The notes under the pieces: model-generated | The model's database searches: none | Told to the model about the DNA's origin: nothing | The model's input: only the letters and a program-made list of their open reading frames with translations | NCBI RefSeq assembly: GCF_001562115.1 | Contig: NZ_CP013926.1 | Coordinates: forward strand, 2,108,001-2,172,000 | DNA: 64,000 bases | Reading direction: 5' to 3' | Origin: Alteromonas stellipolaris | Lineage (GTDB): Bacteria; Pseudomonadota; Gammaproteobacteria; Enterobacterales; Alteromonadaceae | Shown: positions 1-64,000 of the stretch, piece after piece | Position numbering within the stretch: the stretch's first letter is position 1 | Layout of the letters: every line of letters starts with the position of its first letter | Position numbers and translations under genes: made by a program

Positions 1-582
1 GTTGTTTGGCACAAGCACGAGGTGAATAAAACCACCCGCGCTGCAAAGCTGAATCAATCGCCTCGCGTGTTCTGGCTTACCGGCCTAAGTGGTTCTGGTA
101 AGTCTACTCTGGCCAACTTGCTTGAGAAAAAACTTCACGAGCAAGCCAAGCACACTTACCTATTAGACGGTGACAATGTGCGTCATGGCTTATGTGGCGA
201 CTTGGGTTTTAGTGATAAAGACCGTGTAGAAAACATTCGCAGAATCAGCGAAGTTGCAAAACTGTTTGTTGATTCTGGCACGCTGGTTTTAACGGCCTTC
301 ATCTCTCCTTTTAAAGCGGATCGCGACTATTGCCGTGGCCTTTTAGAAGACGGCGAATTTGTTGAAGTGTTTATCGACACACCTATCGAAGTGTGCGAAA
401 AGCGCGACCCGAAAGGGCTTTATAAGAAAGCGCGTAGCGGTGAGATTAAAGATTTCACTGGTATCGACTCTGCTTATGAGGCGCCGGAAAAGCCTGAGAT
501 ACATTTAACGTATCAAGATGAACCTGCAGAGCAAACTGCTGAACGCTTATATGCGTTACTGCAAGAAAAAGGACTTGTGTAA
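1..582 (+). CDS. cysC: Adenylylsulfate kinase CysC (5' end outside window)
   Basis: Phosphorylates adenosine 5'-phosphosulfate (APS) to PAPS with ATP, a cytoplasmic step of sulfate activation. The P-loop GLSGSGKST is encoded near 82-108, followed by [11 protein letters not shown], the ENIRR segment, TAFISPF and [10 protein letters not shown], all hallmarks of APS kinases. A GTG exists at 22, but the frame stays open to base 1 and reads [10 protein letters not shown], which matches the usual CysC N-terminus (NVVWHxH). I therefore treat the gene as truncated by the window edge, not starting at GTG. Its stop overlaps the cysQ start by one base (TAATG), which implies translational coupling in a sulfate-assimilation operon. 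cysD is not visible and is probably upstream. Confidence 0.95.
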
Positions 583-1382
583 TGGCCCAGGCTAATACAA
601 TGACTAATACACTGGCACAAACCATTCTTCGCATTGCTAAAGAAGCAGGCGATAAAATAATGGCGATTTACGATAAAGATTTCGCCATTTATGAAAAACA
701 AGATACCAGCCCGCTAACCGAAGCAGACTTAGCGGCGCACAACGTAATTGTTGATGCCCTTGAAAAAGAATCTGACCTTCCTATTTTATCGGAAGAATCG
801 GCAGATATTTCATGGGATGAGCGCAAGCAATGGCAGTCTTACTGGCTTGTTGACCCGCTTGACGGCACGAAAGAATTCATCAAAAAGAACGGTGAGTTCA
901 CGGTAAATATTGCGTTGATTGAAGACGGCAAACCTACTATGGGTGTGGTGTACGCACCAGCACTTAACAAAAGCTATGTAGGTATTGTGGGTGAAGGCGC
1001 ATGGACTGAAGTAGACGGCGAATTTACTGCTATTTCTGCACGCAAGCACGATGGTGCACAAGTATGGAAGATAGTCGGTAGCCGTTCTCATCAAAGCCCC
1101 GAAATTCAAAATTTACTGTCTCAATTAGAGGGTGAAACTGAATTAGTGGCCATGGGAAGTTCATTGAAGTTATGCCTAGTGGCTGAAGGTGAAGCTCACC
1201 TTTATCCTCGTTTAGGCCCTACTTCTGAATGGGACACAGGCGCAGCCCATGCTGTAGCCTTAGCTGCAGGTGCAAATGTGACTGTGCTAGACCCTAACGA
1301 TCCGTTAAATGACAACGCCGACGCTCTTACTTACAACCAAAAAGAGTCTGTGTTAAACCCCTTTTTCCTTGTGAGCGCATAA
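582..1382 (+). CDS. cysQ: 3'(2'),5'-bisphosphate nucleotidase CysQ
   Basis: Hydrolyses 3'-phosphoadenosine 5'-phosphate (PAP), the by-product of PAPS reduction, to AMP, and so protects PAP-sensitive enzymes. It belongs to the inositol-monophosphatase-like, Mg-dependent, Li-sensitive family. Visible motifs are [10 protein letters not shown] (about 44-53), SEES (70-73), the metal-binding DPLDGTKEF (91-99) and EWDTGAAHA (about 216-224). Length 266 aa is normal. An internal ATG at codon 7 is an alternative start, but the first ATG overlaps the cysC stop and fits coupling. Together with cysC and cysN it forms a sulfate activation and PAP recycling module. Confidence 0.93.
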
Positions 1383-1383
1383 C

Positions 1384-2799
1384 ATGAACAACGAAAACAA
1401 TTTATTAAAGCAAGACATACTGTCTTACCTTGAGCAGCACGAACAAAAAGACATGCTACGTTTCCTTACATGCGGAAGTGTAGATGACGGTAAAAGTACC
1501 CTAATTGGTCGCCTACTTCATGATTCAAAAATGATTTATGAAGACCAACTTGCTGCTATCACTAAAGACAGCAAAAAATCGGGTACTACTGGTGAGAAAG
1601 TCGATTTAGCCCTATTGGTTGATGGCCTTCAGTCAGAGCGCGAGCAAGGTATTACGATTGATGTAGCATACCGCTACTTCTCTACTGATAAGCGTAAGTT
1701 TATCATTGCTGATACTCCAGGACACGAGCAGTACACACGTAACATGGTAACTGGCGCATCTACATGCGACCTTGCCATCATACTTGTTGACGCCCGTGGC
1801 GGTGTAAAAGTACAGACTAAACGTCACTCATTCCTAGTATCTTTGTTAGGTATTAAGCACGTTATTGTTGCTATCAACAAAATGGACTTAATGGATTACT
1901 CTGAAGAAGTGTACAACCAGATCAAGCAAGACTATCTGAAGTTTTCAGAGCAATTGGATATTCCAGATATTCAATTCGTACCACTTTCTGCACTTGAAGG
2001 TGACAACGTAGTAAACGTGAGCGAACACACACCATGGTTCGATGGTATTCCGCTTATGCAGATGCTAGAGAACACAAAAATTGGTGAAGACGATAATCAT
2101 GATGATTTCCGTTTCCCTGTTCAGTACGTGAACCGCCCTAATCTAGATTTTCGTGGGTTTGCCGGTACGGTTGTATCTGGTCAAATTGAACCAGGCGATG
2201 AAGTCACTGCTCTTCCTTCTGGTAAAACGTCGAAAGTAAAATCGATTGTGACTTTTGAAGGCGACCAAGAGCGTGCTTATGTACCTCAAGCGGTTACCCT
2301 TACACTAGAAGATGAAATTGATATTTCACGTGGCGACATGATTGTTAAATCAGGTAACTTGCCACTACTTTCTACCCAATTTAAAACGCATTTGGTATGG
2401 ATGGACGAAGAACCACTTATGCCAAACAAGCAGTTCTTGTTTAAGTTTGCTACCAAGTCAACGACAGGTGTTGTGTCTCATATCGATAACCAAATTGATG
2501 TGAACACCCTTGAAGAAAAAGATGCGATGCACCTTAACTTGAATGAAATTGGTGTAGTAGATGTGAAGTTCACCCAAACCGTAGCGTGCGACCCATACAA
2601 GCGTAACCGCCCTACGGGTTCTTTCATCGTTATTGATCGCATGACTAACAGCACTGTTGGTGCAGGTATGATCATTGATGAACTTGCTAAAGATGCACAA
2701 CACGCTTCTCCAGACTTCTCAGAGTTTGAATTAGAGTTTAATGCTCTAGTACGTAAGCACTTCCCTCATTGGAGCGCTGTGGACATTAGCAAGCTGTAA
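1384..2799 (+). CDS. cysN: Sulfate adenylyltransferase subunit 1 (GTPase) CysN
   Basis: GTPase subunit of ATP sulfurylase. It couples GTP hydrolysis to adenylylation of sulfate by CysD. G1 is GSVDDGKST (31-39), G3 is DTPGH (110-114) and G4 is NKMD (165-168), followed by elongation-factor-like beta-barrel domains. At 471 aa it is a stand-alone CysN, not a CysNC fusion, which agrees with the separate cysC upstream. It starts one base after the cysQ stop. Its catalytic partner CysD is not in the window, so the operon must continue upstream or cysD lies elsewhere. Confidence 0.96.
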
Positions 2800-2818
2800 A
2801 AGCAGGACTGGAAAATAT

Positions 2819-4549
2819 ATGGATATTAACCAGTTTATCGTGCTGGCGATTTTCGCCAGCACGATTTTTGCGCTGATTTTTTCAAATCAGCGCCCGTCTA
2901 CTGTTTTTTCAGGCGCCGTGTTATTACTATTGGTTTCTCAACAATTGTCACTTGATGACATTTTGTTGAACCTAACCAACAAAGGGTTAATCACCCTTGT
3001 CTTGCTGCTGTTAGTCAGTAGTGCAATTGACAAAACTGCGTTAATAAAGCGTATTGGTCGAAAGCTCGTGAGTACAAGCTTCTCTAAATCGTATTGGAAA
3101 CTGTTTTCACTCACCTTCGTCTCATCAGCGTTGTTGAACAATACGGCTATAGTGGCCAGCCTTATAGGGCCTATTAAACAAAACCAATATCACCCCGCTT
3201 CCCGCTTACTTATTCCGCTTTCTTATGCCGCCATACTTGGTGGAACGGTGACCTTAATTGGTACCTCGACCAACCTGATTGTCGATAGCTTTTTACAAGA
3301 GCATGGTCATCCTGGATTTAACTTTTTTGATTTCACACTATATGGGCTAGTTGCCGGTTTAAGCTGTGGCGTACTGATGTTTGTGCTCACGCCATTACTG
3401 CCTAATATTGCGAACAAGAACGACAACTACCAAGAGTACATGGTTGAAGCGAAGGTAAACTCAGGTTCAGAGCTAATTGGCAAAACCGTTGAGCAAAACC
3501 ACCTTCGTAATTTACCTGAATTATTTTTGGTTGAAGTGGTTCGCGACGGTAACCTTATTTCTCCCGTTGGTCCCGACTTAGTGATTGCAGAAAACGATAA
3601 ACTTATCTTTACCGGCAATGTGCAAAAGCTTGATAACTTAAGCCACATAAAAGGGTTAACCACCTTTGCTGAAACCGACGGCATTTTGCGTGAAAGCTTA
3701 ACCGAAGTGGTGGTAGCAAACCGCGCTCAAATTATTGGGCAAACCATTAAAAACCTCGGTTTTAGAGCATTGTTCGATTCGGCCGTAGTGGCGATTCGCC
3801 GTGACGGCGAGCAGTTATCAGGTAAGTTGGGTGAAATAAAACTTAAAGCAGGTGATTTTCTATTACTTGCCGCTGGGCCAGATTTCAATACTCGACAAAA
3901 TTTAAGTAAAAACTTCTTTATATTGTCTGAGCAAAAAATCTCTCGCCCGCTAACTAACCGACAGGAATGGATAACCCTTGGCGGTTTTCTAACTGTAGTA
4001 ACGTTAGCCGCGGCTGATATTATTTCACTCGCGATGGGTCTGTTGTTTTTGGCTGCCGTATTGATTGGTTCCAAGGTAACAAACAACGGTGAGATGAAGC
4101 GTAATTTACCGCTTAACCTAATTATCGTGATTGTTGGGGCGTTAAGCTTAGCCACGTCGTTAGAGTCTTCAGGGGTTATTGCCATTTCTACTGCGCAGTT
4201 AATTCCGTATTTGGCCGACACCGATTGGTTTATTGCGTTAATCGTAGTGTATTTCGCTACCTTACTGTTGACGGAATTTGTGACCAATAACGCAGCTGCT
4301 GCGCTCATGTTCCCTTTTGCTTATGGACTAGTTGAAATCATAGGCGCACCACTTATGCCATTCGCATTAGCGGTTGCCTTTGCGGCAAGTGCTAGCTTTA
4401 TATCGCCGTTTGGATACCAAACTAACTTGCTAGTATTCAATGCCGCTAATTATAAATTTAGCCACTTTATTCGAATAGGGTTACCTATCTCGTTACTGTA
4501 TAGCGCTATCGTGCTCTGCTTATTGAACTTAACGTATTTAAGTCATTAA
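2819..4549 (+). CDS. SLC13-family permease with two RCK_C/TrkA-C domains
   Basis: Integral membrane transporter of 576 aa. About five or six hydrophobic segments precede residue 200, two soluble RCK_C-like domains follow (about 205-285 and 295-370; note the repeated IGKTV/IGQTI starts and the ENDKLIFTG and AGDFLLLAA blocks), and a second membrane bundle completes the protein. The pattern SSALLNNTAIV in the first half and EFVTNNAAAALMFPFA in the second are the paired SNT-like motifs of SLC13/citM carriers. Being 19 bases downstream of cysN, it is probably the sulfate uptake system of this operon. That substrate is inferred from context; other divalent anions cannot be excluded. Confidence 0.88.
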   Translation: MDINQFIVLAIFASTIFALIFSNQRPSTVFSGAVLLLLVSQQLSLDDILLNLTNKGLITLVLLLLVSSAIDKTALIKRIGRKLVSTSFSKSYWKLFSLTFVSSALLNNTAIVASLIGPIKQNQYHPASRLLIPLSYAAILGGTVTLIGTSTNLIVDSFLQEHGHPGFNFFDFTLYGLVAGLSCGVLMFVLTPLLPNIANKNDNYQEYMVEAKVNSGSELIGKTVEQNHLRNLPELFLVEVVRDGNLISPVGPDLVIAENDKLIFTGNVQKLDNLSHIKGLTTFAETDGILRESLTEVVVANRAQIIGQTIKNLGFRALFDSAVVAIRRDGEQLSGKLGEIKLKAGDFLLLAAGPDFNTRQNLSKNFFILSEQKISRPLTNRQEWITLGGFLTVVTLAAADIISLAMGLLFLAAVLIGSKVTNNGEMKRNLPLNLIIVIVGALSLATSLESSGVIAISTAQLIPYLADTDWFIALIVVYFATLLLTEFVTNNAAAALMFPFAYGLVEIIGAPLMPFALAVAFAASASFISPFGYQTNLLVFNAANYKFSHFIRIGLPISLLYSAIVLCLLNLTYLSH

Positions 4550-4587
4550 CAGGTAAGCACGCGATTGACGAGGTATAGTCGTCATTA

Positions 4588-4622
4588 AAGGGCCAGTATT
4601 CATTCAATACTGGCCTTTTTTA
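4588..4622 (+). terminator. Intrinsic terminator of the cys operon
   Basis: A perfect 10-bp stem GGCCAGTATT / AATACTGGCC with a 5-nt loop is followed directly by six T residues. It lies 38 bases after the permease stop and closes the cysC-cysQ-cysN-permease operon. Confidence 0.93.
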
Positions 4623-4784
4623 TATGTGCGGCATTACTATAAGTACAAATAAGCCCCTCTACTACGCATTCGACACAAGTTTTTACTAAAAACAGGTACA
4701 GTTCTTTAAGCAGCGCCTGTACTTAGCTTCGCTATATCAGTAACCTAAACAAAACTAATATAATATTTCATCTCGGAGCAACGG

Positions 4785-5486
4785 ATGCATTCAGTATCAA
4801 ACCCCTTTCAAGCGTGTAACGATATATTCTTTCGGCCTAATGGCGTATTTAAAGCTGTTGGTGAGAAAAACAACTGGAGTTGGTTTCCTTTTATTATTGT
4901 TATGATGATGACCTTGTCGTCTCAATATTTGTACGTAAACTTCGTTGATATTGAATGGTTTGCGAATATTAATATTGCAGCCCAAGATGCAATGAGTCCG
5001 GCAGAAGAAGACCAAATGCGCGCCTTTTTCACTAGAAACACCCTCATGCTTTCCCAGTTAATAGGTGCATTCTTTGCACTTACCGTGGTTAACGCTATTT
5101 TTGCCGTTTATTTAAATTTAACAACACGCAGTGACGACAGTCATGTTTTCGGCTTTACGGATTGGTATGGCTTTACGTGGTGGGTGTCTATGCCTTACGT
5201 GGTAACGGGTCTTATTGCTGCTGCACTTATTATGTTTGCGGGCGATCACCAAATATCCCCTGCCATACTTGCTCCACTGTCACTTTCTTACATACTAGGT
5301 ATTGAAATGACATCACCATGGTTCGCGTTTGCACAGGCTATTCGCGTTGAGTTGTTCTGGACTATCTATCTTACGATGGTAGGTATCACTCAATGGACCT
5401 CGTTCTCTACGAAAAAGGCAGCAATTATTGCTTCCGCTCCTTACGCCGTGATTTACGGTATTTGGGGTGTTTTCGCACTTATTTAA
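4785..5486 (+). CDS. Yip1-family-like multi-pass membrane protein
   Basis: 233-aa integral membrane protein with about five hydrophobic segments (roughly 31-52, 85-110, 130-155, 163-180 and 195-232). The N-terminus NPFQACNDIFFRPNGVF resembles the opening of bacterial Yip1 (PF04893) proteins, in which a short amphipathic stretch with F-x-P precedes the membrane bundle. The ATG follows a CGGAG Shine-Dalgarno at normal spacing. It is a single-gene unit, with terminators on both sides. Function is unknown, and the family assignment rests on overall pattern only. Confidence 0.75.
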   Translation: MHSVSNPFQACNDIFFRPNGVFKAVGEKNNWSWFPFIIVMMMTLSSQYLYVNFVDIEWFANINIAAQDAMSPAEEDQMRAFFTRNTLMLSQLIGAFFALTVVNAIFAVYLNLTTRSDDSHVFGFTDWYGFTWWVSMPYVVTGLIAAALIMFAGDHQISPAILAPLSLSYILGIEMTSPWFAFAQAIRVELFWTIYLTMVGITQWTSFSTKKAAIIASAPYAVIYGIWGVFALI

Positions 5487-5505
5487 GTTCTGCACCACTT
5501 TCAAT

Positions 5506-5540
5506 TCACTTCTTACACCTAAGTTTGGTGTAAGAAGTGA
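5506..5540. terminator. Bidirectional terminator between convergent genes
   Basis: A perfect 14-bp inverted repeat (TCACTTCTTACACC / GGTGTAAGAAGTGA, 7-nt loop) fills the gap between the Yip1-like gene (+) and the DUF3025 gene (-). It lacks a long T run on either strand, so termination efficiency is uncertain. Confidence 0.7.
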
Positions 5541-5542
5541 GT

Positions 5543-6427
5543 TCAAACCGTCGTTATGTCGAAAAGCGGTAACTGAATAGAAGGTTTTGCTCCCGGCCTC
5601 AAAGGCCTAAAGTACTCGCTATTGTTATAGAAATTTTCATCTTGTTCTTCGTACCACCCTGGTACACCTAGCAAAGGAATAGGTTTTAGTAGCGGAGATT
5701 TGTTGAACGCATCAAGCTCAGTGATACGTTTCACCAATGATTTGTCTACCTCTTGGCGTTGTTGCCATTTATTCATATTACTAAACCCTTTAGGCACACT
5801 CACTGCCAACCACTTCCCCGTAAGCCCGATAAAAGGCGAAAGCATCATTTCAAGGTTTGCATGCCCGAAAATAAAGGGGGTTATGTGGGTTCCCCACTCG
5901 TGCCTATGGGTTAAAAAGCTATCCTGCCACTGATGTTGGGCTAACGTATTCAACAACATGTTTGATTTATTGGCATCCCCTTCTTCTAGCGCGAGTACCA
6001 CGCCGCATTCATCAAAATGCGTAATGCGGTTTCGTCGCTCGGTTCTTGGGTGTGTGCCATGGTGAGCAATATCTTGCATGTGCATGGTGTTCAATAATGC
6101 TTTTGTACTGGGAAATTGTATCCAGATAAGAGCATTGAACAAATCATGCCAGCTATTTTCACGAGTGGGGACACTGTTGTCGCTCGCGATTATTTCTTCA
6201 TAGTAACGGCTGTGGTTTGGGTCACTTTGCTTATCAAGTTCCCCTTGCGCTACAAACATAGGGCCCTGCCATTGGGGCTGAAACGCTTCACGTAAAAGAT
6301 TAAGCCTTGCAGCACTAGGAAAGTCAGTGTCGTCTAATAACATGAATTCATTCAACAGCGTATGTACTGGTAAAGACGCATTATCTTGAATATGGTGTTT
6401 ACACCAAGGAGTAACAGGTATTGGCAT
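5543..6427 (-). CDS. DUF3025 domain-containing protein
   Basis: 294-aa predicted cytoplasmic protein with no signal peptide or membrane segment. Features typical of DUF3025 are the central block SWHDLFNALIWIQFPSTKALLN (about 92-113), followed by RNRITHFDECGVVLA and later FGHANLEMMLSPF, then a C-terminal PGWYEEQDENFYNNSEYFRP segment. The family is common in Proteobacteria but has no established function. It is transcribed alone and divergently from the M28 peptidase downstream of it on the map. Confidence 0.83.
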   Translation of the reverse strand: MPIPVTPWCKHHIQDNASLPVHTLLNEFMLLDDTDFPSAARLNLLREAFQPQWQGPMFVAQGELDKQSDPNHSRYYEEIIASDNSVPTRENSWHDLFNALIWIQFPSTKALLNTMHMQDIAHHGTHPRTERRNRITHFDECGVVLALEEGDANKSNMLLNTLAQHQWQDSFLTHRHEWGTHITPFIFGHANLEMMLSPFIGLTGKWLAVSVPKGFSNMNKWQQRQEVDKSLVKRITELDAFNKSPLLKPIPLLGVPGWYEEQDENFYNNSEYFRPLRPGAKPSIQLPLFDITTV

Positions 6428-6496
6428 ACTTAATATTGGTTCATCTTAAGGTTTTCTCTATACTGGGCGATATTGTAGAGCAAACAGAGACTAACA

Positions 6497-8185
6497 ATGA
6501 AAAAAATGTTTTTGCCCTTGCTGGTAACTGCCGTATCAGCGGTAAGTGCTTGCAGCCCCAATAACGCGCCTGACGACGCGCTTGATAACGACACTGCGCA
6601 ATCCGAAACGCAAAACCAAACAAAAGAAATTGCTTCGAACTTCGACTCAGTTTACGCCAGCATTTCAGATGCAGATATTCGCGAACCATTAAAAATACTG
6701 TCATCTGACGAATTTGAAGGCCGCTTGCCCACCACCATCGGTGAAACAAAAACGCTGGATTATCTCACCCGAGAGTTTGAAAAAGCAGGGTTATCACCGG
6801 GGAACGGCGATAGCTACCTTCAGAAAGTGGCGTTAATGGAAATTACCGCTAGCCCTGAAATGACCATGACGATTGGCGACAATAGCTTTGTGTATAAAGA
6901 AGACATGGTTGCTTCATCTAAACGCGAGCAAGAAACCGTATCACTTGAGAATTCAGAACTGGTATTTGTTGGCTACGGTGTTAACGCACCTGAATACGAC
7001 TGGAACGATTATGAAGGCTTAGATGTTACCGGCAAAACTGTGGTGATTTTGGTAAACGATCCAGGTTTTGAGAACCCCGAAAGTGGGAAGTTCCAAGGCA
7101 CGACTATGACCTACTATGGCCGCTGGAGCTACAAGTATGAAGAAGCTAGCCGTCAAGGCGCTGCAGGTGCGTTAATTGTTCATGAGACTGCCCCAGCCTC
7201 TTACGGTTGGTCAGTAGTAGCGAATAGCTGGAGTGGCCCTCAGTATGGGTTAGTATCTAAAGACAAAGGTGCTAGCCGTGTTGCCATTGAAGGTTGGTTA
7301 ACATTAAGCGCCGCTGAAAAAGTGTTCGCAGATGCAGGTTTTGACTTTCAAGAAGAAAAGAACCAAGCCAAGCTTGGGCCTTATCATAAAGCAATGGATA
7401 TTAATGCATCGGTAACCGTGCAAAACACGTTTAAAAAATCTGAAAGTCACAATGTCATTGCCACACTACCTGGCTCAGAGCTACCAAACGAGCATGTTAT
7501 TTACACCGCGCACTGGGATCATTTAGGAAAAGATGAAACCAAAGAAGGCGATAATATTTACAATGGTGCACACGATAACGCCACAGGAAGCGCTGCTATT
7601 TTGGCGATGGCTAAAGCCTACGCACACTTAGATATTTCGCCTAAGCGTTCTGTATCGTTTTTAATAGTAACGGCCGAAGAACAAGGTTTGTTGGGCAGTA
7701 AATACTACGCAGACAACGCCGTCATCCCACTGGAAGATACTGTGGCCAATATTAATATGGATGCCATGAACGTACTTGGAAAGACAAAGAACGTAGCCGT
7801 GGTAGGCATGGGCAAGTCAGACTTAGAAGATTACCTTAAAACTGCTGCCGATAAACAAGGTAGAACCATTACTCAGGAAGACCGCCCGGAAGCAGGTTAT
7901 TACTATCGCTCTGACCACTTCAGCTTTGCGAAAAAAGGCGTGCCTGCACTTTATGCAGAAGGGGGTAACGAGCCTGCTGACGAGACAACTGCTAAATACC
8001 GTAAACGCATGAATGTGATTGTCACAGGCTGTTATCACCAAGTGTGTGACCAATACCGTGACGATTGGGATTTAAGCGGTATTGTACAAGATACCCAGCT
8101 ATTGTTTGACGTTGGTTTTAACGTTGCGAATGCAGAGCAGTGGCCAGCCTGGAAAGAAACCAGCGAGTTTCAACGTAATAATTGA
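6497..8185 (+). CDS. M28-family metallopeptidase lipoprotein with PA domain
   Basis: 562-aa exported zinc peptidase. The N-terminus MKKMFLPLLVTAVSAVSAC is a lipoprotein signal with a lipobox ending at Cys19, so the mature protein is probably anchored in the outer membrane. A protease-associated (PA) insert covers roughly 145-285 (VFVGYGVNAPEYDWNDYEG). The M28 catalytic domain follows, with ligands in HWDHLG (about 338), GAHDNATG (about 358), the catalytic Glu of TAEEQGLLG (about 393), D in NINMDAMN, and the distal His in YYRSDHFSF. Family members are aminopeptidases (PgdA/aminopeptidase Y-like). Probable role: peptide scavenging. Confidence 0.92.
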   Translation: MKKMFLPLLVTAVSAVSACSPNNAPDDALDNDTAQSETQNQTKEIASNFDSVYASISDADIREPLKILSSDEFEGRLPTTIGETKTLDYLTREFEKAGLSPGNGDSYLQKVALMEITASPEMTMTIGDNSFVYKEDMVASSKREQETVSLENSELVFVGYGVNAPEYDWNDYEGLDVTGKTVVILVNDPGFENPESGKFQGTTMTYYGRWSYKYEEASRQGAAGALIVHETAPASYGWSVVANSWSGPQYGLVSKDKGASRVAIEGWLTLSAAEKVFADAGFDFQEEKNQAKLGPYHKAMDINASVTVQNTFKKSESHNVIATLPGSELPNEHVIYTAHWDHLGKDETKEGDNIYNGAHDNATGSAAILAMAKAYAHLDISPKRSVSFLIVTAEEQGLLGSKYYADNAVIPLEDTVANINMDAMNVLGKTKNVAVVGMGKSDLEDYLKTAADKQGRTITQEDRPEAGYYYRSDHFSFAKKGVPALYAEGGNEPADETTAKYRKRMNVIVTGCYHQVCDQYRDDWDLSGIVQDTQLLFDVGFNVANAEQWPAWKETSEFQRNN

Positions 8186-8221
8186 GTTTAGTCTCAGATA
8201 ATACAAACATTTAAAAATAAT

Positions 8222-8247
8222 AAGCCCTGTGGATACAGGGCTTTTTT
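8222..8247 (+). terminator. Intrinsic terminator after the M28 peptidase
   Basis: Stem AAGCCCTGT / ACAGGGCTT with a GGAT loop, followed by a T-rich tract. It lies 37 bases after the peptidase stop, just before the convergent RMD1 gene. Confidence 0.93.
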
Positions 8248-8280
8248 ATTGCTAAAACAACGCACGTTATATCGTGCTTC

Positions 8281-9063
8281 TTACATGAATAACCCTTTAA
8301 GCTCTTCAGCACCAAAGGTCGCTATTTCAAACGCGATCAAGATAATAATTATCCACTCTAAAAACGATGAATGTTTATGATTTAATTCTTCTGCCAACAT
8401 CTCGAACAGCTCATGAATAACATTTAGCTTGTTTGAAAGCACATCTACCCTAGGGCGAATATCTAGATATCGGGCTGTGGCATTATAAGCATGCTCATAT
8501 TCTGGGTATTCCCAAAAGAACTCTGGTGTATCAAGTAACCCATAATGCAAAAAGATGTCGCTCTTTGTACTAAACAAATGCCCACGAATCTTTGCCAATG
8601 CGGGTCGACGTAATGTTATCTTGCCCGTTTCGGCCAACGCTTTCGGCAAATACGCATAGCGAGTAATGGTGTCTTGCGCTTTATGCTCGTATTCATTGAG
8701 CTTAATTGACTGGGCTAACCCATGGCTGATTGATAGCCGAAGTAATGGATCGTCAATCGATAAGGTAATTAAGTCCCGTTGTAGCCTAAGCACATCGCTT
8801 GTAAACGCAAACTGTAGATGCTCTTGGTGAATACCAGACAATAATTTAGGGCTCACCTGTAACCTATTTAACAAGGCAACACGCTCTTCTTCTACCACGC
8901 CCCAAAAAACCACCACGCCATACTCGAAAAGCCAAGCTTCACCGCCGGTCACTTCAATGTGCATGGCATCACGATAGCGCGAACCCTGAACACTTGCGTC
9001 CATTTGAAGGCTATCTACATCAGGAATAACATATACCGAAACTCGGTCGTTTGAAAATTGCAT
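8281..9063 (-). CDS. RMD1/DUF155-family protein
   Basis: Member of the RMD1/sif2 (DUF155, PF02582) family, which has eukaryotic mitochondrial relatives. Diagnostic pieces are the AWLFEYGVVVFWGVVEEE block, LDTPEFFWEYPEYEHAY, YLDIRPRVDVLSNKLNVI, and the C-terminal LEWIIIILIAFEIATFG transmembrane segment that tethers the protein to the membrane. I prefer the ATG at 9063 (MQFSNDRVSV), giving 260 aa. An upstream in-frame TTG at 9126 would add 21 residues that are not family-like. The molecular function of bacterial members is not established. Confidence 0.85.
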   Translation of the reverse strand: MQFSNDRVSVYVIPDVDSLQMDASVQGSRYRDAMHIEVTGGEAWLFEYGVVVFWGVVEEERVALLNRLQVSPKLLSGIHQEHLQFAFTSDVLRLQRDLITLSIDDPLLRLSISHGLAQSIKLNEYEHKAQDTITRYAYLPKALAETGKITLRRPALAKIRGHLFSTKSDIFLHYGLLDTPEFFWEYPEYEHAYNATARYLDIRPRVDVLSNKLNVIHELFEMLAEELNHKHSSFLEWIIIILIAFEIATFGAEELKGLFM

Positions 9064-9126
9064 ACCCTTTACCAGGTGTTGAAAAAACCGGCAGATTATG
9101 CGCTCAAACAAGGTAAAGAGATACAA

Positions 9127-9454
9127 ATATAAATCATTTAAAATCAGTAGCTTATAAAATACATTTTGATATGGATATAGTGAGAAAAAATCGCATTCTG
9201 CCTACTATTTGTACGACCTATTTTCTGTTGCACCTAATAACAGCGAAACTTTCACCTAAGAACCGTGAGTTTTGGAATAACAATTTCCATTTTCTCATCA
9301 TATTGTACTTGCAATTTCCTGTCAGACTGGCACATTCAAGGCATGCGAAAGCGCGATTAAAAAAAACAACAATACCTTCGCCAACTCGTTCGCGAGTACC
9401 CGACAGAAAAAACCTCAATTATTTTTCAACAAGTGAACAGAGAGAATCCGTTTT
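9127..9454 (+). other. asnB upstream region, no gene supported
   Basis: 328 bases between the RMD1 gene and asnB. It carries the asnB promoter region, including a sigma-54-like match listed separately, and a purine-rich ribosome-binding segment (AGAGAGAA) before the asnB ATG. A 118-codon frame that begins here runs into asnB out of frame and looks spurious. Confidence 0.6.
9328..9342 (+). promoter_or_regulatory. Possible sigma-54 (-24/-12) promoter of asnB
   Basis: TGGCAC, then GC exactly ten bases after the GG, as required for RpoN promoters (GG-N10-GC). The -12 element reads AGGC instead of TTGC, so the match is partial. It is about 110 bases upstream of asnB, a nitrogen-assimilation gene, which makes RpoN control plausible but unproven. 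Confidence 0.3.
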
Positions 9455-11128
9455 ATGTGTGGTATTTTCGGTATCCTTGATATCAAAACCGATGTGTCTG
9501 AACTCAGAACCCAAGCCCTCGAATTAACAAAATTATTGCGCCACCGTGGCCCTGACTGGTCGGGAATCTGGAATAATGACAATACCATTCTTTGTCACGA
9601 AAGATTGGCTATTGTTGATGTGGACACCGGCGCTCAGCCGCTTATCAGCCAAAATGGCAAACAAGTTTTAGCCGTAAATGGCGAAATTTATAATCATAAG
9701 CAACTCGCTGATGATTTAGCAGAACCTTATCCGTTTAAAACTCGCTCAGATTGCGAAGTTATTCTTCCGCTTTTTCAACAAAAAGGTGTGAGCTTTGTTG
9801 ATGAATTAGAAGGCATGTTCTCATTTGTTCTTTATGACGACGAACAAGATGCTTATTTAATTGCTCGCGACCATATGGGTATTATTCCTCTATACACAGG
9901 TTACGATGAGCACGGCAACTTCTACGTTGCTTCAGAAATGAAAGCGTTGGCACCTATTTGTAAAACCATCAGCGAATTTCCTCCAGGTCATTACCTGTGG
10001 AGTAAAGACGGTCAAATCACGAAGTACTACAAACGTGATTGGATGGAGTACGATGCAGTAAAAGACAACACCACTAACCTTGACGATTTACGTGTAGCGT
10101 TTGAAAAATCAGTGAAGTCTCACATGATGTCAGACGTACCATACGCAGTATTATTATCAGGCGGTTTGGACTCATCATTAGTCTCTGCAATTGCAGCTAA
10201 GTACGTTGCAAAACGTGTAGAAGACGAAGATAAAACAGAAGCATGGTGGCCTCGCCTGCATAGCTTCGCGGTAGGCCTTGAAGGTGCACCAGATTTGAAA
10301 GCTGCTAAAAAAGTGGCTGATATGATTGGTACTGTACACCACGAAATTCACTTCACTATTCAAGAAGGGCTTGATGCCATTCGTGACGTGATTTTCCACC
10401 TAGAAACCTACGATACCACTACCATTCGTGCGGCAACGCCAATGTACCTAATGACCCGTAAGATTAAAGCTATGGGTATTAAGATGGTATTGTCTGGTGA
10501 AGGTGCTGATGAAATTTTTGGTGGGTACTTATACTTCCACAAAGCGCCAAATGCGAAAGAGTTCCACGAAGAAACGGTACGTAAACTAGATCGTCTTCAC
10601 TTGTTCGATTGTGCTCGTGCGAACAAGGCAACTTCAGCATGGGGTGTTGAAGCCCGTGTTCCATTCCTAGATAAAAACTTTATCGACGTGGCTATGCGCT
10701 TAAACCCACAAGATAAAATGTGTCTTGATGGTAAAATGGAAAAATGGATTTTACGTAAAGCGTTCGACAACGGCGATACTCTGCCTGCCGAAGTGCTATG
10801 GCGTCAAAAAGAACAGTTCGGTGATGGCGTAGGCTATTCTTGGATTGATTCTATCCGTGATTTCGTTGAGAACGAAGTATCTGACCAACAATTTGCTTCT
10901 GCTGAGTTCCGCTTCCCAGTGAACACACCAGATACCAAAGAAGGTTACTACTACCGTACTATCTTCGAAGGTTACTTCCCGCAAGAAAGCGCGGCCCGTT
11001 GTGTACCTAGTGGCAAATCTATTGCCTGTAGTACGGTTGAAGCGCTTGAGTGGGATGAAAGCTTTAAGAACAATGCCGATCCTTCAGGTCGTTCAATGAA
11101 AGACGTGCATTCAGGTGCCTCTGACTAG
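9455..11128 (+). CDS. asnB: Asparagine synthase B (glutamine-hydrolysing)
   Basis: Makes asparagine from aspartate, glutamine and ATP in the cytoplasm. The N-terminus MCGIFGILD places the catalytic Cys2 of the class-II glutaminase right after the initiator Met, and HRGPDWSG, ERLAIVD and AVNGEIYNH follow. The synthetase domain carries the PP-loop LSGGLDSSLV (about 231-240) and the LSGEGADEIFGGY block. Length 557 aa matches the E. coli enzyme (554). The ATG is preceded by a GAGAGA-type ribosome-binding site, and initiation here is fixed by the need for Cys2. It is a monocistronic unit with a strong terminator. Confidence 0.97.
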   Translation: MCGIFGILDIKTDVSELRTQALELTKLLRHRGPDWSGIWNNDNTILCHERLAIVDVDTGAQPLISQNGKQVLAVNGEIYNHKQLADDLAEPYPFKTRSDCEVILPLFQQKGVSFVDELEGMFSFVLYDDEQDAYLIARDHMGIIPLYTGYDEHGNFYVASEMKALAPICKTISEFPPGHYLWSKDGQITKYYKRDWMEYDAVKDNTTNLDDLRVAFEKSVKSHMMSDVPYAVLLSGGLDSSLVSAIAAKYVAKRVEDEDKTEAWWPRLHSFAVGLEGAPDLKAAKKVADMIGTVHHEIHFTIQEGLDAIRDVIFHLETYDTTTIRAATPMYLMTRKIKAMGIKMVLSGEGADEIFGGYLYFHKAPNAKEFHEETVRKLDRLHLFDCARANKATSAWGVEARVPFLDKNFIDVAMRLNPQDKMCLDGKMEKWILRKAFDNGDTLPAEVLWRQKEQFGDGVGYSWIDSIRDFVENEVSDQQFASAEFRFPVNTPDTKEGYYYRTIFEGYFPQESAARCVPSGKSIACSTVEALEWDESFKNNADPSGRSMKDVHSGASD

Positions 11129-11143
11129 TTCTAGTCACCTGAA
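11110..11143 (+). other. Inverted repeat spanning the asnB stop codon
   Basis: TTCAGGTG (11110-11117) pairs with CACCTGAA (11136-11143), and ACTAG/CTAGT extend the inner stem, so the asnB stop codon lies inside a hairpin. A classical terminator follows 10 bases later. The hairpin may stabilise the mRNA 3' end or be neutral. Confidence 0.5.
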
Positions 11144-11152
11144 CTTTTAAAT

Positions 11153-11182
11153 AAAAAACGCGGCTCTTGCCGCGTTTTTTTT
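11153..11182 (+). terminator. Intrinsic terminator of asnB
   Basis: 12-bp stem AAAAAACGCGGC / GCCGCGTTTTTT with a TCTT loop and eight T residues in total. The A tract on the other side lets it also work for the convergent minus-strand unit that ends at 11247. Confidence 0.93.
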
Positions 11183-11246
11183 ATGAGTTCTATGTATGTT
11201 ATATAAGGGCTGTAGATAAAGTCTAGAGCGAATTGTAAGCCCTACT

Positions 11247-12107
11247 TTACTGTTCAATTACGTACCAAAGCCGCTCGTCGGCTAACGGTGTTTCAGGCGG
11301 TAATAAGGGGTTATCAAGCGTATAGATTCGTCTGTTTTTGATGTCTAACTGCTCTAAAATGGCTTCATTAGAAGATTTAAATAACGCTTCAAAAGAGCCG
11401 TCCTCAATTGCACGATTTAATCCTGTTTCAATTAGCCGTGCTAACGTTGGGTTACTCTTATTAACGAAGTAGTACATGGCAGTTGGGTAATAAACTGCCA
11501 TATCAGGCTCTAATTTAAGTGATGCCGATCGCCCTTCAAGTTCAGCTGATACCTCGATAACCGAGCGAGGAAAGAAATCCCCTTTGTTTTGAAGCAATAA
11601 CGAATAGGCATCTTTAAAGTTAGGGACTGTAGCAACATTAAAGCCGTTGGCTTGCAGTATTTTAGTGTCTGGCCATTCTTCACCTTGTAATGGTGTGAAG
11701 TTCATTAATTCACTTTTTGATGAAACCCGGGCAAACTCCGCTTCCCTGTCTACATTGATAACAAATACCCGCAGGCCAATAAGTCCTTTCGCAATGGGAA
11801 TTCGAATAGGGAGAAGATCTTTTTCACGTTGGCTGTCCGTCATGCTCCACACCACGTTCACTTCACGATTTTCACGCAGTTGACGCAATGCCTTTGAAGA
11901 CAAAAGAATGCGATCTGATGGCAATAACTCGTAATTTACACCCGTTTTATCAAGGGCAAGTTTAAGCAAGGCAATGGGGTATTCGGCGCGAGCGTCAGAG
12001 TCATCTAGCGGTTTAGGGTAGTTAATTGTCCACAATGCCGCGGCACTTTGTGTTGCTACAAGCAACGAACACAAAAGCAGTGCCGTTTTTACATACTTCA
12101 ACGCCAT
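11247..12107 (-). CDS. Periplasmic substrate-binding-like protein
   Basis: 286 aa with a clear Sec signal (MALKYVKTALLLCSLLVATQSAAA, cleavage near residue 24). The rest resembles the type-2 periplasmic binding fold of amino-acid-type solute-binding proteins (SBP_bac_3-like): a central VVWSMTDSQREKDLLPIRIPIAKGLIG segment and a C-terminal ARLIETGLNRAIEDGSFEALF helix region. No ABC permease or ATPase gene is adjacent, so it may be an orphan sensor or binding protein, as is common in Alteromonadales. It lies 31 bases downstream of queE on the same strand and may be cotranscribed. The ligand is unknown. Confidence 0.78.
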   Translation of the reverse strand: MALKYVKTALLLCSLLVATQSAAALWTINYPKPLDDSDARAEYPIALLKLALDKTGVNYELLPSDRILLSSKALRQLRENREVNVVWSMTDSQREKDLLPIRIPIAKGLIGLRVFVINVDREAEFARVSSKSELMNFTPLQGEEWPDTKILQANGFNVATVPNFKDAYSLLLQNKGDFFPRSVIEVSAELEGRSASLKLEPDMAVYYPTAMYYFVNKSNPTLARLIETGLNRAIEDGSFEALFKSSNEAILEQLDIKNRRIYTLDNPLLPPETPLADERLWYVIEQ

Positions 12108-12138
12108 TATCGAACTCCTTTGCTCACGCTTATGTAAT

Positions 12139-12822
12139 TTATTCTATACCAATATATTTATGTGTTTGTAAGGATAGTCGCCAATTACGGGCTATGCAGG
12201 TTTGTACTGCAAGTTCGGTCGCCCGTGGTTGCTGACTTATCGGCTGTAAACAAACCTGCTTACCTGCTAACGAAGAGACATCGGCTAGCAGCGCATCTAA
12301 CTCATCAATGTGTTTTTGCATGGCAATAGGGTGTTTAATCTCATTCGCACGCTCAAGGGCGCTTAACAAAACCGGCATCCCTCCTTTCATATTGATTTTA
12401 GGCGAGACCGTCACGTAAGTCCTATCATCACATAACACTTCATACGTGCCACTCGTTTCTATTTGCGTGGAAAAGCCGCTGTCATGTAACAGAGTGGTAA
12501 GCGGGCGCAAATCATACATGCATGGCTCACCACCGGTGATAACCACATGCTTTGCCACATAACCTTGTTCAGAAAACAGCGACAACAATTTGTTTTCATC
12601 GATTTCAAAAAAATGCTCAGACTCATTAGTCTTATCAATAACCTGTTGTGCCGTGGTTACTAAAGCGTTGTCCAGCGTCCAGGTATGTTTGGTATCACAC
12701 CACGGGCAACCCACAGGACATCCTTGTAAGCGAACAAAGATAGACGGGATACCGGTATGTGCCCCTTCTCCTTGGATGGTTTCGAACATTTCATTGATGT
12801 TCAGCGTGATTAATTTCGACAA
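12139..12822 (-). CDS. queE: 7-carboxy-7-deazaguanine synthase QueE
   Basis: Radical-SAM enzyme that contracts 6-carboxytetrahydropterin to 7-carboxy-7-deazaguanine in queuosine biosynthesis. The sequence FETIQGEGAHTGIPSIF, then the cluster ligands C-x3-C-x2-C in GCPVGCPWCDTKHTW, ITGGEPCMYD, and the C-terminal ISQQPRATELAVQTCIARNWRLSLQTHKY closely follow the E. coli-type QueE (223 aa; here 227). The start appears to be TTG (MSKLITLNINEMF) behind AAAGGGTGA, since no ATG precedes the conserved core at suitable spacing. It is divergent from queC, which acts on its product. Confidence 0.94.
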   Translation of the reverse strand: MSKLITLNINEMFETIQGEGAHTGIPSIFVRLQGCPVGCPWCDTKHTWTLDNALVTTAQQVIDKTNESEHFFEIDENKLLSLFSEQGYVAKHVVITGGEPCMYDLRPLTTLLHDSGFSTQIETSGTYEVLCDDRTYVTVSPKINMKGGMPVLLSALERANEIKHPIAMQKHIDELDALLADVSSLAGKQVCLQPISQQPRATELAVQTCIARNWRLSLQTHKYIGIE

Positions 12823-12906
12823 AATGTCACCCTTTAACGATTGTATGTTTCGATTTTACCAAGGATCACATAAAATTCGGGCATAATTTCTCAAAACTTT
12901 AAAACT

Positions 12907-13563
12907 ATGTCAGAAAACGTTGTTGTTATCTATTCAGGTGGAATGGACTCATTCACAGTTTTACACAAGGCCTTACGTGATGGTAAGACCGTTCACGCCC
13001 TTTCTTTTGATTATGGTCAGCGCCATAAAAAAGAACTGGATTATGCGGCAGCGGTGTGTAAATCGTTAAACGTGCCTCACAAAATTGTGGATATTAGCGC
13101 TATTAATAGCTTAATAGGTGGCTCATCGCTAACCTCTGATATCGATGTACCAGAAGGGCATTACGAAGAGCCCAGCATGAAGCAGACCGTAGTGCCTAAT
13201 CGTAATATGATTTTACTGTCGTTAGCGGTGGGTTATGCCGTAAGTTTAGAAGCAAACGAAGTGTATTATGGTGCTCATTCGGGCGATCATGCTATTTACC
13301 CAGACTGTCGCCCTGAGTTTGTGGAAAAAATGAGTGATGTTTGTCGCATTGCTAACTACACCCCTGTTGAGATCGTAACGCCCTATATTAAAGACAGTAA
13401 AACGGCAATTTTAACCGATGGCTTAAAAATGGGCTTAGACTACGGCGAAACATGGACGTGCTACAACGGAAGAGAGAAAGCGTGTGGTAAATGCGGTGCC
13501 TGTGAAGAGCGCTTAGAAGCTTTCAGAGAAAATCACTGTACTGATCCACTTAGCTACGAATAA
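12907..13563 (+). CDS. queC: 7-cyano-7-deazaguanine synthase QueC
   Basis: Converts 7-carboxy-7-deazaguanine to preQ0 using ammonia and two ATP. The PP-loop [10 protein letters not shown] (about 10-19), the [11 protein letters not shown] motif, [11 protein letters not shown] and the Zn site near the C-terminus (C at CYNG, then [11 protein letters not shown]) are all present. 218 aa is typical. It is transcribed divergently from queE over an 84-base gap in which I see no preQ1 riboswitch. The gene ends 16 bases before a convergent membrane-protein gene. Confidence 0.96.
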
Positions 13564-13570
13564 TCGGTTT

Positions 13571-13588
13571 GGCGCCTACTCAGGCGCC
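13571..13588. terminator. Short hairpin between convergent queC and membrane gene
   Basis: GGCGCC TACTCA GGCGCC forms a 6-bp GC-rich hairpin in the 16-base gap and reaches into the end of the minus-strand gene. There is no long T run, so this is a weak terminator candidate. Confidence 0.4.
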
Positions 13589-13987
13589 TTCTAGCTTAGT
13601 CACTGCCATACGGAATGAGTGGCTTATAGCCACCGAAATAAAAGCGCTACACCCGAGTGCACCACCAATCCCTTCTAGCAACGGCAGTAGCACCATAAAA
13701 ATAATGGCAAAGCATAACGATGAAATTGTGAGCAAGTAATACGAAAACCGATGCGGTGCGCTCATACCTACAAAACTTCCCCCGAAAAATACGGTGGCCC
13801 AAAATTCAGCGGTTTCTGATGAACGACTTTCGCTCATTAGCACGTTCTCGATAAGTAGCACTGAAAAGTAAAATAAAATTGTGAGTAAACTGGACGCTCG
13901 AATTACATTAAACTTTGGCAGCTTCGCTAATCGGTAGGTGGTGAATGCACCGGCAAGGGTAATTAAAATAACTAATAACGCCGTCAA
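13580..13987 (-). CDS. Small integral membrane protein (second of a related pair)
   Basis: 135 aa with about four hydrophobic segments and a short polar N-terminal loop (AKLPKFNVIRASS). Not recognised. Its ATG overlaps the stop of the upstream gene by four bases, indicating translational coupling. The central FFGGSFVGMSAPHRF and the C-terminal LEGIGGALGCSAFISVAIS mirror AGAFAGMCSSA and FEGFGGRLGAIAFTAVSS in the partner protein, so the two look like diverged duplicates that may form a heteromeric membrane complex. No catalytic motif is seen. Confidence 0.75.
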   Translation of the reverse strand: MTALLVILITLAGAFTTYRLAKLPKFNVIRASSLLTILFYFSVLLIENVLMSESRSSETAEFWATVFFGGSFVGMSAPHRFSYYLLTISSLCFAIIFMVLLPLLEGIGGALGCSAFISVAISHSFRMAVTKLEGA

Positions 13988-14322
13988 AACAACGCCCTTA
14001 AAAGAATAAGGCTACTGACTGCGGTAAATGCAATAGCCCCTAGCCGACCACCAAAACCTTCGAATATATTGCGCGTAAGGGTATATACCCCAGCCCCTAC
14101 AACAGAAATAAATACTAACGCTTCCCACCCAGTAATAATGGCACTTGAACACATACCTGCGAAGGCACCAGCATAAATAGCAGCTTGAGGATGATTGCCG
14201 TACTTTTTCGGCCAATGCCAAAAACTGCCGACTAAACCAGTAAAGGCGGCAGCCAATACCACGGGTACATCAAAATGATGATGCAGTGAAAAGCACAAAT
14301 ACGTTCCGAAAAAGAACGACAC
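13984..14322 (-). CDS. Small integral membrane protein (first of a related pair)
   Basis: 112 aa, almost entirely hydrophobic with about four membrane segments and a small basic loop (HWPKKYGNHPQ). It starts at GTG 14322. The frame stays open upstream for some distance with no better start codon, so the true N-terminus could differ. It overlaps the next gene by four bases (ATGA). Shared glycine-rich elements with that gene suggest a tandem duplication. Function is unknown; neither holin nor transporter signatures are evident. Confidence 0.7.
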   Translation of the reverse strand: MSFFFGTYLCFSLHHHFDVPVVLAAAFTGLVGSFWHWPKKYGNHPQAAIYAGAFAGMCSSAIITGWEALVFISVVGAGVYTLTRNIFEGFGGRLGAIAFTAVSSLILLRALF

Positions 14323-14368
14323 TAATTTAACTAGAAAGAAAATAAACCATTCCTTTTGGGTGAAACGA

Positions 14369-14396
14369 AAAACGCCCTGTTTTCACAAGGCGTTTT
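14369..14396 (-). terminator. Terminator of the LysR gene
   Basis: AAAACGCC / GGCGTTTT outer stem with an inner 3-bp stem across one mismatch. Read on the minus strand it ends in a T tract, 30 bases past the LysR stop. Confidence 0.8.
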
Positions 14397-14426
14397 CATA
14401 CAGTATTTGATTTTCGCGTACCCAAC

Positions 14427-15353
14427 CTACTTTTGACTTTCGCCTATAAAGTAAGTGAGTTCCTTAATGCAGTGCCGTAACACTGGATTTAATCGCGTGT
14501 TTTTACCATTCATTACAAACAAATCATGGCTAAAGTTATACAAGCTGCCATTGGCAATAGGCACTAATCCTAGCGCTGCGCCCTGCTCTTTGGCCATATA
14601 GTCTGGCAATAAGCCAATATACTCGCCCGTCATAATAGCTGACATTGCGGCATCGAAAGAGTCTGAGAAAGTTTGAATAGCAAGGCGAGACTCATTATCA
14701 ATGTAGTTTGCCGATGATAAACCAGAAATACCAATGGCCGGATAATCTTCAATTTTTATATTTTCAGGTAACGCAGTATCACGATACTTCGCTAACGGGT
14801 GTGTAGGTGAACAATACAAACGCCCATCTGTGGTGATCCCGATAGGATGAAAAGTCACAGATTCAGGTTTTACCATATCGTAGGTAGATACCACCAAATG
14901 ACATTCGCCGGATAAGGCAACATGCTCTACTTCATTGTATAAACGGGTTTGGATATTAACGTGAATATCATCAAACTTTTTCATGGTGCTTTTAACCGCT
15001 TTACTCACGGCTAAATGCATTGAAAGCGGCAGGCCAGCCATAAGCACTAGCGTAATGTGACCTGAGTAGTCATCGTGTAATGATTTCAAATTGAACACAA
15101 AATTATCGAAGGCATTGAAAATACGCTTGGTTTCTTGAAAAACCACTTCGCCCTCTTTTGTCATTTGAAAGCCACCACGACCCCGGTGGCATAATACTAA
15201 ATCGAGACGTTCTTCAAGTTTCTTAATTGCAGCACTGATATTAGGACGTTGCATACGCAGCACGGGTTCTGCAGCAGTAAAACCATTACAACTTGCTACT
15301 GCATAAAACACGCGTAACAACTTAATATCCGACTCTTGAAGACGATTCAGCAT
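14427..15353 (-). CDS. LysR-family transcriptional regulator
   Basis: 308 aa. The N-terminal winged HTH is in ESDIKLLRVFYAVASCNGFTAAEPVLRMQRPNISAAIKKLEERL (about 7-51), followed by a linker helix and a type-2 periplasmic-binding-like effector domain (about 95-300). The recognition helix has RPNISAAIKKLE instead of the commoner QSAVSRQIKxLE. The gene is monocistronic, with a terminator downstream. No divergently transcribed target sits beside it; uvrB upstream is on the same strand, so its regulon cannot be inferred from context. Confidence 0.92.
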   Translation of the reverse strand: MLNRLQESDIKLLRVFYAVASCNGFTAAEPVLRMQRPNISAAIKKLEERLDLVLCHRGRGGFQMTKEGEVVFQETKRIFNAFDNFVFNLKSLHDDYSGHITLVLMAGLPLSMHLAVSKAVKSTMKKFDDIHVNIQTRLYNEVEHVALSGECHLVVSTYDMVKPESVTFHPIGITTDGRLYCSPTHPLAKYRDTALPENIKIEDYPAIGISGLSSANYIDNESRLAIQTFSDSFDAAMSAIMTGEYIGLLPDYMAKEQGAALGLVPIANGSLYNFSHDLFVMNGKNTRLNPVLRHCIKELTYFIGESQK

Positions 15354-15524
15354 AAAGGCACCATTATAGGTATAGTTATAGATACTTAAGTATCAACTAT
15401 ATGCAACTGGCGCCCCGATTACAACGACAATTTAAGGCGAATTTCTGCAATAAACAAACTGTTATAAACGACTGAAACAAAATTGCTGAGATTGTTTTGT
15501 CATCAAGAACGTTTAATTGGTTTA

Positions 15525-17540
15525 TTAAGACAGTGCAACAACCTGTTTTCGGAGTGCTTCCACATCATCTCTTAACGAGGCCGCCTTCTCGAATTCAAGC
15601 TCTCTGGCATATTCAAACATCTGCTTTTCAAGCTCGGAAATTTGCTCCATTAACTCTGTCGCACTTGCTGCTTTCTTCTGTTTCTTCTTCTCTTCTACTT
15701 TGCGAAGCCTTACTTTGCCGGAGGCAGGATGAGCACCTTCGCCCAAATCCATAATATCGGTAATCGGCTTATTCAAACGCATCGGCGTTATATTATTGGC
15801 TTTGTTGTACTCAACCTGTTTTTCACGGCGGCGTTCAGTTTCATCCATGGCTTTTTTCATAGACTTTGTGATTTTATCGCCATATAAAATGGCGCGCCCG
15901 TTAATATGACGTGCGGCTCGACCTATGGTTTGAATAAGTGAGCGTTCGGCTCGTAAAAAGCCTTCTTTATCGGCATCTAAAATCGCCACCAGAGAAACTT
16001 CAGGCATATCGAGGCCTTCACGAAGTAGGTTAATGCCCACCAGCACATCGAACTTACCAATACGCAAGTCGCGAATAATCTCAATGCGTTCTACCGTGTC
16101 GATATCAGAATGCAAATACCGTACTTTAACGCCATGCTCATTTAAGTATTCACTTAAATCTTCGGCCATACGCTTAGTGAGTGTAGTAATAAGTACCCTT
16201 TCATCAAGCGCTACTCGCTTGTGAATTTCCGATAATACGTCATCCACTTGGGTAGCGACGGGGCGCACTTCAATGATGGGATCTAATAACCCTGTTGGGC
16301 GCACCACTTGCTCTACAATATCACCATGGGTCTTTTTAAGTTCGTACTCACCGGGAGTGGCCGATACGTATACCGTTTGTGGGCAAATTTGCTCAAATTC
16401 TTCGAATTTAAGTGGACGGTTATCTAGTGCTGATGGTAAACGGAACCCATATTCCACCAAGGTTTCCTTTCTAGAGCGATCCCCTTTATACATGGCACCA
16501 ATTTGAGAAACCGTTACGTGGGATTCATCAATGAACATAAGGCCATCAGCAGGAAAGTAATCTAATAAGGTTGGGGGCGGCTCACCAGGTGCGCGACCCG
16601 ATAGATAACGTGAGTAGTTTTCTATGCCCGAGCAATAACCAAGCTCCATCATCATCTCAATATCAAATTGAGTACGCTGAGAAATTCGCTGCTCTTCGAT
16701 TAACTTATTAATTTCTAGCAGCTGCGCCTTTCGAGACTTCAATTCTCCTTTTATATGCTCAATGGCATCAAGGATTTTTTCTCTTGGGGTAACATAGTGA
16801 GTTTTCGGAAAAACCGTTGCACGCACAACTGTTTTGTCGACTGCGCCTGTTAGCGGATCGAACAAACTAATTTTATCTATCTCATCGTCAAATAGCTCAA
16901 CACGCACTGCTTGCTTTTCTGAGTCTGCAGGGAAGATATCAATCACGTCACCACGTACGCGAAATGTACCCCGTTCGAAGGCTAAATCGTTGCGTTTGTA
17001 TTGAAGCTCGGCAAGTCTGCGCAAAATATCGCGCTGATCCATGGTATCGCCCTGTCGCAAATGCAAAAGCATTTTCATATACGACTCGGGATCACCCAAA
17101 CCATAAATAGCAGACACACTGGCGACAATCACAACATCTCGGCGCTCCATCAATGCTTTTGTGGCAGACAAACGCATTTGCTCGATGTGATCGTTTATCG
17201 AAGCATCTTTCTCTATAAAAGTATCAGTACTAGGTACGTATGCTTCAGGCTGATAGTAGTCGTAATAAGAAACAAAGTACTCAACGGCATTGTTAGGGAA
17301 AAAATCTTTCATTTCCCCGTATAACTGTGCCGCCAAGGTTTTGTTATGCGCCATAATCAGCGTTGGCCTTTGAACTTCACTAATAACATTCGCCATGGTA
17401 AAAGTTTTACCCGAACCGGTAACCCCTAACAGGGTTTGCGCTGCTAGGCCACTTTCTAACCCATCAACCAGGGTTTCTATGGCAGCAGGTTGATCGCCGG
17501 CTGGCTTGTAGCTTGAATGAAGTTCAAAACCTTTACTCAT
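15525..17540 (-). CDS. uvrB: UvrABC excinuclease subunit B
   Basis: DNA-damage recognition helicase of nucleotide excision repair. It carries Walker A GVTGSGKT (39-46), the beta-hairpin region with [20 protein letters not shown], helicase motifs V/VI ([47 protein letters not shown]), and the C-terminal UVR domain (about 632-666, [22 protein letters not shown]) that binds UvrC. 671 aa is full length. It lies 28 bases downstream of the MATE gene on the same strand. I see no obvious LexA box in the short upstream gap. Confidence 0.98.
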
Positions 17541-17568
17541 TAATCAAATACCTTATTTACCTTGCCAC

Positions 17569-18942
17569 CTAGGTAGCATGTTGTTCCTGTTTAAATATCG
17601 AGAGCGAATTTTTGAATACGACAAAAGACACGGTCGCCATGGCAATGTTTGCCACTACCGTTCCCCAGTACAATCCTGTTAAACCGAAAAAGTAGCTTCC
17701 CGCAATACTTATTGGCACAAAAAATACAAACAATCTGATAACACTCAAAGCCAATGCGCTCAAGGGGCGGTGCATCGCGTTTAACGAAGAGTTCGTTAAA
17801 ATAATAAGCCCCTGCATGCCATAACCTAAGGGCACTATCATCAAAAACAATTGAATGAGGCGGCTAACCTCGGGTTCACTGGTAAAGGCTACGGCAATCC
17901 AGCCAGAACACACCCACATAACAACGAATACGAATAACTGCCAAAAAAGCACAAATTTTAACGACACCATATAAGCGCTATGCACTCTATCGAATCTATT
18001 TGCACCAACGTTTTGGCTAATAAACGGTGGTAATGTCATAGAAAGTGCAAGTACCACTATACTGGCAATAGACTCCATTCTGCTCCCTACTCCCCACGCC
18101 GCCACAGCTTCTGCCCCATAACCGGCCACCACCGCGGTCATTACACCACCGGCTATTGGCGTAAGCATATTAGCCCCAGCGGCTGGCAGGCCTATTTTTA
18201 AAACGTCCCCGCTAATTGCTTTTAGCTCTATTATTGAGAGCAACCGAGGCAGAATTAGATTTCGTTTAACCGCCAATAAATAAAGTATCCACGCAGCGCC
18301 CACCATCCACGCTAATAGCGTAGCCAGCGCAGCGCCTTGAATGCCCATTGCGGGAACCGGACCTGCGCCAAAAATAAATAAAGGGTCGAGAAGTGCATTT
18401 AAACCACCTACGGTTGCCATCACAATACTCGGGGTTCGGGTGTCGCCACATGCTCTTAATACGCTGTTACCCACCATTGGTAGCGACAGAAAAATACTCG
18501 ATGCGTACCACAAGGCCATATAGTCCCTTATATAAGGTAACAACGTTGGCGAGGCGTTCAGCAATGTAAATATGGGTTCAATGGTGAAGTAACCAATTAA
18601 CGCCAACGTACCCACCAATAAGGTAGAAAGCATTAGTGAGCCTGTCGCGTAATTCTTTGACTCACTTAATTCGCCACTGCCCTGCAGTTTGCCAATGATA
18701 GCCGACGTGCCAATGCCTAACCCAATATTTAAACTAATAACGGTGAAGGTGACAGGAAAGGTAAAACTAATGGCAGCCAGAGGTTCTGTACCTAACAAAC
18801 TGACAAAGAAGGTATCGATTAACCCGAAGCTCATCATCATGACCATGCCCAATATCATAGGTATTGTCATGCGTTTTAGGGTAGCAGGGATATCACCGTT
18901 TAAAAGATTCGCGGCTCGGCTCGGGGACTCGTCTGTTTTCAC
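17569..18942 (-). CDS. MATE-family efflux transporter
   Basis: Twelve-segment cation antiporter of the MatE/NorM superfamily, about 457 aa. The first MatE repeat begins TLKRMTIPMILGMVMMMSFGLIDTFFVSLLG, and the second repeat carries the AGYGAEAVAAWGVGSRMESIASI motif. The likely start is GTG 18942 behind GAGAGGG; TTG 18954 is an in-frame alternative with four more residues. Drug specificity cannot be predicted from sequence. It runs directly into uvrB with only 26 bases between stop and start codons, so read-through is likely. Confidence 0.9.
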   Translation of the reverse strand: MKTDESPSRAANLLNGDIPATLKRMTIPMILGMVMMMSFGLIDTFFVSLLGTEPLAAISFTFPVTFTVISLNIGLGIGTSAIIGKLQGSGELSESKNYATGSLMLSTLLVGTLALIGYFTIEPIFTLLNASPTLLPYIRDYMALWYASSIFLSLPMVGNSVLRACGDTRTPSIVMATVGGLNALLDPLFIFGAGPVPAMGIQGAALATLLAWMVGAAWILYLLAVKRNLILPRLLSIIELKAISGDVLKIGLPAAGANMLTPIAGGVMTAVVAGYGAEAVAAWGVGSRMESIASIVVLALSMTLPPFISQNVGANRFDRVHSAYMVSLKFVLFWQLFVFVVMWVCSGWIAVAFTSEPEVSRLIQLFLMIVPLGYGMQGLIILTNSSLNAMHRPLSALALSVIRLFVFFVPISIAGSYFFGLTGLYWGTVVANIAMATVSFVVFKNSLSIFKQEQHAT

Positions 18943-19453
18943 AAACCCTCTCAATAGTTGATTGGTAGAAATAACTGGCGCTAATAAATAAGTGGCTATC
19001 GTAAATAACTAAACTTGCCTTACAACAAGAAGCTGACGCTAGTCTATGTGAGACTGACTACATTGGCTATGTTAAATCGACCAAGGTAAGTTTGAGCTAG
19101 GTCAAGTGTCGGTTGTCACAACTAATCATCTTATAAAATTAATACTAATGACTAATTTACACGTTTTAAGTGTACATTGGCGAAGATGTCGCTGAACACG
19201 CTTTTTTAATAGCTAACGCTTGAAGGCTTATCAACTTAGTTTATGAAATAAGCCAATTTAGTGTAATGACAATTTCATTACGGCTAGATTGCGCTTTTAA
19301 GACAGTCTATCGGTCGATTAACACTAAGTTGCCGTAGAAGCTACACCACACAAAATGTAAAATTTATGTAAACCTTTCATTTCTTACTGTTATATCGTTG
19401 AAAAAGTAACTGATAGTCGACGAATTAACACACAAGATATTTTTTGTCCAACA

Positions 19454-19625
19454 GATCTATTAAGATCTTAACTAGAGATCTAGCATAAACAAGTAAATCA
19501 TTGATATAATTCTGTTTTTAGTAAAAACAGGTTAGTGGAGCTTACGATCATGACCACGATGATCTTACCAATTTATCCTCAAGTTAATAACTATCAACAT
19601 AGTTATCCACAGAATTAGTGGATAA
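19454..19625. other. DnaA-box and GATC cluster (origin-like or titration-like)
   Basis: Three GATC sites lie within AT-rich DNA at 19454, 19464 and 19477, with two more at 19546 and 19561. Then come TTATCCTCA (19573-19581, one mismatch to the DnaA box), a perfect TTATCCACA (19603-19611), and AGTGGATAA (19617-19625, reverse orientation, one mismatch). An AT-rich GATCT-containing segment followed by DnaA boxes is the layout of enterobacterial oriC. The usual mnmG/mioC neighbours are absent, so a datA-like DnaA-binding locus is an equal possibility. Confidence 0.35.
19512..19530. repeat. 19-bp perfect palindrome
   Basis: CTGTTTTTA-G-TAAAAACAG, a 9-bp inverted repeat around a single base, lies between the GATC trio and the DnaA-like boxes. 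It could be a dimeric regulator site; no regulator is recognised. Confidence 0.5.
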
Positions 19626-19981
19626 GTAGCTCTACCCCAGCAATTACGCCCTATGCTGGGTAACCCCTTCCTAATTATGTAAGTGAAGACTAACCTTGAG
19701 ATACTAAGCCGTAGGTTACATATTTATTAAACACTGTACACAATACCAGTATACAAAACATTTTTTATTCTATTTTATTATATAGGTTTCGTATTTTGCT
19801 ACTCCAAAAAACGAGTCGCTGTTCGTTAATATTCACTCCTTCGATAATACAGTTAAATACGGCGATACGAATACTCGCTCAGTAATTAAGCATCACTTTC
19901 TTGGTTTTGGTGCAAATTTGAGCACAAAACCCCTGAAAAGCTATTTTTTGACCACTTAGCATAAAAAATTGATTAAGGTTG

Positions 19982-20010
19982 TTGACAGAAACCCAGATGC
20001 TCTTTAATAT
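19982..20010 (+). promoter_or_regulatory. Promoter of the tRNA-Asn genes
   Basis: TTGACA (19982-19987), a 17-base spacer and TAATAT (20005-20010), then a GC-rich discriminator (CCGCCCCG), as in stringently controlled stable-RNA promoters. The first tRNA begins 22 bases after the -10 box. Confidence 0.85.
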
Positions 20011-20031
20011 TCCGCCCCGTTGAAAAGCAGG

Positions 20032-20108
20032 TCCCCTTTAGCTCAGTTGGTTAGAGCGACGGACTGTTAATCCGCAGGTCCCCCGTTCGAATCGGGGAAG
20101 GGGAGCCA
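20032..20108 (+). tRNA. tRNA-Asn (GTT), copy 1
   Basis: 77 nt with encoded CCA. Acceptor arm TCCCCTT / AAGGGGA, discriminator G, D-arm GCTCAGTTGGTTAGAGC, anticodon loop CTGTTAA giving anticodon GTT, and T-arm with GTTCGAATC. All cloverleaf elements are intact. Confidence 0.97.
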
Positions 20109-20136
20109 ACTTTTCATCGACAACTTTAAGTGCAAT

Positions 20137-20213
20137 TCCCCCTTAGCTCAGTTGGTTAGAGCGACGGACTGTTAATCCGCAGGTCCCCCGTTCGAATCGG
20201 GGAGGGGGAGCCA
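20137..20213 (+). tRNA. tRNA-Asn (GTT), copy 2
   Basis: 77 nt with encoded CCA. It differs from copy 1 only in the acceptor stem (TCCCCCT / AGGGGGA). The 28-base spacer suggests both are processed from one transcript made from the promoter at 19982. Confidence 0.97.
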
Positions 20214-20426
20214 CTTGGTTGGCTCATTACCGCTTTATACTCCTTCTATTATCTCATACGTTTTTTTCTTCCCGAAATAGCTTATATATTCATTAAATAA
20301 CCCTAATTCAATCAAGTTGTTAATCTGCGCCTAAAAAGCGATAATAGACAAATTATTCCTGTTTCAATTTCGAGTACGGCCATTATGCCGAGACTCAACT
20401 AATTCCTCGTAGGAATTGCGATTTTC

Positions 20427-21008
20427 ATGACTGAATTTTTATTACTATTAATTGGTACCGTATTAGTTAATAACTTCGTGCTGGTGAAGTTTCTTGGCTT
20501 ATGCCCTTTTATGGGTGTGTCGAGCAAACTCGAAACCGCCATGGGCATGTCTATGGCCACCACGTTTGTGTTAACGCTAGCCTCGGCCACAAGCTACTTA
20601 GTAGAGACTTATCTACTTGCGCCCTTAGGTATTGGCTACTTACGAACATTGGCGTTTATTTTAGTGATTGCTGTTGTGGTTCAGTTCACCGAGATGGTGG
20701 TGCATAAAACCAGCCCTACCCTTTACCGCTTATTAGGTATTTTCCTTCCTCTTATTACCACCAATTGCGCTGTGCTTGGTGTTGCTTTGCTGAACCTTAC
20801 CGAGCAGCATAACTTCATGGAAAGCCTTATTTATGGCTTTGGGGCGGCTGTGGGGTTTTCCTTAGTGCTTGTTCTATTTGCGGCCATGCGAGAACGTTTA
20901 GCTGCTGCCGATGTGCCTGTTTCATTTAAAGGGGCATCGATTGCAATGATAACGGCGGGTCTTATGTCATTGGCATTTATGGGCTTTAGCGGTTTGGTGA
21001 AAGTATAA
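20427..21008 (+). CDS. rsxA: Rsx/Rnf electron transport complex subunit A
   Basis: Inner-membrane subunit of the ion-translocating ferredoxin:NAD oxidoreductase (Rnf), which in enteric bacteria (as Rsx) keeps SoxR reduced. 193 aa, the same length as the E. coli protein, with six membrane segments and near-verbatim family blocks: [52 protein letters not shown] and FAAMRERL. The conserved Cys pair that holds an Fe-S cluster with RsxE is present (GLCPF and TNCAV). It is first gene of rsxABCDGE, and its stop overlaps the rsxB start by one base. Confidence 0.97.
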
Positions 21009-21577
21009 TGACCATGACATACGCCATCATCGCATTAGGCGCGCTTGCGCTTCTCTTCGGTTTAATTTTAGGTTATGCCAGTATTCGATTTAAGGTGGAA
21101 GGCGACCCATTGGTTGATCAAATCGATGAAATATTGCCCCAAACTCAATGTGGACAATGTGGCTACCCTGGTTGCAAACCCTATGCAGAAGCCATTGCTA
21201 ATGGTGATGAAATTAATAAATGCCCCCCAGGTGGTGAGTCGACCATAAAAAAACTTGCCGATTTGATGGGGGTAGAGCCAAAACCTCTCGATGCGGCTCA
21301 CGGCGAAGAAGATACGAAAAAAGTCGCCTTCATTCGAGAAGACGAATGTATTGGTTGTACCAAGTGTATTCAAGCATGCCCCGTTGACGCCATATTAGGT
21401 GCAGCAAAGCATATGCATACAGTGATTGTCGAAGAATGTACGGGCTGCGATTTATGTGTAGATCCCTGCCCAGTAGACTGTATCGATATGGTGCCTGTTA
21501 CACCAACCACAGCAACATGGAAGTGGGATTTTTCCTCATCACCTAAAGGTGACATTCCAATTAAAATGGTGTCGTAA
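21008..21577 (+). CDS. rsxB: Rsx/Rnf electron transport complex subunit B
   Basis: Ferredoxin-like subunit, 189 aa. An N-terminal membrane anchor (about 5-26) precedes a 4Fe-4S domain with [19 protein letters not shown], then two 2[4Fe-4S] motifs [16 protein letters not shown] and [16 protein letters not shown]. It receives electrons within the Rnf complex on the cytoplasmic face. Start ATG overlaps the rsxA stop (TAATG). Confidence 0.97.
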
Positions 21578-21580
21578 GCG

Positions 21581-24190
21581 TTGAACTACCCAGATTTTGA
21601 TAACATTATTGAACGCCTAAATTCAGGGAAACTCTTTTCGTTCCCAGGCGGCGTGCACCCTGATGATAAAAAGAGACTGTCGAACAAGGCCGCTATTGTG
21701 CAGCCAACAATGCCAGATCTGCTTACATTGCCCATACGTCAACATGTAGGTTCAGAAGGTATATGCTGCGTTAATGTAGGTGACTATGTTTATAAAGGCC
21801 AAGCGCTATCTAATGCTACAACACCCTATGCTGTGCCAGTGCATGCGCCCACCTCGGGGCATATCGTTGCTATAGCACCTCACGTGGTTGCTCATCCTAG
21901 TGGTCTTACGGAAATGTGCGTTAGCATTAAGCCCGATGATAAAGATACGTGGGGCGAGCTATCACCTTTAGCTGATTATACTGCGGTAGATAAAAATACG
22001 ATTGTAGATGCCATCTGCCAAGCCGGCATTTCTGGCATGGGAGGCGCAGGCTTTCCTACCCATATTAAAACCGCCACCAGTAAGCCCGTTGAGTTTTTAG
22101 TGCTAAACGGCGTTGAGTGCGAACCTTACATTACTGCAGATGATCGCCTTATGCGCGAACACGCGTGGCAGATTCGCCAAGGCTTAGACATTTTAGCGCA
22201 TATCATTGAGCCTAAAGCGATTGTTATTGCTGTTGAAGATAACAAGCCAGAAGCAATTCAAGCACTTAACATTGCCTGCCAAGATAAAGACGCCTATCGG
22301 GTAGTGCCCATTGAAACAAAATACCCTGCTGGCGGTGAGAAACAATTAATTCAAGTTATCACAGGCCGCGAAGTACCCCGTAATGGTCTACCGGCAGACA
22401 TTGGCGTCATGATGTTTAACGTTGGGACCTGCTTTGCCATTGCCGACGCTATTTTACACGGCAAGCCACTTATTGAACGTATTGTCACAGTAACCGGCGA
22501 TGCCGTTGCTAAGCCTGCCAATTTTCGTACGTTACTTGGCACACCGGTAAAGCACTTGCTCGACGAAGCTAATTACCAAGTTAAAAAGCAAACGTCTCCA
22601 AAAGTGATTATGGGTGGCCCCATGATGGGCTTTGCCTTAGCAGATGCCACCATACCCGTGGTAAAAACCACAAACTGCTTGTTAGTACCTAGTAAAAAAG
22701 AATTAGTAGACGATAACGCCGAACGCCCGTGTATTCGTTGTAGTGCGTGTGCTGACGCATGCCCTGCCTCGTTGTTACCACAACAAATGTTTTGGCACGC
22801 GAAAGCGAAAGAGTACGACAAAGCTGAAGAGTATGACCTTTTCGACTGTATTGAATGCGGCGCGTGCGCTTATGTATGCCCTAGCGAAATACCTTTGGTG
22901 CATTATTATCGCCAAGCTAAATCAGAAATTCGATTACAACGAGACGAAAAGAACAAAGCAGAAAAAGCGAAACAACGTTTTGAAGCACGAAATGAGCGCC
23001 TAGAACGAGAAAAAGAAGAGCGTGAAGCGAAACACCGCCGCGCTAAAGAAGCACGACTCGCCGCGAAGAGTAATGCTAATAGCGGATCTACATCGACGGC
23101 TCCTTCCACAGAGCAAAATAGCTCTAAAGATAAAGTCGCGGCTGCATTAGCCCGAGCCAAAGCGAAAAAAGCCGCCCTCCAGAGCGCTAATTCTGACGAA
23201 ACAAGCGTGGCTGACGCAAAACCTGCATCCCCAAGTACCACAGCTAGCGCAGGTACTTCCGCAAGCTCACCTGCTGATGATAAAAAAGCCCAGGTAGCCG
23301 CCGCCATAGCACGAGCTAAGGCGAAAAAGGCTCAGAAGCTTAGCGAATCAACAGCTGATGCACCTAAAGCTGATGCAGATTTGCCTGAATCTCAAACGAC
23401 AGCGCATGTAGAACAACACGCCCCTGAACGCCCAATTGACACCAAAAGCGAAAATACAAATACGCCTGCCGACGATAAGAAAGCACAAGTTGCCGCTGCT
23501 ATAGCGCGAGCAAAAGCGAAAAAAGCAGCTCGTCAACTACAAGGTGAAAGCAGCGCCGAAGTAGTTGCAAACGAATCACCACTAAGTCAGCCAAAAGAAG
23601 ACGGTTCTGACACAGCTTCATCAACGCAGTCGCAAGATGAGAAAAAAGCCCGGGTAGCCGCAGCAATTGCTAAAGCAAAAGCTAAAAAAGCAGAATTACA
23701 AAAACAGCAGAAGCGTGGCGATTTAGAAACACCTAAAATAGCCTCAACAGATGCTGAAGCTACTATTGAGCCCAAGGCTGACCTTATCAATACACAAAGC
23801 GAAAAGCCGCTTGATAAGCCAAGCAGTAGCGCTGACAGGGTTGAAAAAGAAGCAAACAGCGAAGCCACTACCAACGCTGATGACAAGAAAGCCCGAATAG
23901 CCGCGGCGGTAGCTAAGGCAAAAGCGAAAAAGCGTTTAGCTGAATCTCAGAAAACACAAGCAGACGATGTGGCCACTGCTAATCAAAATGTTGAGGCTGA
24001 GCAACAAAAGGTAACAGAGAACGCAGAGCCATCTGCACCTACCCACGAGGCCAAGCAAAGCGCTCCACAGTCAGTAACATCTGAAGAGGCAAACAGTCCT
24101 GCCCTTGAGAAAAAGCGCCGTATTGCCGCAGCGGTCGCTAAGGCTAAAGCTAAAAAAGCAGCTGCAGAAAGTGAGAACAATCAATCATGA
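21581..24190 (+). CDS. rsxC: Rsx/Rnf electron transport complex subunit C
   Basis: Peripheral FMN/NADH-binding subunit, 869 aa. The core (about 1-450) shows FPGGVHP, the [14 protein letters not shown] [15 protein letters not shown] nucleotide-binding loop, [16 protein letters not shown], and two 4Fe-4S motifs ([17 protein letters not shown] and [22 protein letters not shown]). After a charged helix comes a long Ala/Lys/Glu-rich tail with six copies of a block like [19 protein letters not shown], beginning near residues 516, 565, 630, 686, 765 and 842. The start is TTG 21581, three bases after the rsxB stop, with no in-frame alternative upstream. Tail repeats are common in gammaproteobacterial RsxC and vary in number. 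Confidence 0.95.
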
Positions 24191-25287
24191 AGTTAACCTT
24201 ATCTAGTTCTCCCTATCAAAGAGTGAAGCGCGATACTGGCCAAGTTATGCGCTTAGTCATTTACGCCATGGTGCCAGGAATTATTGCCCAAACCGTATTT
24301 TTTGGATGGGGTACACTCATTCAAGCCTTTTTAGCAGTGGCCAGTGCACTGGTTTTTGAAGGGGTTATTTTATGGTTACGTAAACGCCCTATCGAGCGTA
24401 CGTTAACCGACTACTCTGCCATACTAACCGGCCTGCTAATTGCCATCAGCATTCCCCCAACCCTGCCATGGTGGATGACAATTACAGGCGTATTTTTCGC
24501 CATTGCGGTCGCCAAACAAGTGTACGGAGGTTTAGGGTTTAACATTTTCAATCCAGCGATGATTGGTTATGTAGTGCTATTAATCTCATTCCCTGCGGCC
24601 ATGAGTTTATGGTTGCCACCCCAGCACCTAGCAAGCTTAACACCTAGCTTTTTAGACTCTGCAGCACTTATATTTACCGACTTTTCTACCACCGGCTACG
24701 ATGTTACCCAGTTGCGTACTGTGGCTGGCGGGGTTGCAGACGGAGTAACAATGGCCACACCGCTCGACACGTTGAAGACTGATTTAACCTTGGGCATTAC
24801 TTACTCAGAATCATTGCTTAGACCTATTTTTTCCACTGGGCTATTTCAATCTGCCGGTGCAGGCTGGGGATGGGTAAGCTTAAGTTATCTACTTGGCGGC
24901 CTGTGGCTTGTGCGATTAAAAGTGATTAGCTGGCACATTCCAGGCAGCATGCTGGCGTCTGTAGCGGCGTTTTCATTATTGCTATATATGGTTGATGCCG
25001 ATCATTATGCATCGCCGCTTTTTCATTTAATTAATGGCGCAGTGATAGTAGGTGCATTCTTTATTGCCACCGACCCGGTATCAGCTTCTACCACCCCCAA
25101 AGGGCGTATTATCTATGGCGCAGCCATTGGCTTTTGGGTGGTTATCATTCGAGTTTTTGGCGGTTACCCAGACGCCATTGCTTTTGCAGTCATTATTATG
25201 AACATGGTAGTGCCGCTGATTGATTACTATACCCGCCCCCGCACATACGGGCATCAGGTTACCAAAAAAGCAAGGCGAGTAGAGTAA
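24187..25287 (+). CDS. rsxD: Rsx/Rnf electron transport complex subunit D
   Basis: Integral membrane subunit, 366 aa, with about ten membrane segments, which in the family carries covalent FMN on a Thr. The expected flavinylation context SGATxAT is represented here by [10 protein letters not shown] (about 188-197). Other family marks are [16 protein letters not shown] and [18 protein letters not shown]. Its ATG overlaps the rsxC stop by four bases (ATGA). Confidence 0.96.
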
Positions 25288-25956
25288 ATGGTAAAAGAGA
25301 CGCTAATAAAAAATGGTTTGATGTTAAGCGCGTTTGCGATAGTAGGTACTGCGCTCATCGCCCTTACCTACAACGGTACGGCCGATCGCATTGCACAGCA
25401 ACAAAAGCAAAAATTGCTTAGCATATTAAATGAAGTGGTGCCGCATGAGTTACATGACAATGAGCTCTATGCCGATTGCACTTCAGTAGTAAGTTCGAAT
25501 TTAGGTACGCAAGAGCCTCATACGGCCTATCGTGCACGGATAAACGGCGAACCGGCAGCCTTAGCCATTGAAGCTACAGCACCAGACGGTTATAGCGGTG
25601 ATATTGCGCTAGTCATTGGCGTAGATACGCAAATGAATGTGCTAGGTGTTCGCGTGTTGGAACACAAAGAAACCCCAGGGTTGGGTGATAAAATTGAATT
25701 GGCAATCAGCGACTGGATAACCTCATTCACCGGAAAACACTTCTCGGTAAGTGCCCTACCAGTATGGCAAGTGAAGAAAGACGGCGGCGAGTTCGATCAA
25801 TTCACTGGCGCTACAATAACGCCACGAGCAGTAGTGAGTGCTGTGAAAAATGCACTCCTGTATGTGCAAGACAATCAACAAACCTTATTTTCTGCCCCTA
25901 ACTTGTGCGGTATTGAAAATGACCTATTACCAACTAATGAGGTGTTAAGCGAATGA
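25288..25956 (+). CDS. rsxG: Rsx/Rnf electron transport complex subunit G
   Basis: 222-aa subunit with one N-terminal membrane anchor (about 8-30) and a periplasmic FMN-binding domain. The flavin-attachment motif SGATxT(S/T) appears as [12 protein letters not shown] (about 172-183). It follows rsxD with no gap. Typical length is about 206-215 aa; the C-terminus here is slightly longer. Confidence 0.95.
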
Positions 25957-26645
25957 CAGATTATCGCGACCTTACCCTCCAAGGTATTTGGAAGAACAAC
26001 CCTGCGCTAGTTCAACTTCTCGGCCTATGCCCGTTGCTAGCGGTTACTGCCACCTTCATCAATGGATTAGGATTAGGCTTAGCCACTACCCTTGTATTAA
26101 TTGGCAGCAACGTCACCGTTTCATTGGTGCGAAATATCGTTCGTAACGAAATTCGAATTCCCGTATTTGTTATGATTATTGCCGCCTTCGTGACGATAGT
26201 ACAGCTGCTCATGAACGCCTTTACCTACGAGTTATACCTTGCGTTGGGTATCTTCATCCCGTTAATTGTTACCAACTGCGCCATCATCGGTAGAGCGGAA
26301 GCCTTTGCCTCTAAAAACAGTGCTGGCGCATCAGCCTACGATGGCCTAGTGATGGGCTTAGGATTCACCTTCGTACTTGTAGTGCTTGGTGGTATGCGCG
26401 AAATTTTAGGGAATGGAACTTTGTTCGTGGGTGCCGACAGACTATTTGGAAGCATTGCGAGTAATTGGACACTCACCTTATTTGAAACCGACTCCCCTTT
26501 CTTATTGGCCATATTGCCACCCGGTGCGTTTTTAGGCATGGGACTTCTAATTGCCTTTAAGAACATGATTGATGCTCGAATTGCTGCCCGGGAGACCACA
26601 GTAAAAGAAAAGGCCACTCGCGCACGGGTTACCGCTGAAGCATAA
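25953..26645 (+). CDS. rsxE: Rsx/Rnf electron transport complex subunit E
   Basis: Six-segment integral membrane subunit, 230 aa, homologous to RsxA and in the opposite topology. Family blocks: [62 protein letters not shown] and [28 protein letters not shown]. Cys residues in GLCPL and TNCAI match the Fe-S site shared with RsxA. Start overlaps the rsxG stop by four bases. Confidence 0.96.
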
Positions 26646-26657
26646 CGAAATCTAAGT

Positions 26658-26679
26658 GGCTAGTAGCTAGCGGCTAGTG
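26658..26679. repeat. GCTAG-rich intergenic repeat between rsxE and nth
   Basis: Repeated GGCTAG/TAGCTAGC units form a short self-complementary tract. A related AGCTAGC hairpin lies beyond the nth remnant (29455-29483), so similar repeats flank the nth-cassette region. Confidence 0.4.
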
Positions 26680-26728
26680 AAAAAGAAAATCACCAAGCCC
26701 GAGTGGAAAAAGAATAAGCGAAGTAAAC

Positions 26729-27361
26729 ATGAATAATACAAAAAGACGTGAAATCTTAACCCGACTTCGGGATGCTAACCCTCACCCTACCACTGAGCTT
26801 AACTTCTCCACGCCCTTTGAGTTGTTGGTCGCGGTCACCTTGTCAGCGCAATCAACCGATGTAGGCGTAAACAAAGCCACAGATAAATTATTTCCAATTG
26901 CGAATACCGCACAGGCTATATCTGCGCTTGGTGAAGATGGGCTAAAAGAATATATAAAAACCATTGGCTTGTTCAACTCCAAAGCCAAAAACGTGCATCG
27001 ATTAAGCGAAATCTTAGTTGAAAAGTACGATGGCGAAGTACCCGAAAGCCGCGAAGCCTTAGAAGCCCTCCCTGGCGTTGGCCGTAAAACAGCTAACGTA
27101 GTACTTAATACCGCATTTGGCTGGCCTACGATTGCTGTAGACACCCATATTTACCGCGTAAGCAACCGCACTAAACTTGCTATGGGTAAAGATGTGGTTG
27201 CGGTTGAGCAAAAACTCGAAAAAGTGATCCCAAAAGAATTTAAAGTCGATGTACATCACTGGCTCATTTTACATGGTCGCTATACCTGTGTTGCCCGAAA
27301 ACCTAAATGTGGTAGCTGTATCATTGAAGACTTGTGTGAGTTTAAGGATAAAACTGATTAG
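26729..27361 (+). CDS. nth: Endonuclease III (DNA glycosylase/AP lyase), chimeric 3' end
   Basis: Removes oxidised pyrimidines and cleaves AP sites. 210 aa, full length. The HhH motif LPGVGRKTANVVLN contains catalytic Lys120, Asp138 lies in AVDTHIYR, and the C-terminal 4Fe-4S ligands are spaced C-x6-C-x2-C-x5-C (CVARKPKCGSCIIEDLC). It follows rsxE, as in enteric bacteria. After codon 154 the sequence (DVVAVEQKLEKVIPKEF) departs from the commoner EKVEEKLLKVVPAEF, and the commoner form is found in a detached fragment 2 kb downstream. So the 3' third appears to have been replaced when the cassette entered. All active-site residues are intact. Confidence 0.95.
   Translation: MNNTKRREILTRLRDANPHPTTELNFSTPFELLVAVTLSAQSTDVGVNKATDKLFPIANTAQAISALGEDGLKEYIKTIGLFNSKAKNVHRLSEILVEKYDGEVPESREALEALPGVGRKTANVVLNTAFGWPTIAVDTHIYRVSNRTKLAMGKDVVAVEQKLEKVIPKEFKVDVHHWLILHGRYTCVARKPKCGSCIIEDLCEFKDKTD
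27114..27190 (+). repeat. 77-bp direct repeat, copy in intact nth
   Basis: Identical at 75 of 77 positions by eye to 29173-29249. It spans the nth codons for the catalytic Asp region. It marks the left junction of the inserted cassette. Confidence 0.9.
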
Positions 27362-27468
27362 CTACACCACTGATTGATTATTTATATTACTTACGCTCTA
27401 GTACACTTCTCCTCTAGCTCAGAAAATTTGGAAATTTTGGACGAAATTGACGTGATTATACTTACAAA

Positions 27469-27485
27469 CTTTCCATACTGGAAAG
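27469..27485. promoter_or_regulatory. Operator-like inverted repeat 1
   Basis: CTTTCCA-TAC-TGGAAAG, a perfect 7-bp inverted repeat. It shares sequence and spacing with the repeat at 27522-27540, 54 bases away centre to centre. Probable binding site of the winged-helix protein encoded at 28036. Confidence 0.65.
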
Positions 27486-27492
27486 CTATGCT

Positions 27493-27520
27493 TTGCCAAT
27501 ATTGAAAGTGTGTATTATAT
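27493..27520 (+). promoter_or_regulatory. Promoter candidate of the three-gene cassette
   Basis: TTGCCA (27493-27498) and TTATAT (27515-27520) with a 16-base spacer, placed between the two operator-like repeats and upstream of the ATG at 27561. A bound repressor at either repeat would block it. Confidence 0.5.
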
Positions 27521-27521
27521 T

Positions 27522-27540
27522 ACTTTCCACATTGGAAAGT
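27522..27540. promoter_or_regulatory. Operator-like inverted repeat 2
   Basis: ACTTTCCA-CAT-TGGAAAGT, a perfect 8-bp inverted repeat just downstream of the probable -10 element and 20 bases before the first cassette start codon, a position suited to repression. Confidence 0.65.
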
Positions 27541-27560
27541 TAATAAGAGAACATCGCGAT

Positions 27561-28043
27561 ATGAAAGATAATGAAAAAAACGTTTCGATAAACGAAATTA
27601 AGTCATCGTTAAAGGCTATCGAAAAAACAGAACAAGACACAATCAAGACGCTAAGAATGCCAATTTGGCTAAACATTTTTATATCCGGTTCATATGGTAT
27701 GGGAGTGTTTTCCTGGGCTTCTACCCGACACGACAATCTGTGGATGTTGGGTGTTATTATTTCTTCTGTAGTTTTCTTTTTTGCTGTTGCAATTTACATG
27801 TACAGCAAGCGGCTTGTCGGTATAAAGCCGAAAGTATTACCGACTCACAAGTCAGAACTCAAATTTGGTTTCACTATAGCTATCTTTTTTGGCTTGGTTG
27901 TGGTGCTCTCCAGAGAGCTCTCTATACGTGAATTATGGTGGGTAGCTTATCTTGGCGGAGCTATTGGCTCGATTTCTCTCGGCTATTTGCTTTATTTTTT
28001 CCCTACAGGTAATTATCGAGCAGGTAAAAGCAACCATGTATAA
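27561..28043 (+). CDS. Four-segment membrane protein of regulator-linked cassette
   Basis: 160 aa starting at ATG 27561 behind AAGAGA; an upstream in-frame ATG lies in the operator region and is unlikely. A charged N-terminal stretch (about 1-35, Lys/Glu/Asn-rich, probable coiled helix) precedes four hydrophobic segments in two hairpins (about 38-58, 62-82, 98-115 and 122-142), ending in a basic tail. Not recognised by name. Its last eight bases overlap the winged-helix gene, a pairing often seen where a membrane protein and a small HTH protein are co-regulated. Base composition is more AT-rich than the rsx genes. Confidence 0.72.
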   Translation: MKDNEKNVSINEIKSSLKAIEKTEQDTIKTLRMPIWLNIFISGSYGMGVFSWASTRHDNLWMLGVIISSVVFFFAVAIYMYSKRLVGIKPKVLPTHKSELKFGFTIAIFFGLVVVLSRELSIRELWWVAYLGGAIGSISLGYLLYFFPTGNYRAGKSNHV

Positions 28044-28326
28044 GGCAGAGTTTGATCATGTTATCCATGCGCCAAATCGATTGCAGATTTGTTCGATTCT
28101 CAGTATCACGGCAGAGATAGAGTTTAAGGTTTTGAGGGAAGAATTAGATCTCAGCGAATCTGCACTTTCTAAACATTTAAAAACGTTAGTCCAAGCAAAT
28201 TATGTCTGCTTGAGTAAACGAACTGATTTCGGAAGACAACGCACATGGTTATCTCTCACAAAAGAAGGGCAACGAGCCTATTTAAATCATGTAAGTGCCC
28301 TGAAGGCCATCGTTAAAGGCCTATAA
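28036..28326 (+). CDS. Winged-helix transcriptional regulator (HTH_34-like)
   Basis: 96 aa, a single winged-helix domain. The block NRLQICSILSITAEIEFKVLREELDLSESALSKHLKTL (about 11-48), with SALSKHLKTL as the recognition helix, and the wing with GRQRTWLSLTKEGQRAY are typical of small ArsR/MarR-like regulators of the PF13601 type. ATG 28036 overlaps the preceding stop by eight bases; the open frame extends further upstream but that part overlaps the membrane gene. No metal-binding Cys/His motif is seen. The two TTTCCA-N3-TGGAAA repeats upstream of the operon are the probable autoregulatory targets. Confidence 0.87.
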   Translation: MYKAEFDHVIHAPNRLQICSILSITAEIEFKVLREELDLSESALSKHLKTLVQANYVCLSKRTDFGRQRTWLSLTKEGQRAYLNHVSALKAIVKGL

Positions 28327-28364
28327 CGTTGCATGGCGCAGTATTAATAAGGGTATTTAAACCA

Positions 28365-29066
28365 ATGGCATCGCTTAAACTACATTGTTTTCATCACAAA
28401 CACTCATGGGTTTTGTGGTTTGATATTTCGCTTTTTATTGGAACTATGTTTCTGGTGAGAAATATTTATTTTTCACAATTCAATTTTATAGCGAACGGCC
28501 TTTTGTGGTCTTTCTCGACACTGATAGTTGCCATGCTTTTAATGAAACTTAGAGGAATTACCTGGCGAGATATTGGTCTGCACAAAACCGAAAGTTTCAA
28601 AAAATCCTTGATAGCAACGATCTTTATTTTTGTGTTTACGGTTATTTCTATTCTGACATTTCAGTTACTTAAAGACAGCTTGGGTTTAAACCTATCACCT
28701 GATCACTCTCACCAACAGGCAAGCTCAAAATTTGGTGATCTGTCTGGTAACTGGGGCTTGTTTATTATGATTCTTCCATTCATCTGGCTTCAGTCGATGT
28801 TAGAAGAGTTATTAGACCGCGGTTTTTTAATCAACTGGTTCGAAAAAGCATTATCAAGTACCTGGTTTGCAACCGCAACTGCCGTCTTACTTCAAGCACT
28901 TATTTTTGGATTTAGACACTCATATGATCTATCAGAGCGCTCCATCACTGTTGGTTTGATTGGTATTGCCATGGGAGTAGGCTATGTATGTTTTGGTAGA
29001 AACTTATGGCCTTTAATAGTTGCACATTGCATGTTAAATACCATGTCGATGTTAGATCGGGTTTAA
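28365..29066 (+). CDS. CPBP-family intramembrane metalloprotease
   Basis: About 233 aa, with seven or so hydrophobic segments. Motif 1 is EELLDRGF (the EExxxR signature of the Rce1/CPBP or ABI family), motif 2 is the His in FGFRHSYD, and motif 3 is the His in LIVAHCMLNT. The likely start is ATG 28365 after AAGGG; a TTG at 28329 would add 12 residues. Relatives include bacteriocin-immunity and prenyl-protein protease homologues. It is third gene of the cassette and 38 bases after the regulator, so likely cotranscribed. Confidence 0.88.
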   Translation: MASLKLHCFHHKHSWVLWFDISLFIGTMFLVRNIYFSQFNFIANGLLWSFSTLIVAMLLMKLRGITWRDIGLHKTESFKKSLIATIFIFVFTVISILTFQLLKDSLGLNLSPDHSHQQASSKFGDLSGNWGLFIMILPFIWLQSMLEELLDRGFLINWFEKALSSTWFATATAVLLQALIFGFRHSYDLSERSITVGLIGIAMGVGYVCFGRNLWPLIVAHCMLNTMSMLDRV

Positions 29067-29172
29067 AGGTATTAGATTAAATACGCTCTCGAAGCCAAGA
29101 GTCTTGTAGTGTCTATTTCGGTAGAGGCTGACCTTCATGCCTTAACATAGAAACATGATCTGTTTTCACTAT

Positions 29173-29249
29173 CATTTGGCTGGCCTACCATCGCTGTAGA
29201 CACCCATATTTACCGCGTAAGCAACCGCACTAAACTTGCTATGGGTAAA
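29173..29249 (+). repeat. 77-bp direct repeat, copy at start of nth fragment
   Basis: Second copy of 27114-27190 with two differences. It marks the right junction of the cassette. The two copies are 2,059 bases apart, so homologous recombination between them could excise the cassette and leave a complete nth. Confidence 0.9.
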
Positions 29250-29429
29250 ACCGTTGAGAAAGTGGAAGAGAAGCTACTAAAAGTAGTGCCAGCAGAATTT
29301 AAAGTGGATGTGCATCACTGGCTAATCCTGCACGGACGTTACACCTGCATTGCCCGCAAACCTCGTTGTGGAAGCTGCATTATTGAAGACTTGTGTGAAT
29401 TTAAAGATAAAACTGAATATGCTGAGTAA
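29173..29429 (+). pseudogene. nth: Detached 3' fragment of nth
   Basis: Encodes the last 85 residues of an endonuclease III, from FGWPTIAVDTHIYRV through the intact Cys cluster CIARKPRCGSCIIEDLC to a stop at 29427-29429, without the N-terminal domain or HhH Lys. The first 77 bases match the intact nth almost exactly, then identity falls. The fragment (EKVEEKLLKVVPAEFKVD) is closer to E. coli Nth than the intact gene is, so it is probably the original tail of the resident gene. A 62-codon frame from ATG 29241 remains open but lacks the catalytic part. Confidence 0.9.
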
Positions 29430-29454
29430 CTTAAACAAGGGGCTTAACCTGCTA

Positions 29455-29483
29455 GCGGCAGCTAACTAAGAGCTAGCTGCCGC
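29455..29483. repeat. GCGGCAGCTA hairpin
   Basis: GCGGCAGCTA (29455-29464) pairs with TAGCTGCCGC (29474-29483) across a 9-nt loop, 25 bases after the nth-fragment stop. It has no T run, so it may be a weak terminator or a REP-like intergenic repeat. Confidence 0.6.
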
Positions 29484-29668
29484 CCTGCGAAGCGTTACTT
29501 GCCAAAAGCGTCTATCGCAATACTACCCGCCTGTTAGAAAATTCTCCGTCCGAATAGTGTTACTAGTCAACGCATTAGATTCCAATTAAACTCCTATCTA
29601 AAAGCAAAAGTCTGCACATCGTTGTAAGCCAATATAGAAATCATTAGGAATTATTTATCATCGTTTTA

Positions 29669-30589
29669 TTGATTACTGCTGTTATTGTAGGATTGATGAT
29701 TATTTTATCGACTAAGCGGCGTCGTATGCTATTGAGTCGATTAATCTTTGATTTTGTTAATCGTACAGAAGCTAAGTTAGCAAGATTGTATTGTGGCAGT
29801 CGCTCAATTGATGGGCTTGAGGTGTTCTATCATAGCAATACAAAACATTTCTCTAATGATAAGCCTGTACTGGTGCTCTTACACGGTTTCAGTGCTGATA
29901 AGTATGTGTGGAATCGTTTTGCCAAAAGATTCTCTTCTCAATATCACCTAGTTATTCCTGACCTTAAAGGCCATGGCCAAACTGCTTACCACCCCGATGA
30001 TGATTATTCTGTTCCCAGCCAATGCCAGATGTTATTGGCACTATTAGATCAATTAAACATTAAGAACTTCAGCATAGTGGGTAATTCTATGGGCGGAATG
30101 ATGGCGGCTAAACTATTTGATGAAATGCCTAAGCGAATTGAAAAAGCAGTATTGATCGACCCAGCAGGCGCTAAGTCACCATTTGCTCAGAATATGATAG
30201 ACAATAAATTTAACCCTTTTGAACATGAAGTTGAACAGGATTTTTTTGAATTCTATGATTTAATCATGGCTAAACCACCATTTATCCCAAAGTTTATTTT
30301 GCGCGCACTCGCATGGGAATATATTAATAAGCGAGCGCAATATACCCACATGTTCCATCAATTTTTCAACTTGCGGGATTTTTACTCTCGTGATTACCAA
30401 TTCGATTATCCTGAGTCGATGCTGATATGGGGGCTTAACGATAAGCTGTTACCGGTAGACGATTTTACCCACTGGAAATTGATGCTCAATTCAAACACAC
30501 TTATTTATGAAGATCTTGGCCATATGCCTATGGTGGAAGATGTTAAACGTGTATCTAAAGATATTTTAAGCTTTTTAAATAAACATTAA
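29669..30589 (+). CDS. Alpha/beta hydrolase, membrane-anchored
   Basis: 306 aa. A short N-terminal hydrophobic stretch (ITAVIVGLMIIL) followed by KRRR suggests an inner-membrane anchor. The fold is clear: oxyanion region LLHGFS, PDLKGHGQT, nucleophile elbow GNSMGG (Ser about 140), the acid Asp in WGLNDKLLPVDD, and His in DLGHMPMVED. The start is uncertain: TTG 29669 is used here, ATG 29697 is the first ATG, and an AGGA sits at 29645. Substrate is not predictable; related proteins are lipases or lactonases. Confidence 0.87.
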   Translation: MITAVIVGLMIILSTKRRRMLLSRLIFDFVNRTEAKLARLYCGSRSIDGLEVFYHSNTKHFSNDKPVLVLLHGFSADKYVWNRFAKRFSSQYHLVIPDLKGHGQTAYHPDDDYSVPSQCQMLLALLDQLNIKNFSIVGNSMGGMMAAKLFDEMPKRIEKAVLIDPAGAKSPFAQNMIDNKFNPFEHEVEQDFFEFYDLIMAKPPFIPKFILRALAWEYINKRAQYTHMFHQFFNLRDFYSRDYQFDYPESMLIWGLNDKLLPVDDFTHWKLMLNSNTLIYEDLGHMPMVEDVKRVSKDILSFLNKH

Positions 30590-30667
30590 ATAAGCAATAA
30601 AAAGGTTAGTAAAAGATAGCTTATTTGCAACGAATGCCTAGCCAAGTTAACGGCATTTAAAAAGTAA

Positions 30668-30701
30668 AAAGCCCTAATACTAAAACAGTATGTAGGGCTT
30701 T
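30668..30701. terminator. Bidirectional terminator
   Basis: AAAGCCCTA...ATAC / GTAT...TAGGGCTTT with a single bulged G and a 7-nt loop, with T tracts on both sides. It separates the convergent hydrolase (+) and S9 peptidase (-) genes. Confidence 0.88.
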
Positions 30702-30736
30702 GATTTTTAGGTTTTACTTCTAAAGAAAACTAATCT

Positions 30737-32815
30737 CTAGTCTTCTTTCTTTTCACTGTTCGTGTCGTCTTTGTACTTATCAAACCACGCTAAAATATAT
30801 CCAACTTTACGTGCTAAGTTAGAAGGTTTAGCTGCGATACCATGATAAGCCCCTTGAATACGCACCAGCGCGCTATCTACACCTTGTAAGCGTAATGCAC
30901 CATAATATTGTTCGCTTTCAGACATAGGAGTACGTACATCTAATTCACCGGTGAGCACCATGGTAGGCGTTGTTACATTGCCCACTAATGATAACGGCGA
31001 ACGGTTCCAATATTGCTCGTAATCGTTCCAAGGTAAGTCTGTAAACCAATACTTGCTCATATACGCATAGATATCAGATGTACCAATCATACTTGTCCAG
31101 TTTATAACGGGTTTCGCCACTACAGAGGCTTTGAAACGGTCGGTCTTTCCGATGATCCAAGAGGTCAGCGTCCCCCCGCCAGAACCGCCAGTAACAAATA
31201 AGTTAGACTCATCCACATAACCTTTGGCAATAGCGGCATCCACCATATCCATAAGGTCGTCATAATCTTGTGATGGATAATTTTTATCAATTAAATTAGC
31301 GAACTCTTCACCTTGAGAAGTAGACCCACGAGGGTTGCCATATAAAACAACATAACCAGCAGCAGCCATTAATTGTATTTCTGTTGAGTAACTGGGGCCA
31401 TACGCAGTGTGAGGCCCGCCATGTATTTCTAAAATTAGCGGGTATTTTTTCTTAGGGTCAAAGTTAGGAGGGGTAACCAACCAAGCTTGTAAGTCTCTAT
31501 TATCTACACTGCTTTTTAGTTCCAACAATTCTGGTTTATTCACTGTTATGTGATCAAACACATCACCATTTAAATCAGTCAGTTGTTTAACCTTCCCTTT
31601 ACTGGTCACTATTGCAAGATCAGCAGGGCGATCGCCCATTGAAGCGGTATAAACAACACTGCCTTTAGGAGTTACATCGTAATCGCCCGATGTGTACGGC
31701 CTACCTAAACTAGTGCCACCTAAATCACTTGTTTTCGTTGAAATTTTACCTGACAAACTAACATAGGCGACACTTTTCTTACCCATATCATCATAGCTAA
31801 AATATACCCCTTTACCGTTGTCAGCCCACTTAATTGCACCGACAGAGCGGTCTAGCTCACTAGTCAGGTTTTCGATGCCCGTGCCATCTGAATTCATTAC
31901 ATATAAATGGCTTAGCTGATTTGATTTTCCATTATCTTCATTACCAACAAAGGCAATTTTATTACCGTTAGGGCTTAAATGAGGGCTTCGTTCAGGGCCA
32001 CTCATATCAGTTAATTTAGTCACCTTTGACGTTTTTACATCAATGCTAAACAGATCGCTATTAAGCATATCGAAATCAGCTTCGTCGCTGGTGTTAGCAG
32101 AGATAACGATCTGTTGACCATTGTCAGACCATGCAATGGTACCGGCGTGGTCATGTTCCCCAGAAGTAATTTGTCTTGGCGTTCCGCCAATGGTTGGCAC
32201 AACATATATTTGCATGTTGCCGGGGCGTTTCATTCCCACGCCGTCTCGTTGGAAATTGGTTTGGTCGATATACTGTGGGGTTTCTGCCCACTTAGCGCCT
32301 TTAGGCTTAAAATCTAAATTAAATAACGGTTTGGCTTTAGTGGGTGTAAACATAGCAAAAGCTAAATATTTACCGTCTGGTGAAAAACTCATACCGCTCG
32401 GGCGCATTGCGACATCGGTTACGCGAGTTGTGCTATTTGATGCTAAATCTTTTAGATAAACTTGAACCTTACCTTCTTTACTTGAAAGGTAAGCCATTTT
32501 AGCGCCATCAGGTGAAAACACAGGATTAAAGTGGTTTTTACTGTCAGAAAGAATAGGCAGATGAGCACTTCCATCTAAGGCTATTGTCCACAGATTCCGT
32601 CGCATTGAATCTGTCATAATATCCATGCTACGACGCTCGTACACAACATGTTTGCCATCAGGTGTTACCACTGGGTTTGCAGCATACTCAAGATTAAATA
32701 CGTCTTTTAAAGACAAAGTATTACTTGCTGATTCGTCTGCCAAAACCGAATGGGTAGTTAATAATGTGCTTATGACTAGTGTTAACGCCGACTTGCTTAA
32801 ACATCTCTTATTCAT
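30737..32815 (-). CDS. Secreted S9-family (prolyl oligopeptidase-like) peptidase
   Basis: 692 aa with a Sec signal peptide (MNKRCLSKSALTLVISTLLTTHSVLA). An N-terminal beta-propeller made of PD40/TolB-like repeats (SPDGKYLAF, SDNGQQIVIS, SPNGNKIAFV, ADNGKGVYFS) covers about 40-420. The C-terminal hydrolase domain has the nucleophile in TGGSGGGT (Ser near 548), Asp in GELDVRTP and His in GAYHG. Homologues are dipeptidyl/acylaminoacyl peptidases. It probably works in the periplasm on peptides brought in by TonB receptors, and pairs functionally with the divergent M28 peptidase next door. Confidence 0.93.
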   Translation of the reverse strand: MNKRCLSKSALTLVISTLLTTHSVLADESASNTLSLKDVFNLEYAANPVVTPDGKHVVYERRSMDIMTDSMRRNLWTIALDGSAHLPILSDSKNHFNPVFSPDGAKMAYLSSKEGKVQVYLKDLASNSTTRVTDVAMRPSGMSFSPDGKYLAFAMFTPTKAKPLFNLDFKPKGAKWAETPQYIDQTNFQRDGVGMKRPGNMQIYVVPTIGGTPRQITSGEHDHAGTIAWSDNGQQIVISANTSDEADFDMLNSDLFSIDVKTSKVTKLTDMSGPERSPHLSPNGNKIAFVGNEDNGKSNQLSHLYVMNSDGTGIENLTSELDRSVGAIKWADNGKGVYFSYDDMGKKSVAYVSLSGKISTKTSDLGGTSLGRPYTSGDYDVTPKGSVVYTASMGDRPADLAIVTSKGKVKQLTDLNGDVFDHITVNKPELLELKSSVDNRDLQAWLVTPPNFDPKKKYPLILEIHGGPHTAYGPSYSTEIQLMAAAGYVVLYGNPRGSTSQGEEFANLIDKNYPSQDYDDLMDMVDAAIAKGYVDESNLFVTGGSGGGTLTSWIIGKTDRFKASVVAKPVINWTSMIGTSDIYAYMSKYWFTDLPWNDYEQYWNRSPLSLVGNVTTPTMVLTGELDVRTPMSESEQYYGALRLQGVDSALVRIQGAYHGIAAKPSNLARKVGYILAWFDKYKDDTNSEKKED

Positions 32816-33148
32816 GGCTCGTTTGCTCTAATTGTTTTAATTCGATAAATAGAATGACTATTGAAGGTCTAACATAGCTTATATAACAGTAGAAATACCT
32901 TACCTTTGATGTAAAAAGTAGTATTTATAGGTTGAATTTCATATTCTGGTCGCGCTCAGGGTTTTCTTCTTTTAGCTAAGAGACTGTAGCTGTAAACGGC
33001 AACATCTTCTACGCGAGCAAATTCGCATTACTTTACGGCCTAAACCGTTAAAACTAGAAAAGAGCGCTTAAATAATAAAAAACAATTTTGGGGTACGTTG
33101 CAGTTACTATAAGAATTCGGCCCAAATAACAGTATTAATGGAGAACAC
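32816..33148. other. Intergenic region between divergent peptidase genes
   Basis: 333 bases, AT-rich, with promoters expected on both strands. The M28 gene has a clear GGAG ribosome-binding site at its right end. No small gene, hairpin with T run or recognisable operator was found. Confidence 0.6.
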
Positions 33149-34549
33149 ATGCATCAACTTAGACGCCTCACTTTTACCGCTATTGTAGCTTTTTTTAGTT
33201 TTCCGCTACTGGCAGCTTCTAATGTGATAACAAACGAACAAAAACAAACTGCGAACGACCTTATAGAAACTGCGCTGAAAAGTGACTTAGGTATGGACAT
33301 CGTGACATCGCTGACCACAGAAATAGGCCCTCGATTGGGAGGCTCTGAAGCTGAGAAACGCGCGAGAGACTGGGGGGTAAAGTTAGGCGAACGTTTGGGG
33401 TTCGACAACGTCAGTATCGAACCATTTACGATGCCTTTTTGGGATAGAGGGCATCTACACATATCGCTAACCTCGCCTTACCAGCAGGACTTATACGGTA
33501 CTGCTTTAGGTGGTGGCGCTCCATCAAAAGAGAGTATTGATGCCGATGTAGTATATTTTAGAGATATTCACGCATTATCAGATGTTAAGGATGGCAGCCT
33601 TAGCGGAAAAATTGCTTTTGTCGATGGCGACAAAATGGTTAAAAGCCAAACCGGCGCAGGTTATGGCCAAGCCAATCAACGTCGAAGAATTGGCTGGCAA
33701 CATGCGCAGCGTGGTGGCGCTAGCGCATTGGTGGTTCGCTCTGTCGGTTCAGACTCACATCGATTCCCGCACTCAGGGATGATGAGTAAAGACGGTGACA
33801 AATGGGCAGATATTCCAGTTATCGCTATCTCAAATCCTGACGCTGATCACCTTCGCCGCTTACATGGTTTAAGCAAGCCTATAAGTCTTTCACTGCATTC
33901 AGAATCAAAATGGAAAGGCGAAGTGAAAAGCGGAAATGTTGTTCTCGATTTAGTGGGAAGTGAGAAGCCTGAAGAAATCGTACTTATTGGTGGCCATCTA
34001 GACAGCTGGGATTTAGGCACTGGCGCAGTTGACGATGGCGCAGGCGTTGCTATCACTACCGCAGCTGCCGCGTTGATTGCTAATTTACCGACTCGCCCCA
34101 AGCGTACTATACGGGTAGTAATGTTTGGAGCAGAAGAAGTGGGACTACTTGGTGCATTCGCCTATGCAAAACAACATGATGCGAACCTACAAAACCATGT
34201 TTTGGCAACCGAATCTGACTTTGGTGCGCAAACTATTTGGCAACTAGTATCGAACGTCAACCCAGAAGCTACCTTGCTGATGGATGAAGTAGGAAAAATA
34301 TTGTCCCCTCTTGGCATAGTGAGAGGAGGATCAGATGTTCCCGGCGGTGGTCCTGACATCATTCCCTTGGCTAAAAAAGGTGTACCGACCATTCGATTAA
34401 ACCAAAATGGACAGGATTACTTCGATTTACATCATACGCCTGATGATACGCTTGATAAGATTGATCCCGATGAATTAGCGCAAAATATTGCCGCTTATGC
34501 AGCAAGTATATATTTAATTGCTGATTCAGATGTGGCATTAAAGCCTTAG
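33149..34549 (+). CDS. Secreted M28-family peptidase (carboxypeptidase Q-like)
   Basis: 466 aa with a Sec signal (MHQLRRLTFTAIVAFFSFPLLAA). A PA-like insert lies near 130-240. Metal and catalytic residues sit in GGHLDSWDLGTGAVDDGAG (about 284-302) and GAEEVGLLG (about 331-339), followed by TESDFGA and the distal His in DYFDLHHTPDDTLD. This arrangement fits the plasma glutamate carboxypeptidase/carboxypeptidase Q subgroup. The ATG is preceded by ATGGAGAAC. Periplasmic location is expected. Confidence 0.92.
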   Translation: MHQLRRLTFTAIVAFFSFPLLAASNVITNEQKQTANDLIETALKSDLGMDIVTSLTTEIGPRLGGSEAEKRARDWGVKLGERLGFDNVSIEPFTMPFWDRGHLHISLTSPYQQDLYGTALGGGAPSKESIDADVVYFRDIHALSDVKDGSLSGKIAFVDGDKMVKSQTGAGYGQANQRRRIGWQHAQRGGASALVVRSVGSDSHRFPHSGMMSKDGDKWADIPVIAISNPDADHLRRLHGLSKPISLSLHSESKWKGEVKSGNVVLDLVGSEKPEEIVLIGGHLDSWDLGTGAVDDGAGVAITTAAAALIANLPTRPKRTIRVVMFGAEEVGLLGAFAYAKQHDANLQNHVLATESDFGAQTIWQLVSNVNPEATLLMDEVGKILSPLGIVRGGSDVPGGGPDIIPLAKKGVPTIRLNQNGQDYFDLHHTPDDTLDKIDPDELAQNIAAYAASIYLIADSDVALKP

Positions 34550-34556
34550 GGTGGCA

Positions 34557-34608
34557 TAAGCGGGCTAGGACTGAGTTAGTACAACTGAGCAACTCTCCTA
34601 CCCGCTTA
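34557..34608. terminator. Long hairpin between convergent genes
   Basis: AAGCGGG-C-TAGGA (34558-34570) pairs with TCCTA-CCCGCTT (34596-34607), leaving one bulged base and a 25-nt loop. The 3' flank is ATTAT, not a T run. It is probably a transcription end for the M28 gene. Confidence 0.55.
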
Positions 34609-34697
34609 TTATCCTCCTTCATACAAAGAGAATATGAGAAATGATTCTCTCCAATGACTTGAAGCTTCAATCACGGAATCAGGTTAAATTTCGCGCT

Positions 34698-35894
34698 TTA
34701 ACGCTCGCCAAGCTTGTTCAATAACCGTTCCCGTCTACCCTCGTAAACGTCATAGCCATCGTAATCCGAAGAAGCTAGCGCTAATGCCTTATTCACCTGC
34801 TCCAGTGCTTTTTCAAACTGGCCTGACTGCTCATAGCCATAGGCAAGACCATTGTATGCATCCGGCGCATTGGGATAACGTTCAATACCGTACTGAAATA
34901 GCTTTATAGCTTCATCGAAATCTTGTTCTGACACGAAGTGATAACCTAATTCTCTTATTACCCATTCCGCCGCTTCGATTTTCTCGCCTCGTTGCTGTGA
35001 TACCACTTCGTAATACTTTTCAATCGAGCTCAAATCACCATCATAGTCTTTCGGGCGCATATACTCTGAGTAAAATAAACTGTAATACGCTTTAAAGCTT
35101 GCTGCATTGGTCACAAGGTTATGAGGTACGTCATTGAATACATCGTTATGCCACCGTAGTCCCTCCGGCTTGTTTTTACGGATATCTGAAATCATCGCAT
35201 CGTAATAAGGGCGCATGGGCGCACCTTCGTTGCCAATAGCGGTATAAAGGTAATGATCGAGCTTTTTATTATTCTTTATGAACTCAACCGTAGTCTTTGC
35301 CGTTGCACCATGTGCCCACCATACTGCAGCACTGTAAGTTAAGGCAGCATTGAACAATTCAGGCGCTTGCTGCATTGCATACAATGAGAAAGCGCCTGCA
35401 GCCGATGCACCTGCAATAACTCGAAAATCATGCACCCGATATTTACTTTCCACCATCGGCATCAATTCTGAAGTGATAAATTGTAAAAACTTAGCACCTC
35501 CGCCGCCATAACCCACGGGACCATTGGGGTCTTTATTTACGTTAGGGTATAAATCCCGAAGACGGTCGGTGTTTTCGATTGCCACCACAATAACTTCTGG
35601 CGCCGCCCGCTGAGATTGCAAACTTTCAAGAACCGCATTCAACATGACGAGCGTAGTAGCGCCATCAAGACGGTAAATAATAGGGTATTTTTTATCTGGG
35701 TTTTCAGCATAGCTTTTAGGGAGTTGAACAACCACAGTGCGCTCTTCTAATAATACCTTCGATGTTAGCTTTTCGGTAATTAGGGTGTAACTGGAGCTTT
35801 GTGTTTCATCTTCTACAGAAGCATCTTGCCCATAGGAGATTGGGCTGATTGATAGTAGAAAAAAACATAGTACCTTTATTCGCTGCAGCGCCAT
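34698..35894 (-). CDS. Secreted esterase (EstD/Fes-type alpha/beta hydrolase) with C-terminal TPR
   Basis: 398 aa with a signal peptide (MALQRIKVLCFFLLSISPISYG). The esterase domain (PF00756-like, about 30-275) shows YPIIYRLDGATTL, FRVIAGASAAGAFSLYAMQ with the nucleophile Ser in GASAAG, and His near DVPHNLV. It is followed by tetratricopeptide-like repeats (AIKLFQYGIERYPNAPDAYNGLAYGYEQSGQFEKALEQVNKAL, about 325-370). Fes/IroE-like esterases and carbohydrate esterases share this fold, so the substrate could be a siderophore or an acylated sugar. Single gene. Confidence 0.85.
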   Translation of the reverse strand: MALQRIKVLCFFLLSISPISYGQDASVEDETQSSSYTLITEKLTSKVLLEERTVVVQLPKSYAENPDKKYPIIYRLDGATTLVMLNAVLESLQSQRAAPEVIVVAIENTDRLRDLYPNVNKDPNGPVGYGGGGAKFLQFITSELMPMVESKYRVHDFRVIAGASAAGAFSLYAMQQAPELFNAALTYSAAVWWAHGATAKTTVEFIKNNKKLDHYLYTAIGNEGAPMRPYYDAMISDIRKNKPEGLRWHNDVFNDVPHNLVTNAASFKAYYSLFYSEYMRPKDYDGDLSSIEKYYEVVSQQRGEKIEAAEWVIRELGYHFVSEQDFDEAIKLFQYGIERYPNAPDAYNGLAYGYEQSGQFEKALEQVNKALALASSDYDGYDVYEGRRERLLNKLGER

Positions 35895-36142
35895 GAAAGT
35901 TAAGTCCTTTTAATGCGTTATGATAAATTGTGCTATTTAATTACGTTACCACAAAATCAACGGGGTCGGAAAAGGAGGCGAACAAGGATGTGGAAAAAGG
36001 TGCCATAGGAAGACAGAAATGAGAGCCGATCCCCCCAGGCGAGCGACTTTTCATTTGAGCGGGCTGGACGCTTGAGCCACTTGCAAATAAGTGATTAATC
36101 ATTAATCTATCTATTAAGTGAACAAAACAGTGAGTGTTGAGC

Positions 36143-36238
36143 ATGAGACCTGAATTAATCTTTTTACTGCCCTTGGCCTTGATGATAGCCGCTTTTTTTT
36201 ACGCTCAGCATCACCGTAAAGCTTCAAAGAAACCTTGA
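36143..36238 (+). CDS. Possible 31-aa single-pass membrane microprotein
   Basis: Reads MRPELIFLLPLALMIAAFF followed by YAQHHRKASKKP. One hydrophobic helix and a strongly basic C-terminal tail fit a small inner-membrane protein with N-out topology or a regulatory microprotein. The Shine-Dalgarno (GAG, four to seven bases upstream) is poor. It sits alone in a 550-base gap between two minus-strand genes. Conservation would have to be checked. Confidence 0.4.
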   Translation: MRPELIFLLPLALMIAAFFYAQHHRKASKKP

Positions 36239-36447
36239 CAAGGTTCACTGTGATGGTGAAATGCGTAATTTTTACTGAGTTTAACGCCTAATACGATAAA
36301 GCTTGGCTCTCCACGCTTGGCGGTTTAAATAGCTGGCACTGAAACTAAAAGCGAAGTCATATTATTTACAGAGGCTAAGCGTTTCCACTGAGCTCTTATT
36401 TAGAGCCCTTATTAAGAACTCTTACAAAAAGCCTTTTCACTAAGCGC

Positions 36448-38115
36448 CTAGCCAGAGCGCGGATGCTTCGATTTAGCTTTGTGTTGATACATACGTTTAT
36501 CTGCCAACGATATACATTCTGAAGGCACCTTAGTCTCAAGGCTTGTTGCAATCCCAAAGCTAACGCCCGCATCACTCCATTGCTTGCTAAGCTCCATTGA
36601 AACATTCGATACTATTGATAAGGCGCTATCAGCCACGTTTCGGGTTTCTCTGGTCGAATCGGCTTGCAATACCCCTACAAACTCATCGCCTCCTGAGCGG
36701 AAGATATCTCCCAAAAAGTAAAACGATTGTTGCAATAGGCTCGCAGCCTTAATAATAAGTTTGTCGCCTTCATCATGACCGTGTTTATCGTTAATGGCCT
36801 TTAAACCATCTAAATCGATGAAAATAATAACGTAGTAGTCATCTAAGGCTTCAATGCATTCTGTTAGAGAAAATCTGTTACCAAGCTGAGTCATTGAGTC
36901 TATGCGCGATAAGTACTGGTTTCGATTGAACTCCTTTTGCTTTAATTTAAACCACTCAGTTAAGCTCAACAAAATACATAAGCAATCTAGCGACAATGCA
37001 AATATAACAACAGATTCGGGGTACGCTAGCTCACCGAAATACTGGCTGTGAGCAGCAATGTAGTAGCCAAGTGATGCACTGTAGAGTAGATTGCCTGCCA
37101 AAAAATATTTCGCGCGGAAATCTTGCTGTCTAATCATGCTCACACCCACCGCTATGGTCACCACTATCCAGAACATAGCCAATAAGTGAGATAGTAAATA
37201 TGCGATAGAAAATGGCATAAACCACATGCCAACGCCTAATACAACGCTTACTAGACTCAAAGTCTTAAGAAATTTGAACAATTTTTTGTGGTCGGTTTTG
37301 CACTCAAATAAATCTGAGACAAACTGAGCAGCACAGGCAATAGCGAAAGGAAAAAGTAGCATTCCCCAATAACTGGTATTGAATGGGAAATGTACGATAT
37401 CACCAAGCATTCCAGAAGCTGCCATCCAGCCAATAGCATGAATACCCAAATAACCTGCACAGGTTAATGCTACTCTTTTCCTCGTCCCAGAATAGATGAG
37501 CAAGGCCAGCAAGGACAAAATGAACATGGTGGTAATGCCAGCTATGGAAATACCGTTATTAAATTTTTGGAAACGATAAAACTCTGTACTGTCTAACACA
37601 GTAATGGAAACTGGCGTAGGAAACTGCTTGGCCTTAATAAACAGCCATAATTCTACTCGCTCATTTGCCATAACGGTTTGCACCGTCACGGCTTGAAAAT
37701 GAAGCACCGGAGGCGTGCTGTCATCAAGAAGTTGAGAGAAGACTTGAGTGCTAAGTTCAGGCTGAACAGGCGACGAATATGAAGCTAAACCAACATCAAT
37801 GAAGTTGGCATTAACGACAACAAAGTACTGCCCTTTTTGCGAAATATCTAAGACTACTTTGGTGAAGTAACTTCCCGACTTCCCGCCCAGTGATGGCACA
37901 ACCGGGGCGTATTCATAAGCCTCTTTTAAAATTGCGAGCTTATTTTTTGATTCGAGATTTGATGTATCAAAAGAGTAATCTAATTCGTGCCACACATTAG
38001 CATCAGCGATTATACGCTTATCATCAACGACTGATATAGGTTCCTGACCAAATGCGGGGACTACCACCAGTATGAGGAGAAAATAAAAAACACCCAAATG
38101 AAAGTAAGAAAGCAA
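36448..38115 (-). CDS. Membrane diguanylate cyclase (7TMR-DISM + GGDEF)
   Basis: 555 aa. Signal-like N-terminus (1-23), a periplasmic sensor region (about 24-180), seven membrane segments resembling 7TMR-DISM (about 190-385), and a C-terminal GGDEF domain (about 400-550) that makes cyclic di-GMP. The active site is intact: DLDGLKAINDKHGHDEGD and SGGDEF. The usual inhibitory RxxD site upstream of GGDEF is absent (the residues there are FLGD), so product inhibition at the I-site is not expected. The start is TTG 38115 with AAGG seven bases upstream. Confidence 0.9.
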   Translation of the reverse strand: MLSYFHLGVFYFLLILVVVPAFGQEPISVVDDKRIIADANVWHELDYSFDTSNLESKNKLAILKEAYEYAPVVPSLGGKSGSYFTKVVLDISQKGQYFVVVNANFIDVGLASYSSPVQPELSTQVFSQLLDDSTPPVLHFQAVTVQTVMANERVELWLFIKAKQFPTPVSITVLDSTEFYRFQKFNNGISIAGITTMFILSLLALLIYSGTRKRVALTCAGYLGIHAIGWMAASGMLGDIVHFPFNTSYWGMLLFPFAIACAAQFVSDLFECKTDHKKLFKFLKTLSLVSVVLGVGMWFMPFSIAYLLSHLLAMFWIVVTIAVGVSMIRQQDFRAKYFLAGNLLYSASLGYYIAAHSQYFGELAYPESVVIFALSLDCLCILLSLTEWFKLKQKEFNRNQYLSRIDSMTQLGNRFSLTECIEALDDYYVIIFIDLDGLKAINDKHGHDEGDKLIIKAASLLQQSFYFLGDIFRSGGDEFVGVLQADSTRETRNVADSALSIVSNVSMELSKQWSDAGVSFGIATSLETKVPSECISLADKRMYQHKAKSKHPRSG

Positions 38116-38303
38116 AATCGAACCTTGTCTGCAGGTAAAAGGGCAACAAAACTGTTACTTGTCCTATATCAAGCATAAACCTGCTTGCTCAGAATACATA
38201 ATATAAAAGAGGAAATTTACTTTTTATACGCAATATTCTGTAAGGCAATAGCGACACACGAGCTCTTAACGCAGTATTAATTTTGCTTCAGCCTACTTAT
38301 TAG

Positions 38304-38492
38304 CTAAGCATAAATACTTTCAACCGTAGTATTAAGCAACCAACGTAAAAATACTTTAGTATCTCTGTTGTTGTGAAATTGAACTGACTTTTGACACTCT
38401 TTATCGGTAAAAACAACGTTGAAGTTATTTACTGAGATTGTCGAAATAGGAGGAAGTGTACGGAGCGAAGCGCCGTTAATAGTATGAGACAT
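38304..38492 (-). CDS. Possible 62-aa hypothetical protein
   Basis: Frame begins MSHTINGASLRTLPPI and ends LRWLLNTTVESIYA, with no signal or membrane segment. An AT-rich promoter-like stretch (TATTAT) lies upstream, but the ribosome-binding site is weak. It is separated from the cold-shock gene by a terminator. It is unrecognised and could be spurious. Confidence 0.33.
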   Translation of the reverse strand: MSHTINGASLRTLPPISTISVNNFNVVFTDKECQKSVQFHNNRDTKVFLRWLLNTTVESIYA

Positions 38493-38607
38493 ATAATTTT
38501 TCTTTGTATAATAATATTGCTAGTTTTTTATTCGTTTTAAAATTCCTTTCAAAATTCTGTTCTTATCAAACCAAAAATAAATAAAAATATTAGTACTGCA
38601 CAATTAA

Positions 38608-38635
38608 AAAAGGCTAAGTAGAAACTTAGCCTTTT
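38608..38635 (-). terminator. Terminator of the cold-shock gene
   Basis: 12-bp stem AAAAGGCTAAGT / ACTTAGCCTTTT with an AGAA loop. Read on the minus strand it is followed by a run of T residues. Confidence 0.92.
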
Positions 38636-38658
38636 GTCGTTGTATTTTAAAGTTCTAC

Positions 38659-38871
38659 TTAAAGAACAACAACGTTTGCAGCTTGAAGGCCTTTTTGACC
38701 TTGTTCTACGCTGAAGCTAACTGCTTGGCCTTCAGAAAGAGTTTTGAAGCCGTCAGAAGCGATTGAACGGAAATGTACGAATACGTCTTTACCGCCACCG
38801 TCTTGAGTAAGAAAACCAAAACCTTTATCTTCGTTGAACCATTTAACTGTGCCGTTTACTGTATCAGACAT
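38659..38871 (-). CDS. Cold-shock-domain protein (CspA family)
   Basis: 70-aa single OB-fold nucleic-acid-binding protein. [23 protein letters not shown] carries RNP1 (KGFGFL) and VFVHF is RNP2, closing with [11 protein letters not shown] use ATG 38871 (MSDTV...), not a longer frame from 38922, because family members start here and AAGG sits at normal distance. Acts as an RNA chaperone. The rather long AT-rich upstream region could hold a structured leader, as in cold-induced csp genes, but no cold box was identified. Confidence 0.95.
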
Positions 38872-39424
38872 GTTTGTAACCTTATATATTTGAAGTAATT
38901 GGTGAAATTCACCGGATAGCAATAGATTTAACTTACTAGTAACGCAAATGTATATCTATTAAAACTTCGATAAAACTGAAGAATAAAAGGGTACAACGCA
39001 GTAGTAGAAAAAGCTTTTAATTATCTAAAGCGGGCGTAATGTACATCTTTCAGTCAGGTAAGTCTACCGATATCGCTATTTATTTCACTTACCGTGCAAC
39101 ATATTGCTGTACAACTTTCATTACAATTGGCCACATACCGTAACCCTCGTGCCCTCCCCCCGCATATACCTTCAATTCGCGGCGCAAGCTCGGCTTAAAA
39201 CTTACTTACGTATGTTGATAAGATCGTCAAGTTATTTACTACATCAACCTCGCCGCCTTAAAATAGACAATATTGGAATGTGGGGCTTTTAACTATCCTT
39301 TTTTGCTAGCGGTTTAACGATAGGCGCTTGCAGCCATTGTATTTGCGCCATAGTGTCTCATTCCTTTCACATACCCATAGTAAACTGATATATATGATGT
39401 CCTTAGAAGGACGGGGAGAATCGA
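38872..39424. other. Intergenic region between csp and gloA
   Basis: 553 bases with the csp promoter/leader on the minus strand and the gloA promoter on the plus strand (GGGGAG ribosome-binding site just before gloA). A 62-codon plus-strand frame at 39104 has no coding character and is not called. No repeat or RNA gene was recognised. Confidence 0.6.
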
Positions 39425-39811
39425 ATGAGAATGCTACACACCATGCTTCGTGTTGAGGATCTTGATGCGTCTTTGCACTTCTACACTAATTTGATGGGCA
39501 TGAAGCTGCTAAGAAAGTCTGAAAACCAAGCTTATGAATACACGCTCGCTTTCGTGGGTTATGGTGAAGAAACTAACACTACCGTACTTGAACTCACTTA
39601 TAACTGGGGCGACAACACCTATGAAAAAGGCACGGCTTACGGCCACATCGCCATCGAAGTAGACGATATTTATCAGTTCTGCGAAAACCTAGAGCAAAAT
39701 GGCTGTGATGTATACCGCAAGCCAGGCCCCGTAAAGGGCGGCTCTACTGTCATTGCTTTTGTTCGCGATCCAGATGGCTATGCCATCGAACTTATTCAAA
39801 CAAAACAATAA
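39425..39811 (+). CDS. gloA: Lactoylglutathione lyase (glyoxalase I)
   Basis: Converts the hemithioacetal of methylglyoxal and glutathione to S-lactoylglutathione. 128 aa, the usual short bacterial form with two VOC half-domains. The N-terminus [20 protein letters not shown] supplies a metal-binding His, [10 protein letters not shown] a Glu, [12 protein letters not shown] a His, and the C-terminal [11 protein letters not shown] a Glu, which are the four metal ligands. Followed 50 bases later by glpQ with no terminator visible, so the two may form an operon. Confidence 0.96.
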
Positions 39812-39861
39812 GTCTCTATTTTAAAATACAGCGGCCCTATTAATAAGGATATTGCCCTATC

Positions 39862-40884
39862 ATGCTAAAAATTCGTCACGCTCTACTTACTTTCTCGCTT
39901 TCTATCTCGATTTTTGCAAGCCCAGTACTATTGGCGAAAGACTTCGATGTTATTGCTCATAGGGGCGCGTCAGGTTATCTGCCTGAGCACACATTAGAAG
40001 CCGCCACGCTTGCTTTTGCCATGAACCCTGACTTTATTGAGCAAGATGCGGTTATTACTAAAGATGGGATTGCTGTGGTCTTGCACGACATACACTTAGA
40101 AACAGTAACCAATGTAGAGCAAGTATTTCCAGAGCGTGCACGTAAAGATGGTCGCTTTTACGCCTTAGACTTCACGTTAGCTGAGCTTCGCACTCTGCAA
40201 GTACACGAACGAGCGAACAGCAAGGGTGAACAAGTTTTTACAAAACGCTATACAGGGAATACGGCAAATTTTACCGTGGCAACCTTAGAAGAACACTACG
40301 AGCTTATTACTCAGCTTAATCGAGAGTTCAATACCAATGTAGGGGTTTATACGGAAGTAAAATCACCAGCGTGGCATAACGAACAAGGAGTAGACGCTAG
40401 CCAGATTGTGATTGCATCACTAACACGATTTAATCTTGCCAATAAAGACGCCAACAGTTACTTGCAGTGTTTCGACTTCGATGAAATAAAGCGCATTAGA
40501 AAAGACCTAAACTATGCGGGAAAAGTGGTCATGCTAATAGGTGAAAACAGTTGGGGAGAATCAACCACAGACTACGATTGGATCAAAAGTGAAGCAGGCA
40601 TGAAAGAAGTGGCAAACTATGCCGACGGTTTAGGCCCCTGGTTAGGTCAACTACTAGACCCACAAGCGATGGAAGCAGGTAAATTAGTACCCGCATCCTG
40701 GGTTGAGTATGCCCATTCAGAAGGTTTCATTATTCATCCCTACACGTTCCGTCAAGATGCCCTTCCGCCAGGCATGACAGCAGAACAGCTTCTTTCTACC
40801 CTTAAACACGTGGTGAACGTAGACGGCGTATTTACCGACCATGTGCCGCCGGTAAAAGCCTGGCTTGAAGCACAAGGCGAATAG
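39862..40884 (+). CDS. glpQ: Periplasmic glycerophosphodiester phosphodiesterase
   Basis: Hydrolyses glycerophosphodiesters to glycerol-3-phosphate and an alcohol. 340 aa with a Sec signal (MLKIRHALLTFSLSISIFASPVLLA). The core shows IAHRGASGYLPEHT, EQDAVITKDGIAVVLHDIHL with the catalytic His pair and Ca-binding acids, and VYTEVKSP. Length and the periplasmic signal fit GlpQ, not cytosolic UgpQ. Confidence 0.95.
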   Translation: MLKIRHALLTFSLSISIFASPVLLAKDFDVIAHRGASGYLPEHTLEAATLAFAMNPDFIEQDAVITKDGIAVVLHDIHLETVTNVEQVFPERARKDGRFYALDFTLAELRTLQVHERANSKGEQVFTKRYTGNTANFTVATLEEHYELITQLNREFNTNVGVYTEVKSPAWHNEQGVDASQIVIASLTRFNLANKDANSYLQCFDFDEIKRIRKDLNYAGKVVMLIGENSWGESTTDYDWIKSEAGMKEVANYADGLGPWLGQLLDPQAMEAGKLVPASWVEYAHSEGFIIHPYTFRQDALPPGMTAEQLLSTLKHVVNVDGVFTDHVPPVKAWLEAQGE

Positions 40885-40911
40885 CAACAACAAATATATT
40901 ATTCACTTCAC

Positions 40912-40939
40912 GAAAAAGCGGCCATTAAGCCGCTTTTTC
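40912..40939. terminator. Bidirectional terminator, glpQ/motY
   Basis: GAAAAAGCGGC / GCCGCTTTTTC, an 11-bp perfect stem with a CATTAA loop and A/T tracts on both sides, between the convergent glpQ and motY genes. Confidence 0.92.
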
Positions 40940-40977
40940 AAATTTGTTTATATTTTTTACTTAGATTTTAGATAACC

Positions 40978-41844
40978 CTAAGATTTAGATAACCGCACTA
41001 CTACCCTTCTATTTTGCGCTCGCGACTCTCGGGTATCGTTATTTGCTATATGGCGCTTCTCACCGTGCCCCGTCAGTTGAATTCTGTCATCGGGCACGCC
41101 TATGGTAGTTAAGTAGCTTTTTACTTCATTGGCTCGGCGTATAGATAATTGTTCGTTGTTCCATCGCCCGCCATAGCTATCGGTATAGCCATCAAGCAAT
41201 ACTAACTCTAAGTCGCTATCTTCTTTTAGGTATTCCCCAATCATTGTTAGGCGCTTTTGAGAATACTTAGTCAGTTCGGTACTGTTTTTCTGATACGACA
41301 ACACCGTATAGGCAATATCGTCGAAGTTGTAAGGCAATAAGTTAGACACACACTTAACGAAGTCTCGATACACCTTCGAGAAATTACTGGCGTTTAATGC
41401 AACACTCACTTTATCGTATTCGTTATACCAGTCTTGATAATAAATGGTAGGCCAGAAGCCTTTTTCGAGTTCACTTAGCATAGTCCATGCAGCGTCTTGC
41501 GGAAGGTCACCGTTATATTGCGTGCGCAATGTCATATCGGCGATGGTTTTAGGCGCTACACCCGGCATCCACTTTGGCGGTACAGAATAAACAGCAGCTA
41601 CATCGAAGCGGTTAGGCAATAAATGCATGTCTAGCTCAAATTCCATATTAAGCCGTTTAGAAGCCACGCTTGTAAACATGGCATCGCCGTAACCGGGTAA
41701 AGGATGGTTCAATGTACATTGCAAACGCGATGCATCAACCACTTCCCAGTTAGACGTTTCTACCGTAGCAGAATACTGACGCATAGCACCGCTTGCGACC
41801 GTAGTAAAAAACAACGGAATAAGTAAACCGAATTTACGCTTCAC
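40978..41844 (-). CDS. motY: Flagellar T-ring protein MotY
   Basis: About 288 aa, periplasmic, needed to hold the sodium-driven PomA/PomB stator around the motor in Vibrio and relatives. Signal peptide MKRKFGLLIPLFFTTVASG, an N-terminal MotY domain (AMRQYSATVETSNWEV... about 20-150), and a C-terminal OmpA-like peptidoglycan-binding domain (LVLLDGYTDSYGGRWNNEQLSIRRANEVKSYL). I prefer GTG 41844 behind GAGTGG; GTG 41856 is an alternative. No other flagellar gene is nearby, as is usual for motY. Confidence 0.9.
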   Translation of the reverse strand: MKRKFGLLIPLFFTTVASGAMRQYSATVETSNWEVVDASRLQCTLNHPLPGYGDAMFTSVASKRLNMEFELDMHLLPNRFDVAAVYSVPPKWMPGVAPKTIADMTLRTQYNGDLPQDAAWTMLSELEKGFWPTIYYQDWYNEYDKVSVALNASNFSKVYRDFVKCVSNLLPYNFDDIAYTVLSYQKNSTELTKYSQKRLTMIGEYLKEDSDLELVLLDGYTDSYGGRWNNEQLSIRRANEVKSYLTTIGVPDDRIQLTGHGEKRHIANNDTRESRAQNRRVVVRLSKS

Positions 41845-42100
41845 AACTATACCCACTCAACTGATAAACCATACCTAACGAAAAGGCGCTTACAGAATAT
41901 ATCGTCCTTAGTGTAGAAAAGTTTAGCCTTCTATACCATTAATACCATCAATTATGCCCTCATTTCAGGTTTCTAACGCCCCACATTGAAATTCAGGCTG
42001 GATACCGTGGGTTATCCTTGCCATAATCCCAGCACTTTTTGTAGCATTTCTATGTTGATACAGCTTTGTTACGTAACCAAAGAACCTGCTAAGAGAAACT

Positions 42101-42757
42101 ATGTCTGAGTTGCACCACTCCCTTCCTCATCGTTTTAGGGGCTACTTCCCTGTTGTTATCGACGTTGAAACCGCCGGTTTTAATGCTGGGACCGATGCCT
42201 TACTTGAAATTGCTGCCGTAACGGTAAAAATGGAAGAAGATGGTCTGATTTATCCCGACCAAACTTTTCATTACCATGTCGATCCTTTTGAAGGCGCGAA
42301 CTTAGAGCCTGCAGCGCTAGAGTTTAACGGCATTGACCCTCACTGTGCCCTGCGCGGTGCCATAGAAGAAAGTGAAGCAATGAAGTCGTTGTGCAAAGGT
42401 ATTCGTAAAGCGCAAAAAGATGCGGATTGCCAGCGCTCGGTGATTGTGGCGCATAACGCCACCTTCGACCAAAGTTTCGTCAACGCGGCTATCGCTCGTT
42501 GTAATATCAAACGCACGCCTTTTCACCCCTTTGTGTCTTTTGATACCACCAGCCTTGCTGGTTTAACGTTAGGCCAAACTGTTTTGGTTAAAGCCTGCCG
42601 TGCGGCAGGTATTGAGTTTGATCAAAAAGAAGCCCACAGCGCATTATATGATGCGCAAAAAACCACGGAACTGTTTTGCTTTATGGTAAATCGTTACAAA
42701 ACATTGGGCGGCTGGCCCTTAGCTGGTGAACCTATCAGCCCTGATGAGCCTTGCTGA
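42101..42757 (+). CDS. rnt: Ribonuclease T
   Basis: 3'-exoribonuclease that trims tRNA and other stable RNA ends; DEDD family. 218 aa. Exo [10 protein letters not shown] (Asp and Glu), Exo II in [10 protein letters not shown], and Exo [20 protein letters not shown] (His and Asp, DEDDh type) are all present. Start ATG behind GAGAAACT. Transcribed divergently from motY. Confidence 0.97.
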
Positions 42758-42824
42758 TAAGCAACGTCTGAAATACTGCCTTGGCTGCAATCGCTTCAAA
42801 TTAAAATTTATTCAGTAGAAATAA

Positions 42825-42850
42825 AAAACAGCGCCGAATGGCGCTGTTTT
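42825..42850. terminator. Bidirectional terminator, rnt/peroxiredoxin
   Basis: AAAACAGCGCC / GGCGCTGTTTT, an 11-bp perfect stem with a GAAT loop, between the convergent rnt and peroxiredoxin genes. Confidence 0.92.
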
Positions 42851-42935
42851 AGTATTAGGTAGACGTATTTGCATAAAGCCTGTTTAACAAGCCTGAGTGC
42901 TTACTTTTAAGGCTTTTGTAGATACTTTCGGCCTA

Positions 42936-43541
42936 TTATAACTTTTCAGCCTCTGCTGCAAGGTACTTAGCTACGCCCTCTGGTGAAGCGTCCATACCCG
43001 CTTTACCTTGTGTCCAACCCGCTGGGCAAACTTCGCCATGATCCTGATGGAATGCAAGTGCATCGACCATACGAAGCATTTCGTCTACATTACGGCCTAG
43101 CGGAAGGTCGTTAATTACTTGATGACGTACTAGGCCTTCTTCATCAATCAGGAAAGAACCTCTAAATGCCACGCCATCTTCTGGATGCTCTACATCATAC
43201 GCCTGACAAATTTCATGTTTCACGTCGGCCACTAACGTATATTGAACTGGACCAATGCCACCTTCGTTTACAGGCGTATTTCGCCATGCGTTATGAGAAA
43301 ACTGTGAATCGATAGAAACCCCAATCACTTCTACGCCGCGTTTTTTAAATTCTTCAAAACGCTTATCAAAAGCAATAAGTTCAGATGGGCAAACAAAGGT
43401 AAAATCTAGCGGGTAGAAAAAAAGTACCGCTTTTTTGCCTTTGATGGTTTCAGATAGTGAAAATGAATCAACTATTTCACCTGAACCTAATACTGCAGCA
43501 GCGGTAAAATCCGGCGCTGGACGGCCAACTAATACACTCAT
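42936..43541 (-). CDS. Typical 2-Cys peroxiredoxin (AhpC/TSA family)
   Basis: 201 aa. Peroxidatic Cys is in FTFVCPSE (about residue 49) and resolving Cys in GEVCPAGW (about 170). The C-terminal YLAAEAEKL tail is that of Prx1/AhpC-type enzymes. It reduces H2O2 and organic peroxides. ATG 43541 (MSVLVGRPAPDF) is preceded by GGAG at seven bases, so the longer frame from 43553 is not used. No ahpF reductase is adjacent, so thioredoxin is a likelier reductant. Confidence 0.95.
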   Translation of the reverse strand: MSVLVGRPAPDFTAAAVLGSGEIVDSFSLSETIKGKKAVLFFYPLDFTFVCPSELIAFDKRFEEFKKRGVEVIGVSIDSQFSHNAWRNTPVNEGGIGPVQYTLVADVKHEICQAYDVEHPEDGVAFRGSFLIDEEGLVRHQVINDLPLGRNVDEMLRMVDALAFHQDHGEVCPAGWTQGKAGMDASPEGVAKYLAAEAEKL

Positions 43542-43764
43542 GAATATCTCCAATTTATATAAAAACTAAATAATAAGTAAAACGTCTTTTCACTGGGCGT
43601 TTTCTAACTCTCTTTATTGGTACTTTATCTTAGATAACAAGCGGTAACGCACTCTACTTCTGCTAATTTTTCAAGATTTATTCACTCATCGTACCAACGG
43701 CCACCCTTTTTGATGATTTCTTGAGTGTGAATACGACTAAATCTCACTTGCATTAGAATGAAAT

Positions 43765-43779
43765 AGCAATTATTATCAT
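43765..43779. promoter_or_regulatory. Fur box candidate upstream of bfd
   Basis: TAGCAATTATTATCA matches 11 of 14 positions of the 7-1-7 Fur consensus TGATAAT-N-ATTATCA, with a perfect right half. It is about 25 bases before the bfd start codon, in promoter range. bfd is iron-repressed in many Proteobacteria. Confidence 0.6.
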
Positions 43780-43803
43780 TTACAGACTTATTTGGAGTGT
43801 TTT

Positions 43804-43998
43804 ATGTTTGTATGTATGTGTTACGGCGTTACCGATAAAAGCATACGCGCCGCAGTACAAGGTAATGGCGTAGGTAACATGCGTGAATTGCGTGAACATA
43901 TGGAACTTGGTTCCCAGTGTGGCAAGTGCATCCAAATGGCACAACAGATTATCGATCAAACCATCATCGATGATTCTATGTTTAAAAACGTAGGCTAG
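43804..43998 (+). CDS. bfd: Bacterioferritin-associated ferredoxin
   Basis: 64-aa [2Fe-2S] protein that donates electrons to bacterioferritin for iron release. MFVCMCYGVTDKSIRAAV supplies the first two Cys (C-x-C), and GSQCGKCIQMAQQII the second pair (C-x2-C), the Fer2_BFD arrangement. ATG 43804 is used because a GGAG lies just upstream; a TTG 12 bases earlier would disrupt that. No bacterioferritin gene is in the window. Confidence 0.95.
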   Translation: MFVCMCYGVTDKSIRAAVQGNGVGNMRELREHMELGSQCGKCIQMAQQIIDQTIIDDSMFKNVG

Positions 43999-44106
43999 CC
44001 CTTTCTTTTTTCCTAGGTATTTTCCTAGTTTCTATTTTTTAGGTCTTATTTTTTAGATTCTATCCAAAATTTATCTGACCTTCTATTTCAATCAACTTTT
44101 GTGTCG

Positions 44107-47100
44107 TTAATCAACACTGTATTCCAATCCTAAATAATAGAATGCGCCATTAATTCCCCCAGGCGATGTTGGCGGATATAAAGCCCCCACTTCCCCACTA
44201 AATGGATTGCTATCAGGTTTTGTATCAAATAAGTTTTGCACACCTAGCGTAACTCGCCACGCTGGTGAAAAAAACCATGCTACTTGCGCATCTGCCGTTA
44301 GCGTGTCGCTTCCAAAAATATCCATTCCCGCTGAAGCATCTAAATGGTCTTCGTAGTATTTGCCGTAGTAGTTTGCCCGCCACGTAAAATTAAAGTCACC
44401 AATGTACTGTTCAAGCGTCAAACTGCCTCTGTGTGCTGGCAAGTTATCTTCTAGCATTCTAATACGCTGTGTTGTCAGGTTTGGCATTAAGGTTATCTCA
44501 CCATCAACCATGGTGGGATACAAGGTCACCCGCTCTACTTGTGTGTCTGTCCAATTGTAAGCTAACAACAATGTCTGCTTCCAATCTTGTACCATGAAGT
44601 CGTAGTGAACCACTAAATCGACCCCTTGGGTTTGGGTATCAAAGTCATTGGTGAAAAATTTTGCGGCATTGTAGTTCGCCGCATCGTCGCGGCCGTTCGC
44701 ACTAAGCACTTGGATGTCTGCCTCACTAAGCGGTATTGCTGACGTGGTACTGATCCTGTCCATTAAACGGATATTAAAATAGTCGAGGGTTGCGAAAAAG
44801 GTATCACTTACGTGCATCACCGCACCTAAACTAAAGTTAACCGACTCTTCTGGAGTGAGCGGTGTTGCACCTAGCTGTTGTGATATCAAATCAGTGGGCG
44901 GCAGTGTGGCTTGGTCTTCTAGTCCATTCGCGCTATAAGCCGTGGTGACATTAATCACATTACTTTGACCAACCGTCGGCGCTTTAAAGCCAGTATTGAT
45001 AGAGCCTCGAAGGGCAAATAAGTCATTAACCTTATATCGCGTACTTAGCTTACCATCAAAGGTAGAGCCAAAATCAGTAAAGTGTTCAACGCGGGTGGCT
45101 ACACCAAACTGCCATGCTTCACTTAAAAAAAACTCCAAATCTATGTACACCGCCCAATTACTTCTGCTCCAGTGCCCTGCAGATTGAGGCTGGTAACCAG
45201 GAAATCCGTTCGAGCCAATGCTGAACCCTTGCGATGCCCCCGTTGTGGAGTCGAAAGCAAGCGAGCCTGCGGCATAAGAGGCATCATCACCGGCTTTTTG
45301 AAAGTAAGTTTCTCTGCGCCATTCTGCGCCCATAGCAATACTAATTGGCTCTTCAAATACGGATTGAATTAGCTTTGCGAAATCAAGATTAAACGTACGC
45401 TCTACTTGGCTAACTGAGCCTGGAGAAAAAGAAAGTGGCGAGTCTGGCCCGAGGGAAGGATTAACGGTGCCAGACAAACGGTAAGCGATATCTGAGTAGC
45501 CAACACTGGCGCTTAAATCCATCGCCCAGCCATTGTCTAATTCCGTTTTGACGCCAGCAAATACAGAGGCATCAGTAATTGTGCCACCAAATTGTGGGGT
45601 AAACCCACCAGGAAACCACTCGTTAAAGGCAAAGCAGTTCGCACCAAGTGCCGTGGTGTTATCGGCAATACGCAAATAATCGGGGTTATCCAATACATTA
45701 GTATCATCAAGGAAAATGGTGGGGCAGCTAATCCCCTGCCCTATACCGTCTAAATCCCCAACCAATAAGCGACTTTCGCTCGTTTCTTCGTTTGTTTCAG
45801 AAAAAACACCTTCTCGGGTTTGTGGGTTACGAAAGTAAAAACCGCCACTTATTTCACGATGGGCATAAGTTGCTAACGCGTAACCTTCGTAGTTAGGCGA
45901 AATATCCCACCCAGCATTTACCGACATTTTCATGTCTTCATTAACGTCTAACGCGCCCCATATTTGCGCAGGGCTGCTTATAAACGTATTACCCGCATCA
46001 ATGAGGCCTTGTGCATCATCACGCTGAACAGAGCGTGATGTGCCTTGTTGCTGTCGATATTCTACCGTGGCGTTCAAGAAGCCGTTTTCACCTAAACGAA
46101 AGCCTTTATTAGCCTGTATCTGAAATAACTCACCATCACCTTCAGAATAGGTACCCGTTTTAAGTGCGACGCTGCCCCCTGAATCACTATCATCAAGTAC
46201 GAAGTTAATCACGCCAGCAATTGCATCTGAACCGTATTGTGCCGCAGCACCATCTCGTAAAACTTCAATTTGTTTTAATGCATAAGCAGGGATAACCGAA
46301 ATATCCGGCCCCTGTGCGCCATCAGATAAGCCACCGCCAAGAAAAGTAATGACTGCCGAGCGATGTCTGCGTTTACCGTTGACGAGCAGTAATGTGTGAT
46401 CTGACGCCATACCTCGTAAATTAGCAGGTCGCACTAAACTGGTAGCATCATTAATTGGCTGGTCGTTTACGTTTAAAGAAGGCACCATGGTGCTTAGCAT
46501 CGACAAGGCATCGCTGTTGCCTTGTGAACGTAACGATTCTGAGCCAATAATATCGAGTGGCACGGGCGATTCGACCACACTACGAGGAGAACTTCTGGTA
46601 CCCACTACAGCAATACGCTCAAGTGCATTACTCGTGTCTTCTTCTTGAACCTTCTCTTCACCCTCGTCTTTTCTATTTTGAGCAACTACATCACTGCGAG
46701 AACGAATACTGACTTGCCCAGCACTGTCGGTCACCACGGCAAGCTCGGTGCCATCAAGCAATTTTGATAAGGCTTCGTTAAGGGTGAAGTTACCCTCTAA
46801 AGAATTGGTTTTAACCGTTTGCGCTAAGTCGAAAGGAAATAAGAGTGTGGTATTAGCTTGCTTTGCTAGTTCTGTTAGCGCGTCGTCGGCATCTTGGGCT
46901 GGAATTGAAAACTGAAAGGCCGTTTGATTAGACTGCTTTATTGGGCTTGGCGCATTTTCTTGTTTGCTACGTTGACCAGCTTGAGACTCGGGCTCTTGCG
47001 CGTATGCGCCCTGAATGGGACCAGCACAAACGGCTAACACAAAGCAAATACTTGCCTTGCGCACACTGTTATAGCTGCGCACTACTGCACGATAAAAATT

Positions 47101-47121
47101 GGCCGAACGCAAATGATGCAA
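44107..47121 (-). CDS. TonB-dependent receptor with N-terminal STN signalling domain
   Basis: 1004 aa outer-membrane receptor. Signal peptide (about 1-42), STN domain (about 68-142, FQFSIPAQDADDALTELAKQANTTLLFP...), plug (about 175-310, with VNGKRRHRSAV and LRDGAAAQYGSDAIAGVINF) and a 22-strand barrel to the C-terminus. The STN domain is the periplasmic contact for a FecR-type anti-sigma, and a fecR/sigma pair lies directly upstream, so this is the transducing receptor of a cell-surface signalling system. Start TTG 47121; GTG 47064 is possible. The ligand is unknown. The barrel is a clear paralogue of the receptor at 49097. Confidence 0.93.
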   Translation of the reverse strand: MHHLRSANFYRAVVRSYNSVRKASICFVLAVCAGPIQGAYAQEPESQAGQRSKQENAPSPIKQSNQTAFQFSIPAQDADDALTELAKQANTTLLFPFDLAQTVKTNSLEGNFTLNEALSKLLDGTELAVVTDSAGQVSIRSRSDVVAQNRKDEGEEKVQEEDTSNALERIAVVGTRSSPRSVVESPVPLDIIGSESLRSQGNSDALSMLSTMVPSLNVNDQPINDATSLVRPANLRGMASDHTLLLVNGKRRHRSAVITFLGGGLSDGAQGPDISVIPAYALKQIEVLRDGAAAQYGSDAIAGVINFVLDDSDSGGSVALKTGTYSEGDGELFQIQANKGFRLGENGFLNATVEYRQQQGTSRSVQRDDAQGLIDAGNTFISSPAQIWGALDVNEDMKMSVNAGWDISPNYEGYALATYAHREISGGFYFRNPQTREGVFSETNEETSESRLLVGDLDGIGQGISCPTIFLDDTNVLDNPDYLRIADNTTALGANCFAFNEWFPGGFTPQFGGTITDASVFAGVKTELDNGWAMDLSASVGYSDIAYRLSGTVNPSLGPDSPLSFSPGSVSQVERTFNLDFAKLIQSVFEEPISIAMGAEWRRETYFQKAGDDASYAAGSLAFDSTTGASQGFSIGSNGFPGYQPQSAGHWSRSNWAVYIDLEFFLSEAWQFGVATRVEHFTDFGSTFDGKLSTRYKVNDLFALRGSINTGFKAPTVGQSNVINVTTAYSANGLEDQATLPPTDLISQQLGATPLTPEESVNFSLGAVMHVSDTFFATLDYFNIRLMDRISTTSAIPLSEADIQVLSANGRDDAANYNAAKFFTNDFDTQTQGVDLVVHYDFMVQDWKQTLLLAYNWTDTQVERVTLYPTMVDGEITLMPNLTTQRIRMLEDNLPAHRGSLTLEQYIGDFNFTWRANYYGKYYEDHLDASAGMDIFGSDTLTADAQVAWFFSPAWRVTLGVQNLFDTKPDSNPFSGEVGALYPPTSPGGINGAFYYLGLEYSVD

Positions 47122-47310
47122 GATGAGAAATCGTACTTATTATCTGTTTTATTATATTGTCACAATAGTTAAGCTTATGCCAAGAAATGCAAGTGCATTG
47201 CTTTTATAAGACAAGCATTAACCTTAAAGCATTGCTTTTGACCATCAATCGTGAGTTATCTACGAGTTAGCACTTTGATGGCTCTATAGTGGTCCTACTC
47301 TAGGCTTAAA

Positions 47311-48387
47311 CTAGCCTCGGGAAACCGATAACTGAATACTGGTATCAGATACTTTCTCGTATTCAATATTAAAACTGTTTTTAAGGGCCGCTAGCAAGCC
47401 ATCGATATCACCCACCTTAAAGTAGCCAGCAACACGGCGGCTTTTAAGTGACTCGTCAGAAATCTGGAAATGTACTTGCGTATATCTGCCAATTTCAGCA
47501 AGCACGGCTTCTAAGCGCTCACCTTTAAACACAATCATGCCTTGCTGCCATGCTAAGTCATCATCGATATCATTTTGCGATAAACTTTCACGGGCATCAA
47601 CATCGCCTTTAACTGTGGCTTTTTCACCCGCAAACATAAGCAGGCCTTCACCTTCAACGGGTGCTTTGGAAAACAATGATTGGTTACTACTGAATGCACT
47701 GAATCTGTCTTTAACTAATACCTTTCCGTCGGTTACCACTAACTCAAAGGCATTATCGTCAACATATTGCATGTTAAACGCAGTACCCACCGCTGTAACC
47801 GTATTATATCCCGCGGTTACGGTGAAAGGTCGGGTGGTATCGTGCGCGACTTCAAAATGCGCCTCGCCTTTTAGCAAGACAATGTTTCGCACATCGTTAG
47901 AAAAATCGACGGTTACCCGTGAATTTGTGTTTAATAGTAATGTGGAACCATCAGAAAGCACGAGGTTTCTTTGCTCACCAATACCCGTTTCAATTTTTTC
48001 AGACATGTGAGCCACTACATTTGGCTCTTCAAGCCAAACACGGTCAACCACAACACCTACCGCAATAGCCATCACTAAAAACGCGGCGGCTACGCTCATG
48101 CGAGCTTGAGTGACTATGCCCTCACGGCGGTTATTGCGATTGTGGGCTCTGGTTTCGGTTTTGTTCTGATGACGAGGAAACAAGCCACTTAACTCGTTAA
48201 GTACTGACATGTCATCCCACAAGCTTGCGGCCTCCATAAGCGCCTTGCGATGATTTGGGCTTTCGGCAAGCCACGCATCTAGCTGTGTTTTTTCGTCTTC
48301 GCTAAGTTCACGATCGAGACGGCTTATCCATAAGCAGGCTTGCTCTTGGATATCTTCTTTGCTGGAAAACTGACGAATATTGTTCAT
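47311..48387 (-). CDS. FecR-family anti-sigma regulator
   Basis: 358 aa inner-membrane protein. A cytoplasmic DUF4880-like N-terminus (about 10-60: ACLWISRLDRELSEDEKTQLDAWLAESPNHRKAL) binds the sigma factor, one membrane segment (about 95-115) follows, then the periplasmic FecR domain (about 130-235, GEQRNLVLSDGSTLLLNTNSRV) and a C-terminal DUF4974/STN-like domain (LEAVLAEIGRYTQVHFQISDESLKSRRVAGYF). It starts one base after the sigma gene's stop, so the two are coupled. It relays ligand binding from the STN receptor. Confidence 0.94.
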   Translation of the reverse strand: MNNIRQFSSKEDIQEQACLWISRLDRELSEDEKTQLDAWLAESPNHRKALMEAASLWDDMSVLNELSGLFPRHQNKTETRAHNRNNRREGIVTQARMSVAAAFLVMAIAVGVVVDRVWLEEPNVVAHMSEKIETGIGEQRNLVLSDGSTLLLNTNSRVTVDFSNDVRNIVLLKGEAHFEVAHDTTRPFTVTAGYNTVTAVGTAFNMQYVDDNAFELVVTDGKVLVKDRFSAFSSNQSLFSKAPVEGEGLLMFAGEKATVKGDVDARESLSQNDIDDDLAWQQGMIVFKGERLEAVLAEIGRYTQVHFQISDESLKSRRVAGYFKVGDIDGLLAALKNSFNIEYEKVSDTSIQLSVSRG

Positions 48388-48388
48388 G

Positions 48389-48949
48389 TTAACTACGGCT
48401 TATGTCCTGAGTCGCATTACGAGATGTGCGCACGGGGGCGTCATCTTTAGATAGCTCGGCTAAATATTTCGAGCACAACATTAATCCTTTAGCGACATGC
48501 TTTTCTACCGTACTCTCGCTTAAACCAACGAGTTCTGCGATGTCTTTTTGGCGCATGCCATATACTTTTTTAAGTAAAAATACCCGCTTAACATCCGCAG
48601 ACAACGTATCTGTCGCTCGGCAAAAGTGGATGAAGCGTTCCTTACTTTCTACATTTTTTTCTAGGCTATAACCCACCAGTTCGTGGGGTAAAATGTCCAT
48701 GTCATCAATAGGCTGATTATTTTTATTTTCGGCTCTGGCAACATGGTTTAATGCTAAGTTACGTGCTGTTTTCAGCATGTATGTGCGTTCAAAGCGAATC
48801 TCTTGATTCATCTCAGCTTCATAACTTTTTATGAATGCTTCTTGAACGATGTCTTCTATATCGTCGGCACCCACAATAGTACTCACCGCACGCATTAGCT
48901 TTGCGCGATATTTTAAGAAGGATTCGGTGACTGTCGACTTTCTGGTCAT
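48389..48949 (-). CDS. ECF RNA polymerase sigma factor (FecI-like)
   Basis: About 186 aa. Region 2 is FLKYRAKLMRAVSTIVGADDIEDIVQEAFIKSYE, and region 4 is DVKRVFLLKKVYGMRQKDIAELVGLSESTVEKHVAKGL with its HTH. This is the FecI/RpoE-like arrangement. ATG 48949 is used; TTG 48973 is an in-frame alternative with eight more residues. Immediately followed by fecR. I see no Fur box upstream, so control may not be iron-related. Confidence 0.93.
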   Translation of the reverse strand: MTRKSTVTESFLKYRAKLMRAVSTIVGADDIEDIVQEAFIKSYEAEMNQEIRFERTYMLKTARNLALNHVARAENKNNQPIDDMDILPHELVGYSLEKNVESKERFIHFCRATDTLSADVKRVFLLKKVYGMRQKDIAELVGLSESTVEKHVAKGLMLCSKYLAELSKDDAPVRTSRNATQDISRS

Positions 48950-49057
48950 ATTAAAATTTTGCAGGTGTTTCAAATTGCTTACAGTTATTGAACCATCATG
49001 CCAATTAATTGGTCTTCTTGCACGATGAAATCTTATATTTTTAGCATTTAGAGAAAT

Positions 49058-49081
49058 AAAAGGAGGCGAACGCCTCCTTTT
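49058..49081 (-). terminator. Terminator of the second TonB receptor
   Basis: AAAAGGAGGCG / CGCCTCCTTTT, an 11-bp inverted repeat (closing as GCGAACGC). T run on the minus strand. It isolates this receptor from the downstream sigma gene. Confidence 0.9.
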
Positions 49082-49096
49082 ACCTGGTTTCCGTTT

Positions 49097-51658
49097 TTAG
49101 AAAGTGTATACACCTCTCAGGTAATAGAAACCGCCATTGATACCGATGGGAGACGTAGTCGGATACAATGAACCTGCAATACCTGCATATTGTGTGTTTT
49201 CATCTGGGTACTCATCAAACGCGTTTTTCGCACCCACTGTTACGGTCAGCTCTTCTGTGAAGTTATAAGCCATTTCCAAATCAATCGTGATTTCAGACCC
49301 TACTTTATCGATAGGTAGTGCTGAATCTAGATGATCTTCATAGATGCTACCGAAATAGTTTAGGCGAGCTAGGAAGCGCCAGTCACCATTCGTATGGTTA
49401 GCTGTTGCACTGTAGCGTACTGCCGGAAGGTTATCTTCCAACATGCGGATGCGTTCAGCTGAAATATTATCAGATGCTCTATCTACTTCGGTGGACGTCC
49501 AGTTGTACGCGAGCGAGAACTTAGTTTCGCCTTCAAACATGTCCATACTGTAGTTTGCTACAACATCCAGACCTTCAGTAGTCGTATCGAAGTCATTAGT
49601 GAAGAAGCTAATTTCGCTGAAGCTAGATGCATCGCTAATACCTTGATCGAGCAAAATCGCAATATCTTCATCAGTAAGCGCAATACCAGAAGCAGTACTG
49701 ATTCGGTCAGTCAATTCGATGTTGTAGTAATCAGCTGTAATGAACAAACCGTTATCAAAGTCTGCTACCACACCAAACGTGATACTTTCAGATTCTTCCG
49801 GAGTAAGCTGCTCACCACCTTTAAGTTGTGATACAGGATCGGTAGGAGGAAGCGTAGCACGGTCAATAAGCTTGCCATCAGTACCAAACGCAGTTGTTAC
49901 GTTACGAACGTTACTTTGACCCAGCGTAGGTGCTTTGAAGCCTGTTGAGAAAGCACCACGGAATGCGATGTTTTCAAGTGCTTGCCAGCGGAATGCTACT
50001 TTACCTTTAGTAGTATCACCAAAGTCTGAGTAATCTTCGTAACGAATAGCACCGGCTAACATGAAGGTTTCAGTGATGTACGCTTCTGCATCTACGTAGA
50101 ACGCGATGTTATGACGCGACACTAGACCTTGGCTGTTTGCCGCTAAACCAGGGAAACCATTTGAACCAATGCCAAAGCCTTGTGAGGCTAGTGGACCAAT
50201 CTCGTAAGATGCGGTATCACCTGCAAAACTCTCGTAGCTTTCATGACGGTATTGGAAACCACTTGCTACAAATAACGGCTCATATAAGCCAATTTCGAAA
50301 GGTTTAGTGAAATCTACGTCAAGGGTTTGCTCTGACTGCGTGTAACGACCAGGGCTAAACTCGAAGGGTGTATCGGGACCCAATGAAGGGTTAATAGTGT
50401 TGCTGATAACAAAATCAACTTCGTTTTCACCCAAGTTCAAGCTTACATCGTAAGTGATGTCGTTCGCTAACTCGCCACGGGTTCCAAATACCAATGACAT
50501 ATCGGTGACCGTTCCACCGAAACGCGGTGTGAAACCACCTGGTAAAATTTCGTTGAACGCGAAGCAATCAGGGTTATTAGCCACTTCATTGATGTAACGT
50601 TCATTAGTTAACACGTTGTCACCAGGCATAATGTCGGTAGGACAGTTGCCTGACAAATCATCAGTTAAATCACCTACCAACAAAGAGCCATCATCAGCCG
50701 CGTAAACACCGCCACGAGTGTGCGGGTTACGGTAGTAGAAACCACCTTCTACTTCACGCTCAGCGAAGTTACCGAACATATAGGCTTCTGCGGTATCGCT
50801 TAGCTCTAATCCTAAGTTAGCGAATAGTTTGTAGTCGTGCTTAATTTCAGGAGAACCCCAGATTTGCGCAGGGTCGGCAACAAAGGTATTACCACCAGCC
50901 ACTAGGCCTGCCGCATCATCGCGCTGAACACTGCGAGAAGTATCATCGGCAGTTCGGTATTCTGCAGAAAGGTTAATGAAACCTTTGTCAGATAAAGGCA
51001 TACCAATATTACCAGACAACTGAATCATGTCGCCGTCACCTTCGTAATACGAGCCGTAGCGTGCTTCAAATGAACCGCCTTCCGACGCATCGTTTAATAC
51101 GAAGTTAATAACACCGGCAATAGCATCTGAACCATACTGCGCCGCAGCACCGTCACGTAATACTTCAATTTGTTTCAAAGCCGCTGCTGGAATAACCGAG
51201 ATATCAGGGCCTTGTGCACCATCAGACAAGCCACCACCTAGGAATGTGATTACAGCAGAACGGTGACGTCGCTTACCGTTTACTAGCACTAGGGTGTGAT
51301 CTGATGCCATACCACGAAGATTAGCAGGGCGAACTAGGGTAGATGCATCATTAATAGGCTGGTCGTTAACGTTAAACGACGGAACTACCGTTTGCATCAT
51401 AGAGACAACATCGGTGGCACCCTGATTTTTAAATTCTTCATCAGAGATGATATCGATAGGTACTGCAGACTCAGCGACAGAACGTGGTGCTGCGCGTGAA
51501 CCTACAATAGCGATTTGTTCATAATCTTCTGCGCTCGCTTCTGCAGCATCGGCCGCTTCTTGGGCATGTACTGGCGCGATGGCCATAACAGAAAATGCCG
51601 CTGACGCAGCAAGTACGCCTCGAACGTGTTTGGTCAATAAAGACAAAGATGTATTCAT
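49097..51658 (-). CDS. TonB-dependent receptor without STN domain
   Basis: About 853 aa outer-membrane receptor. Signal peptide ends near AHA (MNTSLSLLTKHVRGVLAASAAFSVMAIAPVHA), then a TonB-box-like EQIAIVGSRA, plug (VNGKRRHRSAV and LRDGAAAQYGSDAIAGVINF) and barrel ending in YTF, the terminal aromatic needed for assembly. ATG 51658 is used, not the longer frame to 51688. It shares long stretches with the STN receptor at 44107 but lacks the signalling domain, so it is probably a second transporter for the same or a related ligand and a likely target of the sigma factor. Confidence 0.93.
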   Translation of the reverse strand: MNTSLSLLTKHVRGVLAASAAFSVMAIAPVHAQEAADAAEASAEDYEQIAIVGSRAAPRSVAESAVPIDIISDEEFKNQGATDVVSMMQTVVPSFNVNDQPINDASTLVRPANLRGMASDHTLVLVNGKRRHRSAVITFLGGGLSDGAQGPDISVIPAAALKQIEVLRDGAAAQYGSDAIAGVINFVLNDASEGGSFEARYGSYYEGDGDMIQLSGNIGMPLSDKGFINLSAEYRTADDTSRSVQRDDAAGLVAGGNTFVADPAQIWGSPEIKHDYKLFANLGLELSDTAEAYMFGNFAEREVEGGFYYRNPHTRGGVYAADDGSLLVGDLTDDLSGNCPTDIMPGDNVLTNERYINEVANNPDCFAFNEILPGGFTPRFGGTVTDMSLVFGTRGELANDITYDVSLNLGENEVDFVISNTINPSLGPDTPFEFSPGRYTQSEQTLDVDFTKPFEIGLYEPLFVASGFQYRHESYESFAGDTASYEIGPLASQGFGIGSNGFPGLAANSQGLVSRHNIAFYVDAEAYITETFMLAGAIRYEDYSDFGDTTKGKVAFRWQALENIAFRGAFSTGFKAPTLGQSNVRNVTTAFGTDGKLIDRATLPPTDPVSQLKGGEQLTPEESESITFGVVADFDNGLFITADYYNIELTDRISTASGIALTDEDIAILLDQGISDASSFSEISFFTNDFDTTTEGLDVVANYSMDMFEGETKFSLAYNWTSTEVDRASDNISAERIRMLEDNLPAVRYSATANHTNGDWRFLARLNYFGSIYEDHLDSALPIDKVGSEITIDLEMAYNFTEELTVTVGAKNAFDEYPDENTQYAGIAGSLYPTTSPIGINGGFYYLRGVYTF

Positions 51659-51922
51659 AGTGGTTTCCCGGGATTTTCCCCCTGTCACCTCTACGCTTTA
51701 ATGAACGTAATAAGTGCAGCGAGTGATAGTTATTTTGTACCTTTAACACTGACCATATACTTGTCAGCACCCGTTTTTTATAAGATGTAAACTCCTATAA
51801 AACAAACGTTTTTGCACAAAATAATTATTTATTTTCAGACCATAGAGGATTTTGTTTTCTGGTCTGTCTATTAGTATTTACGGGAATTGAAAGTGGTGTA
51901 ATTTTGCGGGTTTTTAATCAAA

Positions 51923-51945
51923 AAAGCCGGCTAATTGCCGGCTTT
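51923..51945 (-). terminator. Terminator of grxD
   Basis: AAAGCCGGC / GCCGGCTTT with a TAATT loop, followed on the minus strand by a T run. It lies six bases past the grxD stop. Confidence 0.92.
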
Positions 51946-51951
51946 CTAATC

Positions 51952-52302
51952 TTATTCTTCAGTCTTGTGTTTTTCTGCCGTTTCTTTAATTAACGGCTGC
52001 AATTCGTTTTGCTGAAACATTTCCATAATGATATCACAACCACCTACTAACTCGCCGTCTACCCATAATTGTGGGAAAGTTGGCCAGTTCGCATACTTTG
52101 GTAATTCAGCGCGAATATCTGGGTTTTGCAAAATGTCTACATATGCGAACGGTTCACCACAGCCCATTAGTGCTTGTGATGCTTGTGAAGAAAAACCACA
52201 ACTTGGCAGTTTAGGAGAACCCTTCATATATAAAAGAATAGGGTTTTCTTCAATTTGTTGCTTAATTCTGTCTACGGTGGATTGTGTTTCAGTGTTATCC
52301 AT
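51952..52302 (-). CDS. grxD: Monothiol glutaredoxin Grx4 (CGFS type)
   Basis: 116 aa. The CGFS active site is in KLPSCGFSSQA (about 35-38), with WPTFPQLWVDGELVGGCDI for glutathione and [2Fe-2S] binding. It carries and delivers Fe-S clusters, often with BolA. Length matches E. coli GrxD (115). Start ATG behind AGAGGACC. Confidence 0.97.
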   Translation of the reverse strand: MDNTETQSTVDRIKQQIEENPILLYMKGSPKLPSCGFSSQASQALMGCGEPFAYVDILQNPDIRAELPKYANWPTFPQLWVDGELVGGCDIIMEMFQQNELQPLIKETAEKHKTEE

Positions 52303-52740
52303 CAGGTCCTCTCAGCGGAAAAGTTATTCCCTATAAGTGGGAATGAGCGTGTAGAATTCAAGGGTAATATTATCATAGTTTCTTGCGGGGGTTTATACTC
52401 ACCGCACCTGAAAAAGGTATTTATATGACCTGTGATGCTCACACCAATTGTGGATGACAATAATCTCATATAGCCTAGTCGTATTGGTAAGATGAAAGTG
52501 ATCTTATATCTTACGCTGATATTACTTACTATCAGTACCCCAGTTTCTATCGTTTGCGAAGTGGCTATACGCATCATCATCTCGCTTTCACGATAAGGGG
52601 ATTTGAAAGGCAATTATTATAACTAGACAAGAATTTAGAATTTTCATAAATTTGTCATTGAGTTATACAAATTTGCCCCTACATCTACCGCATGCTTTTG
52701 CTATTATAAAATAAGCATCTTAGATAAAGTATTTATACAG
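52303..52740. other. Intergenic region upstream of sodB
   Basis: Together with the sodB leader this makes a 508-base gap between divergent grxD and sodB. It holds the promoters of both genes; TATTAT (52702) and TATACA (52734) are candidate sodB -10 elements. A 103-codon minus-strand frame here resembles no family and is not called. Confidence 0.55.
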
Positions 52741-52764
52741 GCTCGTTGAACAGGCATTGCGAGC
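52741..52764 (+). promoter_or_regulatory. sodB leader hairpin, predicted sRNA target
   Basis: GCTCG (52741-52745) and CGAGC (52760-52764) form a 5-bp stem whose 14-nt loop contains TTGAACAGGCAT. The segment CGTTGAACAGGCAT (52744-52757) is complementary over 14 nt (13 Watson-Crick, one G-U) to the 5' end of the RNA predicted at 63603. It lies 54 bases before the sodB ATG. An unpaired loop that matches a predicted Fur-regulated RNA suggests post-transcriptional control. Confidence 0.5.
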
Positions 52765-52810
52765 TAAAATTAACGTTGTTTAAAAACATTAAACCAACAC
52801 GGAGACCGAT

Positions 52811-53392
52811 ATGGCTTTTGAATTACCAGCATTACCATACGAAAAAAATGCACTTGAACCGCATATTTCTTCTGAAACGCTGGACTATCACTACGGCAAG
52901 CATCACGCTACTTACGTTACTAAATTAAATGGTTTAGTTGAAGGTACTGATTTGGAAAGCAAAAGCCTAGAAGAGATCATCAAGTCTTCTGAAGGCGGTG
53001 TTTTCAACAATGCAGCACAAGTTTGGAACCACACGTTCTACTGGAACTGCTTAAGCCCAAATGGCGGCGGCGAACCTACTGGTGCACTTGCTGATGCAAT
53101 TAATGCAAAATGGGGCTCATTCGCTGATTTCCAAGCTGCATTCAATGACAAAGCAGTGAACAACTTTGGCTCTAGCTGGACGTGGTTAGTTAAAGCTGCT
53201 GACGGCTCTCTAGACATCGTAAATACAAGTAACGCTGAAACACCAATTTCTGGTGACGAGCTTACGCCTGTATTGACTGTTGACCTTTGGGAACACGCTT
53301 ACTACATTGATTACCGTAACGTGCGTCCTAAGTACCTAGAAAACTTCTGGGCACTTGCTAACTGGGAATTTGCTAGCGCGAACTTCGCGTAA
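52811..53392 (+). CDS. sodB: Superoxide dismutase, Fe type
   Basis: Dismutates superoxide in the cytoplasm. 193 aa. The metal ligands are His in LDYHYGKHHATYV (about 27), His in QVWNHTFYWNC (about 74), and the DxxxH in VDLWEHAYYIDY (Asp about 157, His about 161). The sequence AFELPALPYEKNALEPHIS and FNNAAQVWNHTFYW are characteristic of SodB rather than SodA. ATG lies six bases after CGGAG. A structured leader with a predicted sRNA pairing site precedes it. Confidence 0.96.
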   Translation: MAFELPALPYEKNALEPHISSETLDYHYGKHHATYVTKLNGLVEGTDLESKSLEEIIKSSEGGVFNNAAQVWNHTFYWNCLSPNGGGEPTGALADAINAKWGSFADFQAAFNDKAVNNFGSSWTWLVKAADGSLDIVNTSNAETPISGDELTPVLTVDLWEHAYYIDYRNVRPKYLENFWALANWEFASANFA

Positions 53393-53411
53393 TCATTTTC
53401 AGATAAATTTT

Positions 53412-53438
53412 AAAAACCCGCTGATGCGGGTTTTTTTA
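53412..53438 (+). terminator. Intrinsic terminator of sodB
   Basis: AAAAACCCGC / GCGGGTTTTT with a TGAT loop, then more T residues. It lies 19 bases after the sodB stop. Confidence 0.93.
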
Positions 53439-53634
53439 TGCCTATCATTAAATAATATACAGACTTTTAAGTAATACTAATGGGTGTATTTGACTCTATT
53501 TAAACGAAAAAATTCCATTTTTCGTTAGACCAAACATTTCACGTCTATACAAAAGTTTACTATGATTTTTGTTTCCTATTTCTAAATACCGACTAAGCTG
53601 AAATTACGGGCAACCGTTTTTTTAAGAGGTATTT

Positions 53635-55557
53635 ATGGGTATTTTCGAACATTACCAAAACCGATACGAAGAACGAAAGCAGGAAGAGTTTACCATTGAG
53701 GAGTTTCTTGAGATTTGCAAGGACGATGCAGCAGCTTACGCAAATGCGGCTGAACGATTGCTAAGTGCCATTGGCGAGCCTCAAATGATAGACACCGCGA
53801 CGGACCCCGCACTAAGTCGCATATTTTCAAACCGCGTTATATCTCGCTACCCCGCGTTTGATGAATTTTATGGTATGGAAGAAGCTATTGAGCAAATAGT
53901 CTCTTACCTAAAACATGCCGCACAGGGGTTAGAAGAGAAGAAACAAATTCTCTATTTATTGGGCCCAGTAGGGGGCGGTAAATCGTCGTTAGCTGAACGT
54001 TTAAAAGAACTAATGCAACATGTGCCGATTTATACCATTAAAGGCTCTCCGGTAAATGACCATCCTTTCTGCTTATTCGACGCCAAAGAAGATGGCCATC
54101 TACTTGAGCAAGAATATGGCATCCCTAAACGCTACCTAAAAACCATTATGTCCCCGTGGGCGCGCAAGCGTTTGCATGAATACAATGGTGACATTACAAA
54201 ATTCAAAGTAGTGCGTGTTTACCCTTCTGTGCTCGATCAAGTGGGTATTGCGAAAACTGAGCCTGGCGATGAGAATAACCAAGATATTTCAGCCTTGGTA
54301 GGTAAGGTAGATATTCGCCGGTTAGAGCAATACGCACAAAACGACCCAGATGCCTACAGCTACTCAGGTTCACTGTGTAAAGCGAATCAGGGCTTAATGG
54401 AGTTCGTAGAAATGTTTAAGGCACCTATTAAAGTGCTACATCCGCTGCTTACTGCCACCCAAGAAGGCAATTATAACCCTACCGAAGGTTTTTCAGCGTT
54501 GCCTTTTGATGGCCTGATTTTAGCTCACTCAAATGAATCAGAGTGGCAAACCTTTAGAAACAACAAAAATAACGAAGCCTTCTTAGATCGAGTTTATATT
54601 GTAAAAGTACCTTACTGCTTACGAGTAAGCGAAGAGATACATATTTACCGCAAACTGCTAGATAGCAGTGAACTTAAAGGGGCACCGTGCGCGCCAGATA
54701 CCCTTGAATGCTTAGCGCAGTTCACTGTGCTTTCAAGATTGAAAGAACCAGAAAACTCAAGTTTGTTCTCAAAAATGCGGGTGTACGACGGCGAAAGCTT
54801 AAAAGATACCGATCCTAAAGCTAAGTCGTACCAAGAATACCGCGACTATGCCGGCGTAGATGAAGGCATGGAAGGGTTATCTACCCGCTTTGCGTTTAAA
54901 ATACTATCCCGTGTATTTAACTTCGATCATCAAGAAGTTGCGGCCAACCCTGTCCATTTGTTCTATGTGCTTGAAAGACAGATTGAGCGTGAACAATTTC
55001 CGCCTGATTTAAGTGAGCAATATTTAGAATTTTTAAAAGGCTACCTCATACCAAAATATGTTGAGTTTATCGGTAAAGAAATTCAAACCGCGTATTTGGA
55101 ATCTTACTCAGAATACGGGCAGAATCTTTTTGACCGCTATGTAACCTATGCAGATTTTTGGATCCAAGATCAGGAATATCGTGACCCTGAAACCGGTCAA
55201 CTTTTTGACCGCGCTTCGCTAAATGCTGAACTTGAGAAAACTGAAAAGCCTGCGGGAATTAGCAACCCTAAAGACTTCCGTAACGAGATTGTGAATTTCG
55301 TACTTCGCGCACGGGCCAACAATGGTGGCAAAAACCCATCGTGGACGAGTTATGAAAAACTACGCACTGTGATTGAAAAGAAAATGTTTTCCAACACGGA
55401 AGATTTGCTGCCAGTTATTTCGTTCAATACCAAAGGGTCGGCCGACGAACAGAAAAAGCATGACGACTTTGTGAATCGAATGACGGAAAAAGGCTATACA
55501 CAAAAGCAAGTCAGACTATTGTGTGAGTGGTATTTACGAGTTCGTAAAGCCTCATAA
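53635..55557 (+). CDS. yeaG: PrkA/YeaG-family serine protein kinase
   Basis: 640 aa AAA-type protein kinase linked to nitrogen starvation and stationary-phase stress in E. coli. N-terminal PrkA AAA domain with Walker [11 protein letters not shown] (about 110-119), the [18 protein letters not shown] block, and a C-terminal PrkA kinase-like domain ending WYLRVRKAS. Start ATG behind AAGAGG. First gene of a yeaG-yeaH-ycgB operon. Length equals E. coli YeaG (644) within a few residues. Confidence 0.96.
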
Positions 55558-55600
55558 TGGGCTATTTACTCGTGGTTCACCCTATGACAAGCAGGTGGTT

Positions 55601-56887
55601 ATGGCGCATTTCATCGACCGAAGACTTAACAGTAAAGGCAAAAGCACGGTAAACAGACAGCGCTTTATTAAACGCTACAAACAGCAGATAAAGCGTGCTG
55701 TTACTGATGCCGTTGGTAAACGTTCTGTTACCGACCTAGACTCGGGCGAGCAGGTAAGTATTCCTACTCGCGATATTTCCGAACCTGTATTTCACACAGG
55801 AAAAGGGGGCAAGCGGGACATCGTCCACCCAGGCAATGACCAGTTTATTGCAGGTGATAAAATTGACCGCCCCCCCGGTGGCGCAGGTCAAGGCTCTGGC
55901 GAAGGGGAAGCGGGTAATAGCGGTGAGGGAGAAGATGAATTCGTATTTTCTATCTCAAAAGATGAATATTTAGATATTTTATTCGACGACTTAGCGCTGC
56001 CCAATTTAAAGAAAAATCAGTTTGATAAAGTGATTCAACATGAAACCTATCGTGCTGGCTATCAAACTGACGGTGTGCCGAGTAACTTAGACATTGTTCG
56101 CTCTCTTAAAGGCTCGGTGGCGAGACGAATTGCGTTAACCGGTTCAACCCGTAAGCGTATTAGAGAGTTAGAAGAACAGTTAGCCTTGTTAGTTGCTGCG
56201 TCTTCTGACAATGCGCTCGCAATTGAAGAAATTGAAAAAGAACTCGCACTACTTAAAGCTAAAGTCGCTAGAGTCCCCTTTATCGACACCTTCGATTTAC
56301 GTTTTAAAAATTACGACAAGCGCCCTATCCCGACGAGCAAAGCGGTAATGTTTTGTTTAATGGATGTTTCAGGCTCTATGGATCAAGCGACCAAAGATGT
56401 GGCCAAGCGCTTTTACATTTTGCTGTATTTGTTTTTAACCCGTACCTACGAAAATGTAGAGGTGGTGTATATTCGCCATCATACTCAAGCGAAAGAAGTC
56501 GACGAGCAAGAGTTTTTCTATTCACAAGAAACCGGCGGCACCATAGTTTCTAGCGCACTGAAGCTAATGGATGAAATTGTGCGAGAACGGTTCAGCGACG
56601 GCAATTGGAATATCTACGCGGCCCAAGCATCGGATGGAGACAACTGGGCTGATGATTCACCTTTATGTAGTTCACTTTTAGTCAATAACCTATTACCCGC
56701 CACCCGTTACTTTGCCTATATTGAAATAACCGAACGCCAACACCAAACCCTTTGGCGAGAATACGAAAAGGTAAGTCAGTCTTACGACAACTTAGTATGT
56801 AAACACATTCAAACACCGGATGATATTTACCCTGTATTCAGAGAAATATTTAAGCGTACTGAGCAGTTAAGTACGCAAGGAGGTTAG
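55601..56887 (+). CDS. yeaH: YeaH/YhbH-family protein (DUF444, VWA-like)
   Basis: 428 aa. [22 protein letters not shown] matches the E. coli YeaH N-terminus, and ATG 55601 has AGGTGG upstream. The in-frame ORF extends to 55523 inside yeaG, but that extension is not conserved. A Gly-rich linker (about 90-115) precedes the core. A MIDAS-like metal site DVSGSMD and the [13 protein letters not shown] and [16 protein letters not shown] blocks are conserved. Works with YeaG in stress response by an unknown mechanism. Confidence 0.95.
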
Positions 56888-56890
56888 CCC

Positions 56891-58405
56891 ATGTCTTTAA
56901 GTGAAGCGCGTCAAAAACATAAATTAGATGATGGTCCAGATTGGACGTTTTCGTTACTGACCGAGTATGAAACAGAAATAGACCGCATTGCTAAAGATTT
57001 TAAGCTAGACACTTACCCTAACCAAATTGAAGTTATAACTGCTGAACAAATGATGGACGCGTATGCCAGTATAGGTATGCCACTAAACTATACCCATTGG
57101 TCGTTTGGTAAAAAGTTTATTCAAACTGAACAACAGTACCGCAGAGGTCAAATGGGATTGGCCTATGAAATTGTGATTAATTCCGACCCTTGCATAGCGT
57201 ACTTGATGGAAGAAAATACCATTACTATGCAGGCGTTAGTGATGGCTCATGCATGCTATGGCCACAACTCATTTTTTAAAGGTAACTACCTTTTTCAAAC
57301 CTGGACAGACGCCAGTTCAATTATCGACTACTTAGTGTTTGCCAAGAAATACATAGCAAAATGTGAGCAAAAACACGGGGTAGAGGAAGTTGAGAACATT
57401 CTTGATTCTTGTCATGCTTTAATGAATTACGGCGTGGATAGGTACAAAAGGCCACAAAAGATATCGCTTCAGGAGGAGAAAAGCCGCCAGAAAGAACGTG
57501 CCCGCTACTTGCAATCACAAGTTAATGAACTGTGGCGAACCTTACCGAGCAACCCTAAAAGCAAAGACACAGATATTCTACGTTTCCCTTCAGAGCCGCA
57601 AGAAAACTTGCTGTATTTCATTGAAAAAAATGCGCCTTTATTAGAACCATGGCAGCGCGAAATTGTACGCATTGTGCGCAAGGTGTCCCAGTACTTCTAC
57701 CCACAAAAACAAACCCAAGTGATGAACGAAGGCTGGGCCTGTTTTTGGCATTACCATATCTTAAATAAAATGTATGATGAGCGATTGGTCAGCGACCGTT
57801 TTATGATGGAGTTTTTGCACAGTCATTCCAGTGTGGTGATGCAGCCCGATTACAACAGCCCCTACTATTCTGGTATTAACCCTTATGCGCTAGGGTTTTC
57901 CATGTTTATGGATATCAAACGGGTGTGCCAATCTCCCACCAAAGAAGACTATGAATACTTACCGACTATCGCAGGTAAAGATTGGCTTGAAACTGTGCAT
58001 TTCGCCATGCACAACTTTAAAGATGAAAGCTTCATCAGTCAGTTTTTATCACCCAAGTTAATGCGAGATTTTAAATTATTTGCTTTGGAGGACGACGCGA
58101 GCAATTCCTATGTGAGTGTGAGCGCTATTCATGATGAGAACGGCTATCGGACTATTAGAGAAAAACTCTCTGCCCAATATAATTTGAGTAATTTAGAACC
58201 TAATATTCAGGTATATAACGTTGATGTAAGAGGTGATAGATCTTTAACCCTTCGCTACGTTCCTCAACATAATATTCCATTAGGAAACTCCAAGGGTGAG
58301 GTTATGCGTCATCTTCATAGATTGTGGAAGTTTGATGTAAGACTTGAACAAGAAAATAGTGCGGGGCTTCCTACTCTACTGGCCGAGTGCCGAACCAGTA
58401 AGTAA
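56891..58405 (+). CDS. ycgB: SpoVR family protein (YcgB)
   Basis: 504 aa soluble protein named after Bacillus SpoVR (spore cortex), in Gram-negatives part of the YeaG/YeaH stress group. Family blocks include YPNQIEVITAEQMMDAYASIGMPLNYTHWSFGKKF, MNEGWACFWHYHILNKMY (conserved Glu and His, possibly a metal site) and NPYALGFSMFMDIKR. ATG lies ten bases after GGAGG, three bases beyond the yeaH stop region, so it is cotranscribed with yeaH. Biochemical role unknown. Confidence 0.96.
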   Translation: MSLSEARQKHKLDDGPDWTFSLLTEYETEIDRIAKDFKLDTYPNQIEVITAEQMMDAYASIGMPLNYTHWSFGKKFIQTEQQYRRGQMGLAYEIVINSDPCIAYLMEENTITMQALVMAHACYGHNSFFKGNYLFQTWTDASSIIDYLVFAKKYIAKCEQKHGVEEVENILDSCHALMNYGVDRYKRPQKISLQEEKSRQKERARYLQSQVNELWRTLPSNPKSKDTDILRFPSEPQENLLYFIEKNAPLLEPWQREIVRIVRKVSQYFYPQKQTQVMNEGWACFWHYHILNKMYDERLVSDRFMMEFLHSHSSVVMQPDYNSPYYSGINPYALGFSMFMDIKRVCQSPTKEDYEYLPTIAGKDWLETVHFAMHNFKDESFISQFLSPKLMRDFKLFALEDDASNSYVSVSAIHDENGYRTIREKLSAQYNLSNLEPNIQVYNVDVRGDRSLTLRYVPQHNIPLGNSKGEVMRHLHRLWKFDVRLEQENSAGLPTLLAECRTSK

Positions 58406-58505
58406 TTGCACTTTACGCCTTCTGTTATTTGGGGGCGTCAGCTAAATGCACACTCTTAAATCTTACTTCCAGAGCCTAAAGCGCTAAAGCAATCGTATGA
58501 GTATG

Positions 58506-58970
58506 TTAGCCATTCAGTGTCTTAATCGTTTGATTGGGTTTAGGCTCCTCTAAAAAGCCGTTTTGAGAAGCGTAGAGAAATGCGTCATCGATGCTTTCCA
58601 CGTGAAAGCTTACGTAATTCTTGGCTCGTTCGGGCAACATTGTAGCCAGCTGGTAGCGCTTGACTGGATTAGTTTGATATACATAAAACGTTGCTTTAAC
58701 GCCCTTTTCGTAACACCATATTCCGTATTGGGTGAACTTATCCATTGCATCAAAGGTGGTTAAATCCCACTTATCTAACAGCACGATATGTAGCCAATGC
58801 ATGTTAAATCTTGAGGCAACCTCTTGTTTAACATCGGTAATGTAACTATTCGATATTTCAGTAGACCACTGGCCATCTAATTCACTAATAAGTGTAGAGC
58901 CAACAATCTCGATGCTGTAAGCCGCGTGGGGAAATTTTTTACTACACACCACTTCAGAGCGTGGATTCAT
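58506..58970 (-). CDS. STAS/SpoIIAA-like hypothetical protein
   Basis: 154 aa, soluble. The layout, a beta-strand-rich N-terminal ISELDGQWSTEISNSYITDVKQEV, then WLHIVLLDKWDLTTFDAMDKFTQYGIWCYEKGVKATFYVYQ, resembles SpoIIAA-like/STAS folds, but the match is by pattern only. ATG 58970 is chosen because GAGGGG lies eight bases upstream; a TTG 15 bases earlier is possible. Monocistronic. Function unknown. Confidence 0.7.
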   Translation of the reverse strand: MNPRSEVVCSKKFPHAAYSIEIVGSTLISELDGQWSTEISNSYITDVKQEVASRFNMHWLHIVLLDKWDLTTFDAMDKFTQYGIWCYEKGVKATFYVYQTNPVKRYQLATMLPERAKNYVSFHVESIDDAFLYASQNGFLEEPKPNQTIKTLNG

Positions 58971-59180
58971 GCAAACACCCCTCAATTAATATAATGAGAA
59001 TGCTAACGTCAACGCGTGTAAATCAATTTAGGTAAAGATACTGCTAGCTATTACAGCATGACGCTTTTTAATTTTCATACTAGTATCACTTCACGTTTGA
59101 TTCAGTATAGCTGGTTATCTTAACTAAGGTAGGTTTGGACAAAAGCTTTAATGAAACAAGCTTTACAAGGAAGAAACCAT

Positions 59181-60356
59181 CTACATAAGTTGCTTGCGCT
59201 TACAGAAAAACAAGGAAATCGCCCCTATCGCAGAGAACACCGCGGCGGTGGCAAAAGTTTCGTAAGCATTGGCGCCTTGGTTCCATTGCTGCCCTGCCAT
59301 GTAATTACCAAATGCGCCACCAAATCCAAAGGCTACACTAATATAGATAGCTTGACCTCGGCTGTGGAATGCCGGTGGTAAAAACTGGTGGATAAAGTGT
59401 ACCGATACCGCATGGGTCAATCCGAAGCTTAATGCATGAATCACTTGGCTGAGTAATATCACCGCCATATTATCGGCCGCTGCCGCTAACGCATACCAAC
59501 GCAGTGCTGTTAATAGCAAACTGGCAAACAGCAAATTCCATACGCCAAAACGTGCAGTTAAACGGCTGGCAATAAGAAAAATAACCACTTCTACCAATAC
59601 ACCAAGAGCGATGAATAAACCCGTTTGCTGACCGCTGTAGCCCAAGTCGCGCATGTACAACGCAAAAAAGCCGTAATAGGCACCGAAACTAATTTGTAAG
59701 CATATTGAAGCAAAAATAAAAACCACAAAAGGGCGCTGTTTGGCATACTGCCAAATGCTTCCAGTAGCTGTGTGTTTCTCGGCACTCGCTTTCGGAGCTT
59801 GAATATATAACGTGGTCACGAACAAGAGTAATAGTACGCCTACACTCACGATTACAGGCGTTTCAGTAGAAAAACTGTCTAAGGCTTTACCTACGCCGAC
59901 GGTTAAGCAAATAAAGCCGATACTTCCCCACAACCTAATAAGTCCATAGCTGGCTTTAGTTCCCACTACAGACTTCATAGTAATAACCTCTAACTGAGGT
60001 AAAACCGCAGTCCAGAACATCATCATTAAGCCGAAGGAAAGGGTAAGCCCCCAAAAACCTTCAAATAAGAATACCGAACAAAAGGTGGCTACCGTAAGAA
60101 AGCTACCTAGCCGCAACACACTTACCGCATTGCCGGTTCTATCGGCAATGCCAGCCCACAATCCAGGCCCTAAAATACGGGCAAGGGTTATCACTGCGAA
60201 AAGCTCCCCTATTTCAGCAGAGCTAAAGCCACGACCATCAAGAAATATGCCCAAGTAAGGAACTAACACGCCTAATTGACCAAAGTACAGCCAATAGGTT
60301 AAGGCGAGAACAATGAGTGATTTATGGTTAGCAAAAGGCAAATTAGCGAATGGCAC
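59181..60356 (-). CDS. MFS transporter, HcaT/LacY-related (MFS_1_like)
   Basis: About 391 aa, twelve membrane segments. The opening LTYWLYFGQLGVLVPYLGIFLDGRGFSSAEIGELFAVITLARILGPGLWAGIADRTG is typical of 3-phenylpropionate-transporter-like MFS proteins (PF12832). A second-half GFSFGLTHAVSVHFIHQFLPPAFHSRGQAIY-like block is also present. GTG 60356 with CGGAG upstream is preferred; TTG 60386 is ten codons longer. Substrate unknown. Confidence 0.85.
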   Translation of the reverse strand: MPFANLPFANHKSLIVLALTYWLYFGQLGVLVPYLGIFLDGRGFSSAEIGELFAVITLARILGPGLWAGIADRTGNAVSVLRLGSFLTVATFCSVFLFEGFWGLTLSFGLMMMFWTAVLPQLEVITMKSVVGTKASYGLIRLWGSIGFICLTVGVGKALDSFSTETPVIVSVGVLLLLFVTTLYIQAPKASAEKHTATGSIWQYAKQRPFVVFIFASICLQISFGAYYGFFALYMRDLGYSGQQTGLFIALGVLVEVVIFLIASRLTARFGVWNLLFASLLLTALRWYALAAAADNMAVILLSQVIHALSFGLTHAVSVHFIHQFLPPAFHSRGQAIYISVAFGFGGAFGNYMAGQQWNQGANAYETFATAAVFSAIGAISLFFCKRKQLM

Positions 60357-60484
60357 TGCACAACTCCGTATGCGATAGCACCACAAGTAATATTACCTGT
60401 GGTGTATGAAGGGAATAAATTGGGTTGTTACTATTTTTACTGACGCGCTGTTTACTTAGCGCTTAGTTTGCGTTTTATTAGCGC

Positions 60485-61594
60485 TTATTCAGCTTTGCCT
60501 GCCTGACCCGCGATAGGGGCCGTCGTCGATACCACAGAAGCGTTTTGTGCACGGTGACGTAAGTAATGATCCATCAATACTATTGCCATCATTGCTTCAG
60601 CAATTGGCACTGCGCGAATACCCACGCAAGGGTCGTGACGACCTTTGGTGATAATTTCAATTTCTTCGCCTTGCTTATTGATGGTTTTGCCTGGCACCGA
60701 AATACTTGAGGTTGGCTTAAGTGCCATATGCACTTCAAGATCTTGCCCTGTTGAAATACCGCCTAAAACGCCACCAGCATGGTTTGATAGGAAACCTTCG
60801 GGTGAGAGCGTGTCACGGTGCTCACTGCCTTTTTGGTTGATAACCTCAAAGCCATCGCCAATTTCGACGCCTTTAACTGCATTTATACCCATCATCGCGT
60901 GAGCAATGTCGGCATCTAATCTATCGAATACTGGCTCGCCCAAACCCACTGGAACGTTTTTAACGACTACTGAAACCTTAGCACCAATGCTATCGCCAGA
61001 TTTCTTTAGCTCGCGCATGTATTCATCTAGTGCTTCAAGTTTGCTTTCATCAGGGCAAAAGAAAGGGTTGGTGTTCGTTACTGTATGATCAACGTTCTCA
61101 ACGCTAATTGGCCCTAATTGAGAAAGGTACCCATGTACTTCAACGCCATGTACTTCTTTTAAATATTTTTTAGCAATACCACCCGCCGCAACACGTACCG
61201 CGGTTTCACGGGCAGAAGAACGACCACCACCGCGATAATCACGAGAACCATACTTTTGATCGTAGGTGTAATCAGCATGGCCTGGGCGAAAACGGTCAGC
61301 GATATTTGAGTAGTCTTGGCTGCGTTGATCTTTATTTTTAATCAACAAACCAATACTGGTACCCGTGGTTTTTCCTTCAAACACGCCAGACAAAATCTGC
61401 ACTTCATCATCTTCACGACGGGCGGTGGTATAACGGGATGTACCAGGTTTACGTCTGTCTAAATCGCCCTGTAAATCAGCTTCACTTAACGTGAGGCCTG
61501 GAGGGCAACCATCAACAACACCACCAATGGCGATACCGTGGCTTTCTCCAAATGTAGTAACGGTGAAGAGTTTTCCAAAGCTGTTGCCTGACAT
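60485..61594 (-). CDS. aroC: Chorismate synthase
   Basis: Last step of the shikimate pathway (EPSP to chorismate), reduced-FMN dependent. 369 aa. Family signatures: [18 protein letters not shown] (about 15-32), [33 protein letters not shown], and [23 protein letters not shown]. It is ten bases downstream of prmB and is probably cotranscribed with it, as in E. coli. Confidence 0.97.
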
Positions 61595-61603
61595 AATCTA
61601 GAA

Positions 61604-62539
61604 TTAATCCTTGCTGTTAAAATAGTTTTTTAATGTTGTGTTGTTCACGGCAAATATCCCCTGCCCGCCATTATCAAAGCTAAGCCAAATGACTTCAAGG
61701 CCTGGGAAGCGAGTGTCCATGTGCACTTCGCTGTTACCTACTTCAATGAACAACCAGCCGTTGTCGGTTAAGTATTGTGGTGCTTTACGCAGCATAATAT
61801 CCACAAGTTCTAACCCGTCATCGCCGGCCGCTAATGCAAGCTCTGGCTCATGATGATATTCATCAGGTAAGTCGGCCATGTCTTCAGCATCAACATAAGG
61901 TGGGTTTGATACAATTAAATCGTACTTCTGCCCGGTTAAATTAGTAAATAAATCAGAATGAATGGGGTAAACACGGTGACTGAGTTGATGCTCTTGAATA
62001 TTAATATCAGCCACTTCAAGAGCATCTTCGCTTATATCTACCGCATCAATCTGTGAGTCGGGGTACGCATGCGCAAGCGCAATCGCAATACAACCACCAC
62101 CGGTACACATATCTAAAATATGTGACGGTGCTTCTTTAACGAAGGGCTCAAAGTTATTTTGAATCAGTTCCGCAAACGGAGAGCGAGGAATAAGCACGCG
62201 CTCATCAACGTAAAATGGCATGCCGCAAAACCAAGCTTCGTTGGTAATGTAAGGCAGTGGCATACGAGTTTGCACACGTTTTAAAACAAGCTCAGCAATT
62301 TTTTCCCGCTCACTTTTTGTAAGTCGTGATGACAACATACTGTCGCCAACATGCTCAGACAACGAATGCGGCAAGTGCAGCGCTTGCATAGTAAGGCTCA
62401 ATGCTTCATCCCAAGCGTTATCGGTACCATGACCAAAATAGAGGGCGGCGTCGTTAAATCGACTGGTAGCCCACCGAATCATATCAAGTATGCTGTGTAA
62501 ATCTTCGATGGCTTCTTCTAAGTAAAACTTGTCGGTCAT
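61604..62539 (-). CDS. prmB: Ribosomal protein L3 N5-glutamine methyltransferase PrmB
   Basis: SAM-dependent methyltransferase for Gln150 of ribosomal protein L3. 311 aa. SAM motif ILDMCTGGGCIAIALAHAYP (about 141-160), catalytic NPPY in DLIVSNPPYVDAED (about 211), and an N-terminal helical domain with PLPYITNEAWFCGMPFYVDERVLIPRSP. The N-terminus and length separate it from PrmC. The gene is divergent from smrB, the standard gammaproteobacterial order. Confidence 0.95.
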   Translation of the reverse strand: MTDKFYLEEAIEDLHSILDMIRWATSRFNDAALYFGHGTDNAWDEALSLTMQALHLPHSLSEHVGDSMLSSRLTKSEREKIAELVLKRVQTRMPLPYITNEAWFCGMPFYVDERVLIPRSPFAELIQNNFEPFVKEAPSHILDMCTGGGCIAIALAHAYPDSQIDAVDISEDALEVADINIQEHQLSHRVYPIHSDLFTNLTGQKYDLIVSNPPYVDAEDMADLPDEYHHEPELALAAGDDGLELVDIMLRKAPQYLTDNGWLFIEVGNSEVHMDTRFPGLEVIWLSFDNGGQGIFAVNNTTLKNYFNSKD

Positions 62540-62627
62540 AAGAGCTTGGGTACATCAGGAATATGAAAGCTGGTATCATACCCAAAGATAACGCCTGCGC
62601 CCACGTTAATTTGCATATCGGTTCATA

Positions 62628-63221
62628 ATGAAAGCATTTAAAAAAGAACTAAAAGCCATGAAAAAAGGCACTGAGAAGCCCAAAGTGATTGAAGACACCT
62701 TCTCATTTGCTGATGCTATGCAAGGTGTAAAGCCCATTGAGCAGGACAAGATTGTACCGAATAAGAAGGTTGCTCTTGAAAAGAAAAAACAAATGGCAGG
62801 GGTTAAACACCTTAAAGGCAGTAAGCAGGTAGCGGCGAGTTTCAGCTTTTCAGATATGTACCAAGCCGTACTTCCACAAGATGGACCCATGCGGTATTGC
62901 CGAGAAGGCGTGCCGACGCATGTACTAAAGCAGCTTAGACGAGGAGACTATTCCCCTGAGTTTTTGCTCGATTTACATGGTATGACCCGAGAAATGGCAA
63001 AAACCGAAATAGCCTCATTAATTTATGCCGCCCGCAAAGCGTCGGTAGACTGTGTTTCTATTATGCACGGGTTTGGGCAAGGCGTATTAAAAAACGCGCT
63101 TCCCCACTACTTAATACAGCATCCCCACGTGAATGCATTCCACCAAGCGCCCCTTGAATACGGCGGACAAGCAGCATTGCTTGTTTTGCTAGATGTGCCC
63201 ACGCCAGAATATAAGCGATAG
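62628..63221 (+). CDS. smrB: Smr-domain endonuclease SmrB
   Basis: Ribosome-collision endonuclease that cleaves mRNA between stalled ribosomes. 197 aa. The N-terminal hook helix (MKAFKKELKAMKKGTEKPK) is basic, and the Smr domain (about 98-180) has LDLHGMTREMAKTEI and SIMHGFGQGVLKNALPHYL. Divergent from prmB, as in E. coli. The ATG overlaps the end of a short AT-rich leader. Confidence 0.95.
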   Translation: MKAFKKELKAMKKGTEKPKVIEDTFSFADAMQGVKPIEQDKIVPNKKVALEKKKQMAGVKHLKGSKQVAASFSFSDMYQAVLPQDGPMRYCREGVPTHVLKQLRRGDYSPEFLLDLHGMTREMAKTEIASLIYAARKASVDCVSIMHGFGQGVLKNALPHYLIQHPHVNAFHQAPLEYGGQAALLVLLDVPTPEYKR

Positions 63222-63286
63222 CAAACTTAGTCCTGTTTACTGAGGGTTCTTGACCTAAGGGACAATGCTCCAGGCTAAAGCCCTGC

Positions 63287-63412
63287 CTACTTATCAAGCT
63301 CTGCGCTGTTGTGCATAAACATGTATGTGTAAAACACGCCCATTCCAATAATTATACTGATACCTAAAAGCGAGCCCCATACAACGGGATCTGAAATCAT
63401 ACTTAGTAACAT
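63287..63412 (-). CDS. 41-aa membrane microprotein, DUF3149-like
   Basis: Encodes MLLSMISDPVVWGSLLGISI followed by a second hydrophobic half and a polar tail ending in ELDK. One membrane helix (about 9-31). The start SDPV-x-GSLLGIS resembles DUF3149 microproteins of Gammaproteobacteria. The Shine-Dalgarno GAGGAGA is excellent. An FNR-type box is centred about 41 bases upstream of the predicted transcription start, so it is probably expressed at low oxygen and may be an accessory of a membrane respiratory complex (inference). Confidence 0.72.
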   Translation of the reverse strand: MLLSMISDPVVWGSLLGISIIIGMGVFYTYMFMHNSAELDK

Positions 63413-63442
63413 AGTGTTTCTCCTCACAGGGTTAATAAGTTA

Positions 63443-63448
63443 ATGATA
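63443..63448 (-). promoter_or_regulatory. -10 element of the microprotein gene
   Basis: TATCAT on the minus strand, five of six matches to TATAAT. A start near 63436 would place the proximal FNR-type box at about -40.5 to -41.5, the class-II activator position. The -35 box is then replaced by the activator site. Confidence 0.55.
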
Positions 63449-63469
63449 GCGATTTCTTGGGGAGGGTTT

Positions 63470-63483
63470 GTGATCTAGATCAA
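63470..63483. promoter_or_regulatory. FNR/CRP-type box (proximal)
   Basis: Reads TTGAT-CTAG-ATCAC on the minus strand, one mismatch to TTGAT-N4-ATCAA. The wider context (TTTGTGATCTAGATCAAG) also fits a CRP site (TGTGA-N6-TCA). Centred 64 bases before the microprotein start codon. Confidence 0.6.
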
Positions 63484-63519
63484 GTCTGAAATGCGGTAAA
63501 TAAAAGGGTTCTAGAGAAG

Positions 63520-63533
63520 TTGATCGAGATCAA
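63520..63533. promoter_or_regulatory. FNR-type box (distal)
   Basis: TTGAT-CGAG-ATCAA, a perfect FNR consensus palindrome. It is 50 bases from the proximal box and lies between the divergent microprotein promoter and the predicted Fur-regulated RNA promoter, so it could affect either. Confidence 0.7.
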
Positions 63534-63567
63534 TATAGAAATAAATCAAAAATAATTCAAAATGACA

Positions 63568-63596
63568 TTGCAAATCATTCTCATTTGCAATACATT
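63568..63596 (+). promoter_or_regulatory. Promoter of the predicted sRNA
   Basis: TTGCAA (63568-63573), a 17-base spacer and TACATT (63591-63596), each with four of six consensus matches. The spacer holds the Fur box, so Fur binding would block polymerase. Predicted start near 63603. Confidence 0.5.
63569..63583. promoter_or_regulatory. Fur box over the sRNA promoter
   Basis: TGCAAATCATTCTCA matches 11 of 14 positions of the 7-1-7 Fur consensus and lies in the inverted repeat TTGCAAA-N9-TTTGCAA (63568-63590). Position between -35 and -10 predicts iron-dependent repression. Confidence 0.65.
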
Positions 63597-63602
63597 GTAC
63601 AT

Positions 63603-63682
63603 GCCTGTTCGACGTAGGTTAAAAACGGTCTTGGCTTAGCGTCGTAAGGGGAACAGACGCCCGTCTGTTCCCCTCTTTTTTT
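63603..63682 (+). ncRNA. Predicted Fur-regulated small RNA, about 80 nt
   Basis: No ORF or known RNA family was recognised. A promoter with an embedded Fur box precedes it and a strong intrinsic terminator ends it. The 5' part GCCTGTTCGACG is followed by a loose stem (CGACG 63610-63614 / CGTCG 63640-63644) around an A-rich loop, then the terminator hairpin. Positions 63601-63614 can pair with the loop of the sodB leader hairpin (52744-52757) over 14 nt. A second short stretch, CGGTCTT (63626-63632), can pair with GAGACCG at the sodB Shine-Dalgarno (52802-52808). The RyhB core is not present. Existence of the transcript is a prediction. Confidence 0.55.
63648..63682 (+). terminator. Intrinsic terminator of the predicted sRNA
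   Basis: GGGGAACAGACG / CGTCTGTTCCCC, a 12-bp perfect stem, followed by TCTTTTTTT on the plus strand only. No protein gene on the plus strand ends within 420 bases upstream, so the terminator implies a noncoding transcript. Confidence 0.9.
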
Positions 63683-63685
63683 CTA

Positions 63686-64000
63686 TTACTTTGTTGTTTT
63701 ATCAATAATAAAACGTACGCATAATCCCTTGTCTTTTCGGTTTTGAATCACTAAATGGCCATTATGCGCATCGGTAATTTCTCGGCATAGCGCCAGCCCC
63801 AATCCACTTCCATTCGCCTTAGTGGAATAAAAAGGAACCAGCGCATTTGTCATTACGCTATCCGTCATGCCTTTTCCGCTATCGAGGACTTCTATAATCA
63901 CTTGAGAGGCCGTTTGCTTGATAACGAGCTCCACATCCTGTGGGTTTCCTCCCGACTCATGGGCATTTTTCAGTAAGTTAATTAATAGCTGTTCTACTTG
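63686..64000 (-). CDS. Sensor histidine kinase, C-terminal ATPase part (truncated by window)
   Basis: The frame is open to base 64000 and reads through the whole visible stretch, so the start is outside the window; a GTG at 63934 is not the true start. Visible HATPase_c elements: N box QLLINLLKNAHES, G1 DSGKGM, F box PFYSTK and G2 GSGLGLALCREI. The pattern PFYSTKxxGSGLGLAL is that of NtrB/NtrY/ZraS-like kinases, which often pair with RpoN-dependent response regulators. Convergent with the predicted sRNA; its stop is four bases beyond the sRNA terminator. Confidence 0.9.
   Translation of the reverse strand, partial: QVEQLLINLLKNAHESGGNPQDVELVIKQTASQVIIEVLDSGKGMTDSVMTNALVPFYSTKANGSGLGLALCREITDAHNGHLVIQNRKDKGLCVRFIIDKTTK

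Follow-up and report, generated by a model that had tools for sequence, protein, structure and literature searches.

The locus and its promoter

The window analysed here is a 64,000-nt stretch of Alteromonas stellipolaris DNA, read on its forward (+) strand. Its usual neighbours at the locus described below are an smrB-like gene with an Smr domain (62628..63221, + strand), which was assigned from Pfam and synteny and lies outside the predicted RNA, and a small DUF3149 gene (Pfam DUF3149; 63287..63412, - strand); a kinase gene lies by the locus on the - strand. The promoter (63568..63596, + strand) consists of the -35 hexamer TTGCAA (63568-63573), a 17-nt spacer and the -10 hexamer TACATT (63591-63596), of which the T, A and T columns are conserved. 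The palindrome TTGCAAATCATTCTCATTTGCAA, which spans the -35 hexamer and the spacer (63568..63590, + strand), was called a Fur box from its sequence, its consensus matches and its conservation. Against the Fur-box consensus, the top match is 11/14 at 63569-63583 in the 7-1-7 form and 14/19 at 63564-63582 in the 19-bp form. A 19-bp match alone is common, ie 43 sites of at least 14/19 were found in 1.504 Mb of the A. stellipolaris genome, and a simple promoter scan does not report the sRNA promoter, which has 8/12 hexamer matches where the rule is 9. The promoter and Fur-box elements are each weak when judged alone, and it is conservation that gives the locus its weight.

The Fur-box columns are conserved in an alignment of 46 relatives. 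Conservation there also takes in part of the -10 hexamer, lapses over four variable columns and begins again at (U)GCCUGUU. This block stands where the start of transcription would be expected, and +1 is predicted near 63602-63603. In a divergent clade the promoter carries a canonical Fur-like sequence, TTGATAATAATTATCATTTAGATTA. As far as sequence can tell, the element has a Fur box which overlaps its own promoter and is conserved in relatives. A promoter matrix was built from 57 relatives, with the sRNA site itself included, and in 1.50 Mb of the genome that site scored 37.2. Among the next-best sites one (23.3) lies about 90 bp upstream of a TonB-dependent receptor gene; other high-scoring sites are without such a gene, so this gives modest support only.

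Two FNR-like sites, GTGATCTAGATCAA (63470-63483) and TTGATCGAGATCAA (63520-63533), lie 50 bp apart in the interval between the DUF3149 gene and the sRNA promoter. They were called with the FNR motif, and 35 of the 57 relatives have at least one such site in the 260 nt ahead of the RNA. They could possibly place DUF3149, or else the sRNA, under control by oxygen.

Structure of the predicted RNA

The predicted sRNA of about 80 nt (63602..63682, + strand) was delimited by a covariance-model match at 63602-63681, by conservation from +1 and by a two-hairpin fold. The fold has a predicted energy of -34.8 kcal/mol (z = -4.26), which 1 of 200 shuffled sequences equalled. The first eight nucleotides, UGCCUGUU (63602..63609, + strand), form a 5' seed with an unpaired probability of 0.92-1.0. 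Hairpin 1 (63610..63644, + strand), defined by the fold and by covariation, presents the loop seed ACGGUCUUGG (63625..63634, + strand), in which ACGGUC is open and UUGG paired in the predicted A. stellipolaris fold. An intrinsic terminator, evident in the sequence and in a terminator scan, completes the RNA (63647..63682, + strand): a 12-pair stem (63647-63674) is followed by C and seven T. These are the features of a short structured non-coding RNA with an intrinsic terminator. A further match, L002, is no separate locus, being a match of the terminator hairpin to its own opposite strand. The seven T at the 3' end are compatible with Hfq; one Hfq motif gave no match in the 1.50 Mb searched, which is part of the genome only. 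The first-pass annotation of this DNA had described a promoter with a 17-nt spacer, an 11/14 Fur box and a 12-bp hairpin followed on the + strand by a run of T, with no + strand gene ending nearby. Each was found at the position given: smrB (+) stops at 63221 and is followed by the DUF3149 gene (-) and the kinase gene (-).

The anatomy of the RNA was examined in an alignment of 57 sequences, 26 of them distinct. GCCUGUU in the unpaired 5' end and ACGGUCUU in the loop are invariant in all 57, and the leading U is nearly so. The stem of hairpin 1 has been rewritten in the divergent clade, eg GGGUAUCUG with CAGAUACCC. In the 57 sequences 97.0% of the cells are paired, and pairing drops to 25-47% when the partner is shifted by 1-3 columns. 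Changes on both sides were seen in 6 of the 9 pairs, a count not exceptional alone (56/500 shuffles). Cells changed on both sides numbered 30 compared to 7.3 in shuffles, and none of 500 shuffles attained the real covariation score. The terminator stem also differs in sequence between groups of relatives, with the hairpin itself kept.

No Rfam family reached its gathering cut-off at the place of the sRNA. At E <= 10 the region 63400-63720 gave seven weak matches (GibS, HLE and others), all far under their cut-offs and none of them RyhB (RF00057) or PrrF (RF00444). The RF00057 cut-off was reached in 0 of 59 genomes of the genus, in a search with stricter filters for which the E. coli control was positive. 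One genus genome (G165) gave the sole RyhB match below threshold, at 34.3 bits against a cut-off of 55, and this was dismissed as chance. The element is thus a member of neither RyhB nor PrrF by sequence, as had been expected of it, and has no covariance match at gathering. Elsewhere in the window the cspA thermoregulator (RF01766; 38605-39055, - strand) scored above gathering. Among the papers listed in a literature search, none describes this Alteromonas RNA in its title or the opening of its abstract. Since 127 chromosomal small RNAs were counted in Alteromonas Te101 (PMC5864184), it may be an unnamed entry there.

Distribution

The genus is taken here as Alteromonas in the broad sense, represented by 59 genomes, and the element is present in 57 of them. 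The block was found by blastn at E <= 1e-6 in 46 of the 59, and for 11 of the remaining 13 a covariance model built from those 46 located it in the stretch fetched around smrB. One of the two genomes without a call (G199) has a contig that stops short of the expected place. The other (G148) gave no match in a whole-genome search with a second model, a search in which 31 genus genomes match, and the stretches adjoining its smrB contain no 19-bp Fur match above 12/19. The usual place of the RNA is beyond smrB and the DUF3149 gene; smrB is more distant in some genomes, and the genes on the far side vary. It had been said at the outset that an sRNA would be refuted if close relatives had lost the promoter, the Fur box and the hairpin; all three proved to be kept.

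A pattern search of contig records gave 44 records, of which 41 carry the element; those named belong to Alteromonas, Salinimonas, Aestuariibacter and Marisediminitalea. The other three (L108, L119 and L125, from outside the genus) have neither Fur box nor terminator and are compatible with chance. Plasmid records gave no match to the element.

Beyond the genus, the core model has matches in seven genomes of group g5, with E between 8e-4 and 1.8e-3. Four of the g5 loci were read, and they show a box of Fur type, the sequence UGCCUGUU, a loop with CUGGUCCUGG and another strong hairpin. At sdhC, g5 genomes carry AAAACAGGCA in 5/7 and AAAACGGGCA, with a wobble, in 2/7. The single genome of g43 (G043) has UGCCUGUAA at the 5' end of its RNA and UUACAGGCA at sdhC, a matched change at 9/9 positions. 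Hairpin RNAs with a CUGGUC loop follow Fur-box promoters in three genomes of g51 and one of g33; the 5' end of the g51 RNA has no match at sdhC. The hairpin RNAs at the g43, g51 and g33 loci (L007-L011) are different ones; they have a (C)UGGUC loop, a terminator-like hairpin and a Fur-box promoter, and are possibly diverged relatives of the Alteromonas RNA. No acnB site as clear as that of Alteromonas is shared in g5, g43 or g51. Model matches in G040, G211 and G378 were set aside as they have no Fur box upstream.

Predicted targets

The genes sdhC and sodB were picked for testing because they are known targets of RyhB and PrrF. At sdhC, AACAGGCA adjoins the GTG start in 59/59 genomes and is the exact complement of the 5' seed UGCCUGUU; 1 of 200 shuffled seeds scored equally well. 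On folding, the site is more open than the leader average in 59/59. In A. stellipolaris the net energy is roughly -10 kcal/mol with the 5' seed and -3.7 kcal/mol with the loop.

The iron superoxide dismutase gene sodB (52811..53392, + strand; NCBIfam superoxide dismutase [Fe] above cut-off, and Pfam) is a predicted target with two sites. The first, GAACAGGCA at -63 (52748..52756, + strand), extends the complement of the 5' seed by one base and lies in a predicted hairpin loop. The second, GAGACCG at -9 (52802..52808, + strand), is complementary to the loop seed with one wobble. In 29 sodB leaders (30 fetched loci, less L443 and L447, which encode a second type of SOD, plus the window), an equally good result came from 0/200 shuffles of the loop and 7/200 shuffles of the 5' seed. 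The sites were more open than the leader average in 13/13 cases for AACAGGC and 18/25 for GACCG, and in A. stellipolaris the net energy is roughly -10 kcal/mol with the 5' seed and -4.5 kcal/mol with the loop. About 10 kb separate the gene and the RNA in A. stellipolaris, and coordinates put them at a similar distance in several relatives.

Targets were also sought without selection among 1238 crude ORFs from 1.50 Mb of the A. stellipolaris genome, a set which does not include sdhC. In a wobble-aware run-score scan acnB ranked first, and acnB alone has CAAGACCGT in its start region (-80 to +30), where it occurs twice; AACAGGCA occurs within -30 to +3 in 1 of the 1238 ORFs. The conservation of this site was followed in 49 leaders, ie the 59 genomes less nine in which no AcnB match was found at E 1e-100 and less G193, for which the leader was not fetched. 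Scores of at least 8 were obtained for 43 of the 49, with (C)CAAGACCGT or a wobble equivalent, and the real mean was reached by 0/300 shuffled loops. The leader retains (C)CAAGACCGTT while its flanks diverge; G191 has three copies of the site, and in one clade CCAAGACCGU has become CCGGGACCGU, which keeps the pairing with two wobbles. Of the six leaders below 8, that of G148, where no RNA was found, is without a site, as is that of G182, where acnB is interrupted by a stop into two overlapping pieces. G129 has the RNA yet no acnB site, and no such reason; G149 and G189 retain 6 nt and G184 7 nt. For the 5' seed the acnB leaders show no site (120 of 200 shuffles as good). The acnB site was more open than the leader average in 42 of 43 leaders folded, and the loop pairing has a rough net energy of -6.5 kcal/mol in A. 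stellipolaris. In several of the acnB and sodB leaders displayed, the site sits in a hairpin loop on stems that differ. Complementarity to the start regions of iron-enzyme mRNAs has been kept in evolution for sdhC, acnB and sodB.

Other genes gave less clear results. Among the sites listed in the scan, class I fumarase ranked third and leuC sixth. In 51 fumA leaders (8/59 were not fetched) AAGACC occurs in 30, which is not clearly above shuffles (9/300; 10/200), so that fumA is a borderline candidate. Complementarity to the loop region was seen in ccoN (L231:1194-2627), with TAAGCCAAG in its early codons and AGACCGT upstream, and in leuC (L221:4420-5820), with GGCCAAGACC at its start; both are possible further targets, and their sites lie in codons. 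The gene petB scored in one energy scan only. A membrane protein gene, ExbB-like by eye (L210:14322-14840), has AACAGGCA at about -47.

Alternative explanations

The chief alternative is that a Fur-controlled sRNA is made at this locus with other main targets, and that the matches at sdhC, acnB and sodB are features of the leaders themselves, such as ribosome binding and leader hairpins. In its favour, there is no genome-wide excess of sites: the best duplex energies of the 5' and loop fragments against the 1238 ORFs are inside the range of shuffled fragments, and loop sites occur in 40 ORFs compared to 39.6 for shuffled loops (46/100 shuffles as high) and in 31/1029 internal coding windows. 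The sdhC site AACAGGCA is also kept in G148, where the RNA has no match, and AGGCA or GGGCA is found ahead of sdhC in genera where no such RNA was seen, so ribosome binding may account for part of that site. A second element, CCTACGG, lies just upstream of the sdhC site (L350-L379); it is strongly conserved and is similar in some other genera. Against this explanation, three canonical targets fit two constant modules, and the controls, both shuffled seeds and smrB leaders, fell clearly below the values for acnB, sdhC and the loop seed on sodB; the 33 smrB loci with enough flank gave no signal (103/200 and 139/200 shuffles as good). Nor does it readily accommodate the tandem acnB copies and the changes that keep a wobble. 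We consider it unlikely.

Much less likely is that the hairpin is a mere terminator, or the promoter the leader of an unseen downstream + strand gene. That the hairpin is a terminator is certain from sequence; its T run, however, is on the + strand, no + strand ORF of at least 60 aa starts before the end of the window, and the block stays in relatives in which the far-side gene differs. Least credible of all is a short messenger for the peptide MPVRRRLKTVLA, the frame of which is open in A. stellipolaris from a possible start codon at 63601 with an ATG there in 36/57 relatives, but which lacks that ATG in 21/57, varies in frame and length among relatives, and would have to tolerate loops whose lengths vary by single bases.

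Proposed function

It is highly probable that the locus encodes a Fur-repressed, trans-acting sRNA of about 80 nt which spares iron by seed pairing with iron-enzyme mRNAs. Two near-constant unpaired stretches match sites at three iron-enzyme genes, and the RNA therefore probably saves iron. The sequence elements, their conservation, the covariation and the complementarity are results; transcription, Fur control, the direction of regulation and any help from Hfq we infer. When iron is plentiful Fur-Fe would sit on the promoter; when iron is scarce the RNA would be transcribed and end at its own terminator. Its unpaired 5' end, UGCCUGUU, would then pair with AACAGGCA next to the start of sdhC; some of the species have that site also in a hairpin loop of the sodB leader, where the 5' end would pair too. 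For the hairpin 1 loop, ACGGUCUUGG, the partners would be CCAAGACCGU on the acnB leader and the GACCG sites on that of sodB. Such pairing would lower the translation or stability of the iron-enzyme mRNAs, and iron would be saved.

We would give even chances to a wider proposal, in which the RNA represents an undescribed, fast-changing family that is found throughout the Alteromonadaceae, is controlled by Fur and replaces RyhB as keeper of the iron-sparing response. Its 5' end would be a linear seed for sdhC, its loop would kiss the acnB and sodB leader hairpins, and RNA and target would have co-evolved, with UGCCUGUU/AACAGGCA in Alteromonas and g5 and UGCCUGUAA/UUACAGGCA in G043. Constant modules on a rewritten stem, set against kept sites in diverged leaders, would make a natural series for the study of seed-target co-evolution.

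Comparison with known systems

RyhB targets include sdhC, acnB and sodB, and the PrrF1 and PrrF2 RNAs of Pseudomonas form a tandem pair. The Alteromonas RNA resembles RyhB (RF00057) in its Fur-box promoter, its short length, its terminal hairpin and the presence of sdhC, acnB and sodB among its predicted targets. It differs in structure and seeds and has no sequence match. Both sdhC and sodB are given as RyhB-type targets in PMC7377471. In Shewanella oneidensis RyhB is present, and AcnA and SdhA are not under its control according to PMC2964681. The first-pass annotation had guessed at a functional analogy with RyhB, which the conserved complementary sites in the sdhC, acnB and sodB leaders support. 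The Alteromonas RNA is best read as a functional analogue of RyhB, probably of its own family and with no shared sequence. Like PrrF1/PrrF2 (RF00444), which are described as Fur-controlled and iron-sparing with a Fur site directly upstream (PMC7377471), it would spare iron under Fur control; unlike that pair it is single copy in each genome, and it has no Rfam match. The Aln1a-c RNAs of Alteromonas macleodii are small RNAs of the same genus for which CsrA sequestration was proposed (PMC5864184), whereas the RNA described here has constant antisense seeds and a Fur box.

Under iron limitation A. macleodii is reported to decrease most citric-acid-cycle and other iron enzymes, respiratory ones too, and to increase Ni-SOD and fumarase C as iron-free replacements (PMC7190382); the iron-response sections of that paper name no RNA regulator. 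This response fits what such an RNA would help produce, and is not itself evidence for it. Alteromonas is a common marine copiotroph, and if the present reading is true, an RNA family stands in for RyhB in the iron-sparing of a major marine bacterial group. There are parallels elsewhere. BrrF of Burkholderia is likewise a lineage-specific RNA with its own sequence and RyhB-like targets; it is made from the hemP transcript and is without a Fur box or terminator of its own, and the Alteromonas RNA has both (PMC7377471). HrrF and IsrR are described as other unrelated analogues, lineage-specific and with RyhB-like targets. Since its predicted action is RyhB-like and the sequence tests for RyhB and PrrF were negative, the Alteromonas RNA would form an RNA family that is new but belongs to a functional kind already known.
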